Of a DNA stretch of 64,000 nucleotides, positions 1-64,000 are shown piece by piece. Source of the stretch: Serripes groenlandicus (lineage: Eukaryota; Mollusca; Bivalvia; Cardiida; Cardiidae). Made by a program: the position numbers and the translations under genes. The notes beneath the pieces are model-generated. The model saw only the letters and a list, made by a program, of their open reading frames with translations, did not search any database and was not told the origin of the DNA. Position 1 is the first letter of the stretch; the number at the start of each line of letters is the position of its first letter. The stretch covers positions 53,067,219 to 53,131,218 of the forward strand of contig JASEVX010000013.1 in assembly GCA_031761405.1 (NCBI GenBank), read 5' to 3'.

Positions 1-2
1 TT

Positions 3-266
3 GAAGGTGAAGTGAAAGGAAAATACAAACCTGGAAGTAAGTGGGAACCCGAAGGTGTGGCTTTCTCACCTGATGGATTCGTATATGTGAGTGACAATGA
101 GAACAATAGCATTCATATTTTAACTTCTGATTTAAAGCCGCACGACGTGATCATTGGTTCAGAGTATGGTATGCATGGTCCACGAGGACTTGCAATATGT
201 GATAGTGAACGTAAACTGTACGTTGGAATGGGATCTGGTAAATCAATAATTGTTTTCAACATATGA
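3..266 (+). CDS. C-terminal exon of an NHL-repeat (TRIM/NHL-type) protein, 5' partial
   Basis: The frame is open from the window edge to a TGA at 264-266, giving about 87 codons. No initiator is expected here: the GTG at 12 is an internal valine and the exon or gene continues upstream. The protein has two NHL-type beta-propeller blades. The first contains PEGVAFSPDGFVYVSDNENN followed by SIHIL; the second contains HGPRGLAICDSERKLYVGMG and closes with IIVFNI. This pattern (P-x-G-hydrophobic, then a Y-V-x-D strand) is typical of NHL repeats, which form ligand- or RNA-binding propellers at the C terminus of TRIM2/3/71-like E3 ligases and related proteins. Such genes are strongly expanded in bivalves (family knowledge). 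Whether a RING/B-box lies upstream cannot be seen. Ending directly after the last strand fits a true protein C terminus. Confidence 0.75.
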   Translation, partial: EGEVKGKYKPGSKWEPEGVAFSPDGFVYVSDNENNSIHILTSDLKPHDVIIGSEYGMHGPRGLAICDSERKLYVGMGSGKSIIVFNI

Positions 267-317
267 GAAATCTTAACAAGTCAATCAGTATGTGTGTACT
301 GTAATCTGAGACATGGA

Positions 318-376
318 AGTGAGCCGCTTCTTTTGATTTGAGTTAGAGCTGTATCTGCGTACAGTGTAGACTAAGG
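318..376 (+). repeat. Isolated unit related to the 67-bp tandem repeat at the end of the window
   Basis: The stretch contains gagccgc, then gatttgag, then atctgcgtacagt and tagactaagg. These occur in the same order and spacing as in the 63.0-63.8 kb array. It lies just downstream of the NHL exon. It is a diverged single unit with no coding potential. Confidence 0.5.
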
Positions 377-475
377 TTAGCAGTACTATACTTACCCAAA
401 GTATCACCAGACTCATCTTATGACATAACTCTAGATGCAAATTCTAACAAAAGTGTTCATGTGTAGTTCTATTAA

Positions 476-790
476 AACATATATGTATCATTTGTAGTTA
501 TACTAGATCTGCGTATCACGTGTAGTCCTACTACATGTATTACATATATGTATCACGTGTAGTTCTACTAGTACATATATGTATCACGTGTAGTTATACT
601 AGTACATATATGTATCACGTGTAGTCCTACTACATGTATTACATATATGTATCACGTGTAGTTCTACTAGTACATATATGTATCACGTGTAATTATACAA
701 GTACATATATGTATCACGTGTAGTTATACTAGTACATATATGTATCACGTGTAGTTATACTAGTACATATATGTATCACGTATTACGTCA
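476..790 (+). repeat. 31-bp minisatellite, about nine units
   Basis: Units follow the pattern acatatatgtatcacgtgta then gt(t/c)(a/c)tactagt, about 31 bp, repeated from 476 to 790. Each unit holds three short palindromes: ACATATATGT, CACGTG (an E-box sequence) and ACTAGT. One unit variant reads tcctactacatgtatt. No reading frame of note crosses it. The repeated E-box could bind bHLH proteins, but nothing links it to a promoter. Confidence 0.85.
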
Positions 791-1206
791 ACGGATCGAT
801 AATTGATCCCGTAACGGAGAAGCCACAATGCACGACTTCGATGGAACTCTTTTTTTCTTTCATAATGCAATCTTACTTATGTATGATAATTAGAAAGTTA
901 GCGAAGACATTGAACATTTAGAACAAATAGTTTGATTTACACGCGTCACATTTAAGCCTTGTCAAAGAATATTGAAATTCAGAAACTGTAAACGCATCCT
1001 AGATACGTCAGAGTCTGATTACAGTCTGACCAACGTCGTACTTTCAGACCAACATTCGTACATTCGAATACACATCATAGCAGCAGATTTATGACCGCAA
1101 GTGTCCATATAATGTGTATAGACTTATCTTGTACTTTGCATTTCATGATGTCCTAAAGTTCCGTTTCTTCGGACTAATTTCATTCAAACTATATTTCATT
1201 TGAAAA
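791..1206. other. Intergenic, nothing recognised
   Basis: AT-rich sequence with no convincing exon, RNA gene or repeat. It separates the minisatellite from the Tc1 fragment. Confidence 0.5.
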
Positions 1207-1572
1207 TCATTCTGAAATCGGATTCCAATAACGTCTACGCAACGATGCAGTGAACGTCGTAGGGGCACACAAACACACTATTTCCAGTATCTGGTATAAC
1301 GAGCGTCTGGCGCGAAGACCAACAGAACGTAAACGTCTCCTGACGGTGGATACTGATATCCTCCTACGTGTTGGAATCGCTCTCAACGTCTGGGTCGCCG
1401 GCATGAACCGATTTTGCAGCTGCACGCGACTTAAACGTCGGTCCTCACGCGGTGTGGTTACACGTGGTCTACCTGTACGAGGACGATCAGCGACACTAGC
1501 ATTCGCCCTGTAGCGTAGCCACAGTATATTGATGGTGATACGAGCGACGCCAAATAACCCTGCGTTGATCAT
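1207..1572 (-). pseudogene. Tc1-like transposase, N-terminal fragment
   Basis: A reverse-strand frame of about 120 codons resembles the paired DNA-binding region of Tc1 transposases. It includes GVARITINILWLRYR (second helix-turn-helix), the signature SVADRPRTGRPRVTTPREDR (GRPR AT-hook-like linker), and RRISVSTVRRRLRSVGLRARR (recognition helix region). After that the match degrades. WNPISE at the end resembles the W-N-x-x-x-(F)SDE start of the catalytic core, but a stop follows at once, and no DDE catalytic domain with its downstream acidic residues is seen. Full-length Tc1 transposases are about 340 residues, so this is a truncated relic. I found no terminal inverted repeats. Confidence 0.75.
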
Positions 1573-2370
1573 TACGAAGCCGTGGCATTCTGGTTTCTTT
1601 TTAAAGTTCCGTTTTTCGATGTTTTTTCAAGAATTGGCACACATGTACACAGCTTAAACGACTTTATCAGATTCAAAATCACACAGATAACCGAAAGCGT
1701 CAAAAAAACATATTTTGCACGAAATTCAGCCTGGCGACCTTAATAATGGGTGCACGAGATTTTCCTTTAGCAAACAAACAAAAGGTGCCCGGCCATATCG
1801 ATTAATTACCGTATTTTACTAACGTAATGATTAGAAACACAAACAATATTTGTTTAAATAATGTAACGTTTCTTTTGACGCCTAGTATATATGAATAGCA
1901 TGATCAGGCTGCTCATAGTTACATGCTTGTATTGTAATTTGCAGATCGGACTTTATGCAAGACTATCTTAAAATGACTCGGTTAGAATAAAGATAAACAT
2001 ATGGAAGAGTCGTGTGTATATCAACTGTGTAAATAACCCTGGTTTTCTATAAGGAGATGTAAAGGTGTATTTTCCCTTATAACATTATTCATCCTTTATT
2101 TGTCTTAACATGTAACCCTTTGTCTGATATAGACTCCGTTTGACAACAGACGACCTGACAAAACATTGTGGGAATATGCTCAATGTGAGCAATATTACAT
2201 ATTCCCATTAATTTATTTGAGTTCTACCTGTCCAATTTAAACGTTGTAAAGAAAGTGTTAACGTAATCCAGATTTATCCGGGTCTAAATACAGTCTGATT
2301 AACGTCCTTGAAATATCAGGCCTCTAGATAAGGGGCGTTTTACATGTTCTAAAATCCTTATTTGACTATT
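1573..2370. other. Intergenic, nothing firm
   Basis: No gene is visible. A short gctcaatgtgagc stretch near 2178 resembles the head motif of the dispersed repeat seen at 16.8, 17.3, 23.7 and 56.4 kb, but it is too short to call as a copy. Confidence 0.4.
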
Positions 2371-2445
2371 AAACCCTATGTTGTGGTTACTCAAAAGAAT
2401 CGTCTCAGTGAGACAATTTTTTTGAGTACCCACAACATAGGGTTT
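2371..2445. repeat. 75-nt near-perfect palindrome (foldback)
   Basis: Two 37-nt arms are separated by a single base at 2408. By eye, 34 of 37 positions pair and one of the three mismatches would be G-U in RNA. The outer ends read AAACCCTATGTTGTGG and CCACAACATAGGGTTT. There is essentially no loop, so it could cruciform in DNA or give a long RNA hairpin. I see no TSD or flanking TIR that would define a transposon. Confidence 0.85.
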
Positions 2446-3269
2446 GCTTTAATAATTTGAGAGATTTTTTATGAAAAAGAGCTGAATACCCCTACTTATC
2501 TTGACCTCTGAATATGTTTCGAAGTTTACAGATATAACCTTTAACGTCCCGTTGTTTATTAAAAAGTAATTATTCAAAAATATCATATTATGGAAACTGT
2601 TAACCCTTAACCCACTGTATTCCTACCACTGCCATCGTCATCATTATTTGTTGAATAAGTTCCTGTAAACCATTGTTTAGTTTTTCAACATATTGAGTCC
2701 TGATAGTGAACAATGTAGATCCAGATTAGACAGCACAGATGAACAGACGAATGTTGTCATACATTTTTCTAAATCGGTATCAGCAAATGCTGTTTTAAGT
2801 AGTGTAAAAGTAGTACAACGTTTAACGCGTACATTGTGAGTTAATAAAATAGGTTGAGGAAATGATGTGATAAAATAAGCCTATCTGTAAATTAACCGGA
2901 TGGCAGTCAATTTTACAAATTTCAGACGCATTCACCATTTAAATATATTTTATATTTACTTAGAATGATACATGTATGACTAATTACCTTGCATTTAAGA
3001 CGCACACCCCATTATAATGTTTTGATATTTACTCGGAATAATAAAAGATTAACCCATTACCAGATATTTGTTTCTAGTCATTTCGTCGGAATAATTCTTG
3101 TTAATCTTCTATATCGTATATCTATATATATGGTATTTCTGTCGCATGTACAACCAGTGAAGATACAGACACATGTACAACCTAGGAAGAAGTTTCATCG
3201 TAAATCTGCCTCGAGATGGCCTTTTTTTTTCAAATACCTAGTTATCAACATTATTTCAGTTAAATGAAG
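2446..3269. other. Intergenic, nothing recognised
   Basis: AT-rich sequence with no supported gene. The short open frame at 2989-3267 shows no domain and has low-complexity composition. Confidence 0.45.
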
Positions 3270-3434
3270 GCGACAGTTCACTTATGCATGATCCCTGTGT
3301 AAACACACCAGTACTAGGCTAGGTATACATCATTTCCCAAAGGACACTCAACCATCACCGTTGCGCCGCTACTTGAGATCGAACTAGGTACGGCCGGTTC
3401 CAAAACCCCGACGCTAACCACTCGGCCACAGCGG
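3270..3434 (-). mobile_element. tRNA-derived SINE, family 1, copy 1
   Basis: On the minus strand a Pol III A box (TGGCCGAGTGGTTAGCG, 3412-3428) is followed by a B box (AGTTCGATCTC, 3375-3385). This is the spacing of a Ser/Leu-type tRNA head. The body then reads GAGTGTCCTTTGGGAAATGA, TACTGGTGTGTTTAC and ATGCATAAGTGAACTG. The same body follows the same head at 6158-6312 on the plus strand, so the two are copies of one SINE family. The head cannot fold as a working tRNA because the acceptor stem is lost. Confidence 0.75.
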
Positions 3435-3582
3435 ATTCCTCAAATATCTAGAAGTGTAGCCGTGCTAAATGGAGAGTTACACAAACAAGCGTGTTCACCT
3501 TGGACGGCTTGTGTTTTATAATAAGAAAAGAATAACCAAAAGCCGGTAGGCGACGTGGGATTTGCCTTCGCATTCAACAAAT

Positions 3583-3722
3583 CTGCAGCTGACGAATTTC
3601 TAAACATATTGTCAAAAAAATCAAAAACGTTATAATTGTTTTGAGCAATTTCTGCTTTTGTCTAATGTTTTCAAAAGAAGGCAGAAGCATCAGAAAGCGT
3701 GTGTTTGTAGGAAAGGGTTAAT
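3583..3722 (+). repeat. Dispersed repeat, copy 1 (ctgcagctgacga...cagaaagcg)
   Basis: The order is ctgca(g)ctgacgaatttc, ttgtcaaaaaa, ttttgagcaatttctgc, then catcagaaagcgtg and aaagggttaa. It is repeated with divergence at 4867-5076 and in part at 58606-58720. Function unknown. Confidence 0.5.
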
Positions 3723-4866
3723 CTAGGCAAAGACGTAGAGGAACACTTTTTTAATTTAGTTACAGGAAGTACAGATGTGCGCTGATTTTACATGAACCAC
3801 ATTTATACGACATTTGGACGTTCTGAAATCAGTGACAATTGTGACCAAAATTGTAAATGTATTTGGGGACATAAAACGTTATCTCGAGTTTTCCGTGATT
3901 TGTGTACGACTAGAAGGCGATCAGGCAGTCTTCACTAGTCATATATTATCTAGCAGTCAAGGTCGGTTCGCTAAATGGCGAAGAGGGTAGATCCAGATCA
4001 GACATGCATCATCAAATATCACAGATCGACGACGGTCGGTACGCATGTGATATGGCTGGTAGTTTGTAAACGTTGAAGGCTATGGTGAGTCTGTACATAT
4101 CCATAGTCTAACCCGAATCTTCACTGTACCTACCCACAGTCTAAACCGAGTCTTCACTGTACGTAAATACAATAAGACCCCTTTTCGTTTTAGCCTAAAC
4201 CTTTGAGTATTGTTGTACATAGGTTGGTCTTTGTTTAAATAATCTTTTTCCACAGACGTTAATTACCTTTTCAATACTGATTACTTAGGATGGACTTGTC
4301 TGCTTGTAGCTTTGTATTCCGGAGAGTCAATAGCCATTTCTAAGAAGATATAGATAAAATATTTGAGATGAGAAGCTATCAGTATAAAGCCTGGTCGTAC
4401 AGCACTGCACCGACTTTAAAATATCGGTTCCAGAGTTATCAGAGGTTTGGTCCTTGATATTAAGCAGAAGGTCCGAGAAACTTTATTGAACAGTTGCTTA
4501 CCGTTTAGGACTCTTGTGAAATTGTGCACATGAGCAGTTTGATCCTAGTTCGACATACGTGTATTAAGATACTATATCTATACGCGATATGTGGTTAGCT
4601 CAAAGGTTTCAGATCATTCTGCTATCTTTTTAGCACGATTTCTAAAACGTTTAAGACTCGGGTGAAAGTGTACGCATAAGTAGATTGATCCGAGTCTACA
4701 TTTGTCGTAGATACACTATGGTTGGTTTACAGAAACACAACTCAAATATACCTAATGGGGTAAAAGTTAAAGCTTTATTTCTATATGTATTCATATTACT
4801 CAACATACACGTTATACGATAGTATATCAGTAAGCGATATGTGGTTAACCGTTTCCCACATACGAC
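3723..4866. other. Intergenic with a diverged local duplication
   Basis: No gene. The stretch around 4490-4615 (gtttaggactcttgtgaaa, then tatacgcgatatgtggttag) reappears in diverged form around 4650-4855 (gtttaagactcgggtgaaag, then aagcgatatgtggttaa). This suggests an old tandem duplication. Confidence 0.4.
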
Positions 4867-5076
4867 AATCCTGCAGCAGACGACTTTGAACATGTTTTGT
4901 CAAAAAAGGGAAAATCTCTATAATTGAATGGATAACCTATGACTAAAAGTGGGAAACATTGAGGCAAAAGGAGAAATTGCTCGTTTTGAGCAATTTCTTC
5001 TTGTGTCACTATGTTTTACAAAAATCCGTTTGCTACAGAGGCGTCAGAAAGCGTCTATATGAGGTAAAGGGCTAAG
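4867..5076 (+). repeat. Dispersed repeat, copy 2
   Basis: Contains ctgcagcagacgactttgaa, tgctcgttttgagcaatttc, aaaaatccgtttgctacaga and gcgtcagaaagcgtc in the same order as 3583-3722. The gagaaattgctcgttttgag section is a short hairpin. Confidence 0.5.
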
Positions 5077-6157
5077 TTCATCTGATAAATCGGTCTGTTT
5101 TTAGCATGATGACTCGAACAATAACATAGGCTAACATCCTGTAATGCAATGATCCTTATTTATCGCTTTACTAATATGAACAGCGTTAATGTTTGGAACC
5201 TGCTACAGACTTCTATAGAACTTTAAAAGATTGGTATCATAAGTTTTGTCATTTGGCCCCTTTTATGAATTCTCTTGGAATAGGACGGGCGTATTACGAG
5301 ATGAATACTTTTATAGTTTTGATCTGTTCACCTCTGCCTGATGCCGCAGCAATTACACATTTGAACAATTTCGAGAGAGGACAATGAAAGGAATATTCCT
5401 GTGATATTTAGTTGTAATTGGTACATTGGTTTAGCAGATGTCTTTTAAAGCTAAAATCTAAAGACGGACGGACGATGATTTGAAAGACAGAAATTTAATG
5501 ACAGGTAAAGGTACATACATACATTTGTGTGGTAACAGTAATCGACATAGAATAGGAGTCACAAAATGCAATGTAATTAGTCATGTTTTTTGACCGGCAG
5601 GCCTTTATTAATATAAATGTATTGTTTTGTTCAAATTTGTTGTAATGCTTTGCACTCCTCGTAAGCATACGACTTTTGATAAAGTTACATGTAATGACCG
5701 GATAAACGAATATGAACATGTTCACATTACCTCACAATGTTTTGAGTTCGGTGAAAACCATTGAATCCTTGTATCCATTTAAAACAAATGTTTTTTTAAC
5801 ACTTTGTTAAGCAATTCTAGTTCTCTATTAGGTGCAACTCTGTATTTTCTTCCCATTATATAATTATGTAACCTTTATACGTTTTTAGCTTTTGTCTCAT
5901 ACAGACTATTTTTTACAAATCGGAAGCATTCGTCATTTAATTAATTATGATAATCGAAAAGAGAAAGTGAAAACTTTAACATTCCCTCACAATGTTTTTA
6001 GTTCGGTATGTTATTCATTCTTCACAATGTTCAGATATGATACTTTATTTCTAAAAAGTTATGAGAGGAGATTGTTCTAGAGTCTTCAACTGATACTTGA
6101 AATCATGATTTGATCACTGCGTTCAAGATATGTAGATATGATACCTTTGTCAATGTT
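5077..6157. other. Intergenic, nothing recognised
   Basis: Only short open frames without domains or splice support. Confidence 0.45.
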
Positions 6158-6312
6158 CGCAATGACCGAGTGTTTAGCGTCGGGAATAATGTACTGGGCG
6201 GATCAGGTTCGATACCCAGTCGCTGCGGTCATGGTGGAGTGCCCTTTGACAAGGCGCACTTCATAGACTTGTACTGGTTTGTTTACTCAGAGACCATGAA
6301 TAAATGAACTGT
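6158..6312 (+). mobile_element. tRNA-derived SINE, family 1, copy 2
   Basis: A box TGACCGAGTGTTTAGCG (6163-6179) and B box GGTTCGATACC (6206-6216) lie 26 nt apart. The body reads gagtgccctttgacaaggcg, tactggtttgtttac and atgaataaatgaactg. It matches the reverse-strand copy at 3270-3434 through head and body. No A-rich tail or clear target duplication is visible. Confidence 0.75.
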
Positions 6313-9194
6313 ATTGATATAACCGAACTCGAGTCGAAAAACGTCGTTAACCCAAATAAAATAAATCAAATATAGTTCATGTACATAGCGAGACAAGATA
6401 ACATGACAGTATCGTATCTACCAAGTGTCGAGTGAAGTCATCCTTAAAATGTATTCAAGTGTCCGTGGCCATTTTATATTCTTTAAATCTGTTAATCGAT
6501 CAAAAGATCTCATTGTTTTAAGCGAATTGACAATCGTCATACCTGTATTATATTTAAAGGCCGCTTTATAGTTCAGCATACGACTGTAATAGTAAACATT
6601 GATTAGACACGCAATGTGCATATACAAATACATGACCTTGTAAATATACGGGTACCAGTATGAAATACCCAAACTTTGGTTAAAATATGACATGTCTTTC
6701 ACCTATGGCGGCTTACTGGTGTTGTCATGATAAGAATATCCACATATAAAAAGGTTTTCATATTTTATGTGAACGTTCGGCCTTACGAATAACAGAAAGT
6801 CATCCAATTTTCTTCTTAATGTTACCCGACAGTTAAGGCTCTTGTTATACTGTGATGTTAACGGACAGTGAAGGCTCTTAGCACACTGTGTATATTGATA
6901 GGTTCCCCTACGTGTTCGCTGTTCACAGATGCGACAATACCCCGTTTCACCTGCCGCGGCTAAAATACATGTATACTCATACAATAAACACAAAGCGCAA
7001 TGCCACTGTAAACATGTTTGCAATAATATTAATGGTGTGTGAAATTATTTAGAGCCATTTTACCGATTAGAATCGATCGATACCGCCACTTTGTAAAACG
7101 TGAAAATTCAAGGTTAAACGAGGACAACTCGCATATTTACGCATACAACTATCGCCCGTTATCTAAACCCTTTACCCGATATAATATTGTTAGAGTTTTA
7201 TTTTTCAAACAACTGACAAAACTGTCGATATGTATGTATGGAAGCATTTCAAATTAATGAAGAGTTAGTAATAATGTGAAAACAGGTGGAATGATCATCA
7301 GATTACTATTTCTTAACTTTCCGTCTAAAGCAGATACCTCTAAAATTGCCTGTTTCAGAGAAATAATAAGCATATTCATATATGTCGTCTGCTTAACTTC
7401 CTACACAAATACCTTAAAGAAACACGAATATACAATATAATACGTCTCCTGCTAATGAGTTATTAAATGAATATGTGGCGAACAAACAGACAGACAGATA
7501 TAGGACATGTGATCTTAATTTGTCACCGTTCCATGGCAGGCGACTCAAAACCTCTTGAACCGCCTTTGTGAAGTGATTAAAATGTTCCCATCTAGTGCGG
7601 GAGACGAGGGGTTAATCCTCTGTCGGGTCATCTTAAAATTGTTGTAGTAATGACTTCTCTCCTTGGCGTTCTTGGGATAGTTTTACGAATGAAAGGTCAG
7701 GATATGCTTACCTGCAGTGCTGGTCATTAAACAGCGAAACGACTTGATATGGCTAATTACAGTTGAAAGCGACATTAAACGCTTTAATAACAAACACAAA
7801 TAAACGTCTGGAACAGTTGTCAATGAAAATGGTTCTTTCAGTTTCATTTCATGAACCGTTTGTCCGATATGATAATTGCAGTGCCGTTTGCTTTGCAAAC
7901 ATTTGAGGAAAATGTATTGTGGGCATCTAGGATATTGTAGTTATGATTTTGCTAGATTGTTAACATATTCATGCCGATCAATTTTTAAAATGTCGCCTGC
8001 TGCAGAGGTCATATGTCTGTATCCAGGAAAGGGTAACGTGAATGTATGTGTTCATTGACACAGTGAGTTTATGCTGTTATCAAGTATAGCAGTGACATTT
8101 AACGAATTCCTAACCATTTAAAGACATATGTTAATTGTCAAAGGTTAGATTAGATTATTAAGCCCATTGTCAAATCATGTATTGAATACGATCGTCCTTG
8201 ATAAAACCTACAACTTTAGTATAGTCTTGCACAGTGGTGATTAGCACTAATGTTGAGGCTTACTGATTACATGTTTTACAAGTTATATCCCATACGTTTG
8301 TGTTTACTTCATTATCTGATTTGGTTTTGTCCATGGTTGTAAACATCAACTTATACTGGGTGGAATATACATATAGTTTGTAATTAGATATGTTGTGCGG
8401 GTACTGCACCCCTTTTGAGACGCAACATGTTGATCAGTAACCCTGTTACGGTTAAGTTAACTATTCTATACAGTATAACTTTGAACATCTCACAACCTTC
8501 TCACATCTGATGATAATTAAATCGAAAACAATGGACGAAATAATTTATATGATCGAAATGATGAGCAACTTATCTCTTTCCATCAATGTTTTATGTATAT
8601 CTTTTAATATTATATATATTTTAAAGGTATCCTTTAATATTGTCAAAATGTTCGTCTTCTATAACAGTTAAATCAAGAGATATACAAACAAGTAAGAAGT
8701 GAATATATCTCAAAACCCAACAACACTTTATTAAGTAACGACTTTAGATAACGGGGACATTTTATATAAATAATTTGTCATCTTTAAACTGAAACCTACT
8801 TGGTGGTTACTCTTTGGAACTGCCTGTATGCGATTAATCTGACAAGTACAGACAACATAAGCTTTTCATAAACAACACTCTAATATTATTGTTTAATACT
8901 CCGTGTTTGGACCTCTTCATAATGCGAAGGGACAAATGTAATGTTTATAATCACTACACACTGCTACAATGCGGTAAACCTATCAAAATACCGTTCCATA
9001 CGTGCTTGTATACTGCTTTTTGATTTTGTACTTTGCGTTTAATTATTGCTTATACTTAGCATATTGATGAAATAATAATAAGTAAAGAGAAACAATTGAA
9101 AATCTACAACAAAATCTGCAAACAGTTTTGAATATTGTTGTATATATATCAAACGAAAAGCTCGAATTGCAACCTTACTAGATTAACGTTAATG
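6313..9194. other. Intergenic, nothing recognised
   Basis: About 2.9 kb of AT-rich sequence. Several 60-106-codon frames are present on both strands, but none shows a domain, a conserved motif or matching splice signals. Confidence 0.4.
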
Positions 9195-9196
9195 TA

Positions 9197-10601
9197 AAGG
9201 GTGTTTCATAATATCTGTTACCATTTGGGTTGCTTTATATTTCTCTAACAATGTAAAACACGCTTAAATAAACGTAACAATGTGATAGTAGACAGAGTAA
9301 AGTTTTACTTGATATATGACATCAGAAGATTAACTTAAACACATGCCTTTTTACGGTTTTTCTCAATATGTCTGTTTTACAACAAGTGTACCAGATGACG
9401 TCCTTTATGTTGAATTACGGCGTATAGACGTTTCTTGAAGTTACAAATCACTGATTTGCAGGTGTTCGTTGAAATATTTCTTATTTCTCGTTTGAAGGAT
9501 AATTTCAAATCTTCTAGAGATGCTGGTGCGGGGCTGTACACACTGTCTTTGAGATATCCCCAGAGAAAAAAGTCCAACGGACTCAGAACTGGAGAGTGAG
9601 GGGGCCATACTGTAACTGTTCTGTAAGAAATAAAGTTTGTACCGAACCTTCACTCAAGCCACGAATGTACCTCCCTGGAAGTGTGTGGAGTAGCACCATC
9701 TTGCTGAAACCACAGTGTGTTAAGGACCATACCCTTTCTCATTAATGCTGGCACAAACTTCTTTTTTAGGATATCTAAATATCGACTACTGTTAATTGTC
9801 TCTACCTCACCGTCCTCATCCTCAAAGAAAAATGGACCAATAATGCCAGAAGAACTTAATGCTGCCCAAACAGTTACTTTTTCAGAATGCAAAGATCTTT
9901 CCGTGTAAATTTTTTTTTTTTCTGTATCCCAGAAACGACAGTTACGTTTGTTTACTTGCGCATTTAAGTAGAAATGCGCTTCATCTGAAAACCAAGTATT
10001 GTCTGCTATATCCGGTCGATCTTTCATCCACGTGGCGAACGCAAGCCGACTGTCAATATCAGAAGGTTTCAAGTGTTGCATAATAGAAGTAGTGTACGGT
10101 TTTAATTTCAAATAGAATCTCAGCATCCTGTAGACACTAGTTGCACTTGCATTGTTAGTTATGTCACCTAACACTCTACGTACAGACCTCTGTCGAGTTT
10201 CTCCAATAACAGTTCTCAGTTGTTCGATACTCTCTGAAGTCCTGACTGATTTTGGCCGCTCAAGCCTTTTGACAATTATGTGCACTTGCATCTTACAGAG
10301 TTTCTCATTATTGGAGTACAATATTTCTGCATCGATCTGATCACTGTAACTGGTGAATAACTCTTATAATACAGTTTAACAATTTCTGTGCACTGCTCTG
10401 TGGACAGCGTCATTTTGGACTAACGACTTGTTTGGGTGACGTCGCTGATGACGTCATGACGTCAACATTTTCCCGTACTTTCTACACCACACACAACTTT
10501 ATTCTGACTACTTCAAAATGACATATGACATGACTGCATTATTCATTATATGTATCTTTTAATATAGTTTCTAATGTTAACAGATATTATGAAACACCCT
10601 G
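9197..10601 (-). mobile_element. Tc1/mariner-superfamily transposon, full-length copy with dead transposase
   Basis: Terminal inverted repeats bound the element: AAGGGTGTTTCATAATATCT at 9197 and its counterpart at 10601, which reads CAGGGTGTTTCATAATATCT on the minus strand. Match continues over about 28 bp (GTTA then C/A then CATT). TA dinucleotides flank both ends (9195-9196 and 10602-10603), the expected mariner target duplication. At 1405 bp with one transposase gene it has the normal size and plan. The region just upstream of the transposase start (10438-10466) has three overlapping TGACGTC-type motifs, possibly part of its promoter. Confidence 0.92.
9377..10413 (-). pseudogene. Mariner-like transposase (DD36-type spacing), inactivated
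   Basis: The likely initiator is the ATG at 10413-10411 (MTLSTEQCTEIVKLYY), which starts a helix-turn-helix N terminus. A frameshift near 10320-10330 moves translation into the frame running to 9377. The catalytic core keeps the first Asp (WFSDEAHF) and the second (WFQQDGATPH). Two further lesions follow: an in-frame TGA at 9652-9650 after HSWLE, and Val where the third catalytic Asp belongs (WPPHSPVLSPLDFFLWG, normally SPDL). The second and third catalytic positions are separated by 36 residues. The frame ends HLVHLL. With frameshift, nonsense and active-site loss it cannot encode a working transposase, though its TIRs could still be mobilised in trans. Confidence 0.88.
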
Positions 10602-10807
10602 TACCTTAAATTGATACACAAAATATGAGAGTCAATAATACCCCAAATCGTAAAACGCGATTCACGTGTATTCTCTTTGTACATTATAACATGTGTATAG
10701 TCCCTGTGCATTGTTGCATGGTCTATACACGCCAAGGTTAGTGTGTACAAACTGACAGTGACCATGTAATGTATTCCGCATGCGACAGTTCGGTTAACAT
10801 TTGAAAT

Positions 10808-11070
10808 GACCGCCTCGGTTTGTAGTGTGGTATAACGTCCTCCTCGGATGTGGTAGTTCGCGGGTTCGGACGGGTCTTATGCATGGTAGTAATGGCTTTC
10901 CCTCCTTTATGATCAGATATTGGGGGTTAGCAATTCGATTGACCCGCTTGTGTCAAGATAGATGGACCAATAGTACTGATAACTTACTTACCCAGGGAAC
11001 GCCTAGTACAATAATGATAGTTAAATAAACCACTATTGAGAGCGGCGTAAAACACCATACAAACAAACAA
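10808..11070 (+). mobile_element. tRNA-derived SINE, family 2, copy 1
   Basis: The tRNA-like head (accgcctcggtttgtagtgt, B box GGGTTCGGACG at 10862-10872) is followed by a body containing atggaccaatagtactgata and acttacttaccc. The tail is gagcggcgtaaaacaccata followed by (caaa)n. The gcGtAAAACACC plus CAAACAAA ending is typical of mollusc SINE 3' ends as I know them. The body matches the reverse-strand copy at 14108-14308. Confidence 0.75.
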
Positions 11071-12340
11071 CCAGAAAGTCGAATTATGAAATAGTTGATG
11101 GATATTCAAAAGTACAGTTACATAGGGCTATTGTGTCGTTCCTTCCTATTACAGGATTTAGAGTACATTCATAAAGCCACATAAAGTACCACGGAAAACT
11201 GCAGAGTTTGATCTGTTATAAACAGCCTTTGTGTCTGTAAGCTCGCTGATTCTGGTCTACGTCGATTGTCTTCACTACTAGATGATACAGAAGAGGAGCT
11301 AGGGGAACATACTTATTATGCCAGTACGTTAAACTGTTATCACTTTCAGTGCTTTATTTTGAAAACAGACTTGTCAAGTTTTTGTATTGGGAAGAGTCCA
11401 TAGTAAATTTTTAGATCATCATATAACAGTATAAAAATGTTGAGTTGAGCATTCAACAGTGTAAAGATACTTATCAGACAGCGAAATTTCGCAGACTGTC
11501 TTGGCTATATACTTTGCATAAAAACGATTTCAGCGTACAATGTGTTAATCCAAACGTATGAAGTCGACTCACAGCGAATTGCAGCTATTTATAAATCTGG
11601 GCTTTTCGCAGCCTTTAAGAAAATAGAAGGACGGACATTTGTTTAACCAAATTCAAATCGTTCTTTTTACACATTTCCCCGTCTAAGGTTACACGTTATT
11701 TCATTCATTCTCTTTTCTAAAAAAAATATTCTTTAACCGCTCCTTAGTGTTAAGTGTAAACAAACTGAAGTGACCGACCAAACAACTCCCAAACATCACT
11801 TTAAAAAGCCTGTAAAACTAACCAGTTTCTCATTATTAATAATCCGTCTCCACCAAGCACGAGCATTTATTAGTAGACGTTGGATGACATATGTAACGAT
11901 TAAAGTTGTTGTCAAAAGTTAATTTCCAAAAATAAATAAATCCTTATTCTGCTTTATAACAAAATATTATCTCTTTATCTCAGTTAATAAAACAGTATCT
12001 GTATTTTAAATTAAGTGATCTAGCGACAAAAGTGGATGCAGGGTCCCAACACCCCTTTCCTACTTGCAACTATGTTATCAACTTTATTCAGTTATTATTG
12101 TTTCAATGATAGAGCATGTCCTTAATCTTTTCTTGATACTTTCAAAGACGTCTTCTGTATATTTGCTGTATGCACAAAAAGTGTTAACCTATCTTTATAT
12201 AGTGAGAAGATACTGTTTAGCAAGAATATACGCACCGTCTCATCTTCATTTTCTGCTTATAAACTATCTAGTCCAAAATGCATATTCTGACAAAAAAATC
12301 AGAAGTGTAGCCCAACGTCTTGTAAACCATTGAAACTTAA
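11071..12340. other. Intergenic, nothing recognised
   Basis: No supported exon or repeat. The frame at 12064-12333 has no domain. Confidence 0.4.
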
Positions 12341-12547
12341 TTGATGTCAGTCAGTCAAGAAAGTAAAAAACAACCACCCAAATTCGCAAGACGCATCTTA
12401 AATTACATGCGTTACTTCCCAGGACTGTTTTGGATGGTGCCAGAGATCATGCGACAAGTACTCAAACAGGAACAGTGTTCTGGCACGCAGGCCGTCGATA
12501 TATATGCTCTTGTTATTATACTGAAGGAAATTCTCTGTAGAAACTAA
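12341..12547 (+). pseudogene. Relic or exon of a receptor guanylyl cyclase kinase-homology domain
   Basis: The translated segment FPGLFWMVPEIMRQ, then GTQAVDIYALVIILKEILCRN, aligns by eye with the kinase-homology domain of membrane guanylyl cyclases (pattern GLLWTAPELLR ... GSQKGDVYSFGIILHEI). It covers only the APE-to-helix-F part of the C lobe. The Asp of DVYSF is kept (VDIYAL). The frame stops at 12545-12547 right after ILCRN, with no donor in frame, and no neighbouring kinase or cyclase exons are visible. It could be a real exon whose boundary I cannot place, or an isolated pseudo-exon; the second is more likely. Confidence 0.4.
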
Positions 12548-14107
12548 CCGTACTCCGGCGACAAAAAGACACCGAAAGGTAATCGTAATTAGTTATAAAT
12601 AGATCTTTGCTCTTTTTATTTTTGACTTAGTGGGTCAGTTGTGACACACAATATTTCTTTGAAATTAATTAAAATTGTCCTATCCACACAATCTACTTCG
12701 AGCCCCCTTGGTCGAAGTGATCTATGCAATACATAATTAAAGCCAGCAAAGTGCTGTCAGCAAGGGGCTAACTGCAGATCACGGAATATATTAGGACAAG
12801 GATTTACTGGTCATTTTCTTTTATCGCATACACTTCACAAGAAGACCTTCTTCTGTCCGTTAAATGAATAATATTTGAGTTGAATGCACACTATTGTATA
12901 CAAAGAATGGGGGTCTATCGCAAAAACTTGTTTTTGACTGGCGGTATTTCTCCGAAGTTGTATAGTTTAAATATTCATTGATGCATTTATCACAATGCGT
13001 GCTATACCAAAATCTAAAGAACTCCAATTAGAATATCAAAGCAAAAAATAAGCAATCTGTATCTACATTTTCTGGTTACTAAAAACAAAAAAAATGATGC
13101 CATACTTGTTTTACCTTGTTTGAAATAATTTATATGATACTTTTAAAGTTAACATGATTCATATTTTATAAACACAAGAATACTTACACGTTGCTATACT
13201 AGTACGTTAATGAATGATCCGAGCCTGGAGATTATTTTACAGTAAACTACGTTAATAGATAATAATCCAAATTGTAGGGGTTATTCTAGCATGGCTGTAT
13301 ACATTCGTCGTCACAGCTGCCTCAAAACAACTGAACATGTTATTTTCCCATAACATACTTAATGTTCAACAAACACTTCTTTCCCTGATACATGTACAAT
13401 TCAACAATTATAAAGTTTCGGTTAAACACTTCTTACGGTCAGGGTCAAAGGTCACACATACTATCATGCTAGTTTTGCTTGTCAAAAACGAATTTTATGT
13501 GGAATTAGGGTCTACTCGGTCTTCCAATTTTCCGAGTTTAGACTGTATATCAGAATGTTACACGATTTAACATGTATCGAAGCTTCTGTACAGAGAAAAA
13601 TTCCATAAAAATGACGTCAGTGTCACTAAGCGCATTCAAATTATTCAACCTTTTCACTAACCACATAACAATGGCGATTCCGTGACCTCTGGCTCGTAGT
13701 CCGATTCAACTATTTTTTTCGATCTAATAGATATAACATGTGTTTTTTGGATACAACCTCAGGAAAAACCTCGTCATAACTTCAATTAGAATATATGTTA
13801 ATGGATTTATCGTGTAAAATTGTCAGGTTAGCTGGTTCTATAATCAGCATGATTTATTCAAAACGGCTGATCATGGCATATTTGTGGTCGATCAGTTTAT
13901 TTAAAAGGCAAATATCTGCACATGATTTGTTAATTGCTAGGCCCAATGTGAGTCATATTGTTGTGTTTAACCTTTTTAGGGCATTGCTACATCTACTTCT
14001 TGTTTTGTTTCACAACTGAGTCTATGTTATTGTTTGGTGTAAGTTTTAATGTTTTACTACACTTTCAACAATTATTAAGTTATATCACGGCGTGTATGAT
14101 GAGGCTG
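12548..14107. other. Intergenic, nothing recognised
   Basis: AT-rich. Open frames at 13337-13570 and 13795-14019 show no domain. Confidence 0.4.
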
Positions 14108-14308
14108 TATGAATAAGTTACCAGTACTACTGGTCCATTTATCCTTACACCATCCTGTCTTTCGTTATGGCTAATCCTGCAACACTGAGGCCCAACAAGC
14201 GAAGCTATTATTACCATTTAAGTCTTTCGTATGACCAGACCAGGGAGTAGATCCCAACCTCCTGCACCCTATCCGAGCGCTCTATAACAACACCGTCGAG
14301 GCAGTCCA
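14108..14308 (-). mobile_element. tRNA-derived SINE, family 2, copy 2
   Basis: Read on the minus strand, the head has GCCTCGACGGTG, TAGAGCGCTCGGATAGGGTG and a degraded B box near GGGATCTACTCCC. The body shares ATGGACCAGTAGTACTGGTA and ACTTATTC with the copy at 10808-11070. The 3' tail seems truncated before the GTAAAACACC block. Confidence 0.65.
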
Positions 14309-14322
14309 GTGTGTTATAGTGC

Positions 14323-17035
14323 TCAACTAAACTTGTGGCATCAAATTGAAATTGCAGGGGTTCGGTGGCGCAGCCCCTGATCAGAAGTTATATGTGTCTT
14401 GCAATATGAAATCAACAATTCTAACCAAAATTTAGGGCTACAGATTAGGATTTTGGTCAATTGGGTATTTACTCATCAACTTTTCGCTTAATTTTGTATT
14501 CAGAACTGTAATTGAGTTACGCACCTTATCTGTAACTGATATTGACCAATGTGTGGCTAATTTACCTCATTCTGTACAGGTTATTCAGATGTTAAATACA
14601 TGGCAACTATCTATAGATGCAAGTCCCCTGAAATCATGTTTGTTTATCAGCCGGAATGTGCATGAAAGTTTATAAGAAGATCTAAACAATTATTATTATG
14701 TGTGCGGCAGTGCAAATAGACTTGGTTTATATATTTATATATTATAATAAACCATTCTAGCATTAATTCAAAATGGCTGATGGTGATCCGTGTGTAGCAC
14801 ATTATCTTTGTTCTGTACAAGCTTCTCGACAGATGCATGCAGTATACAAATTGATGTTATTTTAATGTTCCGTTATACATATATAGCGTTACTTTCATTT
14901 AAAACCTTTACAGTTGTATGACATTTTCAGTTGTCGAAATGTTCAGTTGACAACGATCCCGTCGATTTTGAAAATGGGTGATGGTGGATTTTGCAAGGAC
15001 AGGTCAAGAAAGGGCAGGCTTGTTATCTTTGTTATGTTAATTGGCAGTGCACAATTCAAATTGTCAATTTATTTAACATGGCTGTGGTGATTACATCATG
15101 GTGTCTTTTTCATAGAGTTATTTGTACAAGGTGTTTCTGTTGACATGTCATATTACCCATATGACGTCAGTTCTCAAACCGTCTGCTAAATCTTCGAAAT
15201 AAGCTGTTTAAGATCTTATTTGTGCGTGATTAAAGGTTAGTTATTGTGGTCACCCTTTGTCTGACCACCCAGTGTGCGTCAACACGACATGGCCATTAGA
15301 AGTATCCAGGAAACAGAAAACAGATCTCAGTAAGCATTTTATAATTCATGCTTTATATGCCATATTTTCATTATTTTCAATTATAGATATGATCAGTATG
15401 CCATCATTATTAACAAGACTAAGCATGATCAAGGGTGACGGTCAAACTGTCGAAATAATGTAGGCAATCTCTATGAAAATCTAATTTCTACAGGAACATG
15501 GTTAAAACCCAGAAAACTTGCAAGCACCGTCTGTGTCATGTGTTTGTGATGGTCATAATCATTTAACTGGGTCAGTCCACATAGCTACTGCTCTGTTTGT
15601 GCCAAGTACCAGCAACACAGAGGGGATAAACTTATATAACAAGCATAGACAATAAACAGATATCAAATTATACAGTGTTAAGCTTTGCTTTACACAGTGT
15701 TATGTCAAAATGCACATGTAGTGTTCTCTGTCTATTAACTGTATCTACCAACAATAAAGGATACTTATTCCGGAAAATACATCTTGTCCTCTTTCATCAA
15801 GGTAACTAGTGTTCCTAGATGATATTTGATGCACATCCATTTGTTTTAGTGATATGCCTTATGTTGATTAGGTAAGACTGTCTAATAGCATTTTGACCTG
15901 TTAAGTCTCTGCATAGTGCCATCATGAAAAAGCATCTGTTTGACTGCCTGTTTAATGAACAGTGTATATATAGGTGTGAATAGATGAATGATGGTTTCTT
16001 TGTTGTATAGGTTACTATTCATCAAATATATTCCTTCTTTGTTTCCATGTAATTCGACCAGGTTCAGTCCTCAATTGTCACACTTTTCAGTGTTTCTCAT
16101 GTAGAACACCATATTTCATTGAAAAGAGTTACATCTAAGCTTTAAAAAAGTCCAAGAAAAGTTGTGGGTCATGCTTTATACCAGAAAGAATTCACCGGGC
16201 GAAAATGGTTATCGTCATTTTGATCCAAATCCGGCCCGACAAAACCAGTTGTTAACATTCTCTACTTTCACTTTCAAATAATGTCAAGTCAATCATTTCC
16301 AGTGCATCATAAACACACTTACAATAATTGTAAAAACAATGTCATATATCCAATGCATTCTGGTGATGGTATACAGTAGTTTCTTGCAAACAAAGGCAAA
16401 CAAAGCTGTTTAAGCTATAATTAAATTCATTATTATAAACCGAGCAGTCTACTTTCTCAATCTGGATCAACACTTTCTGCACACTGACTTGATATAATTT
16501 TTAAATATGAAGAGGAACAATGCATAACTAAGTGAGACAGCTAATTGTGAGCTGTCTAAACTGAATCTGCATTGTTTGGAAATACCTTAAAATTACCTTT
16601 GGCACAAAAAGAGTTAAATTCAAAAATAAGTTATGCTATAGTTCTCACATGTCTATGTAAGCAAAATATATGGAAAATCTCTATAAATGAAAGTAAAACT
16701 ATTGATGAGAGTTCAAATAATTCCTCAATACTTTTAAACTTAAGTTGTTTGTTTCAAACTATGGTGTAAAGCTTATTCTGAACTTTCTTTCAATGAGGTT
16801 TTTTTGTTGTTTTTAGTTCACTTGAGAACAATATGCTCAATGTGAGCTATTGTGATCACCCCATGTCCAGCGTCTTGTCAGTTTGCATCATGTGATGTAA
16901 TGAGTGACATTCCTAACCCGTAATTTCTAAACCGTTACCAAATACATCATTGAAAACAGTTAGGCCAAAATATGGAAAATCTCCTTGGATAAAAGTTTAG
17001 AAAAACATCATTTGTTAGGCATTCTTAACTACAAT
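14323..17035 (+). repeat. Unclassified long repeat, copy A (2.7 kb)
   Basis: It begins tcaactaaacttgt and runs to the aaaaacatcatttgttaggc region near 17015. It is collinear with 20243-24350 at high identity over most of its length, in the same orientation. Near the start it holds a caggggttcggtggcgcagc-type hairpin. It also contains the 14520-14640 stretch (ctgatattgaccaatgtgtg), the segment ataggtgtgaatagatgaat near 15970, and a gctcaatgtgagc hairpin head near 16830. Neither copy has a conserved long reading frame; the 65-codon frame at 16572-16769 accumulates replacement changes against its twin. I could not identify terminal structures, so segmental duplication and transposon family are both open. 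Confidence 0.7.
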
Positions 17036-17997
17036 TAAACTATCACAGGCTCTGAATTCTTATTAGGAATTCCTTTTTTTTTTGGTAAATCAAATGGGGC
17101 ATTTACCATTTGTGACTTTCTTTGAAGATTATCTTGATCATAAATTAAATGTGTTTTGCTACATTTTGAGACCTTATAGTTTTAACTGGTAAAACACCTG
17201 GTCTAGCCAAGAGTTTGGAGTTCAAATCTCAGTGGGGACAAAATGACACTGTAGCTAAAAGCATGCAATTTAATCAATTAACTGAAATTTATATTTGGTT
17301 TTAACAAATATCAGATCGCATTATGCTCAATGTGAGCTTTTGTGATAATCACCATCCATCATGCAATATCCATCAGAAACCATATATTTGAACAACAGCT
17401 GCTTGGGAACTGCTGCATCAGAAAAGAAGTAAAGTAACACAATGTTAAGGCATTCTCTTATTTCTGTATAATTTGGCAAGAATGTTCTTTATGTAACCCT
17501 CTATGAAAAATATTTAAGTAATATTGATTGGTTGAAAAACATTATCCTAAGGTGACATAAAAAAATGGAGAATTTGCTTGTATGAATTCAATTTCAAAGT
17601 TGATAACGCCGTATTATTTCAAAGTTATAACACCAACACCGTTGCATTAATTTTCCTTTAATATATGACCATCCATACAATTATTAGTCAAGTCTTATGT
17701 TTCAATTGTTTCAAGTCAATTTGGCTTAATAATTCATTATGTCGCCCTTTCCAGAGTGGTTTAAGATCAGTGCTGTTAGGCGACATCAGAAAAGGTGTAC
17801 AATAACAAATTACCTCTTGTTCAAGGGATATTGATTAGATCAAAACTATCCTGTAATGTAATGTAGCATCAGAAAATGGTAAAATGACAAACTAAACGTT
17901 TTTCTTCTGCAACTGTTTGTCTGATCTCAAGACCAGTTGGCAGAAATGTTTTTTTCCTCTCAAAATATTGATGCATTAATCCAGACACATATATAGG
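17036..17997. other. Intergenic with a short dispersed-repeat head
   Basis: The stretch at about 17320-17350 (attatgctcaatgtgagct, then tttgtgat) is another head of the gctcaatgtgagc repeat. A degenerate B-box-like gttcaaatctc lies near 17221, without a credible A box. No gene. Confidence 0.4.
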
Positions 17998-18145
17998 ATC
18001 CATCATGAGTTTTCTTTGGAGATAAAGATTTCTTAAAGGAGTCTAGAAAAAGACGGTTATTAACCGAGCCTCTTGGCGAGGTTAATAACTCTCTTTTTCG
18101 AGACGAATTTAAGAAATCTTCTCCAAAGAAAAACGAGTGATGGAT
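17998..18145. repeat. Large foldback, about 66-bp arms
   Basis: The left arm runs about 17998-18064 and the right about 18080-18145, with a 15-nt loop that includes gagcctcttggcgag. Paired blocks include ATCCATCA with TGATGGAT, TTTTCTTTGGAGA with TCTCCAAAGAAAA, AAGATTTCTTAAA with TTTAAGAAATCTT, and GGTTATTAACC with GGTTAATAACT. A few mismatches and small indels break the arms. The frame at 17960-18157 is simply a reading through this palindrome. It may be a foldback/MITE-type element or a source of double-stranded RNA. Confidence 0.85.
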
Positions 18146-19718
18146 TCTTGTTATCACCTAAACAGTGTGTTTTAATGAAAAATATTGACAACATCAAAAC
18201 AAAGACCGAATAACTTATTCTTCATGAGAACTTGTGATTCACCGCATAAAAAAGTAGTCCTCATCATCTTTGAATAAGAAGAAAAAAAGCAACAATGTTT
18301 TAAACAATTAAGACTCGTTATTTATTCAAAATAACGTATAATTGCATTTTTCAATGTGTAAAATTTAACAACTTAACAATAAACATATAAAGATAAAGGT
18401 CAAAATGACGTCATCACTAGTCGCGTGTATGACGTTTTTTACGATATCACACGTGTATGATATCGTTGTTCCGTGATTTGTTCTCAACTTGAAAATAAGG
18501 GTATTTATGTGATAAATACATATTTTATATGTTAATGCATTTATCATAGCTTTGGAGATATTTCCTCAAAATTCATGGTCATACTCCGATCTATATGTTG
18601 TTCAAGCTCCTAGGAAAATGTTCAAATTCACTGATAAAAGTAGTCTTTGAAATTCGGGAAGTAAGTTCACTCAGCTTGAATTTGAACTCTCAACCTCTGG
18701 ATTGACATCTCTATCAATTGTCAATTGAGCAAATAGTAAATGCGTTATTGCACAACAGCTTATCAATCTTTTGAGTAGGGTATTAAATCTTTTGAGGCTG
18801 AATGCACTTCCCGAAACTTCCAGAGGCTTTGCCTTAATTCATATTATAAATTTATTAAAATGTTTCATTCTTATTTACAATTGCATACTGTAAATTTGAC
18901 AGTTTCGGGTCGAACGTGCCATTTCCGGATCACATGACAAATGTTTATTTCTGTCATCAGGGATAATCTAAAACAATGTTATATTCAACTGAAACAGCTG
19001 TTTCTTAATAATAAGATATTTGTTTCACATTATATGAAAAAGAAAGGACTAAAATATATCACTTGCAATTACCTATTGCATAAAAAACAGATCAGTGATG
19101 GAGCCAACTTTACTGTACACACTTTCATGCACGAAAAATATTGCATTTCAACAAACTTATATGTCATATATGACAAAAATGGTTAATTTTAATATTAACT
19201 TTTTAACATTGATTTATCACCATGAGCATTAAATTATTTTACCAAAATAGTTTTACTAATAAATTGATATTTTGAGAAATTACCTTTGGCTGACCCGAAA
19301 GTGTTGTATGTGAACTAAGTCAAATTAGCTGCTAGTTTGGCATAAACAACTTTAACAAGTCAATCAGTATTATAAATTTTGTTCAGTAGTAAATATCCTA
19401 CACATTTATGTGCAATACATACCTGTTTTACTAAACTTATGGCTACAATCAGCAACTTTCGCTGTGACTGGTAAACAGTTAACAAAACTATTGAGATTTT
19501 GCTTTCGCGGGAATCGATGCAGTCGAGCGTTTCAAGATTACAACATCCGTTCTTGAAATGACAACGTCCGAAATCGAAGTGAAACTATCCTAGCTAAATA
19601 ATGTGAAAAATGATTTGATAATCAAATTGTCAAAATACTGGATCATGCTTGAATACTAAACATTTTTTCCAAATGTGACCCGGACTTGTCGATGACCTGG
19701 AACTGTCGAGTTCACTGT
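18146..19718. other. Intergenic, nothing recognised
   Basis: No gene, RNA gene or clear repeat. Composition stays AT-rich. Confidence 0.4.
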
Positions 19719-19785
19719 AGGACGTTTTAGTTCACAAACTGATGCGTTTGGTTATACTTATTTTGACGTCCGGCGTCATGACAGT
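19719..19785 (+). repeat. Truncated 3' end of the array-head module
   Basis: It reads taggacgttttagttcac, aaactgatgcgtttggttat, then gacgtccggcgtcatgacag. The same ordered ending closes the full modules at 50050-50580, 54472-54963 and 58753-59272, each immediately before a 47-bp array. Only the last 65-70 bp are present here. Confidence 0.7.
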
Positions 19786-20165
19786 ACCATAATACTGTTG
19801 AAGGCAGAGTAAACACCATGCTGAATCATGATGTAAGTATATTACTGTTGAAAGCAGAATAAATACCATTATGAGTGGTGTAACTATATTACAGTTTAAA
19901 TCAGAGTTAACACCATTCCGAGTGGTGTAACATTAACACTCTTGAAAGCAGAGTAGTCAGAACAAACCAATATGCGTGGTGTAACAGTTATACTGTTGGA
20001 AGCAGAGTATACACCATTCTGAGGGGGTGTAACTATATTATTATTGAAAGAAGTGTTAATACCATTATTACTGGTTGCGCTATTATACTGTTGAAGGTAG
20101 AGTATATGCTATTATTAGTGGTGAAATACTACTACTGTTGAAAGCAGAGTAAACTTCATTATACT
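19786..20165 (+). repeat. 47-bp hairpin minisatellite, block 1
   Basis: About eight units of the consensus atactgttgaaagcagagta, aacaccattctgagtggtgt, aactata (47 bp). The first units (gatgtaagtatattactgtt, then gcagaataaatacc) match the first units of the blocks at 50581, 54964 and 59273, so block starts are homologous unit by unit. Confidence 0.85.
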
Positions 20166-20242
20166 TAAATCAAGAACTTTGCAAGCTGGAATGTACATGC
20201 TGGTTTCTTATACGATTTAAACAAGTTGTTTTTATTTATGAG

Positions 20243-23200
20243 TTCAACTAAACTTGTGCTTTCAAATTGAAATTGCAGGGGTTTGGGGGCGCAGCCCCTG
20301 ATCAGAAGTTATATGTATCTTGCAATATGAAATCAACAATTCTAACACAAATTAGCGCTACAGATTAGGATTTTGGTCCATTGGGTATTTACTCATCAAC
20401 TTTTCACTTAATTTGGTATTCATAATTGTAATTGAGTAACAAGCAAATCGGATAGTCCATCAACTTAGAAACAATTGCTTAAATATACTGTACAGTGGCG
20501 TTCAGATATTAATTTGCATACATTTCCACTTACATTTATCACAGGTTATATGTGCCAGTCCAGCAATGCTGGTGCAAGTCTTTAATATCTCTAACTGTTC
20601 ATAGGAATTGTCATTTATGATTAACATATCTAACTTTTAAACCAACTCTCATACTTGCCTTCTTTAACCCAACACATGTTTGTGCTATGTGCTTTAATTA
20701 TGCATGGTGATGCTGAAATCTTAATATTAGGGCTGCTTTCATTTGCCCAAACACTCGATAATTTCAATTAAGATTTCATTTCAGTACACACTGAGCACTT
20801 CATATTAGTATTTGTTATCATTTATGACAAGCCATGGGTACTTTTCAGCCGTCGTGCTTCTTTGGTTTACATACGGCGGTAAAGATCTCGTCCAAATGCA
20901 AGTCACAACGTCTTTTGCACTGAACAGTATGCTTCCGTTGAAGACATCAATGATGTTTTTGTAAATCGTAATGGGTTCGTTGCCTGAATGATGCAGATAG
21001 CCAAATAGCATGTACGTTTGGAAACTTGTCCGTTTGTTCTACCTCTCCTAGCCATATCGAAAGCAAAAACGAGAAATGTGACTGGTTTACGCAATGTACC
21101 TAACGTTTAGAGAGTAGCGGAAAAATGCCATATGCATTTTCTTGAAATAATGGATAACTGAAAAAAACAGTCTGGCCGCTCTGACAAATTGTAAACAACT
21201 CGTCGAAAGCATTTTTTTTTTTCAAATCGCCTCTGTTTCGATCACTTAATATTGCAATTAGCCAAAATGCGTGTTTGTTTTGACACTCGTCCATTTTTCT
21301 GCCTCTCGTAGCCATTTTGAAAGCGGAAACGAGAAATTTGATTGGTTTACACTATGTATGTTACGTAAACCTGTATGGAAAAGACACCATGTCTATTTTG
21401 CGGATAATTATGAACAACTTAATAACCAGTCTGGCCACTCTTACAAATTGTAAACAATTCGTCGAAAAACATTGTTTTGCTTATCGATACGCGATTATTT
21501 TGAAGTCAAAGCGTAAACCAATTTTCCTATTACTTTTTGTTACGCCACAACTTTTAAATAATTGCCTTTTCACCGATTTTAATTGCGTATTAACGCAGAT
21601 ACGCACCTTATCTGTAACTGATATTGACCAATGTGTGGCAAATTTACCTCATTCTGAACAGGTTATTCAGATGTTAAATATATGGCAAAGATCTATAGAT
21701 GCAAGTTCCCTGAAATCATGTTTGTTTATGAGCTGGAATGTGCAACTAGACTTGGTTTATTATATTGAAATTGCCGGGTTTCGGGGTCGCAGCCTCGGAC
21801 AGAAATAAGATGTGTCTGGCAAATAAAATAAATAATTCTAGCATTCATTCAAAATGGCTGATGGTGATCCATGTGTAGCACATTATCTCTCTTATGTACA
21901 AGTTTCTCGACAGATGCATGCAGTATACAACTTGATGTTAGTTTAAAGTTCCGTTATACATATATAGTGTTACTTTCATTTAAAACCTTTACAGTTGTAT
22001 GACATTTTCAGTTCTCGAAATGTTCAGTTGACAACGATCCCGTCGATTTTGAAAATGGTTGATGGTGGATTTTGCAAGGACAGGTCAAGAAAGGGCAGGC
22101 TTGTTATCTTTGTTATGTTAATTGGCAGTGCGCAATTCAAATTGTCAATTCATTTAACATGGCTGTGGTGATATTCCGTCTTACATTATGGTGGCTTTTT
22201 CATATAGTTAGTTGTACAAGGTGTTTCTGTTGACATGTCATATTACCCATATGACATCAATTCTCAAACCGTCTTCTAAATCTTAGAAGTAAGCTGTTTA
22301 AGATCTTATTTATGCGTGATTAAAGGTTAGTTATTGTGGTCACCCTGTGTCTGACCACCCAGTGTGCGTCAACACGATATGGCCATTATAAGTATCCAGG
22401 AAACAGAAAACAGATCTCAGTGAGCATTTTATAATTCATGCTTATATGCCATATTTACATTATTTTCAATATAGATATGATCAGTATGCCATCATTATTA
22501 ACAAGACTAAGCATGATCAAGGGTGACGGTCAAACTGTCGAAATAATGTAGGCAATCTCTATGGAAATCTAATTTCTACAGGTACATGGTTAAAACCCAG
22601 AAAACTTGCAAGCACAGTCTGTGTCATGTGTTTGTGATGATCATAATCATTTAACTGGGTCAGTCCACATAGCTACTGATCTCTGTATGCCAAATACCAG
22701 CAACACAGAGGGGATAAACTTATATAACAAGCATAGACAATAAACAGATATCAAATTATACAGTGTTAAGCTTTGCTTTACACAGTGTTATGTAAAAATG
22801 AACATGTAGTGTTCTCTGTCTATTAACTGTATCTACCAACAATAAAGGATACTTGTTCCGGAAAATACATCTTGTCCTCTTTCATCAAGGTAACTAGTGT
22901 TCCTAGATGATATTTGATGCACATCCATTTCTTTTAGTGATAGGCCTTATGTTGATTAGGTAAGACTGTCTAGTAGCATTTTGACCTGTTAAGTCTCTGC
23001 ATAGTGTCATCATGATAAAGCATCTGTTTGACTGCCTGTTTAATGAACAGTGTATATATAGGTGTGAATAGATGCATGATGGTTCCTTTGTTGTATAGGT
23101 TACTATTCACCAAATAAATTCCTTCTTTGTTTCCATGTAACTCGACCAGGTTCAGTCCTCAATTGTCACACTTTTCAGTGTTTCTCATGTAGAACACCAT

Positions 23201-24350
23201 ATTTCATTGAAAAGAGTTACCCCCAAGCTTTAAAAAAGTCACAGACAAGTTGGGGGTCATCCATTATGCAAGAAAGATGTATTTGGCGCAATTTAAGCTA
23301 TAATCAAATTCATTATTATGAACAGAGCAGTCTACTTTCTCAATCTGGATCAACCCTTTCTGCACACTGACTGGATATCCTTTTTAAATATGAAGAGGAA
23401 CAATGCATAACTTAGTGAGATAGCTAATTGTGAGCTGTCTAAACGGAATCTGCATTGTTTGGAAATATCTTAAAATTGCCTTTGGCACAGAAAGAGTTAA
23501 ATGCAAAAATAAGGTATGCTATAGTTCTCACTTGTCTATGTAAGCTAAGTATATTGAACATCTCTATAAATGAAAGTAAAACTATTGATAAGAGTTCAAA
23601 TAATTGCTCAGTATGTTTAAACTTAAGTTGTTTGTTTCAAACTATACTGTAACGCGGTTTCTGAACTTTATTTCAATGAGGCTTTTTTGTTGTTTTTAGT
23701 TCACCTGAGAACAATATGCTCAATATGAGCTATTGTGATCACCTCCATTATACGTCTTATCGGTTTGCATCATCTGATGTAATGAGTGACATTCCTAACC
23801 TGTAATTTCTAAACCGTTTCCAAATACATCATTGAAAATAGTTAGGCCAAAATATGGAAAATCTCCTTAGATAAAAGCTAAACTATGGAATATAGTTCAT
23901 AAATTCATTGCAAATGGATAAAATACTCATCATGAGCTTTATAGCCCTCTGCTACAGTTGATCTACACGTGGAAAAAGGTTAAACTATGTCTCCTCCTAA
24001 ACCACATGGGCCATTGCAATAAACCTTCATAAGAATGTTCCTTAATGGGTGTCCTCTATGGAAACAATGGAAATGCATTGTAATTTATGAAAACAGTGGC
24101 CTGATTTGAAAATAATTTGACACAATTATTCCTTTGGTGATCTTCTTCAAATATTGATTAAATAATTTAGATCCTGTATAAAAAATCCATTTGAAAAGCT
24201 CCTTATGCCATGTTTAACATAGAAAATATATGAGATGGTATAAAGGACATGGTTGCATTAACATGCTTTCAACTAAACAGTAATTAGAATAAAATAGTGT
24301 TGTAAGATAACAATTCAATGTTTAGAAAAACATCAATTGTTAGGCAGCAT
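20243..24350 (+). repeat. Unclassified long repeat, copy B (4.1 kb, with insertions)
   Basis: Collinear with 14323-17035. Two extra segments explain the greater length. One lies at about 20439-21602, between aattgtaattgagtaa and cgcaccttatctgtaactg. The other lies at about 23878-24317, before aatgtttagaaaaacatca. Copy A has its own small extra pieces (14645-14700 and about 16170-16430). The open frame at 21317-21808 spans the end of the first insertion and is not conserved as a protein. Confidence 0.7.
20990..21500 (+). repeat. Tandem duplication of about 255 bp inside copy B
   Basis: The stretch from about 20990 (tagccaaatagcatgtacg, then gccatatcgaaagcaaaaac, tctggccgctctgacaaatt) recurs from about 21250 (tagccaaaatgcgtgtttg, gccattttgaaagcggaaac, tctggccactcttacaaatt). 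The copies are clearly diverged. No coding function is supported. Confidence 0.65.
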
Positions 24351-24639
24351 GATAGCGGATGTATCTGGCGTAATTTGACCTTCAACACGAGGTTCAATTG
24401 ACTAGACGAAATAGATAGAAAATAATTAAACGAAATCTCACCAACCCCCTTTACGTTTTGAAAGGATAAGATAAATAACTATTTCGTTAAATATTTGATT
24501 CGGTTAAATATCATATCCGGAACAATGAATATACAGTAGATCTATTCTTTTCGGAGCGGAATTTTCTTACACGCGATCTCACAGCCATACAGCCTCAAAT
24601 CCATTTGCGTAATTTACGTAAAATTTTACGTGAGTGGAA

Positions 24640-27520
24640 ACACTGTTTTGAAAGCAGAGTACACACCATTCTGAGTGGTGTAACTATGATACTGTTGAAA
24701 GCAGACCATACATTATTCTGAGTAATGAAGCTATTACATAACATAACATAATATTAACTTTAATATAATACTGTTGAAAATAAAGTAAACTTCGTTCTTA
24801 AGGGTGTTACTATATTACAATTTAAATCAGAGTAAACACCATTCTGAATGGTATAGCTATAATACTGTTGAAAGCAGAATACACATTATTCTGAGTGGTA
24901 TAGCTATAATACTATTGAAAGCAGAGAAAACACCATTCTGAGTGGTATAGCTATAATACTGTTGAAAGCAGAGTACACACCATTCTGAGTGGTATAGCTA
25001 TACTACTATTGAAAGCAGAGAAAACACAATTCTGAGTGGTATAGCTATAATAATATTGAAAGCAGAGCATACACCATTCTGAGTGGTATAGCTACAATAC
25101 TGTTGAAAGCAGAGAAAACACAATTCTGAGTGGTATAGCTATAATACTATTGAAAGCAGAGAAAACACAATTCTGAGTTGTATAGCTATAATAATATTGA
25201 AAGCAGAGCATGCACCATTCTGAGTGGTATAGCTATAATACTGTTGAAAGCAATGAAAACACCATTCTGAGTGGTATAGTTATAATACTGTTGAAAGCAA
25301 TGAAAACACCAATCCGAGTGATGTTACTATCATATTGTTGAATCCTATGAAAACACCAATCTGAGTGAGTGATGTAACTATAATATTGTTGAAAGCAATG
25401 AAAACACCAATCCGAGTGATCTTACTATAATATTGTTGAAAGCAATGAAAACACCAATCTGAGTGATGTAACTATAATATTGTTGAAAGCAATGAAAACA
25501 CCAATCCGAGTGATGTACCTATAATATTGTTGAAAGCAATGAAAACACCAATCCGAGTGATGTAACTATAATATTGTTGATAGCAATGAAAACACCAATC
25601 CGAGTGATGTAACTATAATATTGTTGAAAGCATTGCTAAGCCCATTCTGAATGCTGTAACTTTAATACTGTTGAAAGTAGACAAAACGCCATTCTAAGTA
25701 GTATAACTATAATACTGATGAAAGTTGACAAAACGCCATTCTGAGTAGTATAACTATAATACTGATGAAAGTTGACAAAACGCCATTCTGAGAAGTATAT
25801 CTTTAATACTGTTCAAAGCAGACAAAACGCCATTCTGAGTAGTATAACTATAATACTGATGAAAGTTGACAAAACGTCATTCTGAGTAGTATAACTATAA
25901 TACTGTTGAAAGTAGACAAAACGCCATTCTGAGTAGTATAACTATAATACTGATGAAAGTTGACAAAACGCCATTCCGAGTAGTATAACTATAATACTGA
26001 TGAAAGTTGACAAAACGCCATTCTGAGTAGTATAACTTTAATACTGTTGAAAGCAGACAAAACGCCATTCTGAGTAGTATAACTATAACACTGATGAAAG
26101 TTGAGTTAACACCATTATGAGTGGTTTAACTTTAATACTGTTGAAAGCAGACAAAACGCCATTCTGAGTAGTATAACTATAATACTGTTGAAAGCAGACA
26201 AAACGCCATTCTGAGTAGTATAACTATAATACTGTTGAAAGCAGACACGACGCCATTCTGAGTGGTATAACTTTAATACTGTTGATAGCAGACACAGTGC
26301 CATTCTGAGTAGTATAACTATAATACTGATGAAAGTTGAGTTAACACCATAATGAGTGGTTTAACTAAAATACTGTTGAAAGTAGAGTAGTATACCATTC
26401 TGAGTGGTATAACTGTAATACTGTTGAAAGTAGAGTTGCACTATTCTGAGTGCTATAACTATAATACTGTTGAAAGAAGAGTTGATATACCATTATGAGT
26501 GGTATTACTATAATTCGTTTGAAAGTAGAGTTAACACCATTATGAGCGGTTTAACTATGATACTGTTGAAAGAAGAATATATACTATTCTGATTGAGGTA
26601 ACTATAACACTGTTGAAAGCAGACAAAATGCTTTTATGAGTGGTGTTACTATAATACTGTTTAAAGTAGAATAATCACCATTCTGAGTGGTGTAGCTATA
26701 ATACTATTGATCACTATTGAAAGTATCTAGTAAACACCATTAGGATGGTGTTACTATAATACTAATAAAAGTAGAGTAAACACCATTCTGAGTGGTATAA
26801 CTTTAATACGGATGAAAGAAGAGTATATACCATTCTGAGTGGTATAACTTTAATACAGATGAAAGAAGAGTATATACCATTCTGAGTGGTATAACCATAA
26901 TACTATTGAAAGAAGAGGACACATTATGAGTGGTTTAACTATAATACTGTTAAAAGACTAGAAAATACCATTATGAGTGGTATAGCTATAATACTGCTGA
27001 AAGTAGAGTACACATTATGAGTGGTTTAACTATAATACTGTTAAAAGACTAGAAAACACCATTATTACTGGTATAGCTATAATACAGCTGAAAGTAGAGT
27101 ATATATACCATTCTGAGTGGTATAACCATAATACTGTTGAAAGAAGAGTACACATTATGAGTGGTTTAACTATAATATTGTTAAAAGACTAGAAAACACC
27201 ATTATGAGTGGTATAGCTATAATACTGCTGAAAGAAGAGTACACATTATGAGTGGTTTAACTATAATACTGTTAAAAATACTAGAAAACACCATTATGAG
27301 TGGTATAGCTATAATACTGCTGAAAGTAGAGTATATATACCATTCTGAGTGGTATAACTTTAATACTGTTGAAAGAAGAGTACACATCATTATGCGTGGT
27401 ATAACTATAACGATGTTGAAAGTAGAGTAAACAACACTTTGAGAGGTGTAACTATAACACTGTTGAAAGTATAAACTTTGCTGGGTTTTGTAACTATGCT
27501 AATATTGAAAGCAAAGTGCA
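24640..27520 (+). repeat. 47-bp hairpin minisatellite, block 2 (about 60 units)
   Basis: Continuous units from 24640 to about 27520, in successive subfamilies: gagtggtatagctataatac near 24.9-25.3 kb; ccgagtgatgtaactataat near 25.3-25.6 kb; gatgaaagttgacaaaacgc near 25.7-26.1 kb; and gtacacattatgagtggttt near 26.9-27.3 kb. In several units the hairpin arms change together (ACACC/GGTGT to ATACC/GGTAT), but many units carry one-sided changes. It lacks the roughly 0.5-kb head module found before other blocks. Confidence 0.92.
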
Positions 27521-29117
27521 CACTCACCCAAAGTACTAGCGCATCTCTCAAGGTTTCCTTGATTTTGCCAAAACGGAAAAGCGGTTTCAGATTTATGTTA
27601 TCTTATTTCAAAGTATGGTACACAACTTAACAGTAGAAATAAGATACAGCAAAATATCACAGTAAATGAAAAAATAATAAACAGTTGATTAAGGTAACAC
27701 CCAAAATCGAAAATCACAAAATATGCTGTTTTTATCTGAATAAGAACTAATCATTTATCCATATTGTAAGCTGTTTTCACAAAAAAGCGTTACGTCAATA
27801 TCCGGTGTGACCCCCCCCCCCCCACACACACATTGCTGGGATGAATGCTAGGCAGCGACTTCACATGGCCATTGCGTAGTTGCGAAGCTCATTTTGATCT
27901 AACGTAGCCTACTCCAGTCGAACATCTCGCTCCAACTCCCGTAGATTGTGTTGTACTGGTCGCTTACGAGTTCGCCTGTCAATGAGGTTCCAGATAGGAT
28001 TAACCTGGTCGTGATCGGGAATCTTAGCTAGTGTTTTAGCTTATCTGACGGACGGAAGCTCATGTAGTCAACATTACGACTGCACAAGAACGCTCTTTAT
28101 TTGATATTCGTGGCATTATTAGTCGCCGGGCAGAAGCCCGCGACTTATATTTTTAATAGCTTTTCGGAAATGACATGGGAGGACGAGTTATTATTTTGTA
28201 ACTGTTTAACTGATATTATATTTCGAGGGTGGTTTAATTTATAAATATTGGACTACATTTTAACATTTGTTTAAAGTATGATATAATTTGGATGCCAAGC
28301 TAATATCATTTTGAGAAAAAGAGAAAACTCATGTCTTCAGCGATTTAACACTTTTCTCATTGTTTTAAAAGTAGATTGCTGCAAAGGTGTCCAATGTTGA
28401 CTTTAATAGGGAAAAGGTAAAATGACGTGCTATTGCATGCAAATCCTAAATTGTCTGTTTTGTTGTTTTATTGATAAATAATAAAATTCAAATATTCTGA
28501 CAAACATCTTGAAAAGTGTTTGTGGCATTCACAAATCTTATAATTATTCCTTAATGAAAGCACTGTATACATACTAAGACTAATAATTATCAATAATTAG
28601 TTGGCTGTTTGTTTGGTCAACCTACCTTAGAATGGAGATTGATCATAAACAATGAAGGATTCAATTATATTTCAATGAAGGACATTCAATTCGTTGACAA
28701 CAAAATGCAAGTTATGATACATTTTTACTTGACCCCACCCCTGATGTTCCAATATGCCCCTCAGTTGATAACTGTTTTTTCAACTACTATAATGTAAGTG
28801 TTATGCATAACTGCAGTATAGATTTCTGGCGACATTGACGCGTTGCATCAACTTTCTCTTGTAACTGACTGAGATTAAAAAAACACATGGTAGATGGTAA
28901 GCCCCGGTTGCACGTGGGAAATAGCAAAAATGAAGATTTTGATGTGCATGGCTGCATTAATTATCAGATATGGAATGTAAAACAATGTACGAGTATTCAT
29001 ATAACATTAAGGTAAATATATCAATTTAAACAAGGATGCGTTAGAAATTTGGATGAGTGTATACCATTCTGGGTGATATAATTATAATACTGTTGAAAGT
29101 AAATTATATAATGTATA
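27521..29117. other. Intergenic, with C-tract and a hairpin motif
   Basis: No gene. A C13 run followed by (ac)n lies at 27811-27832. A GTCGCCGGGC-AGAA-GCCCGCGAC hairpin lies at 28122-28144. A single 47-bp unit remnant sits at about 29050-29100. The frame at 28609-28797 has no domain. Confidence 0.5.
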
Positions 29118-30470
29118 ATGCAAATACATCTTTATGATACCACATGATCGTAACTTATATAAAAGGGACAACTCGTGCTGTTCGTAATCCCATGCATTAC
29201 AACGAATATTTCCGTTGCTTGTAACTCATTTCCATTGCCATTTTAACATTTTACGTAATTATGATGTTCGTGAATCTGAAGAAATAAATGTACATACAAA
29301 TAAATTTAAACCAAGCTGGTACTTCATATATATGAAAAATGTAAAACGCTGATATACATATACAGTTATATATGTATTTTAGCAAGTTTGATTTGTCAAC
29401 TTACAAATAGCAAGGCATTCCAGCCTAGTTATTCTACGCATAGCCATTCTGCCTCAATATTATAAACATGGCAATTCTACCTTAATATCTTAAACATGGA
29501 GATTCTGCATTAATATTCTTAGCATGGCGATTCCACCTTTATTTTCTAAAGCATGGCGATGTCGCCTTTATGTTCTAAGCATGGCAATTCCGTCTGAATG
29601 TTCTAACATGGCGATTCTGCCTAACTATTCTAAGCATTGCGATTTCGACTGACAGTACTACATGTTCAAATCAATCTTAAGGCGATACCGCCTAATATTT
29701 AGCAAAACTGCTGCAAATACATCTTTGTCATACCACATCAGTGTAACTTATATAAGAGGGATTACTCTTGCTGTTCGTAATCCCGTGTAGTAACAACGAT
29801 TGTTTCCCTTGTTTGAAACTCATCTTTCCTTTGTCATTTGAACATCTTACGTAATTATAATTTTCGCGAATCTGAAGAAATAAATATGCATACAAATACA
29901 TAGTCAAGCAAGCTGCTACTTCATATACATAAACAATTTAAAACGCTGATATCCATATACTGTTATATGTATTTTAACAATTTTGATTTGTCAACTTACA
30001 AATAGCAAGGCATTTCAGCATAGTTATTCTAAGCATGGCCATTCCACCTCAATATTCTAAACATGGAGATTCCATCTTAATATTCTAAGCATAGCGATTC
30101 AGCCTAAATATGCTAAGCATGGCATTCTTAGCAGGGCGATTGCGCCTGACAGTGCTAAATGTACAAATCAATCTTGAGGCGATACCGCATTATCTTTTGC
30201 AATACTGTTGCAGATACATCTTTGTGATACCACATGAGTGTAGCTTATATAACAGTGACTACTCTTGCTGTTCGAAATCCCGTGAACTAACAATGATTGT
30301 TTCCCTTGCTTGTAACTCATCTTTCCTTTGCCAATTTAACATCTTAAGTAATTAGGATTTTCGTGAATCTGAAACATGGCGATTCCGCCTAAATATTCTA
30401 AACATCATGATTTTCGTGAATCTGAAGAAATAAATTACATACATACATGATAAAACAAGCTGCTACTTCA
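29118..30470 (+). repeat. Nested tandem repeat: three 500-600-bp units with internal about 30-bp repeats
   Basis: Each unit opens with atacatcttt(g/a)(t/g)gatacc, then acttatata, then ctgttcgtaatcccgtg; starts are near 29123, 29714 and 30210. Further on, the first two units carry a run of short repeats of the type ttctaagcatggcgattccg, then cctcaata. The third is truncated and leads into block 3 of the 47-bp minisatellite. Confidence 0.7.
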
Positions 30471-30511
30471 TATTCATGAGAAAAGTAAAACGTTGATATA
30501 CATACTACTGT

Positions 30512-33500
30512 TATAATCATGTAACACTGTTGAAAGTAAAGTACACACCATTCTGAGTGGTGTAACTATAATAGTGTTGAAAGCAGACAATATGCCATTC
30601 TAAGTGGTGTAGCTATACTACTGTTGAAAGCGTTGTTAACACCACTCTGAGTGGTGTAACTATACTACTGTTGAAAACATTGTGAACACCATTCTGAATG
30701 GTGTAGCTATACCACTCTCGAAAGCACTGTTAACACCATTCTGAACGGTGTAACTTTAAAAACTGTTGAAAGTATTGTAAACATCATTCTGAATGGTGTA
30801 ACTTTAATACTATAAAAAGTAGAGTAAACTTCATTATGAGTAATGTAACTATATTACTGTTGAAAGTAGAATACACACCATTTTGAGTGGTGTAACAATA
30901 ATTCTGTTCAAAGCGTGATTAACACCATTATAAATGGTATAATTATACTACTGTTAAAAGAAGAGTACACACAATTCTAAATGGTATAACTTAAATTCTG
31001 TTGAAAGTATTGTGAACATCATTCTGAATGGTGTAATTTAATACTGTTAAAGGCAGTACTGTTGAAGGCTGAGTACACACCATTATGAGTGGTGTAACCA
31101 TACTACTGTTGAAGGCAGAGTAATCACCATTATGAGTGGTGTAACTAGTACACCGTTGAAGGCAGAGTAATCACCATTATCAGTGATGTAAGTATAATAC
31201 TGTAGAAAGCAGAGTAGACAAGAATTTGTGTCACTTTAATACTCGTGAAAGTATACTTTACCACAATCTGAGTTGTGTTACACTTTTGAAGCACCATTCT
31301 CAGTGTAATATCTATCTGTTTATTCTGTTTAAAGCAGATTAAATAAAGTGGCGTAACTATACATGTAATTATGTTGAAAGCAGAGTAAACACTATTCTGA
31401 GTGGCGTAACTATACATATAATACTGTTGAACGTAAAGTAAACACCATTCTGAGTGGCGTAACTATACATGTAATACTGTCGAAGGTAAAGTAAACACCA
31501 TTCGTAGTGGCGTAACTATACATGTAATACTGTCGAAGGTAGAGTAAACACCATTCTGAGTGGCGTAACTATACATGCAATTATGTTGAAAGCAGAGTAA
31601 ACACCATTCTGAGTGGCGTAACTATACATGTAATACTGTCGAAGGTAGAGTAAACACCATTCTTAGTGGCGTAACTATACATGTAATACTGTCGAAGGTA
31701 GAGTAAACACCATTCTGAGTGTGGTAACTATACATGTATTACTGTCGAAGGTAGAATAAACACCATTCTGAGTGGCGTAACTATACATGTTATACTGTTG
31801 AAAGCAGAGTAAACACCATTCTGAGTGGCGTAACTATACATATAATACTGTTGAACGTAAAGTAAACACCATTCTGAGTGGCGTAACTATACATGTAATA
31901 CTGTCGAAGGTAAAGTAAACACCATTCTTAGTGGCGTAACTATACATGTAATACTGTCGAAGGTAGAGTAAACACCATTCTGAGTGGCGTAACTATACAT
32001 GTAATTATGTTGAAAGCAGAGTAAACACCATTCTGAGTGGCGTAACTATACATGTAATACTGTCGAACGTAGAGTAAATATCATTCTGAGTGGCGTAACT
32101 ATACATGTAATACTTTTGAACGTAAAGTAAACAACATTCTAAATGGCGTAACTATACATGTTATACTGTTGAACGTAGAGTAAACATCATTATGAGTGGT
32201 ACAGCAATAATATTGTTGAAAGCCGAGTACACACCGTTCTGAGTGGTATAGCTATAATACTGTTGAAAGTAGTGAAAACATCATTCTGAGTGGTATAGCT
32301 TAATACTGCTGAAATCAGAGAAAACACCATTCTGAGTGTAGTAGCTATACTAGTGTTGAAATCTGAGAAAACGCCACTCTGAGTGGTGTTTATACATGTA
32401 ATACTGTTGAAAGTAGAGTAAACACCATTATGAGTGGTGTACTTATAAAATCGTTGAAAGCCGAGTACACACCATTTTGAGAGGTGTAAAGATGATACTG
32501 TTGAAAGCAGTGAAAATACCATTCTGAGTGGTATAGCTATAATACTGTTGAAAGCCGAGTACACACCGTTCTGAGTGGTATAGCTATAATACTGTTGAAA
32601 GCCGAGTACACACCGTTCTGAGTGGTATAGCTATACTACTGTTTAAAGTCGGGTACACACCGTTCTGAGTGGTATAGCTATAATACTGTTGAATGCAGTG
32701 AAAACACCATTCTCAGTGATATAGCTTAATACTGTTGAAATTAGAGAAAACACCATTCTGAGTGGTTTAGCTATACTAATGTTAAAAGCAGAGTAAACGC
32801 CATTCTGAGTGGTGTTTATACATGTAATACTGTTGAAAGTAGAGTAAACACCATTATGAGTTGTGTAACTATAACATCGTTGAAAGCCGAGTACACACCA
32901 TTTTGAGAGGTGTAAATATAATACGGTTGAAATCAGTGAACACAACATTCTGAGTGGTATAGCTATAATAATGTTGAAAGCAGAGAAAACACCATTCTCA
33001 GTGGTATAGCTTAATACTGTTGAAATCAGAGAAATCACCATTCTGAGTGGTGTAGCTATACTAATGTTGAAAGCAGAGAAAACGCCATTCTGAGTGGTAT
33101 AGCTTAATACTGTTGAAATCAGAGAAAACACCATTCTGAGTGATATAGCTTGATACTGTTGAAACCTGGGAAAACACCATTCTGAGTGGTTTATCTATAC
33201 TAATGTTGAAAGGTAAGAAAACGCCATTCTGAGTGGTGTTTCTATATGTAATACTGTTGAAAGATAGAGTAAACACTATTATGAGTAGTGTAACTACAAA
33301 ATTGTTGAAAGCCGAGTACATACCATTTTGAGAGGTGTAAATATGATACGGTTGAAAGCAAAGAAAACACCATTCTGAGTGGTGTGACTATAATACTGTT
33401 GAGAGTAGAGTACACACTATTATGAACGGTGTATGAACGGTGTATGAACAGTGTATCTCTAAATTACTGCTGAAAGTAAGGTAGACACTAATTATAATAC

Positions 33501-33969
33501 TGTTAAAAGACGAGTAAACACCATTCTTAGTGGTATAACTATTATACTGTTAAAAGTATAGTACACACTGTTATGAGCGGTGTAACTATACTACTTTTGA
33601 AAGAAGAGTATATACCATTCTGAGTGGTGTAACTATAAGAATGTTGAAAGCAGAGTACACAACATTCTAAGTGGTGTACTATAATACTGTTGTAAGTAGA
33701 GTACAAACTATTATGAGCGGTGTAACTTTAATACTATTGAAAGTAGAGTAGACACCATTATGAGTGATATAAGTATAATACTGTAGAAAGCAGAGTAGAC
33801 ACCATTATGAGTGATGTAAGTAAAATACTGTAGAAAATAGAGTAGAAACCATTATGAGTGATGTAAGTATAATGCTGTAGAAAGTAGAGTAGACATCATC
33901 CTGAGTGGTGTAATTATAATACTGTAGAAAGCAAGAGTTGACACCATTCTGAGTGGTGTAAGTATAATA
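30512..33969 (+). repeat. 47-bp hairpin minisatellite, block 3 (about 70 units)
   Basis: Units run from about 30512 to 33969. From about 31340 to 32170 the unit is a 53-bp variant with an extra catgta (gtggcgtaactatacatgta, then atactgtcgaaggtagagta), about 16 copies. Several internal landmarks recur in the same order in block 5: the tgaagcaccattctcag junction (31288 and 52253) and the tripled gaacggtgtat (33424 and 53497). Block 3 therefore aligns with most of block 5. Minus-strand open frames of up to 163 codons within it are reading-frame artefacts of the repeat. Confidence 0.92.
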
Positions 33970-34804
33970 TATCTATAGGTACTACCTATTTACGAAAAAA
34001 ACCGCAAGATAATTATAAACAAAAATTAAAGAGCATACTTTGGCCATAAAAAGGGATTTATGAGTAATTGACTAGACAATAATAATGTTAATGTCATGTT
34101 TCTTGCATTATCAAAACATATTTGGAATTCGTATTGCTGTCGTCTATTATTACGAACAGAAAATAATAAAGTAAACACTTTCAGAAAATCAAGGAATACA
34201 TTTATAATGAACGAGGTTAAAACATGAGGGCCAAGATGATCCTAAATCGATCACCTGCATTATGGTAAAGAAACAAATAGATCAGCCCTTTGTTGATGCC
34301 ACTTGGCGACTGCCTTTTTCAACCAGTCAATATGACTGGAACAAATGATGTAAATGGTCACATTTCTGCTAAACCATTTCCCTATTAGAGATGGTTTCTG
34401 AGGCCTTTGCAACAGACGATTTAGGAAAAGATTGTCGCCAAAAGAACAATTGCTCCTTATGAGAAAGTTATGCTTTTGCCACAATGTTTGATAAATAATT
34501 ATACTTTGAATGAGTGAGTCAATAGCTCATGCATAGGAATTTTGGGTCTTTCATGTTGATACAACATTTTTTGCGGGAAACGACATCGCTCCATTGACGT
34601 TACTCCAAGATGAAGTGTTACGGAAATGACGTCACGTCCTTCTTTGGTTACGATACAGTCAAAATTTAAGTTCGGGCGTAGAAGGTTAATGCTATCGAGT
34701 TTTTGACAAACGGGAAAACATATTTCTTACAGAGTTCCATTTATTTTTAACTTTTCGTACAAATGTTAATTCCCACATAACACAGCACTTAAATGATCTT
34801 AAAT

Positions 34805-35055
34805 ATCGATTAAAAATTTTTTTTTTTTAAAAAGACGACAATAATGTTCAATCCGTGTTTTTCGTCTCATTTTTTACATACTCAAAAATCGATTTAAAAA
34901 AAAATGATTAAAAAGACGACAATAATTTTCAATCCGTGTTTTTCTGCTCATTTTATACATATCCAAAATACCGATTTAAAAAAAAATGATTAAAAAGCCG
35001 ACAATAATTTTCAATCTGTGTTTTACGTCTGCTTTTTATACATATCCAAAATGGC
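34805..35055 (+). repeat. Three tandem copies of an about 82-bp AT-rich unit, then an A22 tract
   Basis: The unit contains aaaaagacgacaataat, ttcaatccgtgtttt and catatccaaaat. Copies start near 34805, 34888 and 34969. A run of 22 A follows at 35107-35128. Confidence 0.75.
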
Positions 35056-35647
35056 GGCCCCCATGGATTTTTACAGTTTCATTTCAGAAAGCTTCATGGG
35101 TTATTGAAAAAAAAAAAAAAAAAAAAAATAATCTCACACCTTTTTACTAATATGAAAAAGGCAAAGCCTCATCACGAGCACAGCGTCTAATATGATTATA
35201 GGTGCTACCTATTTCGGGTAAACATTTATTATATGTTGTGATCGGTGAATAATTCCCCGTGAACTGCAGTTAGCCACTTGATTGCAGCAGGATCAGTTAG
35301 TCACGTCAATTACGAGTCCTACCGACCTAAGCAAAGAAAATAAAAATCATCATCAGGTTAAGCTTATATTTAACTTTAAAATATAGCCAAGATTTTACAT
35401 CCATGAAATTATGATGACAGGTACAACAAATAATCAACTTGCCCTTCATAAAGTACTTCAAATAAAACGATTCCATAATTTACGGAACTACATTTGTGAC
35501 AAGTCAAACGTTTCCTATACTTTCTGTCGTTTTCTTTTTGGTTCATTTAGTTTGAACTTATTTATATTACATCGATTGTGAAACAAGCTTTCAGCTTATA
35601 TTAATCACGCTCGATGTCTGCTTCCTGGAGACTTAAATCCCAAAGTC

Positions 35648-35852
35648 GTGAACATAGAACATAGAACATATTTATTGATTATAAACATACATACAATGTT
35701 TCGAACCAAATACAATGAATTAACAAATCAAAATACCAGAACAAAAAAAAACAAAAACAAAAAACAACGAAAAGTCAGGACCCGCTCATCACGGGACTCG
35801 AACCAGGGACCTTTGATACAAGAGGCCGACGCTCTACCTCTGCACCACTAAT
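35648..35852 (-). mobile_element. tRNA-derived SINE, family 3
   Basis: On the minus strand, an A box region (TAGTGGTGCAGAGGTAGAGC, 35830-35850) and a B box (CCTGGTTCGAGTCCCG, 35792-35807) are in tRNA-like spacing. They are followed by a T-rich stretch and end at a short tandem repeat, seen on the plus strand as aacatagaacatagaacata. It is unlike the two other SINE families here. The acceptor stem of a functional tRNA is missing. Confidence 0.65.
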
Positions 35853-36429
35853 AGAATGACGTCACTTTTATGACGTCATATTACAGAAATTTGGATTTAT
35901 AACTTCCGGAAAGTCAAAAAACCCTTACAAGTTTTTATTTGAACTCGTTTTAGAAATAGACGACGAGTGTTATTACACGCAAATTATCACACATAAAATA
36001 ACTTGTGCTTGTTCCTTTATCGTGTATGTATTATCATATTTAATTATTTCCTCTAGAAGTTTTTTTTGTTTCGATATTTTCTTTTCATCCAATGAAAACG
36101 TACGAGTATCGTGACTGCGTATCACTGCATCGAAAAGTTCGCTCTGGACACAATTTTAGGAAAGACGGTATAGCAATTTTTTGCAAAGTTCATACACATT
36201 ACCTATTGACGGGAAACATCGATTTGTTTACCCGTATAATGGGTCTAACCTGTAGGTATGTGACTACCATGATACAGGAATCTGTTTCAAGCTGTCGGAA
36301 CTGAGACTGCTGTTGTACACTATACCTACTTTATCTTTTGGTGCAAAGTCAAATCTTCAACAATTTTAACATTCAATTCATCACATGAACATAATCAATA
36401 CAGAAAGGTAAAACAAAAAACAAAGTGAA
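35853..36429. other. Intergenic, nothing recognised
   Basis: The frame at 36092-36304 has no domain. Two gacgtca motifs lie near 35858-35877. Confidence 0.4.
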
Positions 36430-37320
36430 AACAAGTTTTTCCTTCAATTAGGCTTAGTGACATATTTTCTGGGTTAAAAGCGACGTTCAAAAAATCCATT
36501 CTGCCCAAGTTTCAACATGCTAACATTAAAAGAACAGCTGTCAGAGTGTTAAAAAGATTTTCCTTTAATTTGGTCTAATGTTTGACCCGACTTGACCAAT
36601 ATTTGAACTTGGCCTAGATATCAATAATCATCAGGCGAACATTCTTACAAAGTTTCAAGATGCTGAATCAAACCTTGAGGTCAAGCTGTTTACAAGATTT
36701 TTCTCAAATGTTTTTCTTTGGACCTCTTTGTTTTTATCCAACATTACCTATATTTTAGTCTAGATTTCACCAAAACACCAATTCTGACAAAATTTCAACA
36801 TGTTAAAATAAAAAATGCAGCATTCAAAATGTCTGAGTGTTAACAAAATGTTCCTTCAATTTTGTCTAGTGACCTAGTTTTTGACCCACCATGACCCTTA
36901 TTTTTACTAGGTCTAGATATTGTCAAGACAAACATTCTGACAAAGCCTCAAGCTGCTGAAGGCAAAGTGTGGTTTCTAGACTAACAAGATTTTCCTTCAA
37001 TTTGGTGGAGTGACTTAGTTTATGACCCAACATGACCTAGTTTATGACCGAATTTATTTAAACTTAGCCTAGATATCATCAAAACAGTTATTCTAAAAAC
37101 ATTTCAACATACTTAAAAGTTTAAAATAAGGCATCCAGAGTGTTTTCAATATGTGCCTTCAAATTGACATTGAAACCTAGTTTTTCACCTCACAGGACCC
37201 AGTCTATAACTTGGCCAAGATTTTATTGAGATGATTTTCTGATAAACTTTTATTCATATTGGATGTTGTAAAATGTTCACAAGGCAATTGTTGATGGCGT
37301 GTGACCGAAGGACATCACAC
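36430..37320 (-). repeat. Dispersed tandem repeat, about 130-150-bp unit, minus orientation
   Basis: Repeats of the order ttttccttcaatttggtcta, gtgacctagtttttgaccc, tttgaacttggcctagatat, ttctgacaaagtttcaacat. This is the reverse complement of the array at 56401-57300 (aaatcttgttaacactctgg and so on). About six diverged units. This kind of array is abundant in bivalve genomes as I know them; function unknown. Confidence 0.75.
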
Positions 37321-37475
37321 AAAACCTGATCATAAAAAACACAAACTGTGCAATAAAAAAACAGGACTTCCTTTATACTACATTTAATTAGATAAAACAA
37401 GCTTGATATGATTTTGATAAACTTATCCATTAATAAAGATTACCTTGTATGAATCCATTAGTATTATATGTAATC

Positions 37476-37930
37476 TGCTGAAGTTCCTCTCCTGTCCTCA
37501 TCATAACATGTAATTCCATCAGTAAATCGGTTTCTCTCAATATATTCCCTTGTTTGATGTTGATGCAGGAAGTTATATCCCACAGTCAAAGATGCATGCA
37601 ATTTTCATTGTTTTGACAGACACCAATGACCAACGGGTATATCACTAACTGCCTATATGAACTTCCTCTCCCATTATCGCCACAACAGCTGTGATTCCAT
37701 GATTGTACAGGTTGATCTCAATCCATTTACTGTTTTGATGTGAATGCAGGAAAGAATATTACCCCACAGTCAAAGATGCATGATATTTTCATTGTATAGA
37801 CAGGTACAAATGACCAAGGGGTATATCACTTACTGCTTATATGAATTTCCTCTCCAGTAATCGCCATCAGAACTGTTATTCCATGATTGTATGGGATGTT
37901 CTAAATCCATTCTGTTTTAAAATAAAACTT
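37476..37930 (+). repeat. About 182-bp tandem repeat, two and a half units
   Basis: Landmarks gaa(g/c)ttcctctcc near 37480, 37660 and 37844, ggaa.ttatatcccacagtca and aaagatgcatg, give units of 180-184 bp. Confidence 0.7.
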
Positions 37931-38851
37931 GATGCAGAATATGATTGACTGCTGTTTTAATAAATGACATCAGACAATAACTGCAAATAAAAGTGGCTTT
38001 ATATAAAATAAAATGATAAATTAAGAATGAGATTACAAACACTATTTATACCTTTTTCCTTTCAAATAGCCTAATATTTAAAAAATAGACCAGAATTGAA
38101 AACAATATACATGTATATTAGTTATGTCAAAAAGCCAAGCTTTGGGTTAGGCAACCAGTTTTGTTTTAGACCAGTTTGTACCTCTGTGCAGTCTTATCTG
38201 GATTATTCCTTTAAACCAATGACTTTAAACTTATCTTCTTTTACAATTGTAAAACAAGCTTTAATCTTATATTAATCACCGTCAATGTTCCGGAGATACA
38301 ACCAGTTCACGCCCAATTTGTGCGGAAAATCCCAATCTTCACTGAATTCTAATTCAGATATTTGGAGCATTTTTTTAAGAATTAGGTAGACATTGAGGAT
38401 TCCGGTGTATTTTGGCATTTTATACATTTTTCATTTGAGTATATTTGGGCAAAGATGCTTCTATAATTTTTTGAAAAGGGACCAATTCCCCATTTGTGTT
38501 CAGAAAAAGTAGCCATTGAGGGGTTTATACAGATATTGTTGACAATCAAAGATAAATCAACATTTTAATTGACATATTATGATTATTATAATTACTGATG
38601 ATACAGATGAAACTTACATTTGTGTTTATCTTATGAAGATGACATTTGACCTTACAGCATATGATGTTTGAAAGCATTGTGATAAAAGGTCAAATTGTTG
38701 ACAATATGCAATTATACTTCTCATTATGCTTTTAAATAAAAATCAATTGAGCATTTTCCAATTCTTTAGATTTAACTGTTTTGCAAGATGTTTTTATACT
38801 TACTTGAATGATGCTTAGCTGCAGGGTGGATTCTTTTAAAGCATCGCAGTG

Positions 38852-39364
38852 GTCCTGACGGCTTCCAGAATTCTCGACCCCAATTTCCTAAGAATAGTCG
38901 ACTCCAATTTAGACCCTAGTTTATATAGGTGTGAATGGATGATGGTTCTTTTGTTGTATAATCACTACATTTTGATAATGATTAATGTAATAATGATATA
39001 TGTTTTTAACATTGTTATAAATTATTTTATATCATAGTTTTCAAAGTATTCTTAAGATTTGAAGTATTGTTTGATAGAGGACATTTCCTCCTTTTCTCAC
39101 AATCTTCCTAATTCATTAATATAACTATACCTTAGCCAGAAGTCAACCTGTCATGTACATATTCTCCTTTTCTCACCAAATGTTTTCAAAGTCGTCTGCA
39201 GCAGATTAACTATTTAGAACACATCAAGATCATTTAAATAATCAATCAACAGGTAAGTAAGTATCAATAATCAGTCTTTTGTTTATGACACTTGTGTGTT
39301 AAACCATCCATTCACACCTATATAAACCGATAATAGGGTCGAGATTTCTGGCTACCGTCCTGAC
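38852..39364. mobile_element. MITE-like element with long inverted ends
   Basis: The left end (38852-38945: gtcctgacgg, ccagaattctcgacccc, tttatataggtgtgaatgga) pairs with the right end (39301-39364: tccattcacacctatataaa, gggtcgagatttctgg, ccgtcctgac). The left arm carries about 33 extra bases. The centre (about 350 bp) has no coding frame. The inner block tataggtgtgaatggatgat also occurs in both copies of the long repeat (near 15970 and 23055), so the family is dispersed. No certain target duplication is seen. Confidence 0.6.
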
Positions 39365-40647
39365 ATGTAATGTGCCTTGTTAAGATTCATTTTCGATTAT
39401 CACATCCTTTTATCACTTGTAAAAACATATTTTAAAATTTTGTTCAGAACACACAGCACAAGGGATGCCCATATAAATCCGTCTCGGCCACGGATATGTG
39501 TCTCCAGTCAAGTCTTTTTAGAAAACTTGTTCAAACTTCATTTTTTTTGACACCCGATATGTCTCTTGAATACACTGGGGACGTTTCTTCTTGGGTTCTT
39601 TTAGTCTAAAAAGCTGTTAGTTTTAACTGAATAATTAGCCATTAGTCTTAAATATTCCATCCACATTGCAAATGTGTTCACCACTAAAAAATGAAGTGGA
39701 TGCCATGCAGTAGACACGCAAGATATTACGTCATTAAATGTGTAAACAATCTGCACTTGAGTTCGAAGAACACTTCTAAAAATAGATTTACTTTCTTATG
39801 TACTATTTTTGTGATATTTATGCATAGGGACTTAGGGTCACAATTTATTACTTACATCATACAGTAAGCGTGGGAGTTCCGGATCACTAACGAAACAAAT
39901 AGTGATAGCTAGAATAAAGGAATTGAGAACTTAAAAGAAACTTTTGCAGTTTAATGGCAAAATATCCCACCTTTCATCTTATATTTGTTGTCTGTCACAC
40001 ACATGAACATTGTTTGGTGTATTTGGGCAGAGACATAAATACATGTCTCTGATTTGGGTCACAGGGTGTATATTCAACCAATTTTTGCATCGATCTTTGA
40101 CCGTCCAAAGGAGTTTTGTCAGAAGGACTGACGACTTTAGCAGGTTTGTGAAGCATTGTCATTGATCTAGTGAAACAAATTTACAACGAAGATCATCCTA
40201 GATCAGACAGTTATCCCATCTCCAGGAATATCCGTCAATGAATGCAAACATTCAGATTTACAATACAGCTAGATCTTATATCTTTACCTACAAGAACGCC
40301 AAAATGATATTGTATGTGTTAATATATGTTACGAAAACGAGAGAGATAAACATTCTTACCTAAAGCAAAAGGGACTCGTAGCCGATAGGTTCTGGTTATC
40401 AGCCTTTACAGTAAACAAAAAAGTTATTGACGTTAGCTCGGGAACCAGCTTGATTTGGACGGATGTGACGTCGGCCGGATATGAATAAATGTCGGTCATG
40501 GTTCCCTGCTTTGTTCTATGTAATTTCATTTGGATTTCATGAGCTGGGCCGTAGTATCTTTGCACCCAATTTTTTTCCATACTGAATATAAGAAATTTCC
40601 CCTTATTAAGGTTATAAGCGAAAAAAACCATTTATGTTTTGTTTTCG
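39365..40647. other. Non-coding part of the interrupting segment
   Basis: The minus-strand frame at 40356-40631 (91 codons) is the only one worth noting. I recognise no domain in it. Confidence 0.35.
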
Positions 40648-41067
40648 TAATACTCTTGAAGGTAGAGTACACACCATTCTAAATGGTGTTACCATACTAC
40701 TGTTGAAGGCAAACTAATCACCATTATGAGTGATGTAAGTATAATACTGTAGAAAGCAAAGTAGCCACCATTATGATTGATGTAAGTTTAATACTGTAGA
40801 AAGCAGAGTAGACACCATTATGAGTGGTGTAATTATAATACTGTAGAAAGCAGAGTAGACACCATTCTGATTGGTGAAATTTAATAATATTGCAGGCAGA
40901 GAAACCCCCATTCTGAGTGGTGTTACCATAATACTGCAGGGGGCAGATTATTCACCATTCTGAGTGATGTATGTATAATACTGTTGAAGGTAGAGTAAAC
41001 ACCATTCTGAGTAGTGTAACCATTATACTGTTGAAGGAGTAAACACCGTTCTGATTAATGTAAGTAT
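40648..41067 (+). repeat. 47-bp hairpin minisatellite, block 4 (9 units)
   Basis: It begins taatactcttgaaggtagag and matches the last 530 bp of block 5 unit by unit (gtgttaccatactactgttg; cagggggcag variant; the shortened final unit gttgaaggagtaaacac; then ttctgattaatgtaagtat). It is interrupted by the LTR retrotransposon at 41067/41068. The continuation (attactcttgatattagtag) is found after the 3' LTR at 50038. Confidence 0.88.
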
Positions 41068-41110
41068 TGTAGTGCGATCGGCTCGAGTCGGGTATGTCCG
41101 GAATACCGAG

Positions 41111-41118
41111 TGACGTCA
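41111..41118 (+). promoter_or_regulatory. Palindromic CRE (TGACGTCA) in the 5' LTR
   Basis: A perfect 8-bp CREB/ATF consensus lies 43 bp into the LTR, where U3 enhancers are expected. It is duplicated in the 3' LTR at 49859-49866. Occupancy is inferred from sequence only. Confidence 0.5.
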
Positions 41119-41270
41119 CCGCGAGATGCGCGCGTTGCGGGGGAGGGCACCTCGGGTCATTCTTACACTTGGACGCGAAGCCGAAAGTCGACCGTACAAA
41201 TACTACAACTAACTAGAAGAAATAAGGTACTTATCCCTAACACATTTAACTGCTTATTTATATACGCTAC

Positions 41271-41279
41271 CAGGTAAGC
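41271..41279 (+). promoter_or_regulatory. Consensus splice donor CAG|GTAAGC in the LTR
   Basis: The exon would end at 41273 and the intron start at 41274. The match to the metazoan donor consensus is near-perfect. Candidate partners are the acceptors at 41595 (gag leader) and 47722 (ORF3). Confidence 0.55.
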
Positions 41280-41285
41280 ACTTTA

Positions 41286-41718
41286 TTGGTGGCAGCGGTG
41301 TTTAACGTCCCATTGCAAACGTGTCATAGCCGAAATTAGCTGTGAGACGGGAAAGAAAACATTATCGACGTGGGGAAAAGTGTCCGCCATTATAGACTGG
41401 CGCCATTGCTGGTTTTTCGGATATCATTTTCAGGCCTACTTTTTGCCAGTACTCTGTCATTGTTTCTGTTTGTAGCCTATTGTTGATTCAGGCTGGCTAT
41501 AAGAAGTCAGAGGGAAAGAGGAAAATTTGGTTTTGATTTGATTCTGAGAAATCTGAGAATATTAATATATATTTTTTTTTTTTTTTTTTTTTTAGTTTTG
41601 TTGGCTTTTGAAAAAAACTTTGAAATAAATTCCAGAGTTTTTTTTTATTGTGATACTCAGTAGTCAGTGCTCATTGTGTCATTCCTATTTTTGTGGTTGA
41701 TAATTCATACAATACACA
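41286..41718 (+). other. ATG-free gag leader with strong polypyrimidine acceptor
   Basis: The 433 nt between the LTR and the gag ATG contain no ATG on the plus strand, suitable for scanning initiation. A T22 run (41572-41593) followed directly by AG (41594-41595) is a strong acceptor candidate for splicing from the LTR donor. Such splicing would remove the PBS region from a gag mRNA. Confidence 0.55.
41287..41300 (+). other. Primer binding site
   Basis: TGGTGGCAGCGGTG starts two bases after the 5' LTR. The leading TGG would pair with the CCA end of a tRNA primer. I cannot name the tRNA without the host tRNA set. Confidence 0.7.
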
Positions 41719-43314
41719 ATGTCATACCCCACTGAAGAGGAAACTGATATTAATATCTTGATCAACTCCTGTGATGCTAGAGATCTGCGTGTTATCAGAG
41801 GTATTGGTACTGAGCTAGCATCACGCATTATTAAACTGAGGGAGGCGGGTGTTGATATTACACGCCCTATGTTGGAAGCCATTCTGCGGGAGGATATACC
41901 CGAGGATATGGCAGCTATGATTGATTTTAGACCCCGCCATCTCAAGACAAATCAGAGAATGGTGGGGACCCAGGTTGACAACGGCATAGATTCAGCAAAC
42001 TCAGGGGGTGAGGCTGGCTTATCAGTCACCCATCATCTGACAATGAATAAATTGGGAGAAAGAGATATGGAAAGAGCCATATCAGACTTGCCAGGTGTCC
42101 CAGGGTATGATTTGCCTGATCATTCACCAGAGGCACAAATTGTGAAAATGGAAGCAACTTTGAACCAGGTCTTACGACATGTAGGTGACATGAAGCAGGC
42201 AGATAACAAACATGATAGGCATGTTTGTAGCGAGTCTGACTCTGGGAGCAAGGCGGCTGGATGGAATGTAACGCAAGCCAAAAAGAAGAATCACTCAAGT
42301 CAAGGGGTGCGCGTGCCGCATAGGGCACATGTACCTAGACATATGACTGAGTATGAGAGTTCGAGTGAGGAAGACGAGAGTTATACACAGCGTGTTAGGA
42401 GACGAAAGCACTATGGGGCAGTACAAAAGGCATGTATTTTAGCCGTCCAAAGGCTGCCGAAGACTCTTACCTATAATGGTAAGACTAATTGGCATGCATT
42501 TCAATTAAAATTTCATAGGTATGCTGAGGCCAGTGAATGGACAGAAATAGATTGCAAAGATTGCCTTATACATTGTCTGACAGATCAGGCATTGTCGTAT
42601 GGGGCAATGTTGCTGAGGCGTGACCCTAACATGTCGTATCGTAAAATGATGCGTAAACTGGACCAACGATTTGGAGCTGAAGAGTTACCGGCAGCAGCGC
42701 AGGCTAAATTCTACCTAGCCTTACAAACAAAGGTAGAATCTCTTGAAGAATGGGCAGATAGGGTGCAGTCACTTGCAACTGAGGCTTTCCGGCAACTTCC
42801 GGAAAAGTACTCTAATGAGCAAGCGATTGCTAGATTTTGTCAGGGCCTTCTGGATGCAGAGGCAGGCCATGCCGCATTCATGCAGTCATTTTTAACAATT
42901 GAGGATGCAATAAATGAAGTTTGTTTGTTTCAACATTCTAAACAAGCAATGAAGCACCGTGTAAAGAAGAGTCTGTCATCAAGTGCTACAGATTATGAGG
43001 ACAGTGTGCAAGTCAGTGCAGTACAAAATAAGGATAGATCAACACAATCTGTTGAATCTATGATCGCACAGTTACAACTGGAAATGGCGGATGTAAAAGA
43101 GAAATTAAAGAGTAGAAATGAATCACAGGGGAGATGGAAAGGTAATGGGCTAACTAGAAAACCTAGGGGTAAATGTTGGATTTGTGATAAAGAAGGTCAT
43201 TTTTGTAGAGAATGCCCTTTGAAGAAGTCTTTAAACGACAATGGGTCGGCAACAGGGGCCGAATCCCGACCCTACAATCCAGATACGAGGGCTCCCCAGG
43301 GGAAAACCAATTAA
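41719..43314 (+). CDS. gag: Gag: HhH-like N terminus, retrotransposon Gag core, CCHC zinc knuckle
   Basis: This 531-codon frame starts at the first ATG after the LTR. Residues 22-60 read like a helix-hairpin-helix: DLRVIRGIGTELASRIIKLR followed by a second helix pair, with the G-I-G hairpin typical of non-specific DNA-binding HhH motifs of the ComEA type. A charged, low-complexity linker follows (about 75-240, with an acidic-basic patch at 212-230). The Gag core spans about 245-410 (YNGKTNWHAFQLKF; FYLALQTKVESLEEWADRVQ). A single CCHC knuckle, C-x2-C-x4-H-x4-C, spans residues 486-499. A coiled-coil-like stretch at 440-466 may aid assembly. The protein should form the cytoplasmic RNA-packaging particle. 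An N-terminal HhH in Gag is unusual. Its 3' end overlaps pol by 103 nt in the -1 frame. Confidence 0.93.
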   Translation: MSYPTEEETDINILINSCDARDLRVIRGIGTELASRIIKLREAGVDITRPMLEAILREDIPEDMAAMIDFRPRHLKTNQRMVGTQVDNGIDSANSGGEAGLSVTHHLTMNKLGERDMERAISDLPGVPGYDLPDHSPEAQIVKMEATLNQVLRHVGDMKQADNKHDRHVCSESDSGSKAAGWNVTQAKKKNHSSQGVRVPHRAHVPRHMTEYESSSEEDESYTQRVRRRKHYGAVQKACILAVQRLPKTLTYNGKTNWHAFQLKFHRYAEASEWTEIDCKDCLIHCLTDQALSYGAMLLRRDPNMSYRKMMRKLDQRFGAEELPAAAQAKFYLALQTKVESLEEWADRVQSLATEAFRQLPEKYSNEQAIARFCQGLLDAEAGHAAFMQSFLTIEDAINEVCLFQHSKQAMKHRVKKSLSSSATDYEDSVQVSAVQNKDRSTQSVESMIAQLQLEMADVKEKLKSRNESQGRWKGNGLTRKPRGKCWICDKEGHFCRECPLKKSLNDNGSATGAESRPYNPDTRAPQGKTN

Positions 43315-46300
43315 ATGTTTTCAAAGCAAAAAATCCCGTTAGCCCTTCAGGGAAAAGGGAGAATAAATCTCCAGAAAAAGTGATTTCTACATCAAAAGAT
43401 GTGTCTGAAGGCAAAAATGTCGATCTGCCAGTCAAAGTGTGTATGTTGAGATCAGCCTCAACATTCACTATTCCTGTACTTATCGGGGAACATCAAGTTG
43501 AGGCAGTAGTCGACTCTGCAGCAGAAGTGACGATTGTTTCGGATCGGGTTTTCTCAAAATTGAGAAAGCCACCTCCGAAATTACGTAATGTCAAACTAGA
43601 TACTGCTGGGCGTCAGCTTTCAATGATGGGGTTTGTTGCAGGTCCGATTAAGTTAAAGATTGGTAGTTCATATTACAACGGTCCAATTTATGTAGCTCCT
43701 ATTGATCAGGACATGTTGTTTGGAGTTGACCTCCTTACCAAGGGGGCTGCTGTATTGAACATGGGAAATGGGACTTTGACGTACGAGGGTGAGGAGATAA
43801 CCATGAGTATGGGGTATGGAGAGGGGAATCCACAGGTCGCTCGGGTGACAGTTGCATACAGGCGTATTGTACCGCCACAGTCGGTGGTACGTATGAAATG
43901 CAAAATGAATGTCTCTCTTCCAGATTATTTCATTGAACCATGTGAAAACCTTAAAGTTTTTGGTCCCCGAGTAGTAAGGCATGCAGGAACTGATCCTTTC
44001 ATGTGCATTGTGAATACATCAGACAGGTATCTCACAATGAAAAAGGGCCGTGAGGTTGGGAGAGCATATCCGGTCGGGGAGTTTATCCCAGAAAATGAGG
44101 AAAGTTATAGTGTTCAAGAGGTTCGGGAGTGTTTAACAGAAACACAAAATACTGTTCCAGAGCATTTAGAAGACACGTTCAAGAAGTCAGCAGAACACTT
44201 AACGGAAGAGCACAAAAAGCACCTAGCGCATATGCTGAACTGCTATGAAGATGTGTTTGCGAAAGATGAGTTTGATCTCGGGACATTCACTGAGATTGAA
44301 CACACGATAGACACAGGGGACGCTAAGCCTATCAAACAAAGGCTTAGGCGTACACCAGCTTGTTTTGCGGGTGAAGAAGAGACGCATTTAAAGAAAATGT
44401 TAAAGGCAGGGGTGATTCAAGAATCAATCTCTGATTGGGCTTCCTCTCCTGTTCTAATACGAAAGCGGGATGGAAATGTCAGATGGTGTATTGATTACCG
44501 CGCTGTCAACAATGTTACTATCAAAGATGTCTTCCCATTGCCGTTGGTTGACGATTGCCTAGATACATTGTCAGGCAATGTTTGGTTTTCAAAACTGGAT
44601 GCCAATTCAGCATATTGGCAGGTCACCGTCAAAGAAGAAGACAGGCGCAAAACAGCATTCCACACTAAGTATGGATTGTTTGAGCATGTAAAGATGGGCT
44701 TCGGACTCTGCAATGCTCCCGCAACATACTCTAGGGTGATGAACCTCGTGATGAGAGGTTTGTGTTGGAAAACAGTCCTGGCATTCCTAGATGACATTTT
44801 AGTCATGGGACAGGACTTCGAATCTCACCTTCATAACCTTGGTGAGACATTTAAGCGTTTTCGGCAGCATGGCCTAAAGCTTAAGCCAAAGAAATGTGTG
44901 TTTTTCCAAAGAGAGGTAGAATTCCTTGGTAGAAAAGTTAGCAGAGACTCACTGGCGATGTCAGAAGCAGATACTGAAACTGTGTCAGGTTGGCCCGTAC
45001 CAAATTGCTCCAAAGATGTAGAGCGCTTTATGGGCCTGGCAAATTACCATAGGAGTTTCGTGAAAGATTTCTCGCTGCGCTCAGCACCTCTGTATGCAGC
45101 AGTAGGAAAAAACAATTTTAAGTGGGAAAAGGAGCAGCAGCAGGCTTTTGATTACCTGAAACAGGCTCTCACGCACCCACCAGTTTTGGCATTACCAAGG
45201 AAGGAAGGAGATTTCATTCTCGATACTGATGCATCAGATCTGGCCATAGGGGCAGAGCTTTTGCAGGTTCAAGAAGGGGAAGAAAAGGTTGTTGCATATG
45301 GGAGCTATTCTTTAACTAAAGAACAGCGGAGATATTGCACAACTAGGAAAGAACTCTTGGCCATTGTGAGGTTCACAAGGCAATTCAGGCACTACTTGCT
45401 TGGAAGAGCGTTTACTGTTCGTACCGACCATTCAAGCTTGACATGGTTATTGAATTTTCGTGAGCCACAGGGGCAATTAGTAAGGTGGATGGAGGAGTTA
45501 TCTCAGTATAACATGAAACTTATACATAGACCTGGCAAAAAGCATGACAATGCTGATGCCTTGTCTAGAAAACCAGCGCCAGAGGGGCAGTGCCAAATGT
45601 ACACAGCTGGTATTCCACTGAGAGATTTACCTTGTGGTGGTTGCATTTACTGCGAGAGAGCAGACAGCCGATGGGGAGCTTTTACCCGGGAAGTTGATGA
45701 TGCGGTTCCATTGACAGCGCTGGGGTCAGCAGGGATCATATGCGGTAGCTCCGCTAGGGATCTGGCTGCCGGGGGCGACTGTCATGTGGGGGAGCCGATC
45801 GCCTCACGGTTGGGTGGTTATAGGGCACAGGGTGATAAGGGTGATCAGACAGCGGAGGCATATGATGCCAGGGCTGATATCTCCAGTGTATCACGGAGTG
45901 ATATAGGCCACATGTCTGGTTCGACACGAAGTTCAAAAATAAGCCAGGTTCAATGTGAAAATGGCAAGACGGTGGACAGTGGAAGTTCAAGCACTAAGTT
46001 AGACTGTAGCCAAGGAGTTCAACATGGGGCCAAGGGAGCACCAAGGGTGCAAAACCTTTTGCAGTGGGACCAGGGCGGTCCAGAGGATGTATACATTGAA
46101 ATTGTGGCATCAGATGGAGACTACACTGTCAAGGTATGTGGGGTAGGGGTAAAAGCCCCTGAAGCATGTTTGTGTTGGGGTATTAACATGGAGGATGTTA
46201 AAGCAGCACAAAGAAATGATAAAGATCTCAAGTTCATTTTTGAATCTATAAATGGGTCAACTAGCCCCACTGAGAAGGATTTGTTTCTGTCAAGTCCATG

Positions 46301-47681
46301 TGCTAAAGCATATTGGCTGGACAAGGAGAGTTTTTTGCTGATTGGTGAGTTACTGTTTCACCAACGAGAAAACGATTCGGAAAAAGATCTCGTAATACCG
46401 CATGACTTCAAAACCGAAGCTATCCGGTTGAATCATGATTTGCCCTCAGCGGGTCATCAGGGTGTAGCAAGGACAAAGGCGCGAGTGAAAGAAAGATTTT
46501 TTTGGAGGGGAATGGGGGTCGATATTACAAACTATATCGCTACCTGTGCAACTTGTAGTAAAAACAAGAAGACAAGTCAGTATGGTCACACCCCAATGCA
46601 AGTGTATCAAGCAAGTGCTCCTATGGAACGAGTTCACCTAGATTTCCTGGGGCCATTACCTAAGACCCCCAGGGACAATGTGTACATTCTGATGATGGTG
46701 GACCAATTCACCAAGTGGGTTGAGTGTGTACCATTACCATCCCAGACAGCAGAGGTTACGGCCAAAGCAGCAGTGGATAACTTCTTTTCCCGTTTTGGCT
46801 ACCCTTTCCAAGTATTTACGGACCAAGGTAGAAATTTTGAGTCAAAACTCTTCACTGCAATGTGTGAAGTGTTAAAGATCCATAAAGCTAGGACAACGCC
46901 ATATCGGCCATCGGCGAATGGTCAAGTTGAGCGCTTTAACCGCACTGTGATGGATGCTGTGAGATGCTATATCGGGGATTCACAGGAACAGTGGGATCTG
47001 CACCTTCAACAAATTGCAGGGGCAATAAGGAGTGCAGTAAATAGAAGCACCGGGTTCTCGCCCAACAAATTGATGCTAGGTAGAGAAGTGAACTCACCAG
47101 CATATTTAATGTTCCCAAGTAGAGCTGCTCAACCTATAACAACAGAGGAATATGTGGCTACTTTGATGAAAAATATTCAAGCAGCGTACAATGCGGCTAG
47201 GGATACATTGAAAACTTCATTGAAGAGAATGAAGCGGGACTATGATGTACGGATTTTAGAGAATTCATACAAGTCGGGGGATCTGGTATATCTACTCGAC
47301 TCTGCATCAAAGAAGGGGCAATGTAAGAAATTATCCCCTCCATGGAAAGGCCCTGCTGTGGTTGTTCAAAAGATATCGGCGTCCTTATACAGGGTAAAAC
47401 TTCGAAAGTCGATGTTCGTGACTAACCATGACCGATTGAAAAGGTGTCGAGACAGAATTGTCCCGGCATGGATAGAAAAGTGGTTAGTAAACCCAACTCA
47501 TGAGAATGAGGTGGGTGGAAAAGATAAAATCACTTACTGCAAATGTAGAAAACCATGGCAGGGCAGATTTATGATACAGTGTGATGGATGCGATGAATGG
47601 TTCCATGGCTCATGCGTCAATATCACGGCATCGGATGCACTGGATATAGACAAATTCTGGTGTGATATCTGCCGCAATTAA
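43212..47681 (+). CDS. pol: Pol: protease, RT, RNase H, integrase and C-terminal PHD finger
   Basis: The frame is open from 43212 (1,489 codons), but Pol is probably made as Gag-Pol by frameshifting at 43230-43236. Numbering here is from the ATG at 43212. Protease: D101 in VVDSAAEVT (DSA in place of the common DSG/DTG). RT: D463 in KLDANSAYWQ and FLDD with D527/D528. RNase H: D673, E714, D739, D782 (ending NADALSRKP), then a C-x2-C-x2-C cluster (808-814) and a linker of about 200 residues. Integrase: HHCC at H1075, H1082, C1112, C1115, and catalytic D1144, D1204, E1240 (DD35E). A GPY/F-like segment lies at about 1375-1385. The end is a PHD finger (C1443, C1445, C1457, C1460, H1465, C1468, C1484, C1487) with candidate methyl-lysine cage residues Y1442, M1454, W1463. 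All catalytic residues are present. Confidence 0.95.
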   Translation: MPFEEVFKRQWVGNRGRIPTLQSRYEGSPGENQLNVFKAKNPVSPSGKRENKSPEKVISTSKDVSEGKNVDLPVKVCMLRSASTFTIPVLIGEHQVEAVVDSAAEVTIVSDRVFSKLRKPPPKLRNVKLDTAGRQLSMMGFVAGPIKLKIGSSYYNGPIYVAPIDQDMLFGVDLLTKGAAVLNMGNGTLTYEGEEITMSMGYGEGNPQVARVTVAYRRIVPPQSVVRMKCKMNVSLPDYFIEPCENLKVFGPRVVRHAGTDPFMCIVNTSDRYLTMKKGREVGRAYPVGEFIPENEESYSVQEVRECLTETQNTVPEHLEDTFKKSAEHLTEEHKKHLAHMLNCYEDVFAKDEFDLGTFTEIEHTIDTGDAKPIKQRLRRTPACFAGEEETHLKKMLKAGVIQESISDWASSPVLIRKRDGNVRWCIDYRAVNNVTIKDVFPLPLVDDCLDTLSGNVWFSKLDANSAYWQVTVKEEDRRKTAFHTKYGLFEHVKMGFGLCNAPATYSRVMNLVMRGLCWKTVLAFLDDILVMGQDFESHLHNLGETFKRFRQHGLKLKPKKCVFFQREVEFLGRKVSRDSLAMSEADTETVSGWPVPNCSKDVERFMGLANYHRSFVKDFSLRSAPLYAAVGKNNFKWEKEQQQAFDYLKQALTHPPVLALPRKEGDFILDTDASDLAIGAELLQVQEGEEKVVAYGSYSLTKEQRRYCTTRKELLAIVRFTRQFRHYLLGRAFTVRTDHSSLTWLLNFREPQGQLVRWMEELSQYNMKLIHRPGKKHDNADALSRKPAPEGQCQMYTAGIPLRDLPCGGCIYCERADSRWGAFTREVDDAVPLTALGSAGIICGSSARDLAAGGDCHVGEPIASRLGGYRAQGDKGDQTAEAYDARADISSVSRSDIGHMSGSTRSSKISQVQCENGKTVDSGSSSTKLDCSQGVQHGAKGAPRVQNLLQWDQGGPEDVYIEIVASDGDYTVKVCGVGVKAPEACLCWGINMEDVKAAQRNDKDLKFIFESINGSTSPTEKDLFLSSPCAKAYWLDKESFLLIGELLFHQRENDSEKDLVIPHDFKTEAIRLNHDLPSAGHQGVARTKARVKERFFWRGMGVDITNYIATCATCSKNKKTSQYGHTPMQVYQASAPMERVHLDFLGPLPKTPRDNVYILMMVDQFTKWVECVPLPSQTAEVTAKAAVDNFFSRFGYPFQVFTDQGRNFESKLFTAMCEVLKIHKARTTPYRPSANGQVERFNRTVMDAVRCYIGDSQEQWDLHLQQIAGAIRSAVNRSTGFSPNKLMLGREVNSPAYLMFPSRAAQPITTEEYVATLMKNIQAAYNAARDTLKTSLKRMKRDYDVRILENSYKSGDLVYLLDSASKKGQCKKLSPPWKGPAVVVQKISASLYRVKLRKSMFVTNHDRLKRCRDRIVPAWIEKWLVNPTHENEVGGKDKITYCKCRKPWQGRFMIQCDGCDEWFHGSCVNITASDALDIDKFWCDICRN
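43230..43272 (+). promoter_or_regulatory. -1 ribosomal frameshift signal: T TTA AAC slip site, 6-nt spacer and stem-loop
   Basis: The heptamer TTTAAAC at 43230-43236 lies in the gag frame exactly as X XXY YYZ. After a 6-nt spacer, GGGTCGG (43243-43249) pairs perfectly with CCGACCC (43266-43272) across a 16-nt loop. The loop contains GGGG, which could pair with a downstream CCCC near 43294 as a pseudoknot. Slippage by -1 enters the pol frame at 43236. The pairing and phase are seen directly; the frameshifting activity is inferred. Confidence 0.85.
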
Positions 47682-47707
47682 CAGGTATGATAGACGGCTG
47701 TTATCGG

Positions 47708-47722
47708 TTTTTTTGTTTTCAG
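47708..47722 (+). promoter_or_regulatory. Splice acceptor before ORF3
   Basis: ttttttttgttttcag ends at 47722, 27 nt after an ATG (47687) and 6 nt before the ATG at 47729. It is a strong polypyrimidine-AG acceptor lying in the gap just after the pol stop. It could receive the LTR donor at 41274 and give a subgenomic ORF3 mRNA whose first ATG is 47729. Confidence 0.6.
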
Positions 47723-47728
47723 ACAACT

Positions 47729-49675
47729 ATGACTTCCACCAGAGAGATCCGCCAGGCCACTAAGGACGGGCATCTATTAGCGTCCAGAGACCTGGTAAAG
47801 ACAATTCTCTTGGGTGAACAGTTGGCGGAAAAACAGATCCCCTTACTTTTGGGACAAGTAAAGATTGCCAAGGACCAGGGACAGAGACGATGGCTACAGT
47901 TGGTTGCTGGGGATGCGGATCAGATGCAGTTCCATGGCCAACAGTGGATCGACGAGAAGATCACAAAGGTCTCTCGCCGATCCCGGCCATCGAGCTCCCA
48001 GCAAGCCAGCCAGTCTAGAGACATCCGGCTCATGGAGGGGAAGACGATCGATAGGGTTGTGGTGGATATGGGCTGTGGTCAGGAATCCAATATAGAGGAA
48101 ATAACCTCACAGATCGACGCAGTCCTGAATGAGGCAATTGTAGATACGGCTATGGAGGTGGACAGAGCACCAGCCACAGTGAAGGACACGGAGAAAGCCA
48201 TGGATAGAGAGGAAAGAGGGACATCTGACATCCGGAAAGAGTCGAGAGACAGGAGGCATGTTCATCACTCGGGGGATACGAATAGACGCCAGAACAGGAG
48301 TGATAGGGCTATTCAGAAACCGTCTAACAAGGGTAGAAGACGATCATGGGAAGATAGGTCTCCGGTTGGACAACCAGTCCAGAAGAAGAGGTTCGAGGAA
48401 CCATGGATGGCAAGGAAGGGGGTGGACACATCGCTTTGCCCTATTCCTGGCTGTGGGGAAAAAGTTTCGTGGTCACATGCGTTCAGTGTGCACCTCCCGG
48501 GAGTCCTGGATAACCGACGCGGACCCACTACAGAGATCACCAGATCGAGATTGAACCTGCTACTCCTGGTAACCAACCAAATAGTGAGTTGTCTGGATAC
48601 AAGGAAGCTGACAAATTTCATTAATGATCTGCAGATGGTCACAAAAGGCTGTCTGCAGTACTCCAGGCAATTCGTCAGGGCAGCAGAGGATCTCTGTAGT
48701 GTGATGGGCAATGACAAGCCAGATGTCTTCACGGTTGACCCCATGAACTCGCCAGCCCTCCTCATACACTGGCGCATCTTCTTGGTGGTGATGGGATGCC
48801 TGGACAGACGGACGCAGGCAGAGTTACGGGATAACTTTCCCGCTATCTCTGTACCACTGCAGGACAGACCAAGGGCCTTTGATAGCCATTTCCACCTGGA
48901 CCGCCTCCGGAACAGGCTTGGAGGTCATCTCACCTATAAAGAGGCCCTTAAAGTCGTGGCACCAGAGACCGGGGATGAGGTTTGGGTGACTGGGGGAATT
49001 GCAGTCTTTTGGGATCCCCCCAGTTATCCAGACCAAGATGAAGTTGCCACGCTTGTTTCGGAGGGGGTAGGGGTGGCTATCGGAATCCACCCAAAGCTGG
49101 CAAAGAATGTCGATGAGCAGGACTGGACCAAGTTCCAGGAATGTCTACGCCTGGAAGGAGTTGTCGCCCTTGGAGAAGTGGGTTTGGATCATCATAAGAC
49201 GGATCCAGCCACTTGGGACATCCAGCATACCGTTTTGGATCGCGCAGTAGAGTGTCTGACGCCAGAAAAAGTGCTGGTGCTTCATAGCCGCGATGACAAG
49301 ACGGAGATGTTGGAACTCCTTTACCACCTGAAAGGAGTTGTGCCAAGGGAGCAGCCTATTCACCTGCACTGCTTCAGTGGTAGTGAAGCCACAAGGGACG
49401 CATGGATCCGAGCGTTCTCCAACATCTGCTTTGGGTTTACTGGGTTGGTCGCGAGTTTCCGGGATAACCAGGCTGAAGCTCTACGGAGCTTGGACGCAAA
49501 GAGGCTTCTCATAGAAACGGATGCCCCTTTCTTCGGCTTTGGAAAGCAGGCTTCAACCCCGCCACAAGTAGGCTCTACCGCGCGTGTGATCAGCCATGTG
49601 CGGCACGAAACCTGGGAAGAGCTTCTGCGTATTACAGAGGAGAATGCGCGGAGGCTGTATGGGATGCCTGTATAG
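47729..49675 (+). CDS. ORF3: Zn-finger-like and TatD-family metal-dependent nuclease, 648 aa
   Basis: I chose the ATG at 47729 because it is the first after the acceptor; the frame is open from an ATG at 47687 (662 codons). Residues 1-230 have no recognised domain, with basic NLS-like stretches near 201-222. A C-x4-C-x7-H-x4-H motif follows at 237-255. Residues about 384-645 are a TatD-type TIM-barrel metallohydrolase with every ligand in order: H387 and H389 (DSHFHLD), E483 (ALGEVGLD), H519 (VLHSRDD), H547 (LHCFSGS) and D598 (ETDAPF). TatD/TATDN enzymes are Mg-dependent DNases/exonucleases, and human TATDN2 has been linked to R-loop processing (recalled). A cargo role in processing cDNA, RNA-DNA hybrids or integration intermediates is inference. 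It shows no envelope features. The frame differs from pol (offset +2). Confidence 0.9.
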   Translation: MTSTREIRQATKDGHLLASRDLVKTILLGEQLAEKQIPLLLGQVKIAKDQGQRRWLQLVAGDADQMQFHGQQWIDEKITKVSRRSRPSSSQQASQSRDIRLMEGKTIDRVVVDMGCGQESNIEEITSQIDAVLNEAIVDTAMEVDRAPATVKDTEKAMDREERGTSDIRKESRDRRHVHHSGDTNRRQNRSDRAIQKPSNKGRRRSWEDRSPVGQPVQKKRFEEPWMARKGVDTSLCPIPGCGEKVSWSHAFSVHLPGVLDNRRGPTTEITRSRLNLLLLVTNQIVSCLDTRKLTNFINDLQMVTKGCLQYSRQFVRAAEDLCSVMGNDKPDVFTVDPMNSPALLIHWRIFLVVMGCLDRRTQAELRDNFPAISVPLQDRPRAFDSHFHLDRLRNRLGGHLTYKEALKVVAPETGDEVWVTGGIAVFWDPPSYPDQDEVATLVSEGVGVAIGIHPKLAKNVDEQDWTKFQECLRLEGVVALGEVGLDHHKTDPATWDIQHTVLDRAVECLTPEKVLVLHSRDDKTEMLELLYHLKGVVPREQPIHLHCFSGSEATRDAWIRAFSNICFGFTGLVASFRDNQAEALRSLDAKRLLIETDAPFFGFGKQASTPPQVGSTARVISHVRHETWEELLRITEENARRLYGMPV

Positions 49676-49696
49676 AGGCAGGAGTATAAGGGGGTG

Positions 49697-49768
49697 TCAC
49701 CCACACTAGGGTGATCATCCGCCTTCCAAAGGGATGCCATCGAGTTGGTGTCACCCACAATAGGGTGA
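49697..49768 (+). repeat. Twin RNA-hairpin motif in the 3' untranslated region
   Basis: TCACCC-ACACTA-GGGTGA (49697-49714) and TCACCC-ACAATA-GGGTGA (49751-49768) lie 54 nt apart, inside longer direct repeats (gtgtcacccaca, tagggtgatca). The stems are identical and perfect while the loop differs by one base. They sit between the ORF3 stop and the polypurine tract. Confidence 0.7.
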
Positions 49769-49794
49769 TCACCTGGAGCGACGTGGTATCTGCC

Positions 49795-49815
49795 AAAAGA
49801 GAAAATGGGGAAGAG
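49795..49815 (+). other. Polypurine tract
   Basis: AAAAGAGAAAATGGGGAAGA plus a final G, with one pyrimidine in 21, directly abuts the 3' LTR. This is the expected primer for plus-strand DNA synthesis. Confidence 0.85.
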
Positions 49816-50033
49816 TGTAGTGCGATCGGCTCGAGTCGGGTATGTCCGGAATACCGAGTGACGTCACCGCGAGATGCGCGCGTTGCGGGGGAGGGCACCT
49901 CGGGTCATTCTTACACTTGGACGCGAAGCCGAAAGTCGACCGTACAAATACTACAACTAACTAGAAGAAATAAGGTACTTATCCCTAACACATTTAACTG
50001 CTTATTTATATACGCTACCAGGTAAGCACTTTA
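49816..50033 (+). repeat. 3' LTR, 218 bp
   Basis: Identical by reading to the 5' LTR, including the CRE (49859-49866) and the CAGGTAAGC donor (50019-50027). The donor could let read-through transcripts splice into flanking DNA. It is followed by GTAT and the resumed host repeat. Confidence 0.95.
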
Positions 50034-50049
50034 GTATATTACTCTTGAT

Positions 50050-50580
50050 ATTAGTAGCAGGAAATATACAGGAAAGAGTTGATAGAGGATTTATCTTTCA
50101 GGATAGCCAGATTTAGAAATTTGATCCTTATCTGGACTCTGATGGCCTGCTGTTACGCGGTATTCTAGTAGCGAAATTAACTTAGATGAACCGTGACAGC
50201 GAACCCGCTTGGGACGAATACTTTAAGTTTGAATTACTTCCCTTTGCCAATTGTCCGCCATTTACACAATGGAGCACAGGTTGTTCGAGCACAGCCCGCT
50301 ACGTTATTTCTCGATGTTTTGGCGTTAATGTAGCACATCGTTGTAAGTTTCATGTTGCATATATGATCTGTAAAATTGTCATGATTAGTCTTTGTAACAA
50401 CAGGACATGTGCGCGATCAATTTGAAGTGCATTTACTTGTATTTTGTTTAGCTACAAAAGTAGGACGCTTTAGTAAATTTGTTTTTCTGTTTATATTTTT
50501 CAGTTTTTACCAATACAATTCATCAATCATAAACGGATGCGTTTGGTTCTACTTACTGCTACGTCCGGCGGCATGACAGT
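50050..50580 (+). repeat. Array-head module, copy 1
   Basis: It runs from ttagtagcaggaaatataca to acgtccggcggcatgacag. It is collinear with 54472-54963 and 58753-59272 and leads directly into a 47-bp array. Shared internal landmarks include gatggcctgctgttacgcg, gaacccgcttgggacgaata and tgcatatatgatctgtaaa. The frame at 50186-50425 is not conserved between copies, so it is not a gene. Confidence 0.8.
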
Positions 50581-53500
50581 AAAACAAGACTGTTGAAGGC
50601 AGAGTAATCACCATTCTGAATGATGTAAGTATATTACTGTTGAAAGCAGAATAAATACCCTCCTGAGGGATGTAACTATAATACTGTAGATATCTGAGTA
50701 AACACCATTCTGAGTGGTGTAACATTAATGTTAAAAGTGGAGTACATACCATTCTGAGTGGTGTAACTTTAATGTTGAAAGTGGAGTACATACCATTCCG
50801 AGTGGTGTAACTTTAATAATGTTGAAAGCAGAGCATACACTAGTATGAGTGGTAAAGCTATTATACTGTTGAAACCATTTATTAGTGGTGTAACTATAAT
50901 AAAGTTGAAATCAGAGTAAACACCATTCTGAGTGGAGTAACTAAACATGTTATACTGTTGAAAGTAGAGTACACATCATTCTTAGTGGTGTAGCTATAAT
51001 ACTGTAGAAAGCAGAGTAGATTCCATTATGAGTGATATAATTATAATACTGCAGAGCGCAGATTAAACACATTCTGAGTGGAGTAACTAAACATGTTATA
51101 CTGTTGAAAGTAGAGTACACACCATTCTGAGTGGTGTAGCTATTTTACTTTTGAAAGCAGAGAAAACACCATTCTGAGTGGTGTAACTATAATAATGTTG
51201 AAAGCTTTGTTAACAACGTTCTGAATGGTGTAACTGTAATACTAATGATGTTGAAAGTAGAGTACATTATGAGTGGTGTAACTATAATACTGTTGAAAGT
51301 AGAGTACACATCATTCTGGGTTATGTAACTTTAAAACTGTTGAATGTAAAGTATACCCATTCTGTGTTATATAACTACAATACTGTTGAAAGTAGAGTAC
51401 ACATCATTCTGAGCGGTGTAGCTATAATACTGTTGAAAGCAGAGAAAACACCATTCTGAGTGGTGTAACTATAATATTGTTGAAATCTTTGTTAACACCA
51501 TTCTATGTGGTGTAATTATACTACTGTTGAAAAAAGAGTACACACAATTCTGAATGGTGTAACAATACTACTGCTGAAAGCATTATTAACACCATTCTGA
51601 GTGGTGTAATTATAATGCTGTTGAAAGTAGAGTACACACAATTATGATACTGTTGTAAGTGATGTAAACACCATTCAGATGTGTGTAACTAGTCTACCGT
51701 TGAAAGCAGAGTACACACCATTCTGATTGGTGTAATTACAATACTGTTGAAGGCAGAGTAAACACCATTATGAGTGATGTAAATATAATGCTGTTGAAAG
51801 CGTTGTTAACACTCATTCTGAATGGTATAATTATAATACTGTTGAAAGTAGAGTACACACAATTCTTAGTTGTGTAACTATGATACTGTTGTAAGTGATG
51901 TAAACACCGCTCTGAGTGGTTTAACTATTATACCGTTGAAAGTATAGTAAACCACATTATGAGTGATGTAATACTGTTGAAGGCAGAGTACACACCATTC
52001 TTTGTGGTGTAATTATAATACTGTTGAAAGGCCGAGTACACACCATTCTGGGTTGTGTAACTAGTATACCGTTGAAGGCAGAGTACACACCATTCTGGGT
52101 GGTGTAACCATAATACTGTATAAAGCAGAATAAACACCATTATGAGTGATCTAAGTATACTACTGTTGAAATCAGAACACATATTCTTAGCGGTGTCACT
52201 TTAATACTTGTGAAAGTAGACTTTACAACAATCTGAGTGGTGTAACAATTTTGAAGCACCATTCTCAGCGGTGTAGCTATCGTTCTGTTAAGAGCAGATT
52301 AAATACCATTTTGAGTGGTGTAAAGCAGAGTATATACCATTCCGAGTCATGTAAGCATAATAAGAATCGTGTTTACTTTACTTTCAACAGTATTATATCT
52401 TCACCACTCAGAACGGTGTATGCTCTGCTTTCAACAGTATTAAAGTTACACCACTCATAATGGTATTTACTCTGCTTTCAACTGTTTTTACACCGTTCTT
52501 AATGGTGTTTACTATGACTTCAACAGTAGAATAGCTTCACCACTCAGAATGGTAATTACACTGCTTTCAACAGTATTATACTTATACTGAATGGTGTAAA
52601 TGTAATACTGTTGAACGTATTGTAAACACCTTTCTGAGTAGTGTAACGATAATACTGTCGAAGACAGAGTAAACACCATTCTGAGTGGCGTAACTATACA
52701 TGTAATTCTGTTGAAAGCAGAGTAAACCCCATTCTGAGTGGCGTAACTATACATGTAATTCTGTTGAAAGCAGAGTAAACCCCATTCTGAGTGGCGTAAC
52801 TATACATGTTATACTGTTGAACGTATAGTAAACACCATTCTGAGTGGTATAGCTATAATATTGTTGAAATTCGAGTACACACCGTTCTGAGTGGTATAGC
52901 TATACTACTGTTGAAAGCAGTGAAAACACCATTCTGAGTGGTATAGCTTAATACTGTTGAAATCAGAGAAAACACCATTCTGAGTGGTGTAGCTATACTA
53001 ATGTTGAAATCAGAGAAAACACCATTCTGAGTGGTATAGCCTAATACTGTTGAAATCAGTGAAAATGCCACTCTGAGTGGTGTGTATACATGTAATACTG
53101 TTGAAAGTAGAGTAAACACCATTATGAGTGGTGTAACTATAAAACTGTTGAAAGCCGAGTACACACCATTTTGAGAGGTGTAAATATGATACGGTTGAAA
53201 GCAGAGAAAACACCATTATGAATGGTATAGCTATAATACTGTTGAAAGCAGTGAAAACACCATTCTCAGTGGTATAGTTTAATACTGTTGAAATCGGAGA
53301 ACACACCATTATGAGCGGTGTAACTATAATACTGTTGAAATCAGAGAACACACCATTATGAGCGGTGTAACTATAATACTGTTGAAGGGAGAGTACCATT
53401 CGGATTGGTTTAACTATAATACTGTTGAAAGTAGACAAAATGCCATTTTGAATGGTGTGACTATACTACTGTTGAAAGTACAGTACTCACTATAATGAAC

Positions 53501-54471
53501 GGTGTATGAACGGTGTATGAACAGTGTATCTCTAAATTACTGCTGAAAGTAAGGTAGACACTAACTATAATACTGTTGAAAGAAGAGTACACACCATTCT
53601 GAGTTGAATAACTATTATACTGTTAAAAGTAGAGTACACACTGTTATGAGCTGTGTAATTATACTACTTTTGAAAGAAGAATATATACCATTCTGAGTGG
53701 CGTAACTATAATACTGTTGAAAGAAGTGTACACAACATTCTCAGTGGCGTAATTATAATACTGTTAAAAGTAGAGTTCACACTATTATGAGCGGTGGAAC
53801 TAAAATACAGTTGAAAGTAGAGTAGACATCATTATGAGTGATATCAGTATAATACTGTAGAAAGCAGAGTAGACACCATTCTGAGTGGTGTAAGTATAAT
53901 AATTTTGAAGGTAGAGTACACACCATTCTAAATGGTGTTACCGTACTACTGTTGAAGGCAGACTAATCACCATTATGAGTGATGTAAGTATAATACTGTA
54001 GAAAGCAGAGTAGACACCATTATGAGTGATGCAAGTATAATACTGTATAAAACAGAGTAGACGCCATTATGAGTGACGTAAGTATAATACTGTAGAAAGC
54101 AGAGTAGACACCATTATGAGTGGTGTAAGTAAAATACTCTTGAAAACAGAGTAGATACCATTCTGAGTGATTTTATGTATAATACTGTTGAAGGCAGAGT
54201 AGACACCATTCTGAGTGATGTAAGTATAATACTGTTGAAAGCAGGGAAGACATCATTCTGATTGGTGAAATTGAATAATATTGAAGGCAGAGAAAACCCC
54301 ATGTTGAGTGGTGTTACCATAATACTGTAGAAGGCAGATTTATCACCATTCTGAGTGATGTATGTATAATACTGTTGAAGTCAGAGTAAACACCATTCTG
54401 AGTAGTGTTACCATTAAAATGTTGAAGGAGTAAACACTGTTCTGATTGATGTAAGTATATATCTGTTGACA
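50581..54471 (+). repeat. 47-bp hairpin minisatellite, block 5 (about 80 units)
   Basis: Its opening units match blocks 1, 6 and 7. Its middle matches block 3 and its end matches block 4, including the shortened unit gttgaaggagtaaacac just before the next module. It contains a short inverted segment at 52365-52575. Confidence 0.92.
52365..52575 (-). repeat. Inverted group of about four 47-bp units within block 5
   Basis: Here the units read in reverse (actttcaacagtattat, caccactcagaacggtgta, ctctgctttcaacagtatta), while both flanks read forward. The breakpoints lie near 52362 and 52577. Confidence 0.85.
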
Positions 54472-54963
54472 TTAGTAGCAGGAAATATACAGAAAAGAAT
54501 TGATAGATTTTATCTTTCAGGAAAGCCAGATTAAGAAAATTGATCCTTACCTGGACTCTGATGGCCTGCTTTTACGCGTTTTTCTAGTAGCGAAATTTAC
54601 TTAGATGAACCGTCCCGCTTGGGACGAATAATTTAAGTTTGAATTACTTCCCTTTGTCAGTCGTGGAGCACAGGTAAAAGCCGGCAACGTTATATCTCGA
54701 TGTTTTTGCGTTAATGTAGCACATCTTTGTAAGTTATGTTGCATATATGATCTGATAAGTTGTCATGATTAGTCTTTGTAACGACAGGACATGTGTTCGA
54801 TCAATTTGAAGTGCATTTATTTGTATTTTGTTTAGCTACAAAAGTAGGACGCTTTAGTAAATGTGTTATTCTGTTTATATTTTCAGTTTTTACCAATGCA
54901 ATTCATCAATCATAAACTGATGCGTTTGGTTCTATTTACCGTGACGTCCGGCGGAATGACAGT
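54472..54963 (+). repeat. Array-head module, copy 2
   Basis: Collinear with 50050-50580 but about 40 bp shorter; it lacks part of the gtgacagcgaacccgc and ccgccatttacacaatgg region. Its left junction with block 5 is the natural counterpart of the retrotransposon insertion site. Confidence 0.8.
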
Positions 54964-55690
54964 TCAATAAGACTGCTGAAGGCAGAGGAATCACCATTCT
55001 GAATGATGTAAGTATATTACTGTTGAAAGCAGAATAAATACCCTCCTGAGGGATGTAACTATAATACTGTAGATATCTGAGTAAACACCATTCTGAGTGG
55101 TGTAACATTAATACTGTTTAAAGCAGAGTAAACATCAATCTGAGAGGTGTAACATTAATACTGTTGAAAGCGGAGTACATACCATTCTGAGTGGTGTAAC
55201 TTTAATACTGTTGAAAGCAGAGCATATACTATTATGAGTGGTGAAGCTATTATACTGTTGAAAGTAAAGTAAACACCATTTATTAGTGGTGTAACTATAA
55301 TAAAGTTGAAAACAGAGTAAACACCATTCTGAGTGGAGTAACTAAACATGTAATACTGTTGAAAGTAGAGTACACACCATTCTGAGTGGTGTAGCTATAA
55401 TACTGTTGAAAGCAGTGACAACACCATTCTGAGTGGTGTAACTATAATAATGTTGATAGTTTTGTTAACAACTTTCTGAATGGTGTTACTGTAATGCGGT
55501 TGAAAGTAGAGTACACATCATTATGAGTGGTGTAGCTATAATATTGTAGAAAGCAGAGTAGATTCCATTATGAGTGATATAATAATAATACTGTAGAGCG
55601 CAGAGTAGACACCATTCTGAGTGGTGTAAGTAAAATACTGTTGAATGCAGAGTAGACAAGACACTGTTATGAGTGATGTAAGTATAAGTA
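54964..55690 (+). repeat. 47-bp hairpin minisatellite, block 6
   Basis: About 15 units. The first 10 or so follow the order of block 5 (the ccctcctgagggatgtaac unit, then the ctgtagatatctgagtaaac unit). It ends near 55690, at gtaagtataagtatgtttttt. Confidence 0.88.
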
Positions 55691-56400
55691 TGTTTTTTAA
55701 CCAATCAATATCGTAAAGGGTCAACGAAGGAACATGTATACTTAATTCTCTTGAAATCAGTAAAGTGATTTCATAATCCTTTTTTTTTTTTTTTTCATTT
55801 TGTCCCTTTTCAACTTCCGCCTAACAGCCATGTGCTTTAACCAATCATTATTGCTTGAATAGTTTGTGTAGAGGGTCAAATTAAAAAGGAACAGTTTTAA
55901 TAAAATATCTTCGAATCAGACAAACGGATTCATAGACAAATTGAAAATTTTTGGTAATTTCCCACATTTCTGATGCGACAACAACGAATGTTCTGCAAAG
56001 TATTAACCATTTTAAACAATTTTAAAAGAGGATCATAACAAAAGGACAGATCTTCAGTTTTGTTAAAATGGATCCTCTGTTTTATTAGGTTTGAAGCTAA
56101 AACAACGGAATGATATTTGGCATAATAGATCACATTGAGCCTTGGATGGATCTAATAATTCGATTTCGTATTCTTATCCTCTGTATATAATGACCTGAAT
56201 ATGATATCTGCCAGGCCTTGGCGATACATATGAATAATTTCACTGTTTATATCTAATTTGTTATTTCTACCTATATCATCACTCATGTTATACCACACAA
56301 CAATGGCATAACAGTTAAGTATTGATAGATCATGTTTTTTTAGAAGAACTGCTTAAATTGAGAACTTTCAGAACCACTTAGTTTTCTATTAACCATACAG
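55691..56400. other. Intergenic, nothing recognised
   Basis: A T-rich tract lies near 55780-55795. No gene or repeat I can name. Confidence 0.4.
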
Positions 56401-57300
56401 CTTTTTAGCTCACCAGAGCACAAAGTGCTCAAGGTGAGTTTTTGTGATCGCCTTTTGTCCGTCGTCCGTTGTTCGTCGTCCGTCGTCAACATTTGCTTGT
56501 TAACACTCTAGAGGCAACATTTTGCATCCAATCTTCATGACAGTTTATCAGAACATATATCTCAATAAAATTTAGGCCAAGTTCAAAACTGGGTCAAGTC
56601 GGGTTAAAAACTAGGTCACTAGGCCGAATTGAAGGGAAATCTTGTTAACACTCTGGAAGCCACATTTTAAACTTGAGCATGTTGAAGCTTTGTCAGAATG
56701 TTTGTCTTAGTGATATCTAGACCAAGTTCGAATATAGGTCATGTCGGGTCAAAAACTAGGTCACTAAGCCACATTTTTGGCTTGAGCATGTTGAAACTTT
56801 GTCAGAAAGTTTGTCTTGATGATATCTAGGCCAAGTTTGAATATGGGTCATGTCATGTCAAAACTAGGTCACTAGGCCAATTTTAAGGGAAATCTTGTTA
56901 AGACTCTGGAAGCCACATTTTAAAATTGAGCATGTTGAAACTTTGTCAGAATGTTTGTCTTAGTAATATCTAGGCCAAGTTTGAATATGGGTCATGTCGG
57001 GTCAAAAACTAGGTCACAATGTCAAATTTAAGGAAAATCTTGTTAACACTCTGGAAGCCACATTTTTGGCTTGAGCATGTTGAAACTTTGTCAGAATATT
57101 TGTCTAAGTAATAGCTAGGCCAAGGTCGAATATGTTAACACTCTTGAAGCTGCATTTTAAACTTGAGCATGTTGAAACTTTATCAGAAAGTTTGTCCTGG
57201 TGATATCTAGGCCAAGTTTGAATATGGGTCATTTCCTGTCAAAACTAGGTCACTAGACCAAATTTAAGGGAAATCCTGTTTACACATGTTAATGGCCCTC
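56401..57300 (+). repeat. Dispersed tandem repeat, about 140-bp unit, plus orientation
   Basis: A palindromic head (agctcaccagagcacaaagt, then gctcaaggtgag) is followed by repeated ccgtcgtc motifs. About five units follow of the order cttgttaacactctggaagc, cattttaaacttgagcatgt, tgaaactttgtcagaatgtt, tatctaggccaagtttgaat, atgggtcatgtcgggtcaaa. It is the opposite-strand relative of 36430-37320. The head alone recurs near 16.83, 17.33 and 23.72 kb. A mollusc-typical repeat of unknown origin. Confidence 0.8.
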
Positions 57301-58605
57301 TTGTTTAATTTAGAGAACACCAATATAGAAAGCTTGCACTGCTAACAGATGGACTAGACAGATTCTACTTATTTTGTATTGTAGCAACATCTACTCAATC
57401 TCAAACAAAAGGGCAATATGGCCCTCTGTCACTCGCCTGAGAATGTGCTTTTTTAGACAAGATATATTTACTAAACATTTCTGATCATAGCTTCTGATGC
57501 TGCCTGGTGGCTATGTTTTACCTCAGTTCAAAATGGCTATAACACATTCCACAAAAGTAATCTTCATCTGAAGTTTGGTTTTAAATGGATCCAATAGTTT
57601 AAGAGTAGACGATTTCTTAAAAAGTGTTGATGATGCCGGACAAAGTGTCTATCTATTACTATAATTCAAATTGAGCTATTTGTACTCAGGTGATTTGAAA
57701 ATATGAATTACATCTATAATAACATGTAACACATTGAGAACAATTTGACTGTCTTTTTCTGCCGGTTTTACTATCTTCCAATTGCAAAAACATTTAAGGA
57801 GTATTCCACTGGATTAAGAAACATTTGTAAAGCAGGAGATATTTGTCAAACATTATGCCTTATGTGCGTGACATTAACAGGAAAATCAATCGAACAAGCT
57901 TTGTTTGTTCGATGTCGACTTTATCTTTGACTGGATAAACTTAAAATCAATAAGGTTAAACCTCCCTACCAAGTTTGAGAATATAGGCCCAAGCACAGTC
58001 CTTCTATCCATCGGACAAGCTATGGTCTACCGACGGACCATCCGACATGTGCAAATCAATATATAAAAAGTGTGATTTAATAAGAAGTTGGTTTTAATCA
58101 TTGTGTCATTTCCAAATGTATACCTTTTTTTTTTGACTGAACAGTTATTTCTGAATAGAAAACACTATAATGAACATAAACAGCAATAACTGTTAACTAA
58201 TCCTTTTCAAGCATGTTTTCCAAAGTAATCAAACAACAAAAAGGATGAACAGAATGGGGATTATATTAGCAAAATTGAGTATAACAATTCTCTGATCATC
58301 ATATTTTTTCCCATATGTCATTGTTAATGCAAAAGGTCACAACAAGGAGACTGGAGGACAATGTTGTAGGCATGAAAAAGAAGTTGGTGCATGAAGAGTT
58401 CATGTGATGCAAAAAGGATAAGACCCATCCTAGCACCAGCCAACGTCTTTGATTGTAGTAGAATAGAAGTTGATAATTAACAAATACATATATTATATAG
58501 CATGTCCATTACAAAATATGCAATATTACCTTATGTAAAATAATTTTCGTTGCTAAAGCCATGTTTTTGAATCAATAAACGCTTTCCCACGTTAGACGTA
58601 TTTTG
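57301..58605. other. Intergenic with mollusc-type repeat fragments
   Basis: The stretch at 57408-57450 (aaagggcaatatggccctct, then cactcgcctgag) looks like another dispersed mollusc repeat head. The frame at 57745-57930 has no domain. Confidence 0.4.
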
Positions 58606-58720
58606 AGACATCTGCAGCAGACGACTTTCAAAAACATATAGATAAAAAGAGAAATTGCTCATAATCAGAAGTTTTCCAAAGTTTTGTCTCGTCTTACAAA
58701 AATCGCTTTGTTGAATTAAG
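58606..58720 (+). repeat. Dispersed repeat, copy 3 (partial)
   Basis: Contains ctgcagcagacgactttcaa, gagaaattgctcataatcag and cttacaaaaatcgctttg in the order of 4867-5076. Confidence 0.5.
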
Positions 58721-58752
58721 ATTATATAATTATGTGTATAATAATTATATTG

Positions 58753-59272
58753 CTGTTGAAATCAGTAGCAGGAGATATACAGGAAAGAGTTGGAGAGCAT
58801 GAGAGAAAATATATTTGTCTTACAGGATAGCCAGATTCAGAAACGTGATCCTTACGTGGACACTGAATGATGGCCTTCTGATACGCTTTATTCTAGTAGC
58901 AAAATGAACTTGGATGAACTGTGACAGCGAACCCGCATTGGACGAATACTTCGAGTTTAAATTACTTCCCATTGCCAATCGTCCGCCATTGCACATTTAA
59001 AAAACCTGCAACGCTATTTCTCGAAGTTATGTCGTCAATGCAGCACATCGTTGTAAGTTATGTTGCATATATGATCTGTAAAGTTGCCATGATTAGTCTT
59101 TATTACGACAGGATATGTGCGCGTTCAATAAGAATTGAGATTGAGTATTTTGTTTAGCTATAAAAGAAGGACGCTTTAGTAAAGTTGTTATTCTATTTTC
59201 AGTTTTTACCAACCATCAATCTCAAACTGATGCGTTTGGTTATACTAACTCTGACGTCCGGCGAATGACAGT
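58753..59272 (+). repeat. Array-head module, copy 3
   Basis: Collinear with copies 1 and 2 but more diverged. It ends tgacgtccggcgaatgacag and leads into block 7. Confidence 0.8.
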
Positions 59273-60525
59273 ATAATACGACCGTTGAAAGAAGAGTAAA
59301 GACCATTCTGAATGATGTAAGGATATTACTGTTGAAAGTAGAATAAATACCCTTCTGTGTGCTGTAACTATAAAACTGTAGACATCAGACTTACCACCAT
59401 TCTGAGTGGTGTAACAATAATACCGTTGAAAGTAGAGTAAACATCATTCTGAGTGGTGTAACAATAATACTGTTGAAAGCACAGTAAACATCATTCCGAG
59501 TGGTGTAACAATAATACTGTTGAAAGCAGAGTAAACATCATTCTGAGTGGTGTAAAAATAATACTGTTGACAGCAGAATACATACCATTCTGAGTGATGT
59601 AGCTTTAAAACTGTTGAAAGCAGAGCATACACCATTCTAAATGGTTAAGCTATAATACTGTTGAAAGTAAAGTAAACACCATTCATAGTGGTGTAACTAT
59701 AACAAAGTTGAAAACAGAGTAAACACCATTCTGAGTGGCGTATCTATACATGTTATATTGTTGAAAGAAGATTACACACCATTCCGAGTGGCCTAACTAT
59801 ACATATTATACTGTTGAAAGAAGAGTACACACCATTCTGAGTGGCCTAACTATACATGTTGTACTGTTGAAAGAAGAGTACACACCAGTCCGAGTGGTGT
59901 AGCTATAATACTTTAAAAGCCGAGTAAACTACATTCTGAGTGGTGAAGCTATACTACCGATGGAAGGAAATAAGGCACAATTCTGAGTGATGTAACTATA
60001 ATACTGTTGAAAGCTGAAGGCACAATTCTGAGTGATGTAACTATAATACTGTTGAAAGCTTTGTTAACACCATCTTGAATGTTATAACTTTTATACTGAT
60101 GAAAGTAGAGTACACACCATTCTGAGTGGTGTAACTATAATACTGTTGAAAGCAGACAAATTGCCATTCTGAGTGGTGTAACTATAAAACTGTTGAAAGT
60201 GTTGTTAACATCATTCTGAATGTAGTACACACCATTACGAGTGGTGTAACTTTAATACTGTTGAAAACAGACAAAATGCTACTATTGAAAGCAGAGTTCA
60301 CACAATGAGCGGTGTAACTATAATTATTTTAAAGGAATAGTAAACATCATTCTGAGTGGTGTAGCTATATTAATGTTGAAAGCAGAGAAAATTCCATACT
60401 AAGTGGTGTTAGTATAATTCTGTTGAAACCAGGGAAAACACATTTCTAATTGGTGTAAGTATAATTCTGTTTAAAGCAGATAAAACACCATTCTACGTTG
60501 TTTAAGTATTACTTTGTTGAAACCG
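59273..60525 (+). repeat. 47-bp hairpin minisatellite, block 7 (about 26 units)
   Basis: The first three units match those of blocks 5 and 6 (gaatgatgtaaggatattac; ccttctgtgtgctgtaac; gacatcagacttacc). It then diverges and ends near 60525, about 300 bp upstream of the cGAS-like gene. Confidence 0.9.
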
Positions 60526-60810
60526 GACATCCATATATGACATTTCGAACAGCCAAACATGATGTTAATCTCATGTAGATAACACGCCCACTGTTTCGTC
60601 TTAGTATTTGTTAGAACTTTATGTAAAACAGATAATTTTTAAATGCTAATTACTTTAATTTTTAGGCTCTGTTTGTTGTAAATGCAAGTTGTGGCAAAGA
60701 TGTATTCATACATCTGCACTTCTTCAATATAATATATAATTTGACCTAAAACTAAGTTTGACATTCCAATATAGGTATATGCAACACATAATGTTTAAAT
60801 GTATGATTTC

Positions 60811-60824
60811 GATATTTATTACAG
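60811..60824 (+). promoter_or_regulatory. Candidate 3' splice site upstream of the Mab-21/cGAS-like ORF
   Basis: gatatttattacag ends 11 nt before the preferred ATG at 60836. It fits a 5'UTR intron acceptor. The frame continues upstream to a TTG at 60758, but this is not needed for the domain. Confidence 0.45.
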
Positions 60825-60835
60825 ATAGACGAGAC

Positions 60836-62989
60836 ATGAACGATGCCAATGAAGAATTGTCTAAACGTCTACATGAAGTACTTGATGTGATAGGCGCATC
60901 AGAGTACACCAGAGAAAAGTGTTGGGAGTGTGCTATGTTAATTGAAATAACAAAAACGTTTAAAAACCTTAATTATTCAAAACCTTCCAACAACTTATCA
61001 TACTACCAAGTTGGGAGTAGATTTGAAGGAACAACTACACCCGATTTCAAATCTGATTTGGATTTAATTTTTTGTAACGACAACATTCCTGTGGTAGAGA
61101 ATTTGTTCGAATCTAAACAACAGGGATTTTCATATCTTATTTTAAAGGATGAAGACACCAAACCTGGATATGTTCGTCTTCAGATTATTAAAGATAAATG
61201 TCCGCTTACAGTTGGAATGTTTGATATAACAGATAGCTGCTTTATCGATACCAGCTCTATCGATAGTAATGGAAGAATATGTGCTAAATATTCCCAAATT
61301 GATTATGGACCAAAGTCCTCTCGTAATGGTCCAGCGGACACGCTTCCGGGTGGAAACGGTACGAGCCAACTTGATGGCGTATATGCTTTAAGGTGTCGAC
61401 AGATACCGAGGTCAGGCAATTCCTGGTTACACAGGATACGGAAATACGGCTGGCCATCACAGAAACAACTTAAGGCAATGGGATCATATGGTTGTTTCTT
61501 TGTTGGTGTTGGACATCCTCATAGTGACAACACGTCTATCGAATGGAGAATGTCCTTTTCACTTCAAGAGCGTGACCTCATGTCAAGTCTAAACGAAACG
61601 CAACACAAGTGTTATATTCTGCTCAAGATGATAAAGAAAGATGTTATAGAACCAAAGGTCGGTGAATCTATCACATCATACCATTGTAAAACAAGTCTGT
61701 TTTATACAATCGAAAATTCACATAGACAATTTTGGGCTAATGATAAGCTGATACTGTGTGTACAGCAGTGTCTTAAGCGTCTATTTATTTGGGTGAAGGC
61801 AAAATATTGTCCAAATTATTTCATTCCAGAAGAGAATATGTTTGATAAGCTCAGCGTAATGACTCTGGAAAAAGTAGAGTATGTTTTAAACGACGAAATA
61901 GAGAGTGATATCAAGTTTTCATATTCACTTAATTGTGATTATGTTGGTGAACTTCTGAAATCTAAATTGCGTGGTGATGAACTGGTATATAGTCTGGCTA
62001 ATATGAGTACCTCGTTTCAACCAAAATATTCAGTATGCTATTGTATTACAGAATACATCTATCAATTAAGGAAGAAATCCATTCGACTCATGTCTATGCT
62101 TTCTTATACAAATACAGGTTATATGGTTGCGATGATGCAACTTCTGATATATCTACAACATACGAACCATGTCACAGAACATACTACGAGAGACGTAAGA
62201 ATGGCATTTGACTCTATAATTCCACTTATACTATTACAATACAAACAGTGTATGTATGTCCAGTACTTGTCACAAGGAAAATTGTCCGACCTGCGTTCTA
62301 TGACAGTTACAAATATAATCCCAGAAATTAGTGACTATGACCTCATTTCGTCAAAGTTATCTTTAGCATCTTTATATATTCAATTTGGACAGTATCAAGA
62401 GAAGTGTAAGCGCATTCTAGTTTCATGTGAAAAAGAAATAGAACCATTTGTGATATCTATGTGTAGCTGCGAAGAGAGGAAACATCGTGTTAATCGTGCT
62501 CTCGCTAAAAAAATGAGATTTACTGACATGTCAAGCAAATATTTCAGACAACATTGCACCACAGGCTGTATGGTATTTCATCAATATCAAGTTAGTCTTG
62601 TCCATGCAGCCCTTCAATACGAGATGTTCCGTAATGTGTACACACAACCTGGAGCTGGATATGAAATGATACACGACTACTGGTTAAACTGGATAACGGT
62701 AGATTCACAAATATATTTGTATTTTCTGCAGTATTTACTTTTTTCTAAATTAAATAAATGGACAGAAGTATTAACGGCTCTGCAGAAACTAGCACGTGTT
62801 CTACAGACGGACTTTAATCTTGGGCACAGAGAGACAGGGTTTAACCTGATTGGGTGGATATGTTTACAGAAAAAAGTATTACCAACAGCTTGGAGATACT
62901 TGTGTTTATCATGGAAAATCAGACCTTTTACAAATGCAGCTAAATGGCACATGCTAATTTTACTGCGTGAAAGTATAAAGGGAAATTAA
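60836..62989 (+). CDS. Mab-21 / cGAS-like nucleotidyltransferase (candidate cGAS-like receptor), 717 aa
   Basis: A single open exon from ATG 60836 to TAA 62987-62989. Residues about 15-230 are a Mab-21-type nucleotidyltransferase fold. The G-S motif (G60, S61 in YYQVGSRFEGTTTPDFKSD) is followed by D74 and D76 (DLDLIF). A likely third acidic residue is D180 in QLDGVYALRC, matching the position of the third catalytic Asp in human cGAS. Then come the family blocks GWPSQKQLKAMGSYGCFFVG and VGHPHS. Residues 235-345 are the helical Mab-21 C lobe (IEWRMSFSLQ; SYHCKTSLFYTIEN; CPNYFIPEEN). Residues 350-717 form a long helical extension without a recognised domain. The cGAS Zn-ribbon is absent. Family members sense nucleic acids and make cyclic dinucleotides for STING, or are inactive relatives; bivalves have large expansions (recalled). 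Product and ligand are unknown. Confidence 0.88.
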   Translation: MNDANEELSKRLHEVLDVIGASEYTREKCWECAMLIEITKTFKNLNYSKPSNNLSYYQVGSRFEGTTTPDFKSDLDLIFCNDNIPVVENLFESKQQGFSYLILKDEDTKPGYVRLQIIKDKCPLTVGMFDITDSCFIDTSSIDSNGRICAKYSQIDYGPKSSRNGPADTLPGGNGTSQLDGVYALRCRQIPRSGNSWLHRIRKYGWPSQKQLKAMGSYGCFFVGVGHPHSDNTSIEWRMSFSLQERDLMSSLNETQHKCYILLKMIKKDVIEPKVGESITSYHCKTSLFYTIENSHRQFWANDKLILCVQQCLKRLFIWVKAKYCPNYFIPEENMFDKLSVMTLEKVEYVLNDEIESDIKFSYSLNCDYVGELLKSKLRGDELVYSLANMSTSFQPKYSVCYCITEYIYQLRKKSIRLMSMLSYTNTGYMVAMMQLLIYLQHTNHVTEHTTRDVRMAFDSIIPLILLQYKQCMYVQYLSQGKLSDLRSMTVTNIIPEISDYDLISSKLSLASLYIQFGQYQEKCKRILVSCEKEIEPFVISMCSCEERKHRVNRALAKKMRFTDMSSKYFRQHCTTGCMVFHQYQVSLVHAALQYEMFRNVYTQPGAGYEMIHDYWLNWITVDSQIYLYFLQYLLFSKLNKWTEVLTALQKLARVLQTDFNLGHRETGFNLIGWICLQKKVLPTAWRYLCLSWKIRPFTNAAKWHMLILLRESIKGN

Positions 62990-63034
62990 GCATGATCGAA
63001 ACCAAATTTACGTCAAAGTTTATTTCTCTATTGG
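62990..63034 (+). other. 3' flank of the cGAS-like gene
   Basis: Short spacer; no AATAAA poly(A) signal was found before the repeat begins. Confidence 0.4.
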
Positions 63035-63835
63035 GGTTAAAACTGTTGATGGCTGATCACATGAGGCTGTATGAGCCGCGTATTGCAATTATTTGACATC
63101 CTAATGCATATGGGTACAGTCCAGACTTGGACTAGTCTGTAAGAGCAGCGTCTGGTGTGATCTGAGATCTTAATGCATCTGCGTACAATCCAGACTTAGA
63201 TGAGTCTGTATGAGCCGCGTATTGCGATTTAATACATAAATTGGACACACATGGTTAACACATAAATGCATCTGCGTACATTCCAGACTTAGGTGAGTCT
63301 CTATTAGCCGCGTACTGCGATTTGAAGTCTTAATGCATTTGTTTATTGTCAAGGTTAAGGTGAGTCTCTATGAGCCGCGTACTGCGATTTGAAGTCTTAA
63401 TGCATTTGTTTATTGTTAAGGTGAGTCACTATTAGCCGCGTACTGCGATTTGAAGTCTTAATGCATTTGTTTATTGTTAAGGTGAGTCTCTATTAGCCGC
63501 GTACTGCGATTTGAAGTCTTAATGCATTTGTTTATTGTCAAGGTTAAGGTGAGTCTGTATGAGCCGCGTCTGGCGATTTGAAGTCTTAATGCATTTGTTT
63601 ATTGTCAAGGTGAGACTCTATGAGCCGCGTCTGGTGATTTGCGGTATGAATGCATCTGTATACAGTCACGACTTATGTTAGTATGTATGTTACGCGTCTG
63701 GTGATTTGCGGTATGAATGCATCTGTATACAGTCAAGACTTATGTTAGTATGTATGTAACGCGTCTGGCGATTTGCGACATTAATACATCTGCGTACAAT
63801 AAAGATTTACGTGAGTCTGTACACACTCGTAGTCC
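63035..63835 (+). repeat. About 67-bp tandem repeat, about 11 units
   Basis: Unit order: ttaatgcatctgcgtacagt, ccagacttaggtgagtctgt, atgagccgcgtctggtgatt, tgaagtc. A shorter subfamily at 63.35-63.6 kb has gcatttgtttattgtcaagg in the first part. It starts within 60 bp of the cGAS-like stop codon, so it may overlap the 3' untranslated region. A related single unit lies at 318-376. Confidence 0.85.
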
Positions 63836-64000
63836 TAGCGGAGTAGTCACTGTCCGCGTATATGTCATACATACGTAAATACATCTTCTGACAAGAATAT
63901 AAAAGTGTAGCCTCAATAGTCGTATGCTAATGTAACACTAAATGATGCCAAGCCAGAGAGGCAATAAGACCATTAATCGTCAGACGCGGTTCATATATAT
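63836..64000. other. Intergenic, nothing recognised
   Basis: The last 165 bases show only a weak similarity (gtaaatacatc) to the 4.1-kb region. Confidence 0.4.

What the first reader, a model, noticed from the sequence alone, without database searches (positions are those of the whole stretch)
47729..49675. A Ty3/gypsy retrotransposon carries an intact TatD-family nuclease as its third gene
ORF3 lies between pol and the polypurine tract, inside identical LTRs, so it is part of the mobile unit and not a neighbour. All six TatD metal ligands are present (H387, H389, E483, H519, H547, D598). Env is the usual third frame in such elements; a captured metallonuclease is not. It could trim cDNA ends, remove RNA-DNA hybrids or act on integration intermediates. 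I recall many TATDN2-like predictions in mollusc and other invertebrate genomes; this element suggests that some may be transposon genes and not host paralogues.
Basis: partly seen in the sequence, partly recalled or inferred. Interest (0 to 1): 0.88.

Follow-up and report, generated by a model that had tools for sequence, protein, structure and literature searches.

The report
Retrotransposons with a built-in TatD nuclease
The genome around this window holds a diverse group of retrotransposons (virus-like jumping genes) that carry, where related viruses keep their envelope gene, a conserved third gene predicted to encode a TatD-type DNA/RNA-cutting enzyme, which is likely made from a spliced message and would help the element copy or insert itself.

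Summary
Confirmed and much wider than reported. The window holds one LTR retrotransposon (two identical 218-bp LTRs, 4-bp target duplication) with gag, pol and a third gene, ORF3 (47729-49675): an N-terminal helical domain, a disordered stretch, a zinc-finger-like motif and a TatD domain with all six metal ligands. It is not a one-off capture. In the same 1.76-Gb genome, 101 of 150 listed TatD-domain matches lie 1.1-3.2 kb behind a related Pol end on the same strand (controls 0 and 0). Four divergent Pol lineages were sampled (69, 60, 52, 54% identical over Pol's last 260 residues); all have the gene. Between two subfamilies TatD is under strong purifying selection (dN/dS 0.10-0.15), close to reverse transcriptase. 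Relatives occur in molluscs and echinoderms; a sea-star gene model joins integrase, PHD finger and TatD. A splice acceptor just before the ORF3 start, found in every lineage sampled, and a donor in the LTR suggest env-like expression from a spliced mRNA. Activity, substrate and splicing are untested; processing of RNA-DNA hybrids or 3' ends is my best guess. Ten searches of open papers listed no report of TatD in an LTR retrotransposon.

The parts
41064..41067 (.). 5' copy of target-site duplication GTAT
41068..41285 (+). 5' LTR
   Evidence: 218 nt, identical to the 3' LTR
41271..41279 (+). predicted splice donor CAG|GTAAGC (exon ends at 41273)
   Evidence: best of 515 GT sites in the element, tied with its copy in the 3' LTR, by a consensus matrix; GT kept in 27 of 28 LTR ends that could be aligned, in 26 loci; not tested in subfamily B or other lineages
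41286..41298 (+). probable primer-binding site
   Evidence: TTGGTGGCAGCGG directly after the LTR; tRNA not identified
41719..43314 (+). gag: PNMA-like Gag, with helix-hairpin-helix and CCHC matches below cut-off
43212..47681 (+). pol: protease, RT, RNase H, integrase, SH3-like part, PHD finger; overlaps the end of gag in another frame
47538..47672 (+). PHD finger at the Pol C-terminus
   Evidence: PF00628; best PDB matches PHF2, CXXC1/CFP1, PHF8
47698..47722 (+). predicted 3' splice acceptor, 6 nt before the ORF3 ATG
   Evidence: second of 725 AG sites in the element; AG kept in 34 of 36 loci; the equivalent site ranks 1, 1, 2 and 4 in four other lineages and 1 in subfamily B
47729..49675 (+). 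ORF3, 648 aa, zinc-finger-like/TatD protein
47729..47962 (+). ORF3 N-terminal helical domain
   Evidence: pLDDT about 95 in most of it; conserved in the alignment
48437..48493 (+). zinc-finger-like motif C-x4-C-x7-H-x4-H
   Evidence: both Cys in 30 of 33 (3 gaps), first His 31 of 33, last His 33 of 33
48878..49663 (+). TatD nuclease domain
49693..49771 (+). two copies of a 25-nt hairpin-forming repeat in the 3' UTR
   Evidence: fold z-score -4.0 for 49676-49815
49795..49815 (+). polypurine tract
   Evidence: AAAAGAGAAAATGGGGAAGAG directly before the 3' LTR
49816..50033 (+). 3' LTR
50034..50037 (.). 3' copy of target-site duplication GTAT

Best explanation
ORF3 is the conserved third gene of a group of Ty3/gypsy-type LTR retrotransposons whose Pol ends in a PHD finger; it encodes a zinc-finger-like protein with a complete TatD metal site, is likely expressed from a spliced env-type mRNA, and is predicted to cut RNA-DNA hybrids or nucleic-acid 3' ends while the element is copied and inserted. 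Shown here: position inside the LTRs, recurrence behind Pol across lineages, purifying selection, complete ligand set, TatD fold in the model. Predicted: splicing from the LTR donor (41273) to the acceptor (47722), which would remove gag and pol. Inferred: the protein has no strongly hydrophobic segment, so it is a soluble accessory enzyme and not an envelope; its finger and basic linker would hold it on nucleic acid; its TatD barrel would process ends or the RNA strand of hybrids left by reverse transcription, or R-loops at the target site, to which the PHD finger of the integrase may bring the complex by reading methylated histone H3.
For: Own genome: 101 of 150 listed TatD matches have a Pol-end match 1.1-3.2 kb upstream on the same strand, with spacings that repeat within lineages (e.g. 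1200, 1780, 2010, 1575, 2474 nt); opposite strand within 6 kb 0, Pol downstream 0. All four divergent lineages sampled carry ORF3; the TatD domain of the fourth lies just past the fetched stretch. The PHD end of Pol stands directly before ORF3 in 36 of 42 fetched stretches. TatD dN/dS 0.10-0.15 against nine subfamily-B loci; in those loci RT has 0.07-0.22 (six of nine measurable) and integrase 0.04-0.22. Ligands: H401, H403, E497 33 of 33, H533 32 of 33, H561 31 of 33, D612 31 of 33 with two gaps (numbering from 47687). AlphaFold: barrel mostly pLDDT above 90, closest to TatD nucleases. Splice sites. Sea-star gene model P0145 with integrase, part of a PHD finger, zinc-finger-like motif and TatD. 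Four same-source contig-length pairs of Pol and ORF3 against 0.049 expected. TatD family activities, from the introduction of PMC12709183 (passages): E. coli TatD 3'-5' exonuclease on ssDNA and RNA; human TATDN1 and TATDN3 AP endonucleases; TATDN2 an RNase that resolves R-loops.
Against: No transcript, no protein, no assay. 43 of 147 Pol-end matches have no listed TatD behind them; some are fragments and only 150 of 303 TatD candidates were scored, but true losses are possible. 49 of 150 TatD matches have no Pol match upstream; and the six-frame search takes genes exon by exon, so host TatD genes with introns may be under-counted. P0004, which stands for 182 sequences, has lost two ligands and a finger His. 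ORF3's N-terminal part is under weaker constraint (dN/dS 0.37-0.43 against subfamily B), and in pooled young copies the finger/linker part is at 0.68. The dN/dS comparisons share the window and mostly one A-B split, so they are not independent. The donor was checked only in LTRs alignable to this one; L003 has lost it in its 3' LTR. The nearest outside Pol proteins (P0035, P0036) have no ORF3 partner of equal contig length, which may only reflect contig ends. The substrate is a guess; the PHD target is inferred from sequence likeness only.
Confidence: 0.72

Rival explanations
1. Passenger or one-off capture: a host TatD gene was picked up by one element and rides along without a function for it.
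For: Third genes can be passengers; relic copies show dN/dS 0.28-0.45 in TatD (L030, L039, L040, L042).
Against: Present behind Pol in lineages down to 52% identity over the last 260 residues of Pol, strong purifying selection between subfamilies A and B, relatives in molluscs and echinoderms, near-invariant ligands.
Confidence: 0.03
2. Counter-defence: the nuclease acts in the cell on excess cDNA, small RNA or sensor ligands, so that host silencing or DNA-sensing is not triggered, and is not needed for copying itself.
For: Expression apart from Gag-Pol (predicted splicing) fits an accessory protein; TatD enzymes act on ssDNA and RNA (PMC12709183, passages); the N-terminal part changes faster, as host-facing proteins often do.
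Against: No direct evidence; the conserved finger and TatD core look like a fixed substrate.
Confidence: 0.25
3. Repair role: the TatD domain acts as an AP endonuclease on damaged or deaminated cDNA.
Against: Model and sequence do not separate AP from exonuclease or hybrid activity.
Confidence: 0.15
4. Nucleic-acid chaperone: the fold binds nucleic acid or metal but does not cut.
For: P0004 (182 member sequences) lacks two ligands yet is a large cluster.
Against: All six ligands kept in nearly all other members with the columns present.
Confidence: 0.07

Closest known systems
TatD / TATDN metallonucleases (PF01026)
   Same: Fold, order and set of metal ligands
   Different: Extra N-terminal domain, disordered linker, zinc-finger-like motif and helical domain; encoded by a retrotransposon; 14-28% identical to the solved TatDs listed
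Ty3/gypsy retrotransposons with a third env gene (errantiviruses; env capture is mentioned in the introduction of PMC12440569; the splicing of env mRNA is recalled)
   Same: Third gene between pol and the polypurine tract; predicted expression from a spliced mRNA
   Different: Product is a predicted soluble nuclease; no strongly hydrophobic segment
Chromoviruses (chromodomain at the Pol C-terminus; PMC12440569 introduction)
   Same: A chromatin-reader domain at the end of Pol
   Different: PHD finger instead
Retrotransposons with other accessory enzymes, such as the hydrolase of some Ngaro/DIRS elements (recalled, no call)
   Same: An enzyme unrelated to replication proper kept as an extra gene
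   Different: Different enzyme and element class

Membership tests
Ty3/gypsy-type LTR retrotransposon | LTRs with TG start and 4-6 bp target duplication | tested here: met
   TG...TA ends, GTAT duplication; of three other copies testable, exact in L004/L045 (ATCT) and L018 (TTAA), imperfect in L002/L043 (TAAG/TAAT)
Ty3/gypsy-type LTR retrotransposon | Pol order protease-RT-RNase H-integrase | tested here: met
Ty3/gypsy-type LTR retrotransposon | RT tree places it among Ty3/gypsy | not tested
   no RT tree built
Troyka | CG...CG ends and 3-bp target duplication (PMC12440569) | tested here: not met
   TG...TA ends, 4-bp duplication
TatD nuclease (PF01026) | Pfam cut-off passed over the full domain | tested here: met
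   140.1 bits against 27
TatD nuclease (PF01026) | H-x-H, E, H, H, D metal ligands | tested here: met
TatD nuclease (PF01026) | TatD fold | tested here: met
TatD nuclease (PF01026) | metal-dependent nuclease activity | not testable with these tools
   needs purified protein
TATDN2 orthologue | groups with TATDN2 in a TatD tree | not tested
Envelope gene | signal peptide and transmembrane anchor | tested here: not met
   highest 19-residue hydropathy mean 1.41, N-terminal 0.70; hydropathy only, no dedicated predictor
Chromovirus | chromodomain at the Pol C-terminus | tested here: not met
   no chromodomain among the Pfam matches; PHD finger instead

The most novel reading that the evidence does not exclude
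A whole, old group of animal LTR retrotransposons has made a TatD nuclease its standard third gene: the integrase reads H3K4-methylated promoters through its PHD finger while the env-style spliced zinc-finger/TatD protein clears RNA-DNA hybrids (R-loops) there or on the new cDNA, and most TatD-annotated genes in such genomes are in fact genes of these elements.
Probability: 0.3. Interest if true: 0.9.

Novelty: new variant of a known kind. Interest (0 to 1): 0.8.

Why it matters
It adds a nuclease to the short list of genes that LTR retrotransposons have taken on stably, in the position and apparently with the expression logic of env. It gives a ready test case for what a reverse-transcribing element gains from a TatD enzyme, a family with few settled roles in animals. 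It also warns annotators: in this genome about two thirds of the listed TatD matches (101 of 150) sit behind a retrotransposon Pol, so counts of TatD or TATDN2-like genes in mollusc and echinoderm genomes, and stories built on them, need checking.

Tried and rejected
Scans of genome contigs and viral contigs with ORF3 and Pol alignments confirmed no relative, so evidence from other species rests on proteins and contig lengths. The fifth contig-length match (P0162/P0084) has different sources and I treat it as chance. Folds of the N-terminal and helical linker domains stay unassigned: the fold comparison tested little beyond residues 389-662, and Pfam gave nothing consistent there. Troyka was rejected on its ends and target duplication. 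Paper searches: those that required TatD or TATDN2 with retrotransposon, transposon, R-loop or oyster terms listed all their papers (1, 11: 6, 19: 2, 27: 9, 75: 4, 76: 2, 81: 2); the broad ones listed only part (20 of 134; 15 of 1,154). Going by titles, abstract starts and the passages read, none reports TatD in an LTR retrotransposon. One search (PHD finger with gypsy integrase) listed 6 papers; in the one looked into the PHD protein is a nearby host gene. The library lacks most subscription journals and I could not look in Repbase, so it may be known there.

The LTR copy number was not obtained: DNA searches of the own genome did not complete.

Dropped rows: A1 uses 32 of the 34 hits (P0033, P0034 left out); five truncated rows were left out of the tree; one search used 112 of the 120 listed Pol clusters (single-contig ones, of 220 found) and 39 single-contig ORF3-like clusters; one search found 151 matches, 150 are listed and used; one search scored 67 of 773 candidates. 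dN/dS was printed for 18 loci plus 13 pooled young copies; besides those discussed, TatD gave 0.14 (L013), 0.16 (L017), 0.20 (L018), 0.24 (L027) and 0.23 (L038). The Mantel test on six Pol-TatD pairs (r 0.86, 15 of 720 permutations as high) leans on one close pair; an earlier version with looser columns gave r 0.76, 31 of 720.

Full report
What is there. The window carries one LTR retrotransposon at 41064-50037: target duplication GTAT, 218-nt LTRs with no difference between them, gag, pol and a third gene, a polypurine tract, and the second LTR. It sits at the edge of a 47-bp tandem array; the joined flanks read like an array unit across the junction (by eye). Pol has protease, RT, RNase H, integrase, an SH3-like part and a C-terminal PHD finger. 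The PHD finger is closest among solved structures to those of PHF2, CXXC1/CFP1 and PHF8; that these read H3K4me3 is recalled.

Not a one-off: other species. A protein search found 34 relatives, with molluscs (Pecten, Argopecten, Pinctada, Ruditapes, Haliotis, Elysia) and sea urchins (Strongylocentrotus, Diadema) among those named; a profile search listed 45, some of them bacterial TatDs. A Pol search found 220 relatives; most of the 120 listed carry the PHD model. P0145, a sea-star (Acanthaster) gene model, runs from integrase through part of a PHD finger into a zinc-finger-like motif and TatD. Four ORF3-like proteins share the exact contig length and a source with a Pol protein, against 0.049 expected; a fifth match without a shared source is likely chance. 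In a TatD tree of 47 rows the six Pol-linked rows fall in three supported subclades of one 31-row clade, so linkage to Pol is spread through it.

Not a one-off: the window's own genome (1.76 Gb). ORF3 has 83 matches, twelve of them near full length at 96-100% identity, the window's included. In 36 of 42 fetched stretches the PHD end of Pol stands directly before ORF3; some stretches overlap (L019/L041, L021/L029, L022/L028). The six others (L020-L023, L026, L038) begin too late or are deleted or rearranged copies. They fall into a young group (A), a related subfamily (B) and older relics. The Pol end (last 260 residues) has 147 matches. I fetched the stretch behind Pol in four divergent lineages (69, 60, 52 and 54%): all four have the third gene, three with TatD in view and the fourth with TatD starting 53 nt beyond the stretch. 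Genome-wide, 101 of the 150 listed TatD matches lie 1.1-3.2 kb behind a same-strand Pol match, at spacings that repeat within lineages; none has Pol on the opposite strand within 6 kb or downstream on the same strand. Seen from Pol, 104 of 147 matches have a listed TatD behind them: 26 of 42 at 75% identity or more, 15 of 19 at 64-74, 20 of 30 at 57-63, and 43 of 56 below 57. The other 43 include fragments, and only 150 of 303 TatD candidates were scored, so I count them neither as losses nor as carriers. The search reads exon by exon, so host TatD genes with introns may be under-counted among the 150.

Selection. Against nine subfamily-B loci (L019, L025, L031-L037; L025 and L031 look like near-duplicates), TatD has dN/dS 0.10-0.15 at dS 0.60-0.89, the finger/linker 0.10-0.13 and the N-terminal part 0.37-0.43; in the same loci RT has 0.07-0.22 (six measurable) and integrase 0.04-0.22. 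The older relics L030, L039, L040 and L042 show 0.28-0.45 for TatD and 0.20-0.45 for the Pol parts, as expected after decay. Thirteen young copies pooled give 0.23 for TatD and 0.21 for integrase, but 0.68 for the finger/linker. These are pairwise Nei-Gojobori values on blast pieces and share one reference.

Expression. The LTR holds the best donor match of 515 GT sites, CAG|GTAAGC, and the second-best acceptor of 725 AG sites lies 6 nt before the ORF3 ATG; the best is a T-run in the gag leader. The acceptor AG is kept in 34 of 36 loci (lost in L027 and L042) and the donor GT in 27 of 28 alignable LTR ends (lost in L003). Subfamily B and four other lineages have their own pyrimidine tract and AG within 10 nt of the ORF3 ATG, ranking 1 of 632, 1 of 248, 1 of 181, 2 of 169 and 4 of 251 in their stretches, though the sequences differ. 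Donors of these lineages were not examined. The simplest reading is a spliced mRNA that brings ORF3 to the front, as retroviruses do for env (recalled). No RNA data were seen.

How it may work. The protein has no strongly hydrophobic stretch, so it is hardly an envelope. TatD enzymes trim 3' ends of ssDNA and RNA, cut AP sites, or, for human TATDN2, remove R-loop RNA (PMC12709183, passages). I commit to a role in processing hybrids or 3' ends during copying or insertion, with perhaps one chance in three for that substrate class; counter-defence is the main rival.

Known or not. Ten searches of open papers listed no report of TatD in an LTR retrotransposon, two of them with capped lists (see Tried and rejected). 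The giant squid genome paper names a 'putative deoxyribonuclease TATDN2' among non-Hox genes inside its Hox cluster, in a legend that also names a pogo-derived gene (PMC6962438, passages); given the present result it may be a retroelement gene, but I did not test it. Of PMC12440569 I read the first of five parts.

Noticed in passing
L018 155-3084 and L027 6-2859: An LTR element that has lost gag and nearly all of pol but keeps ORF3, flanked by TTAA on both sides in L018; L027 has the same 3' flank, so it is probably the same insertion. A tRNA-Thr gene (L018 499-574) sits between the 5' LTR and the PHD remnant.
   Followed up: partly
P0134: A Pol of the same PHD group with an RNA 2'-phosphotransferase (Tpt1/KptA, PF01885) domain between the integrase end and the PHD finger.
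   Followed up: no
P0160: A protein with PF08719 (NADAR, name recalled), a zinc-finger-like motif and TatD, a long-branched row near this family.
   Followed up: no
window 49693-49717 and 49747-49771: Two copies of a 25-nt sequence in the 3' UTR that fold into near-identical hairpins (z -4.0 for the whole UTR); their role is unknown.
   Followed up: partly
window 41574-41595: A run of T ending in AG in the gag leader is the strongest acceptor match in the element; gag mRNA may be spliced too.
   Followed up: no
window 60758-62989: A 743-aa frame with Mab-21 domains, a family that includes cGAS-like proteins (recalled).
   Followed up: no
G000 C1074:11985289, C1037:34520, C224:54858341, C1296:83417647, C1192:15277, C113:59564378: Six equal-scoring half-TatD matches of 342 nt without Pol upstream, perhaps a repeated deletion derivative.
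   Followed up: no
P0007, P0043, P0066, P0071, P0107, P0143: Proteins filed under bacterial genomes (four of them Thiodiazotropha bins, one Sedimenticola, one Desulfobacterales) that look like animal retrotransposon proteins, probably host DNA in symbiont or environmental assemblies.
   Followed up: no
BFVD A0A5K0U911: A Yasminevirus (giant virus) protein is the only match with E below 0.001 among predicted viral structures.
   Followed up: no
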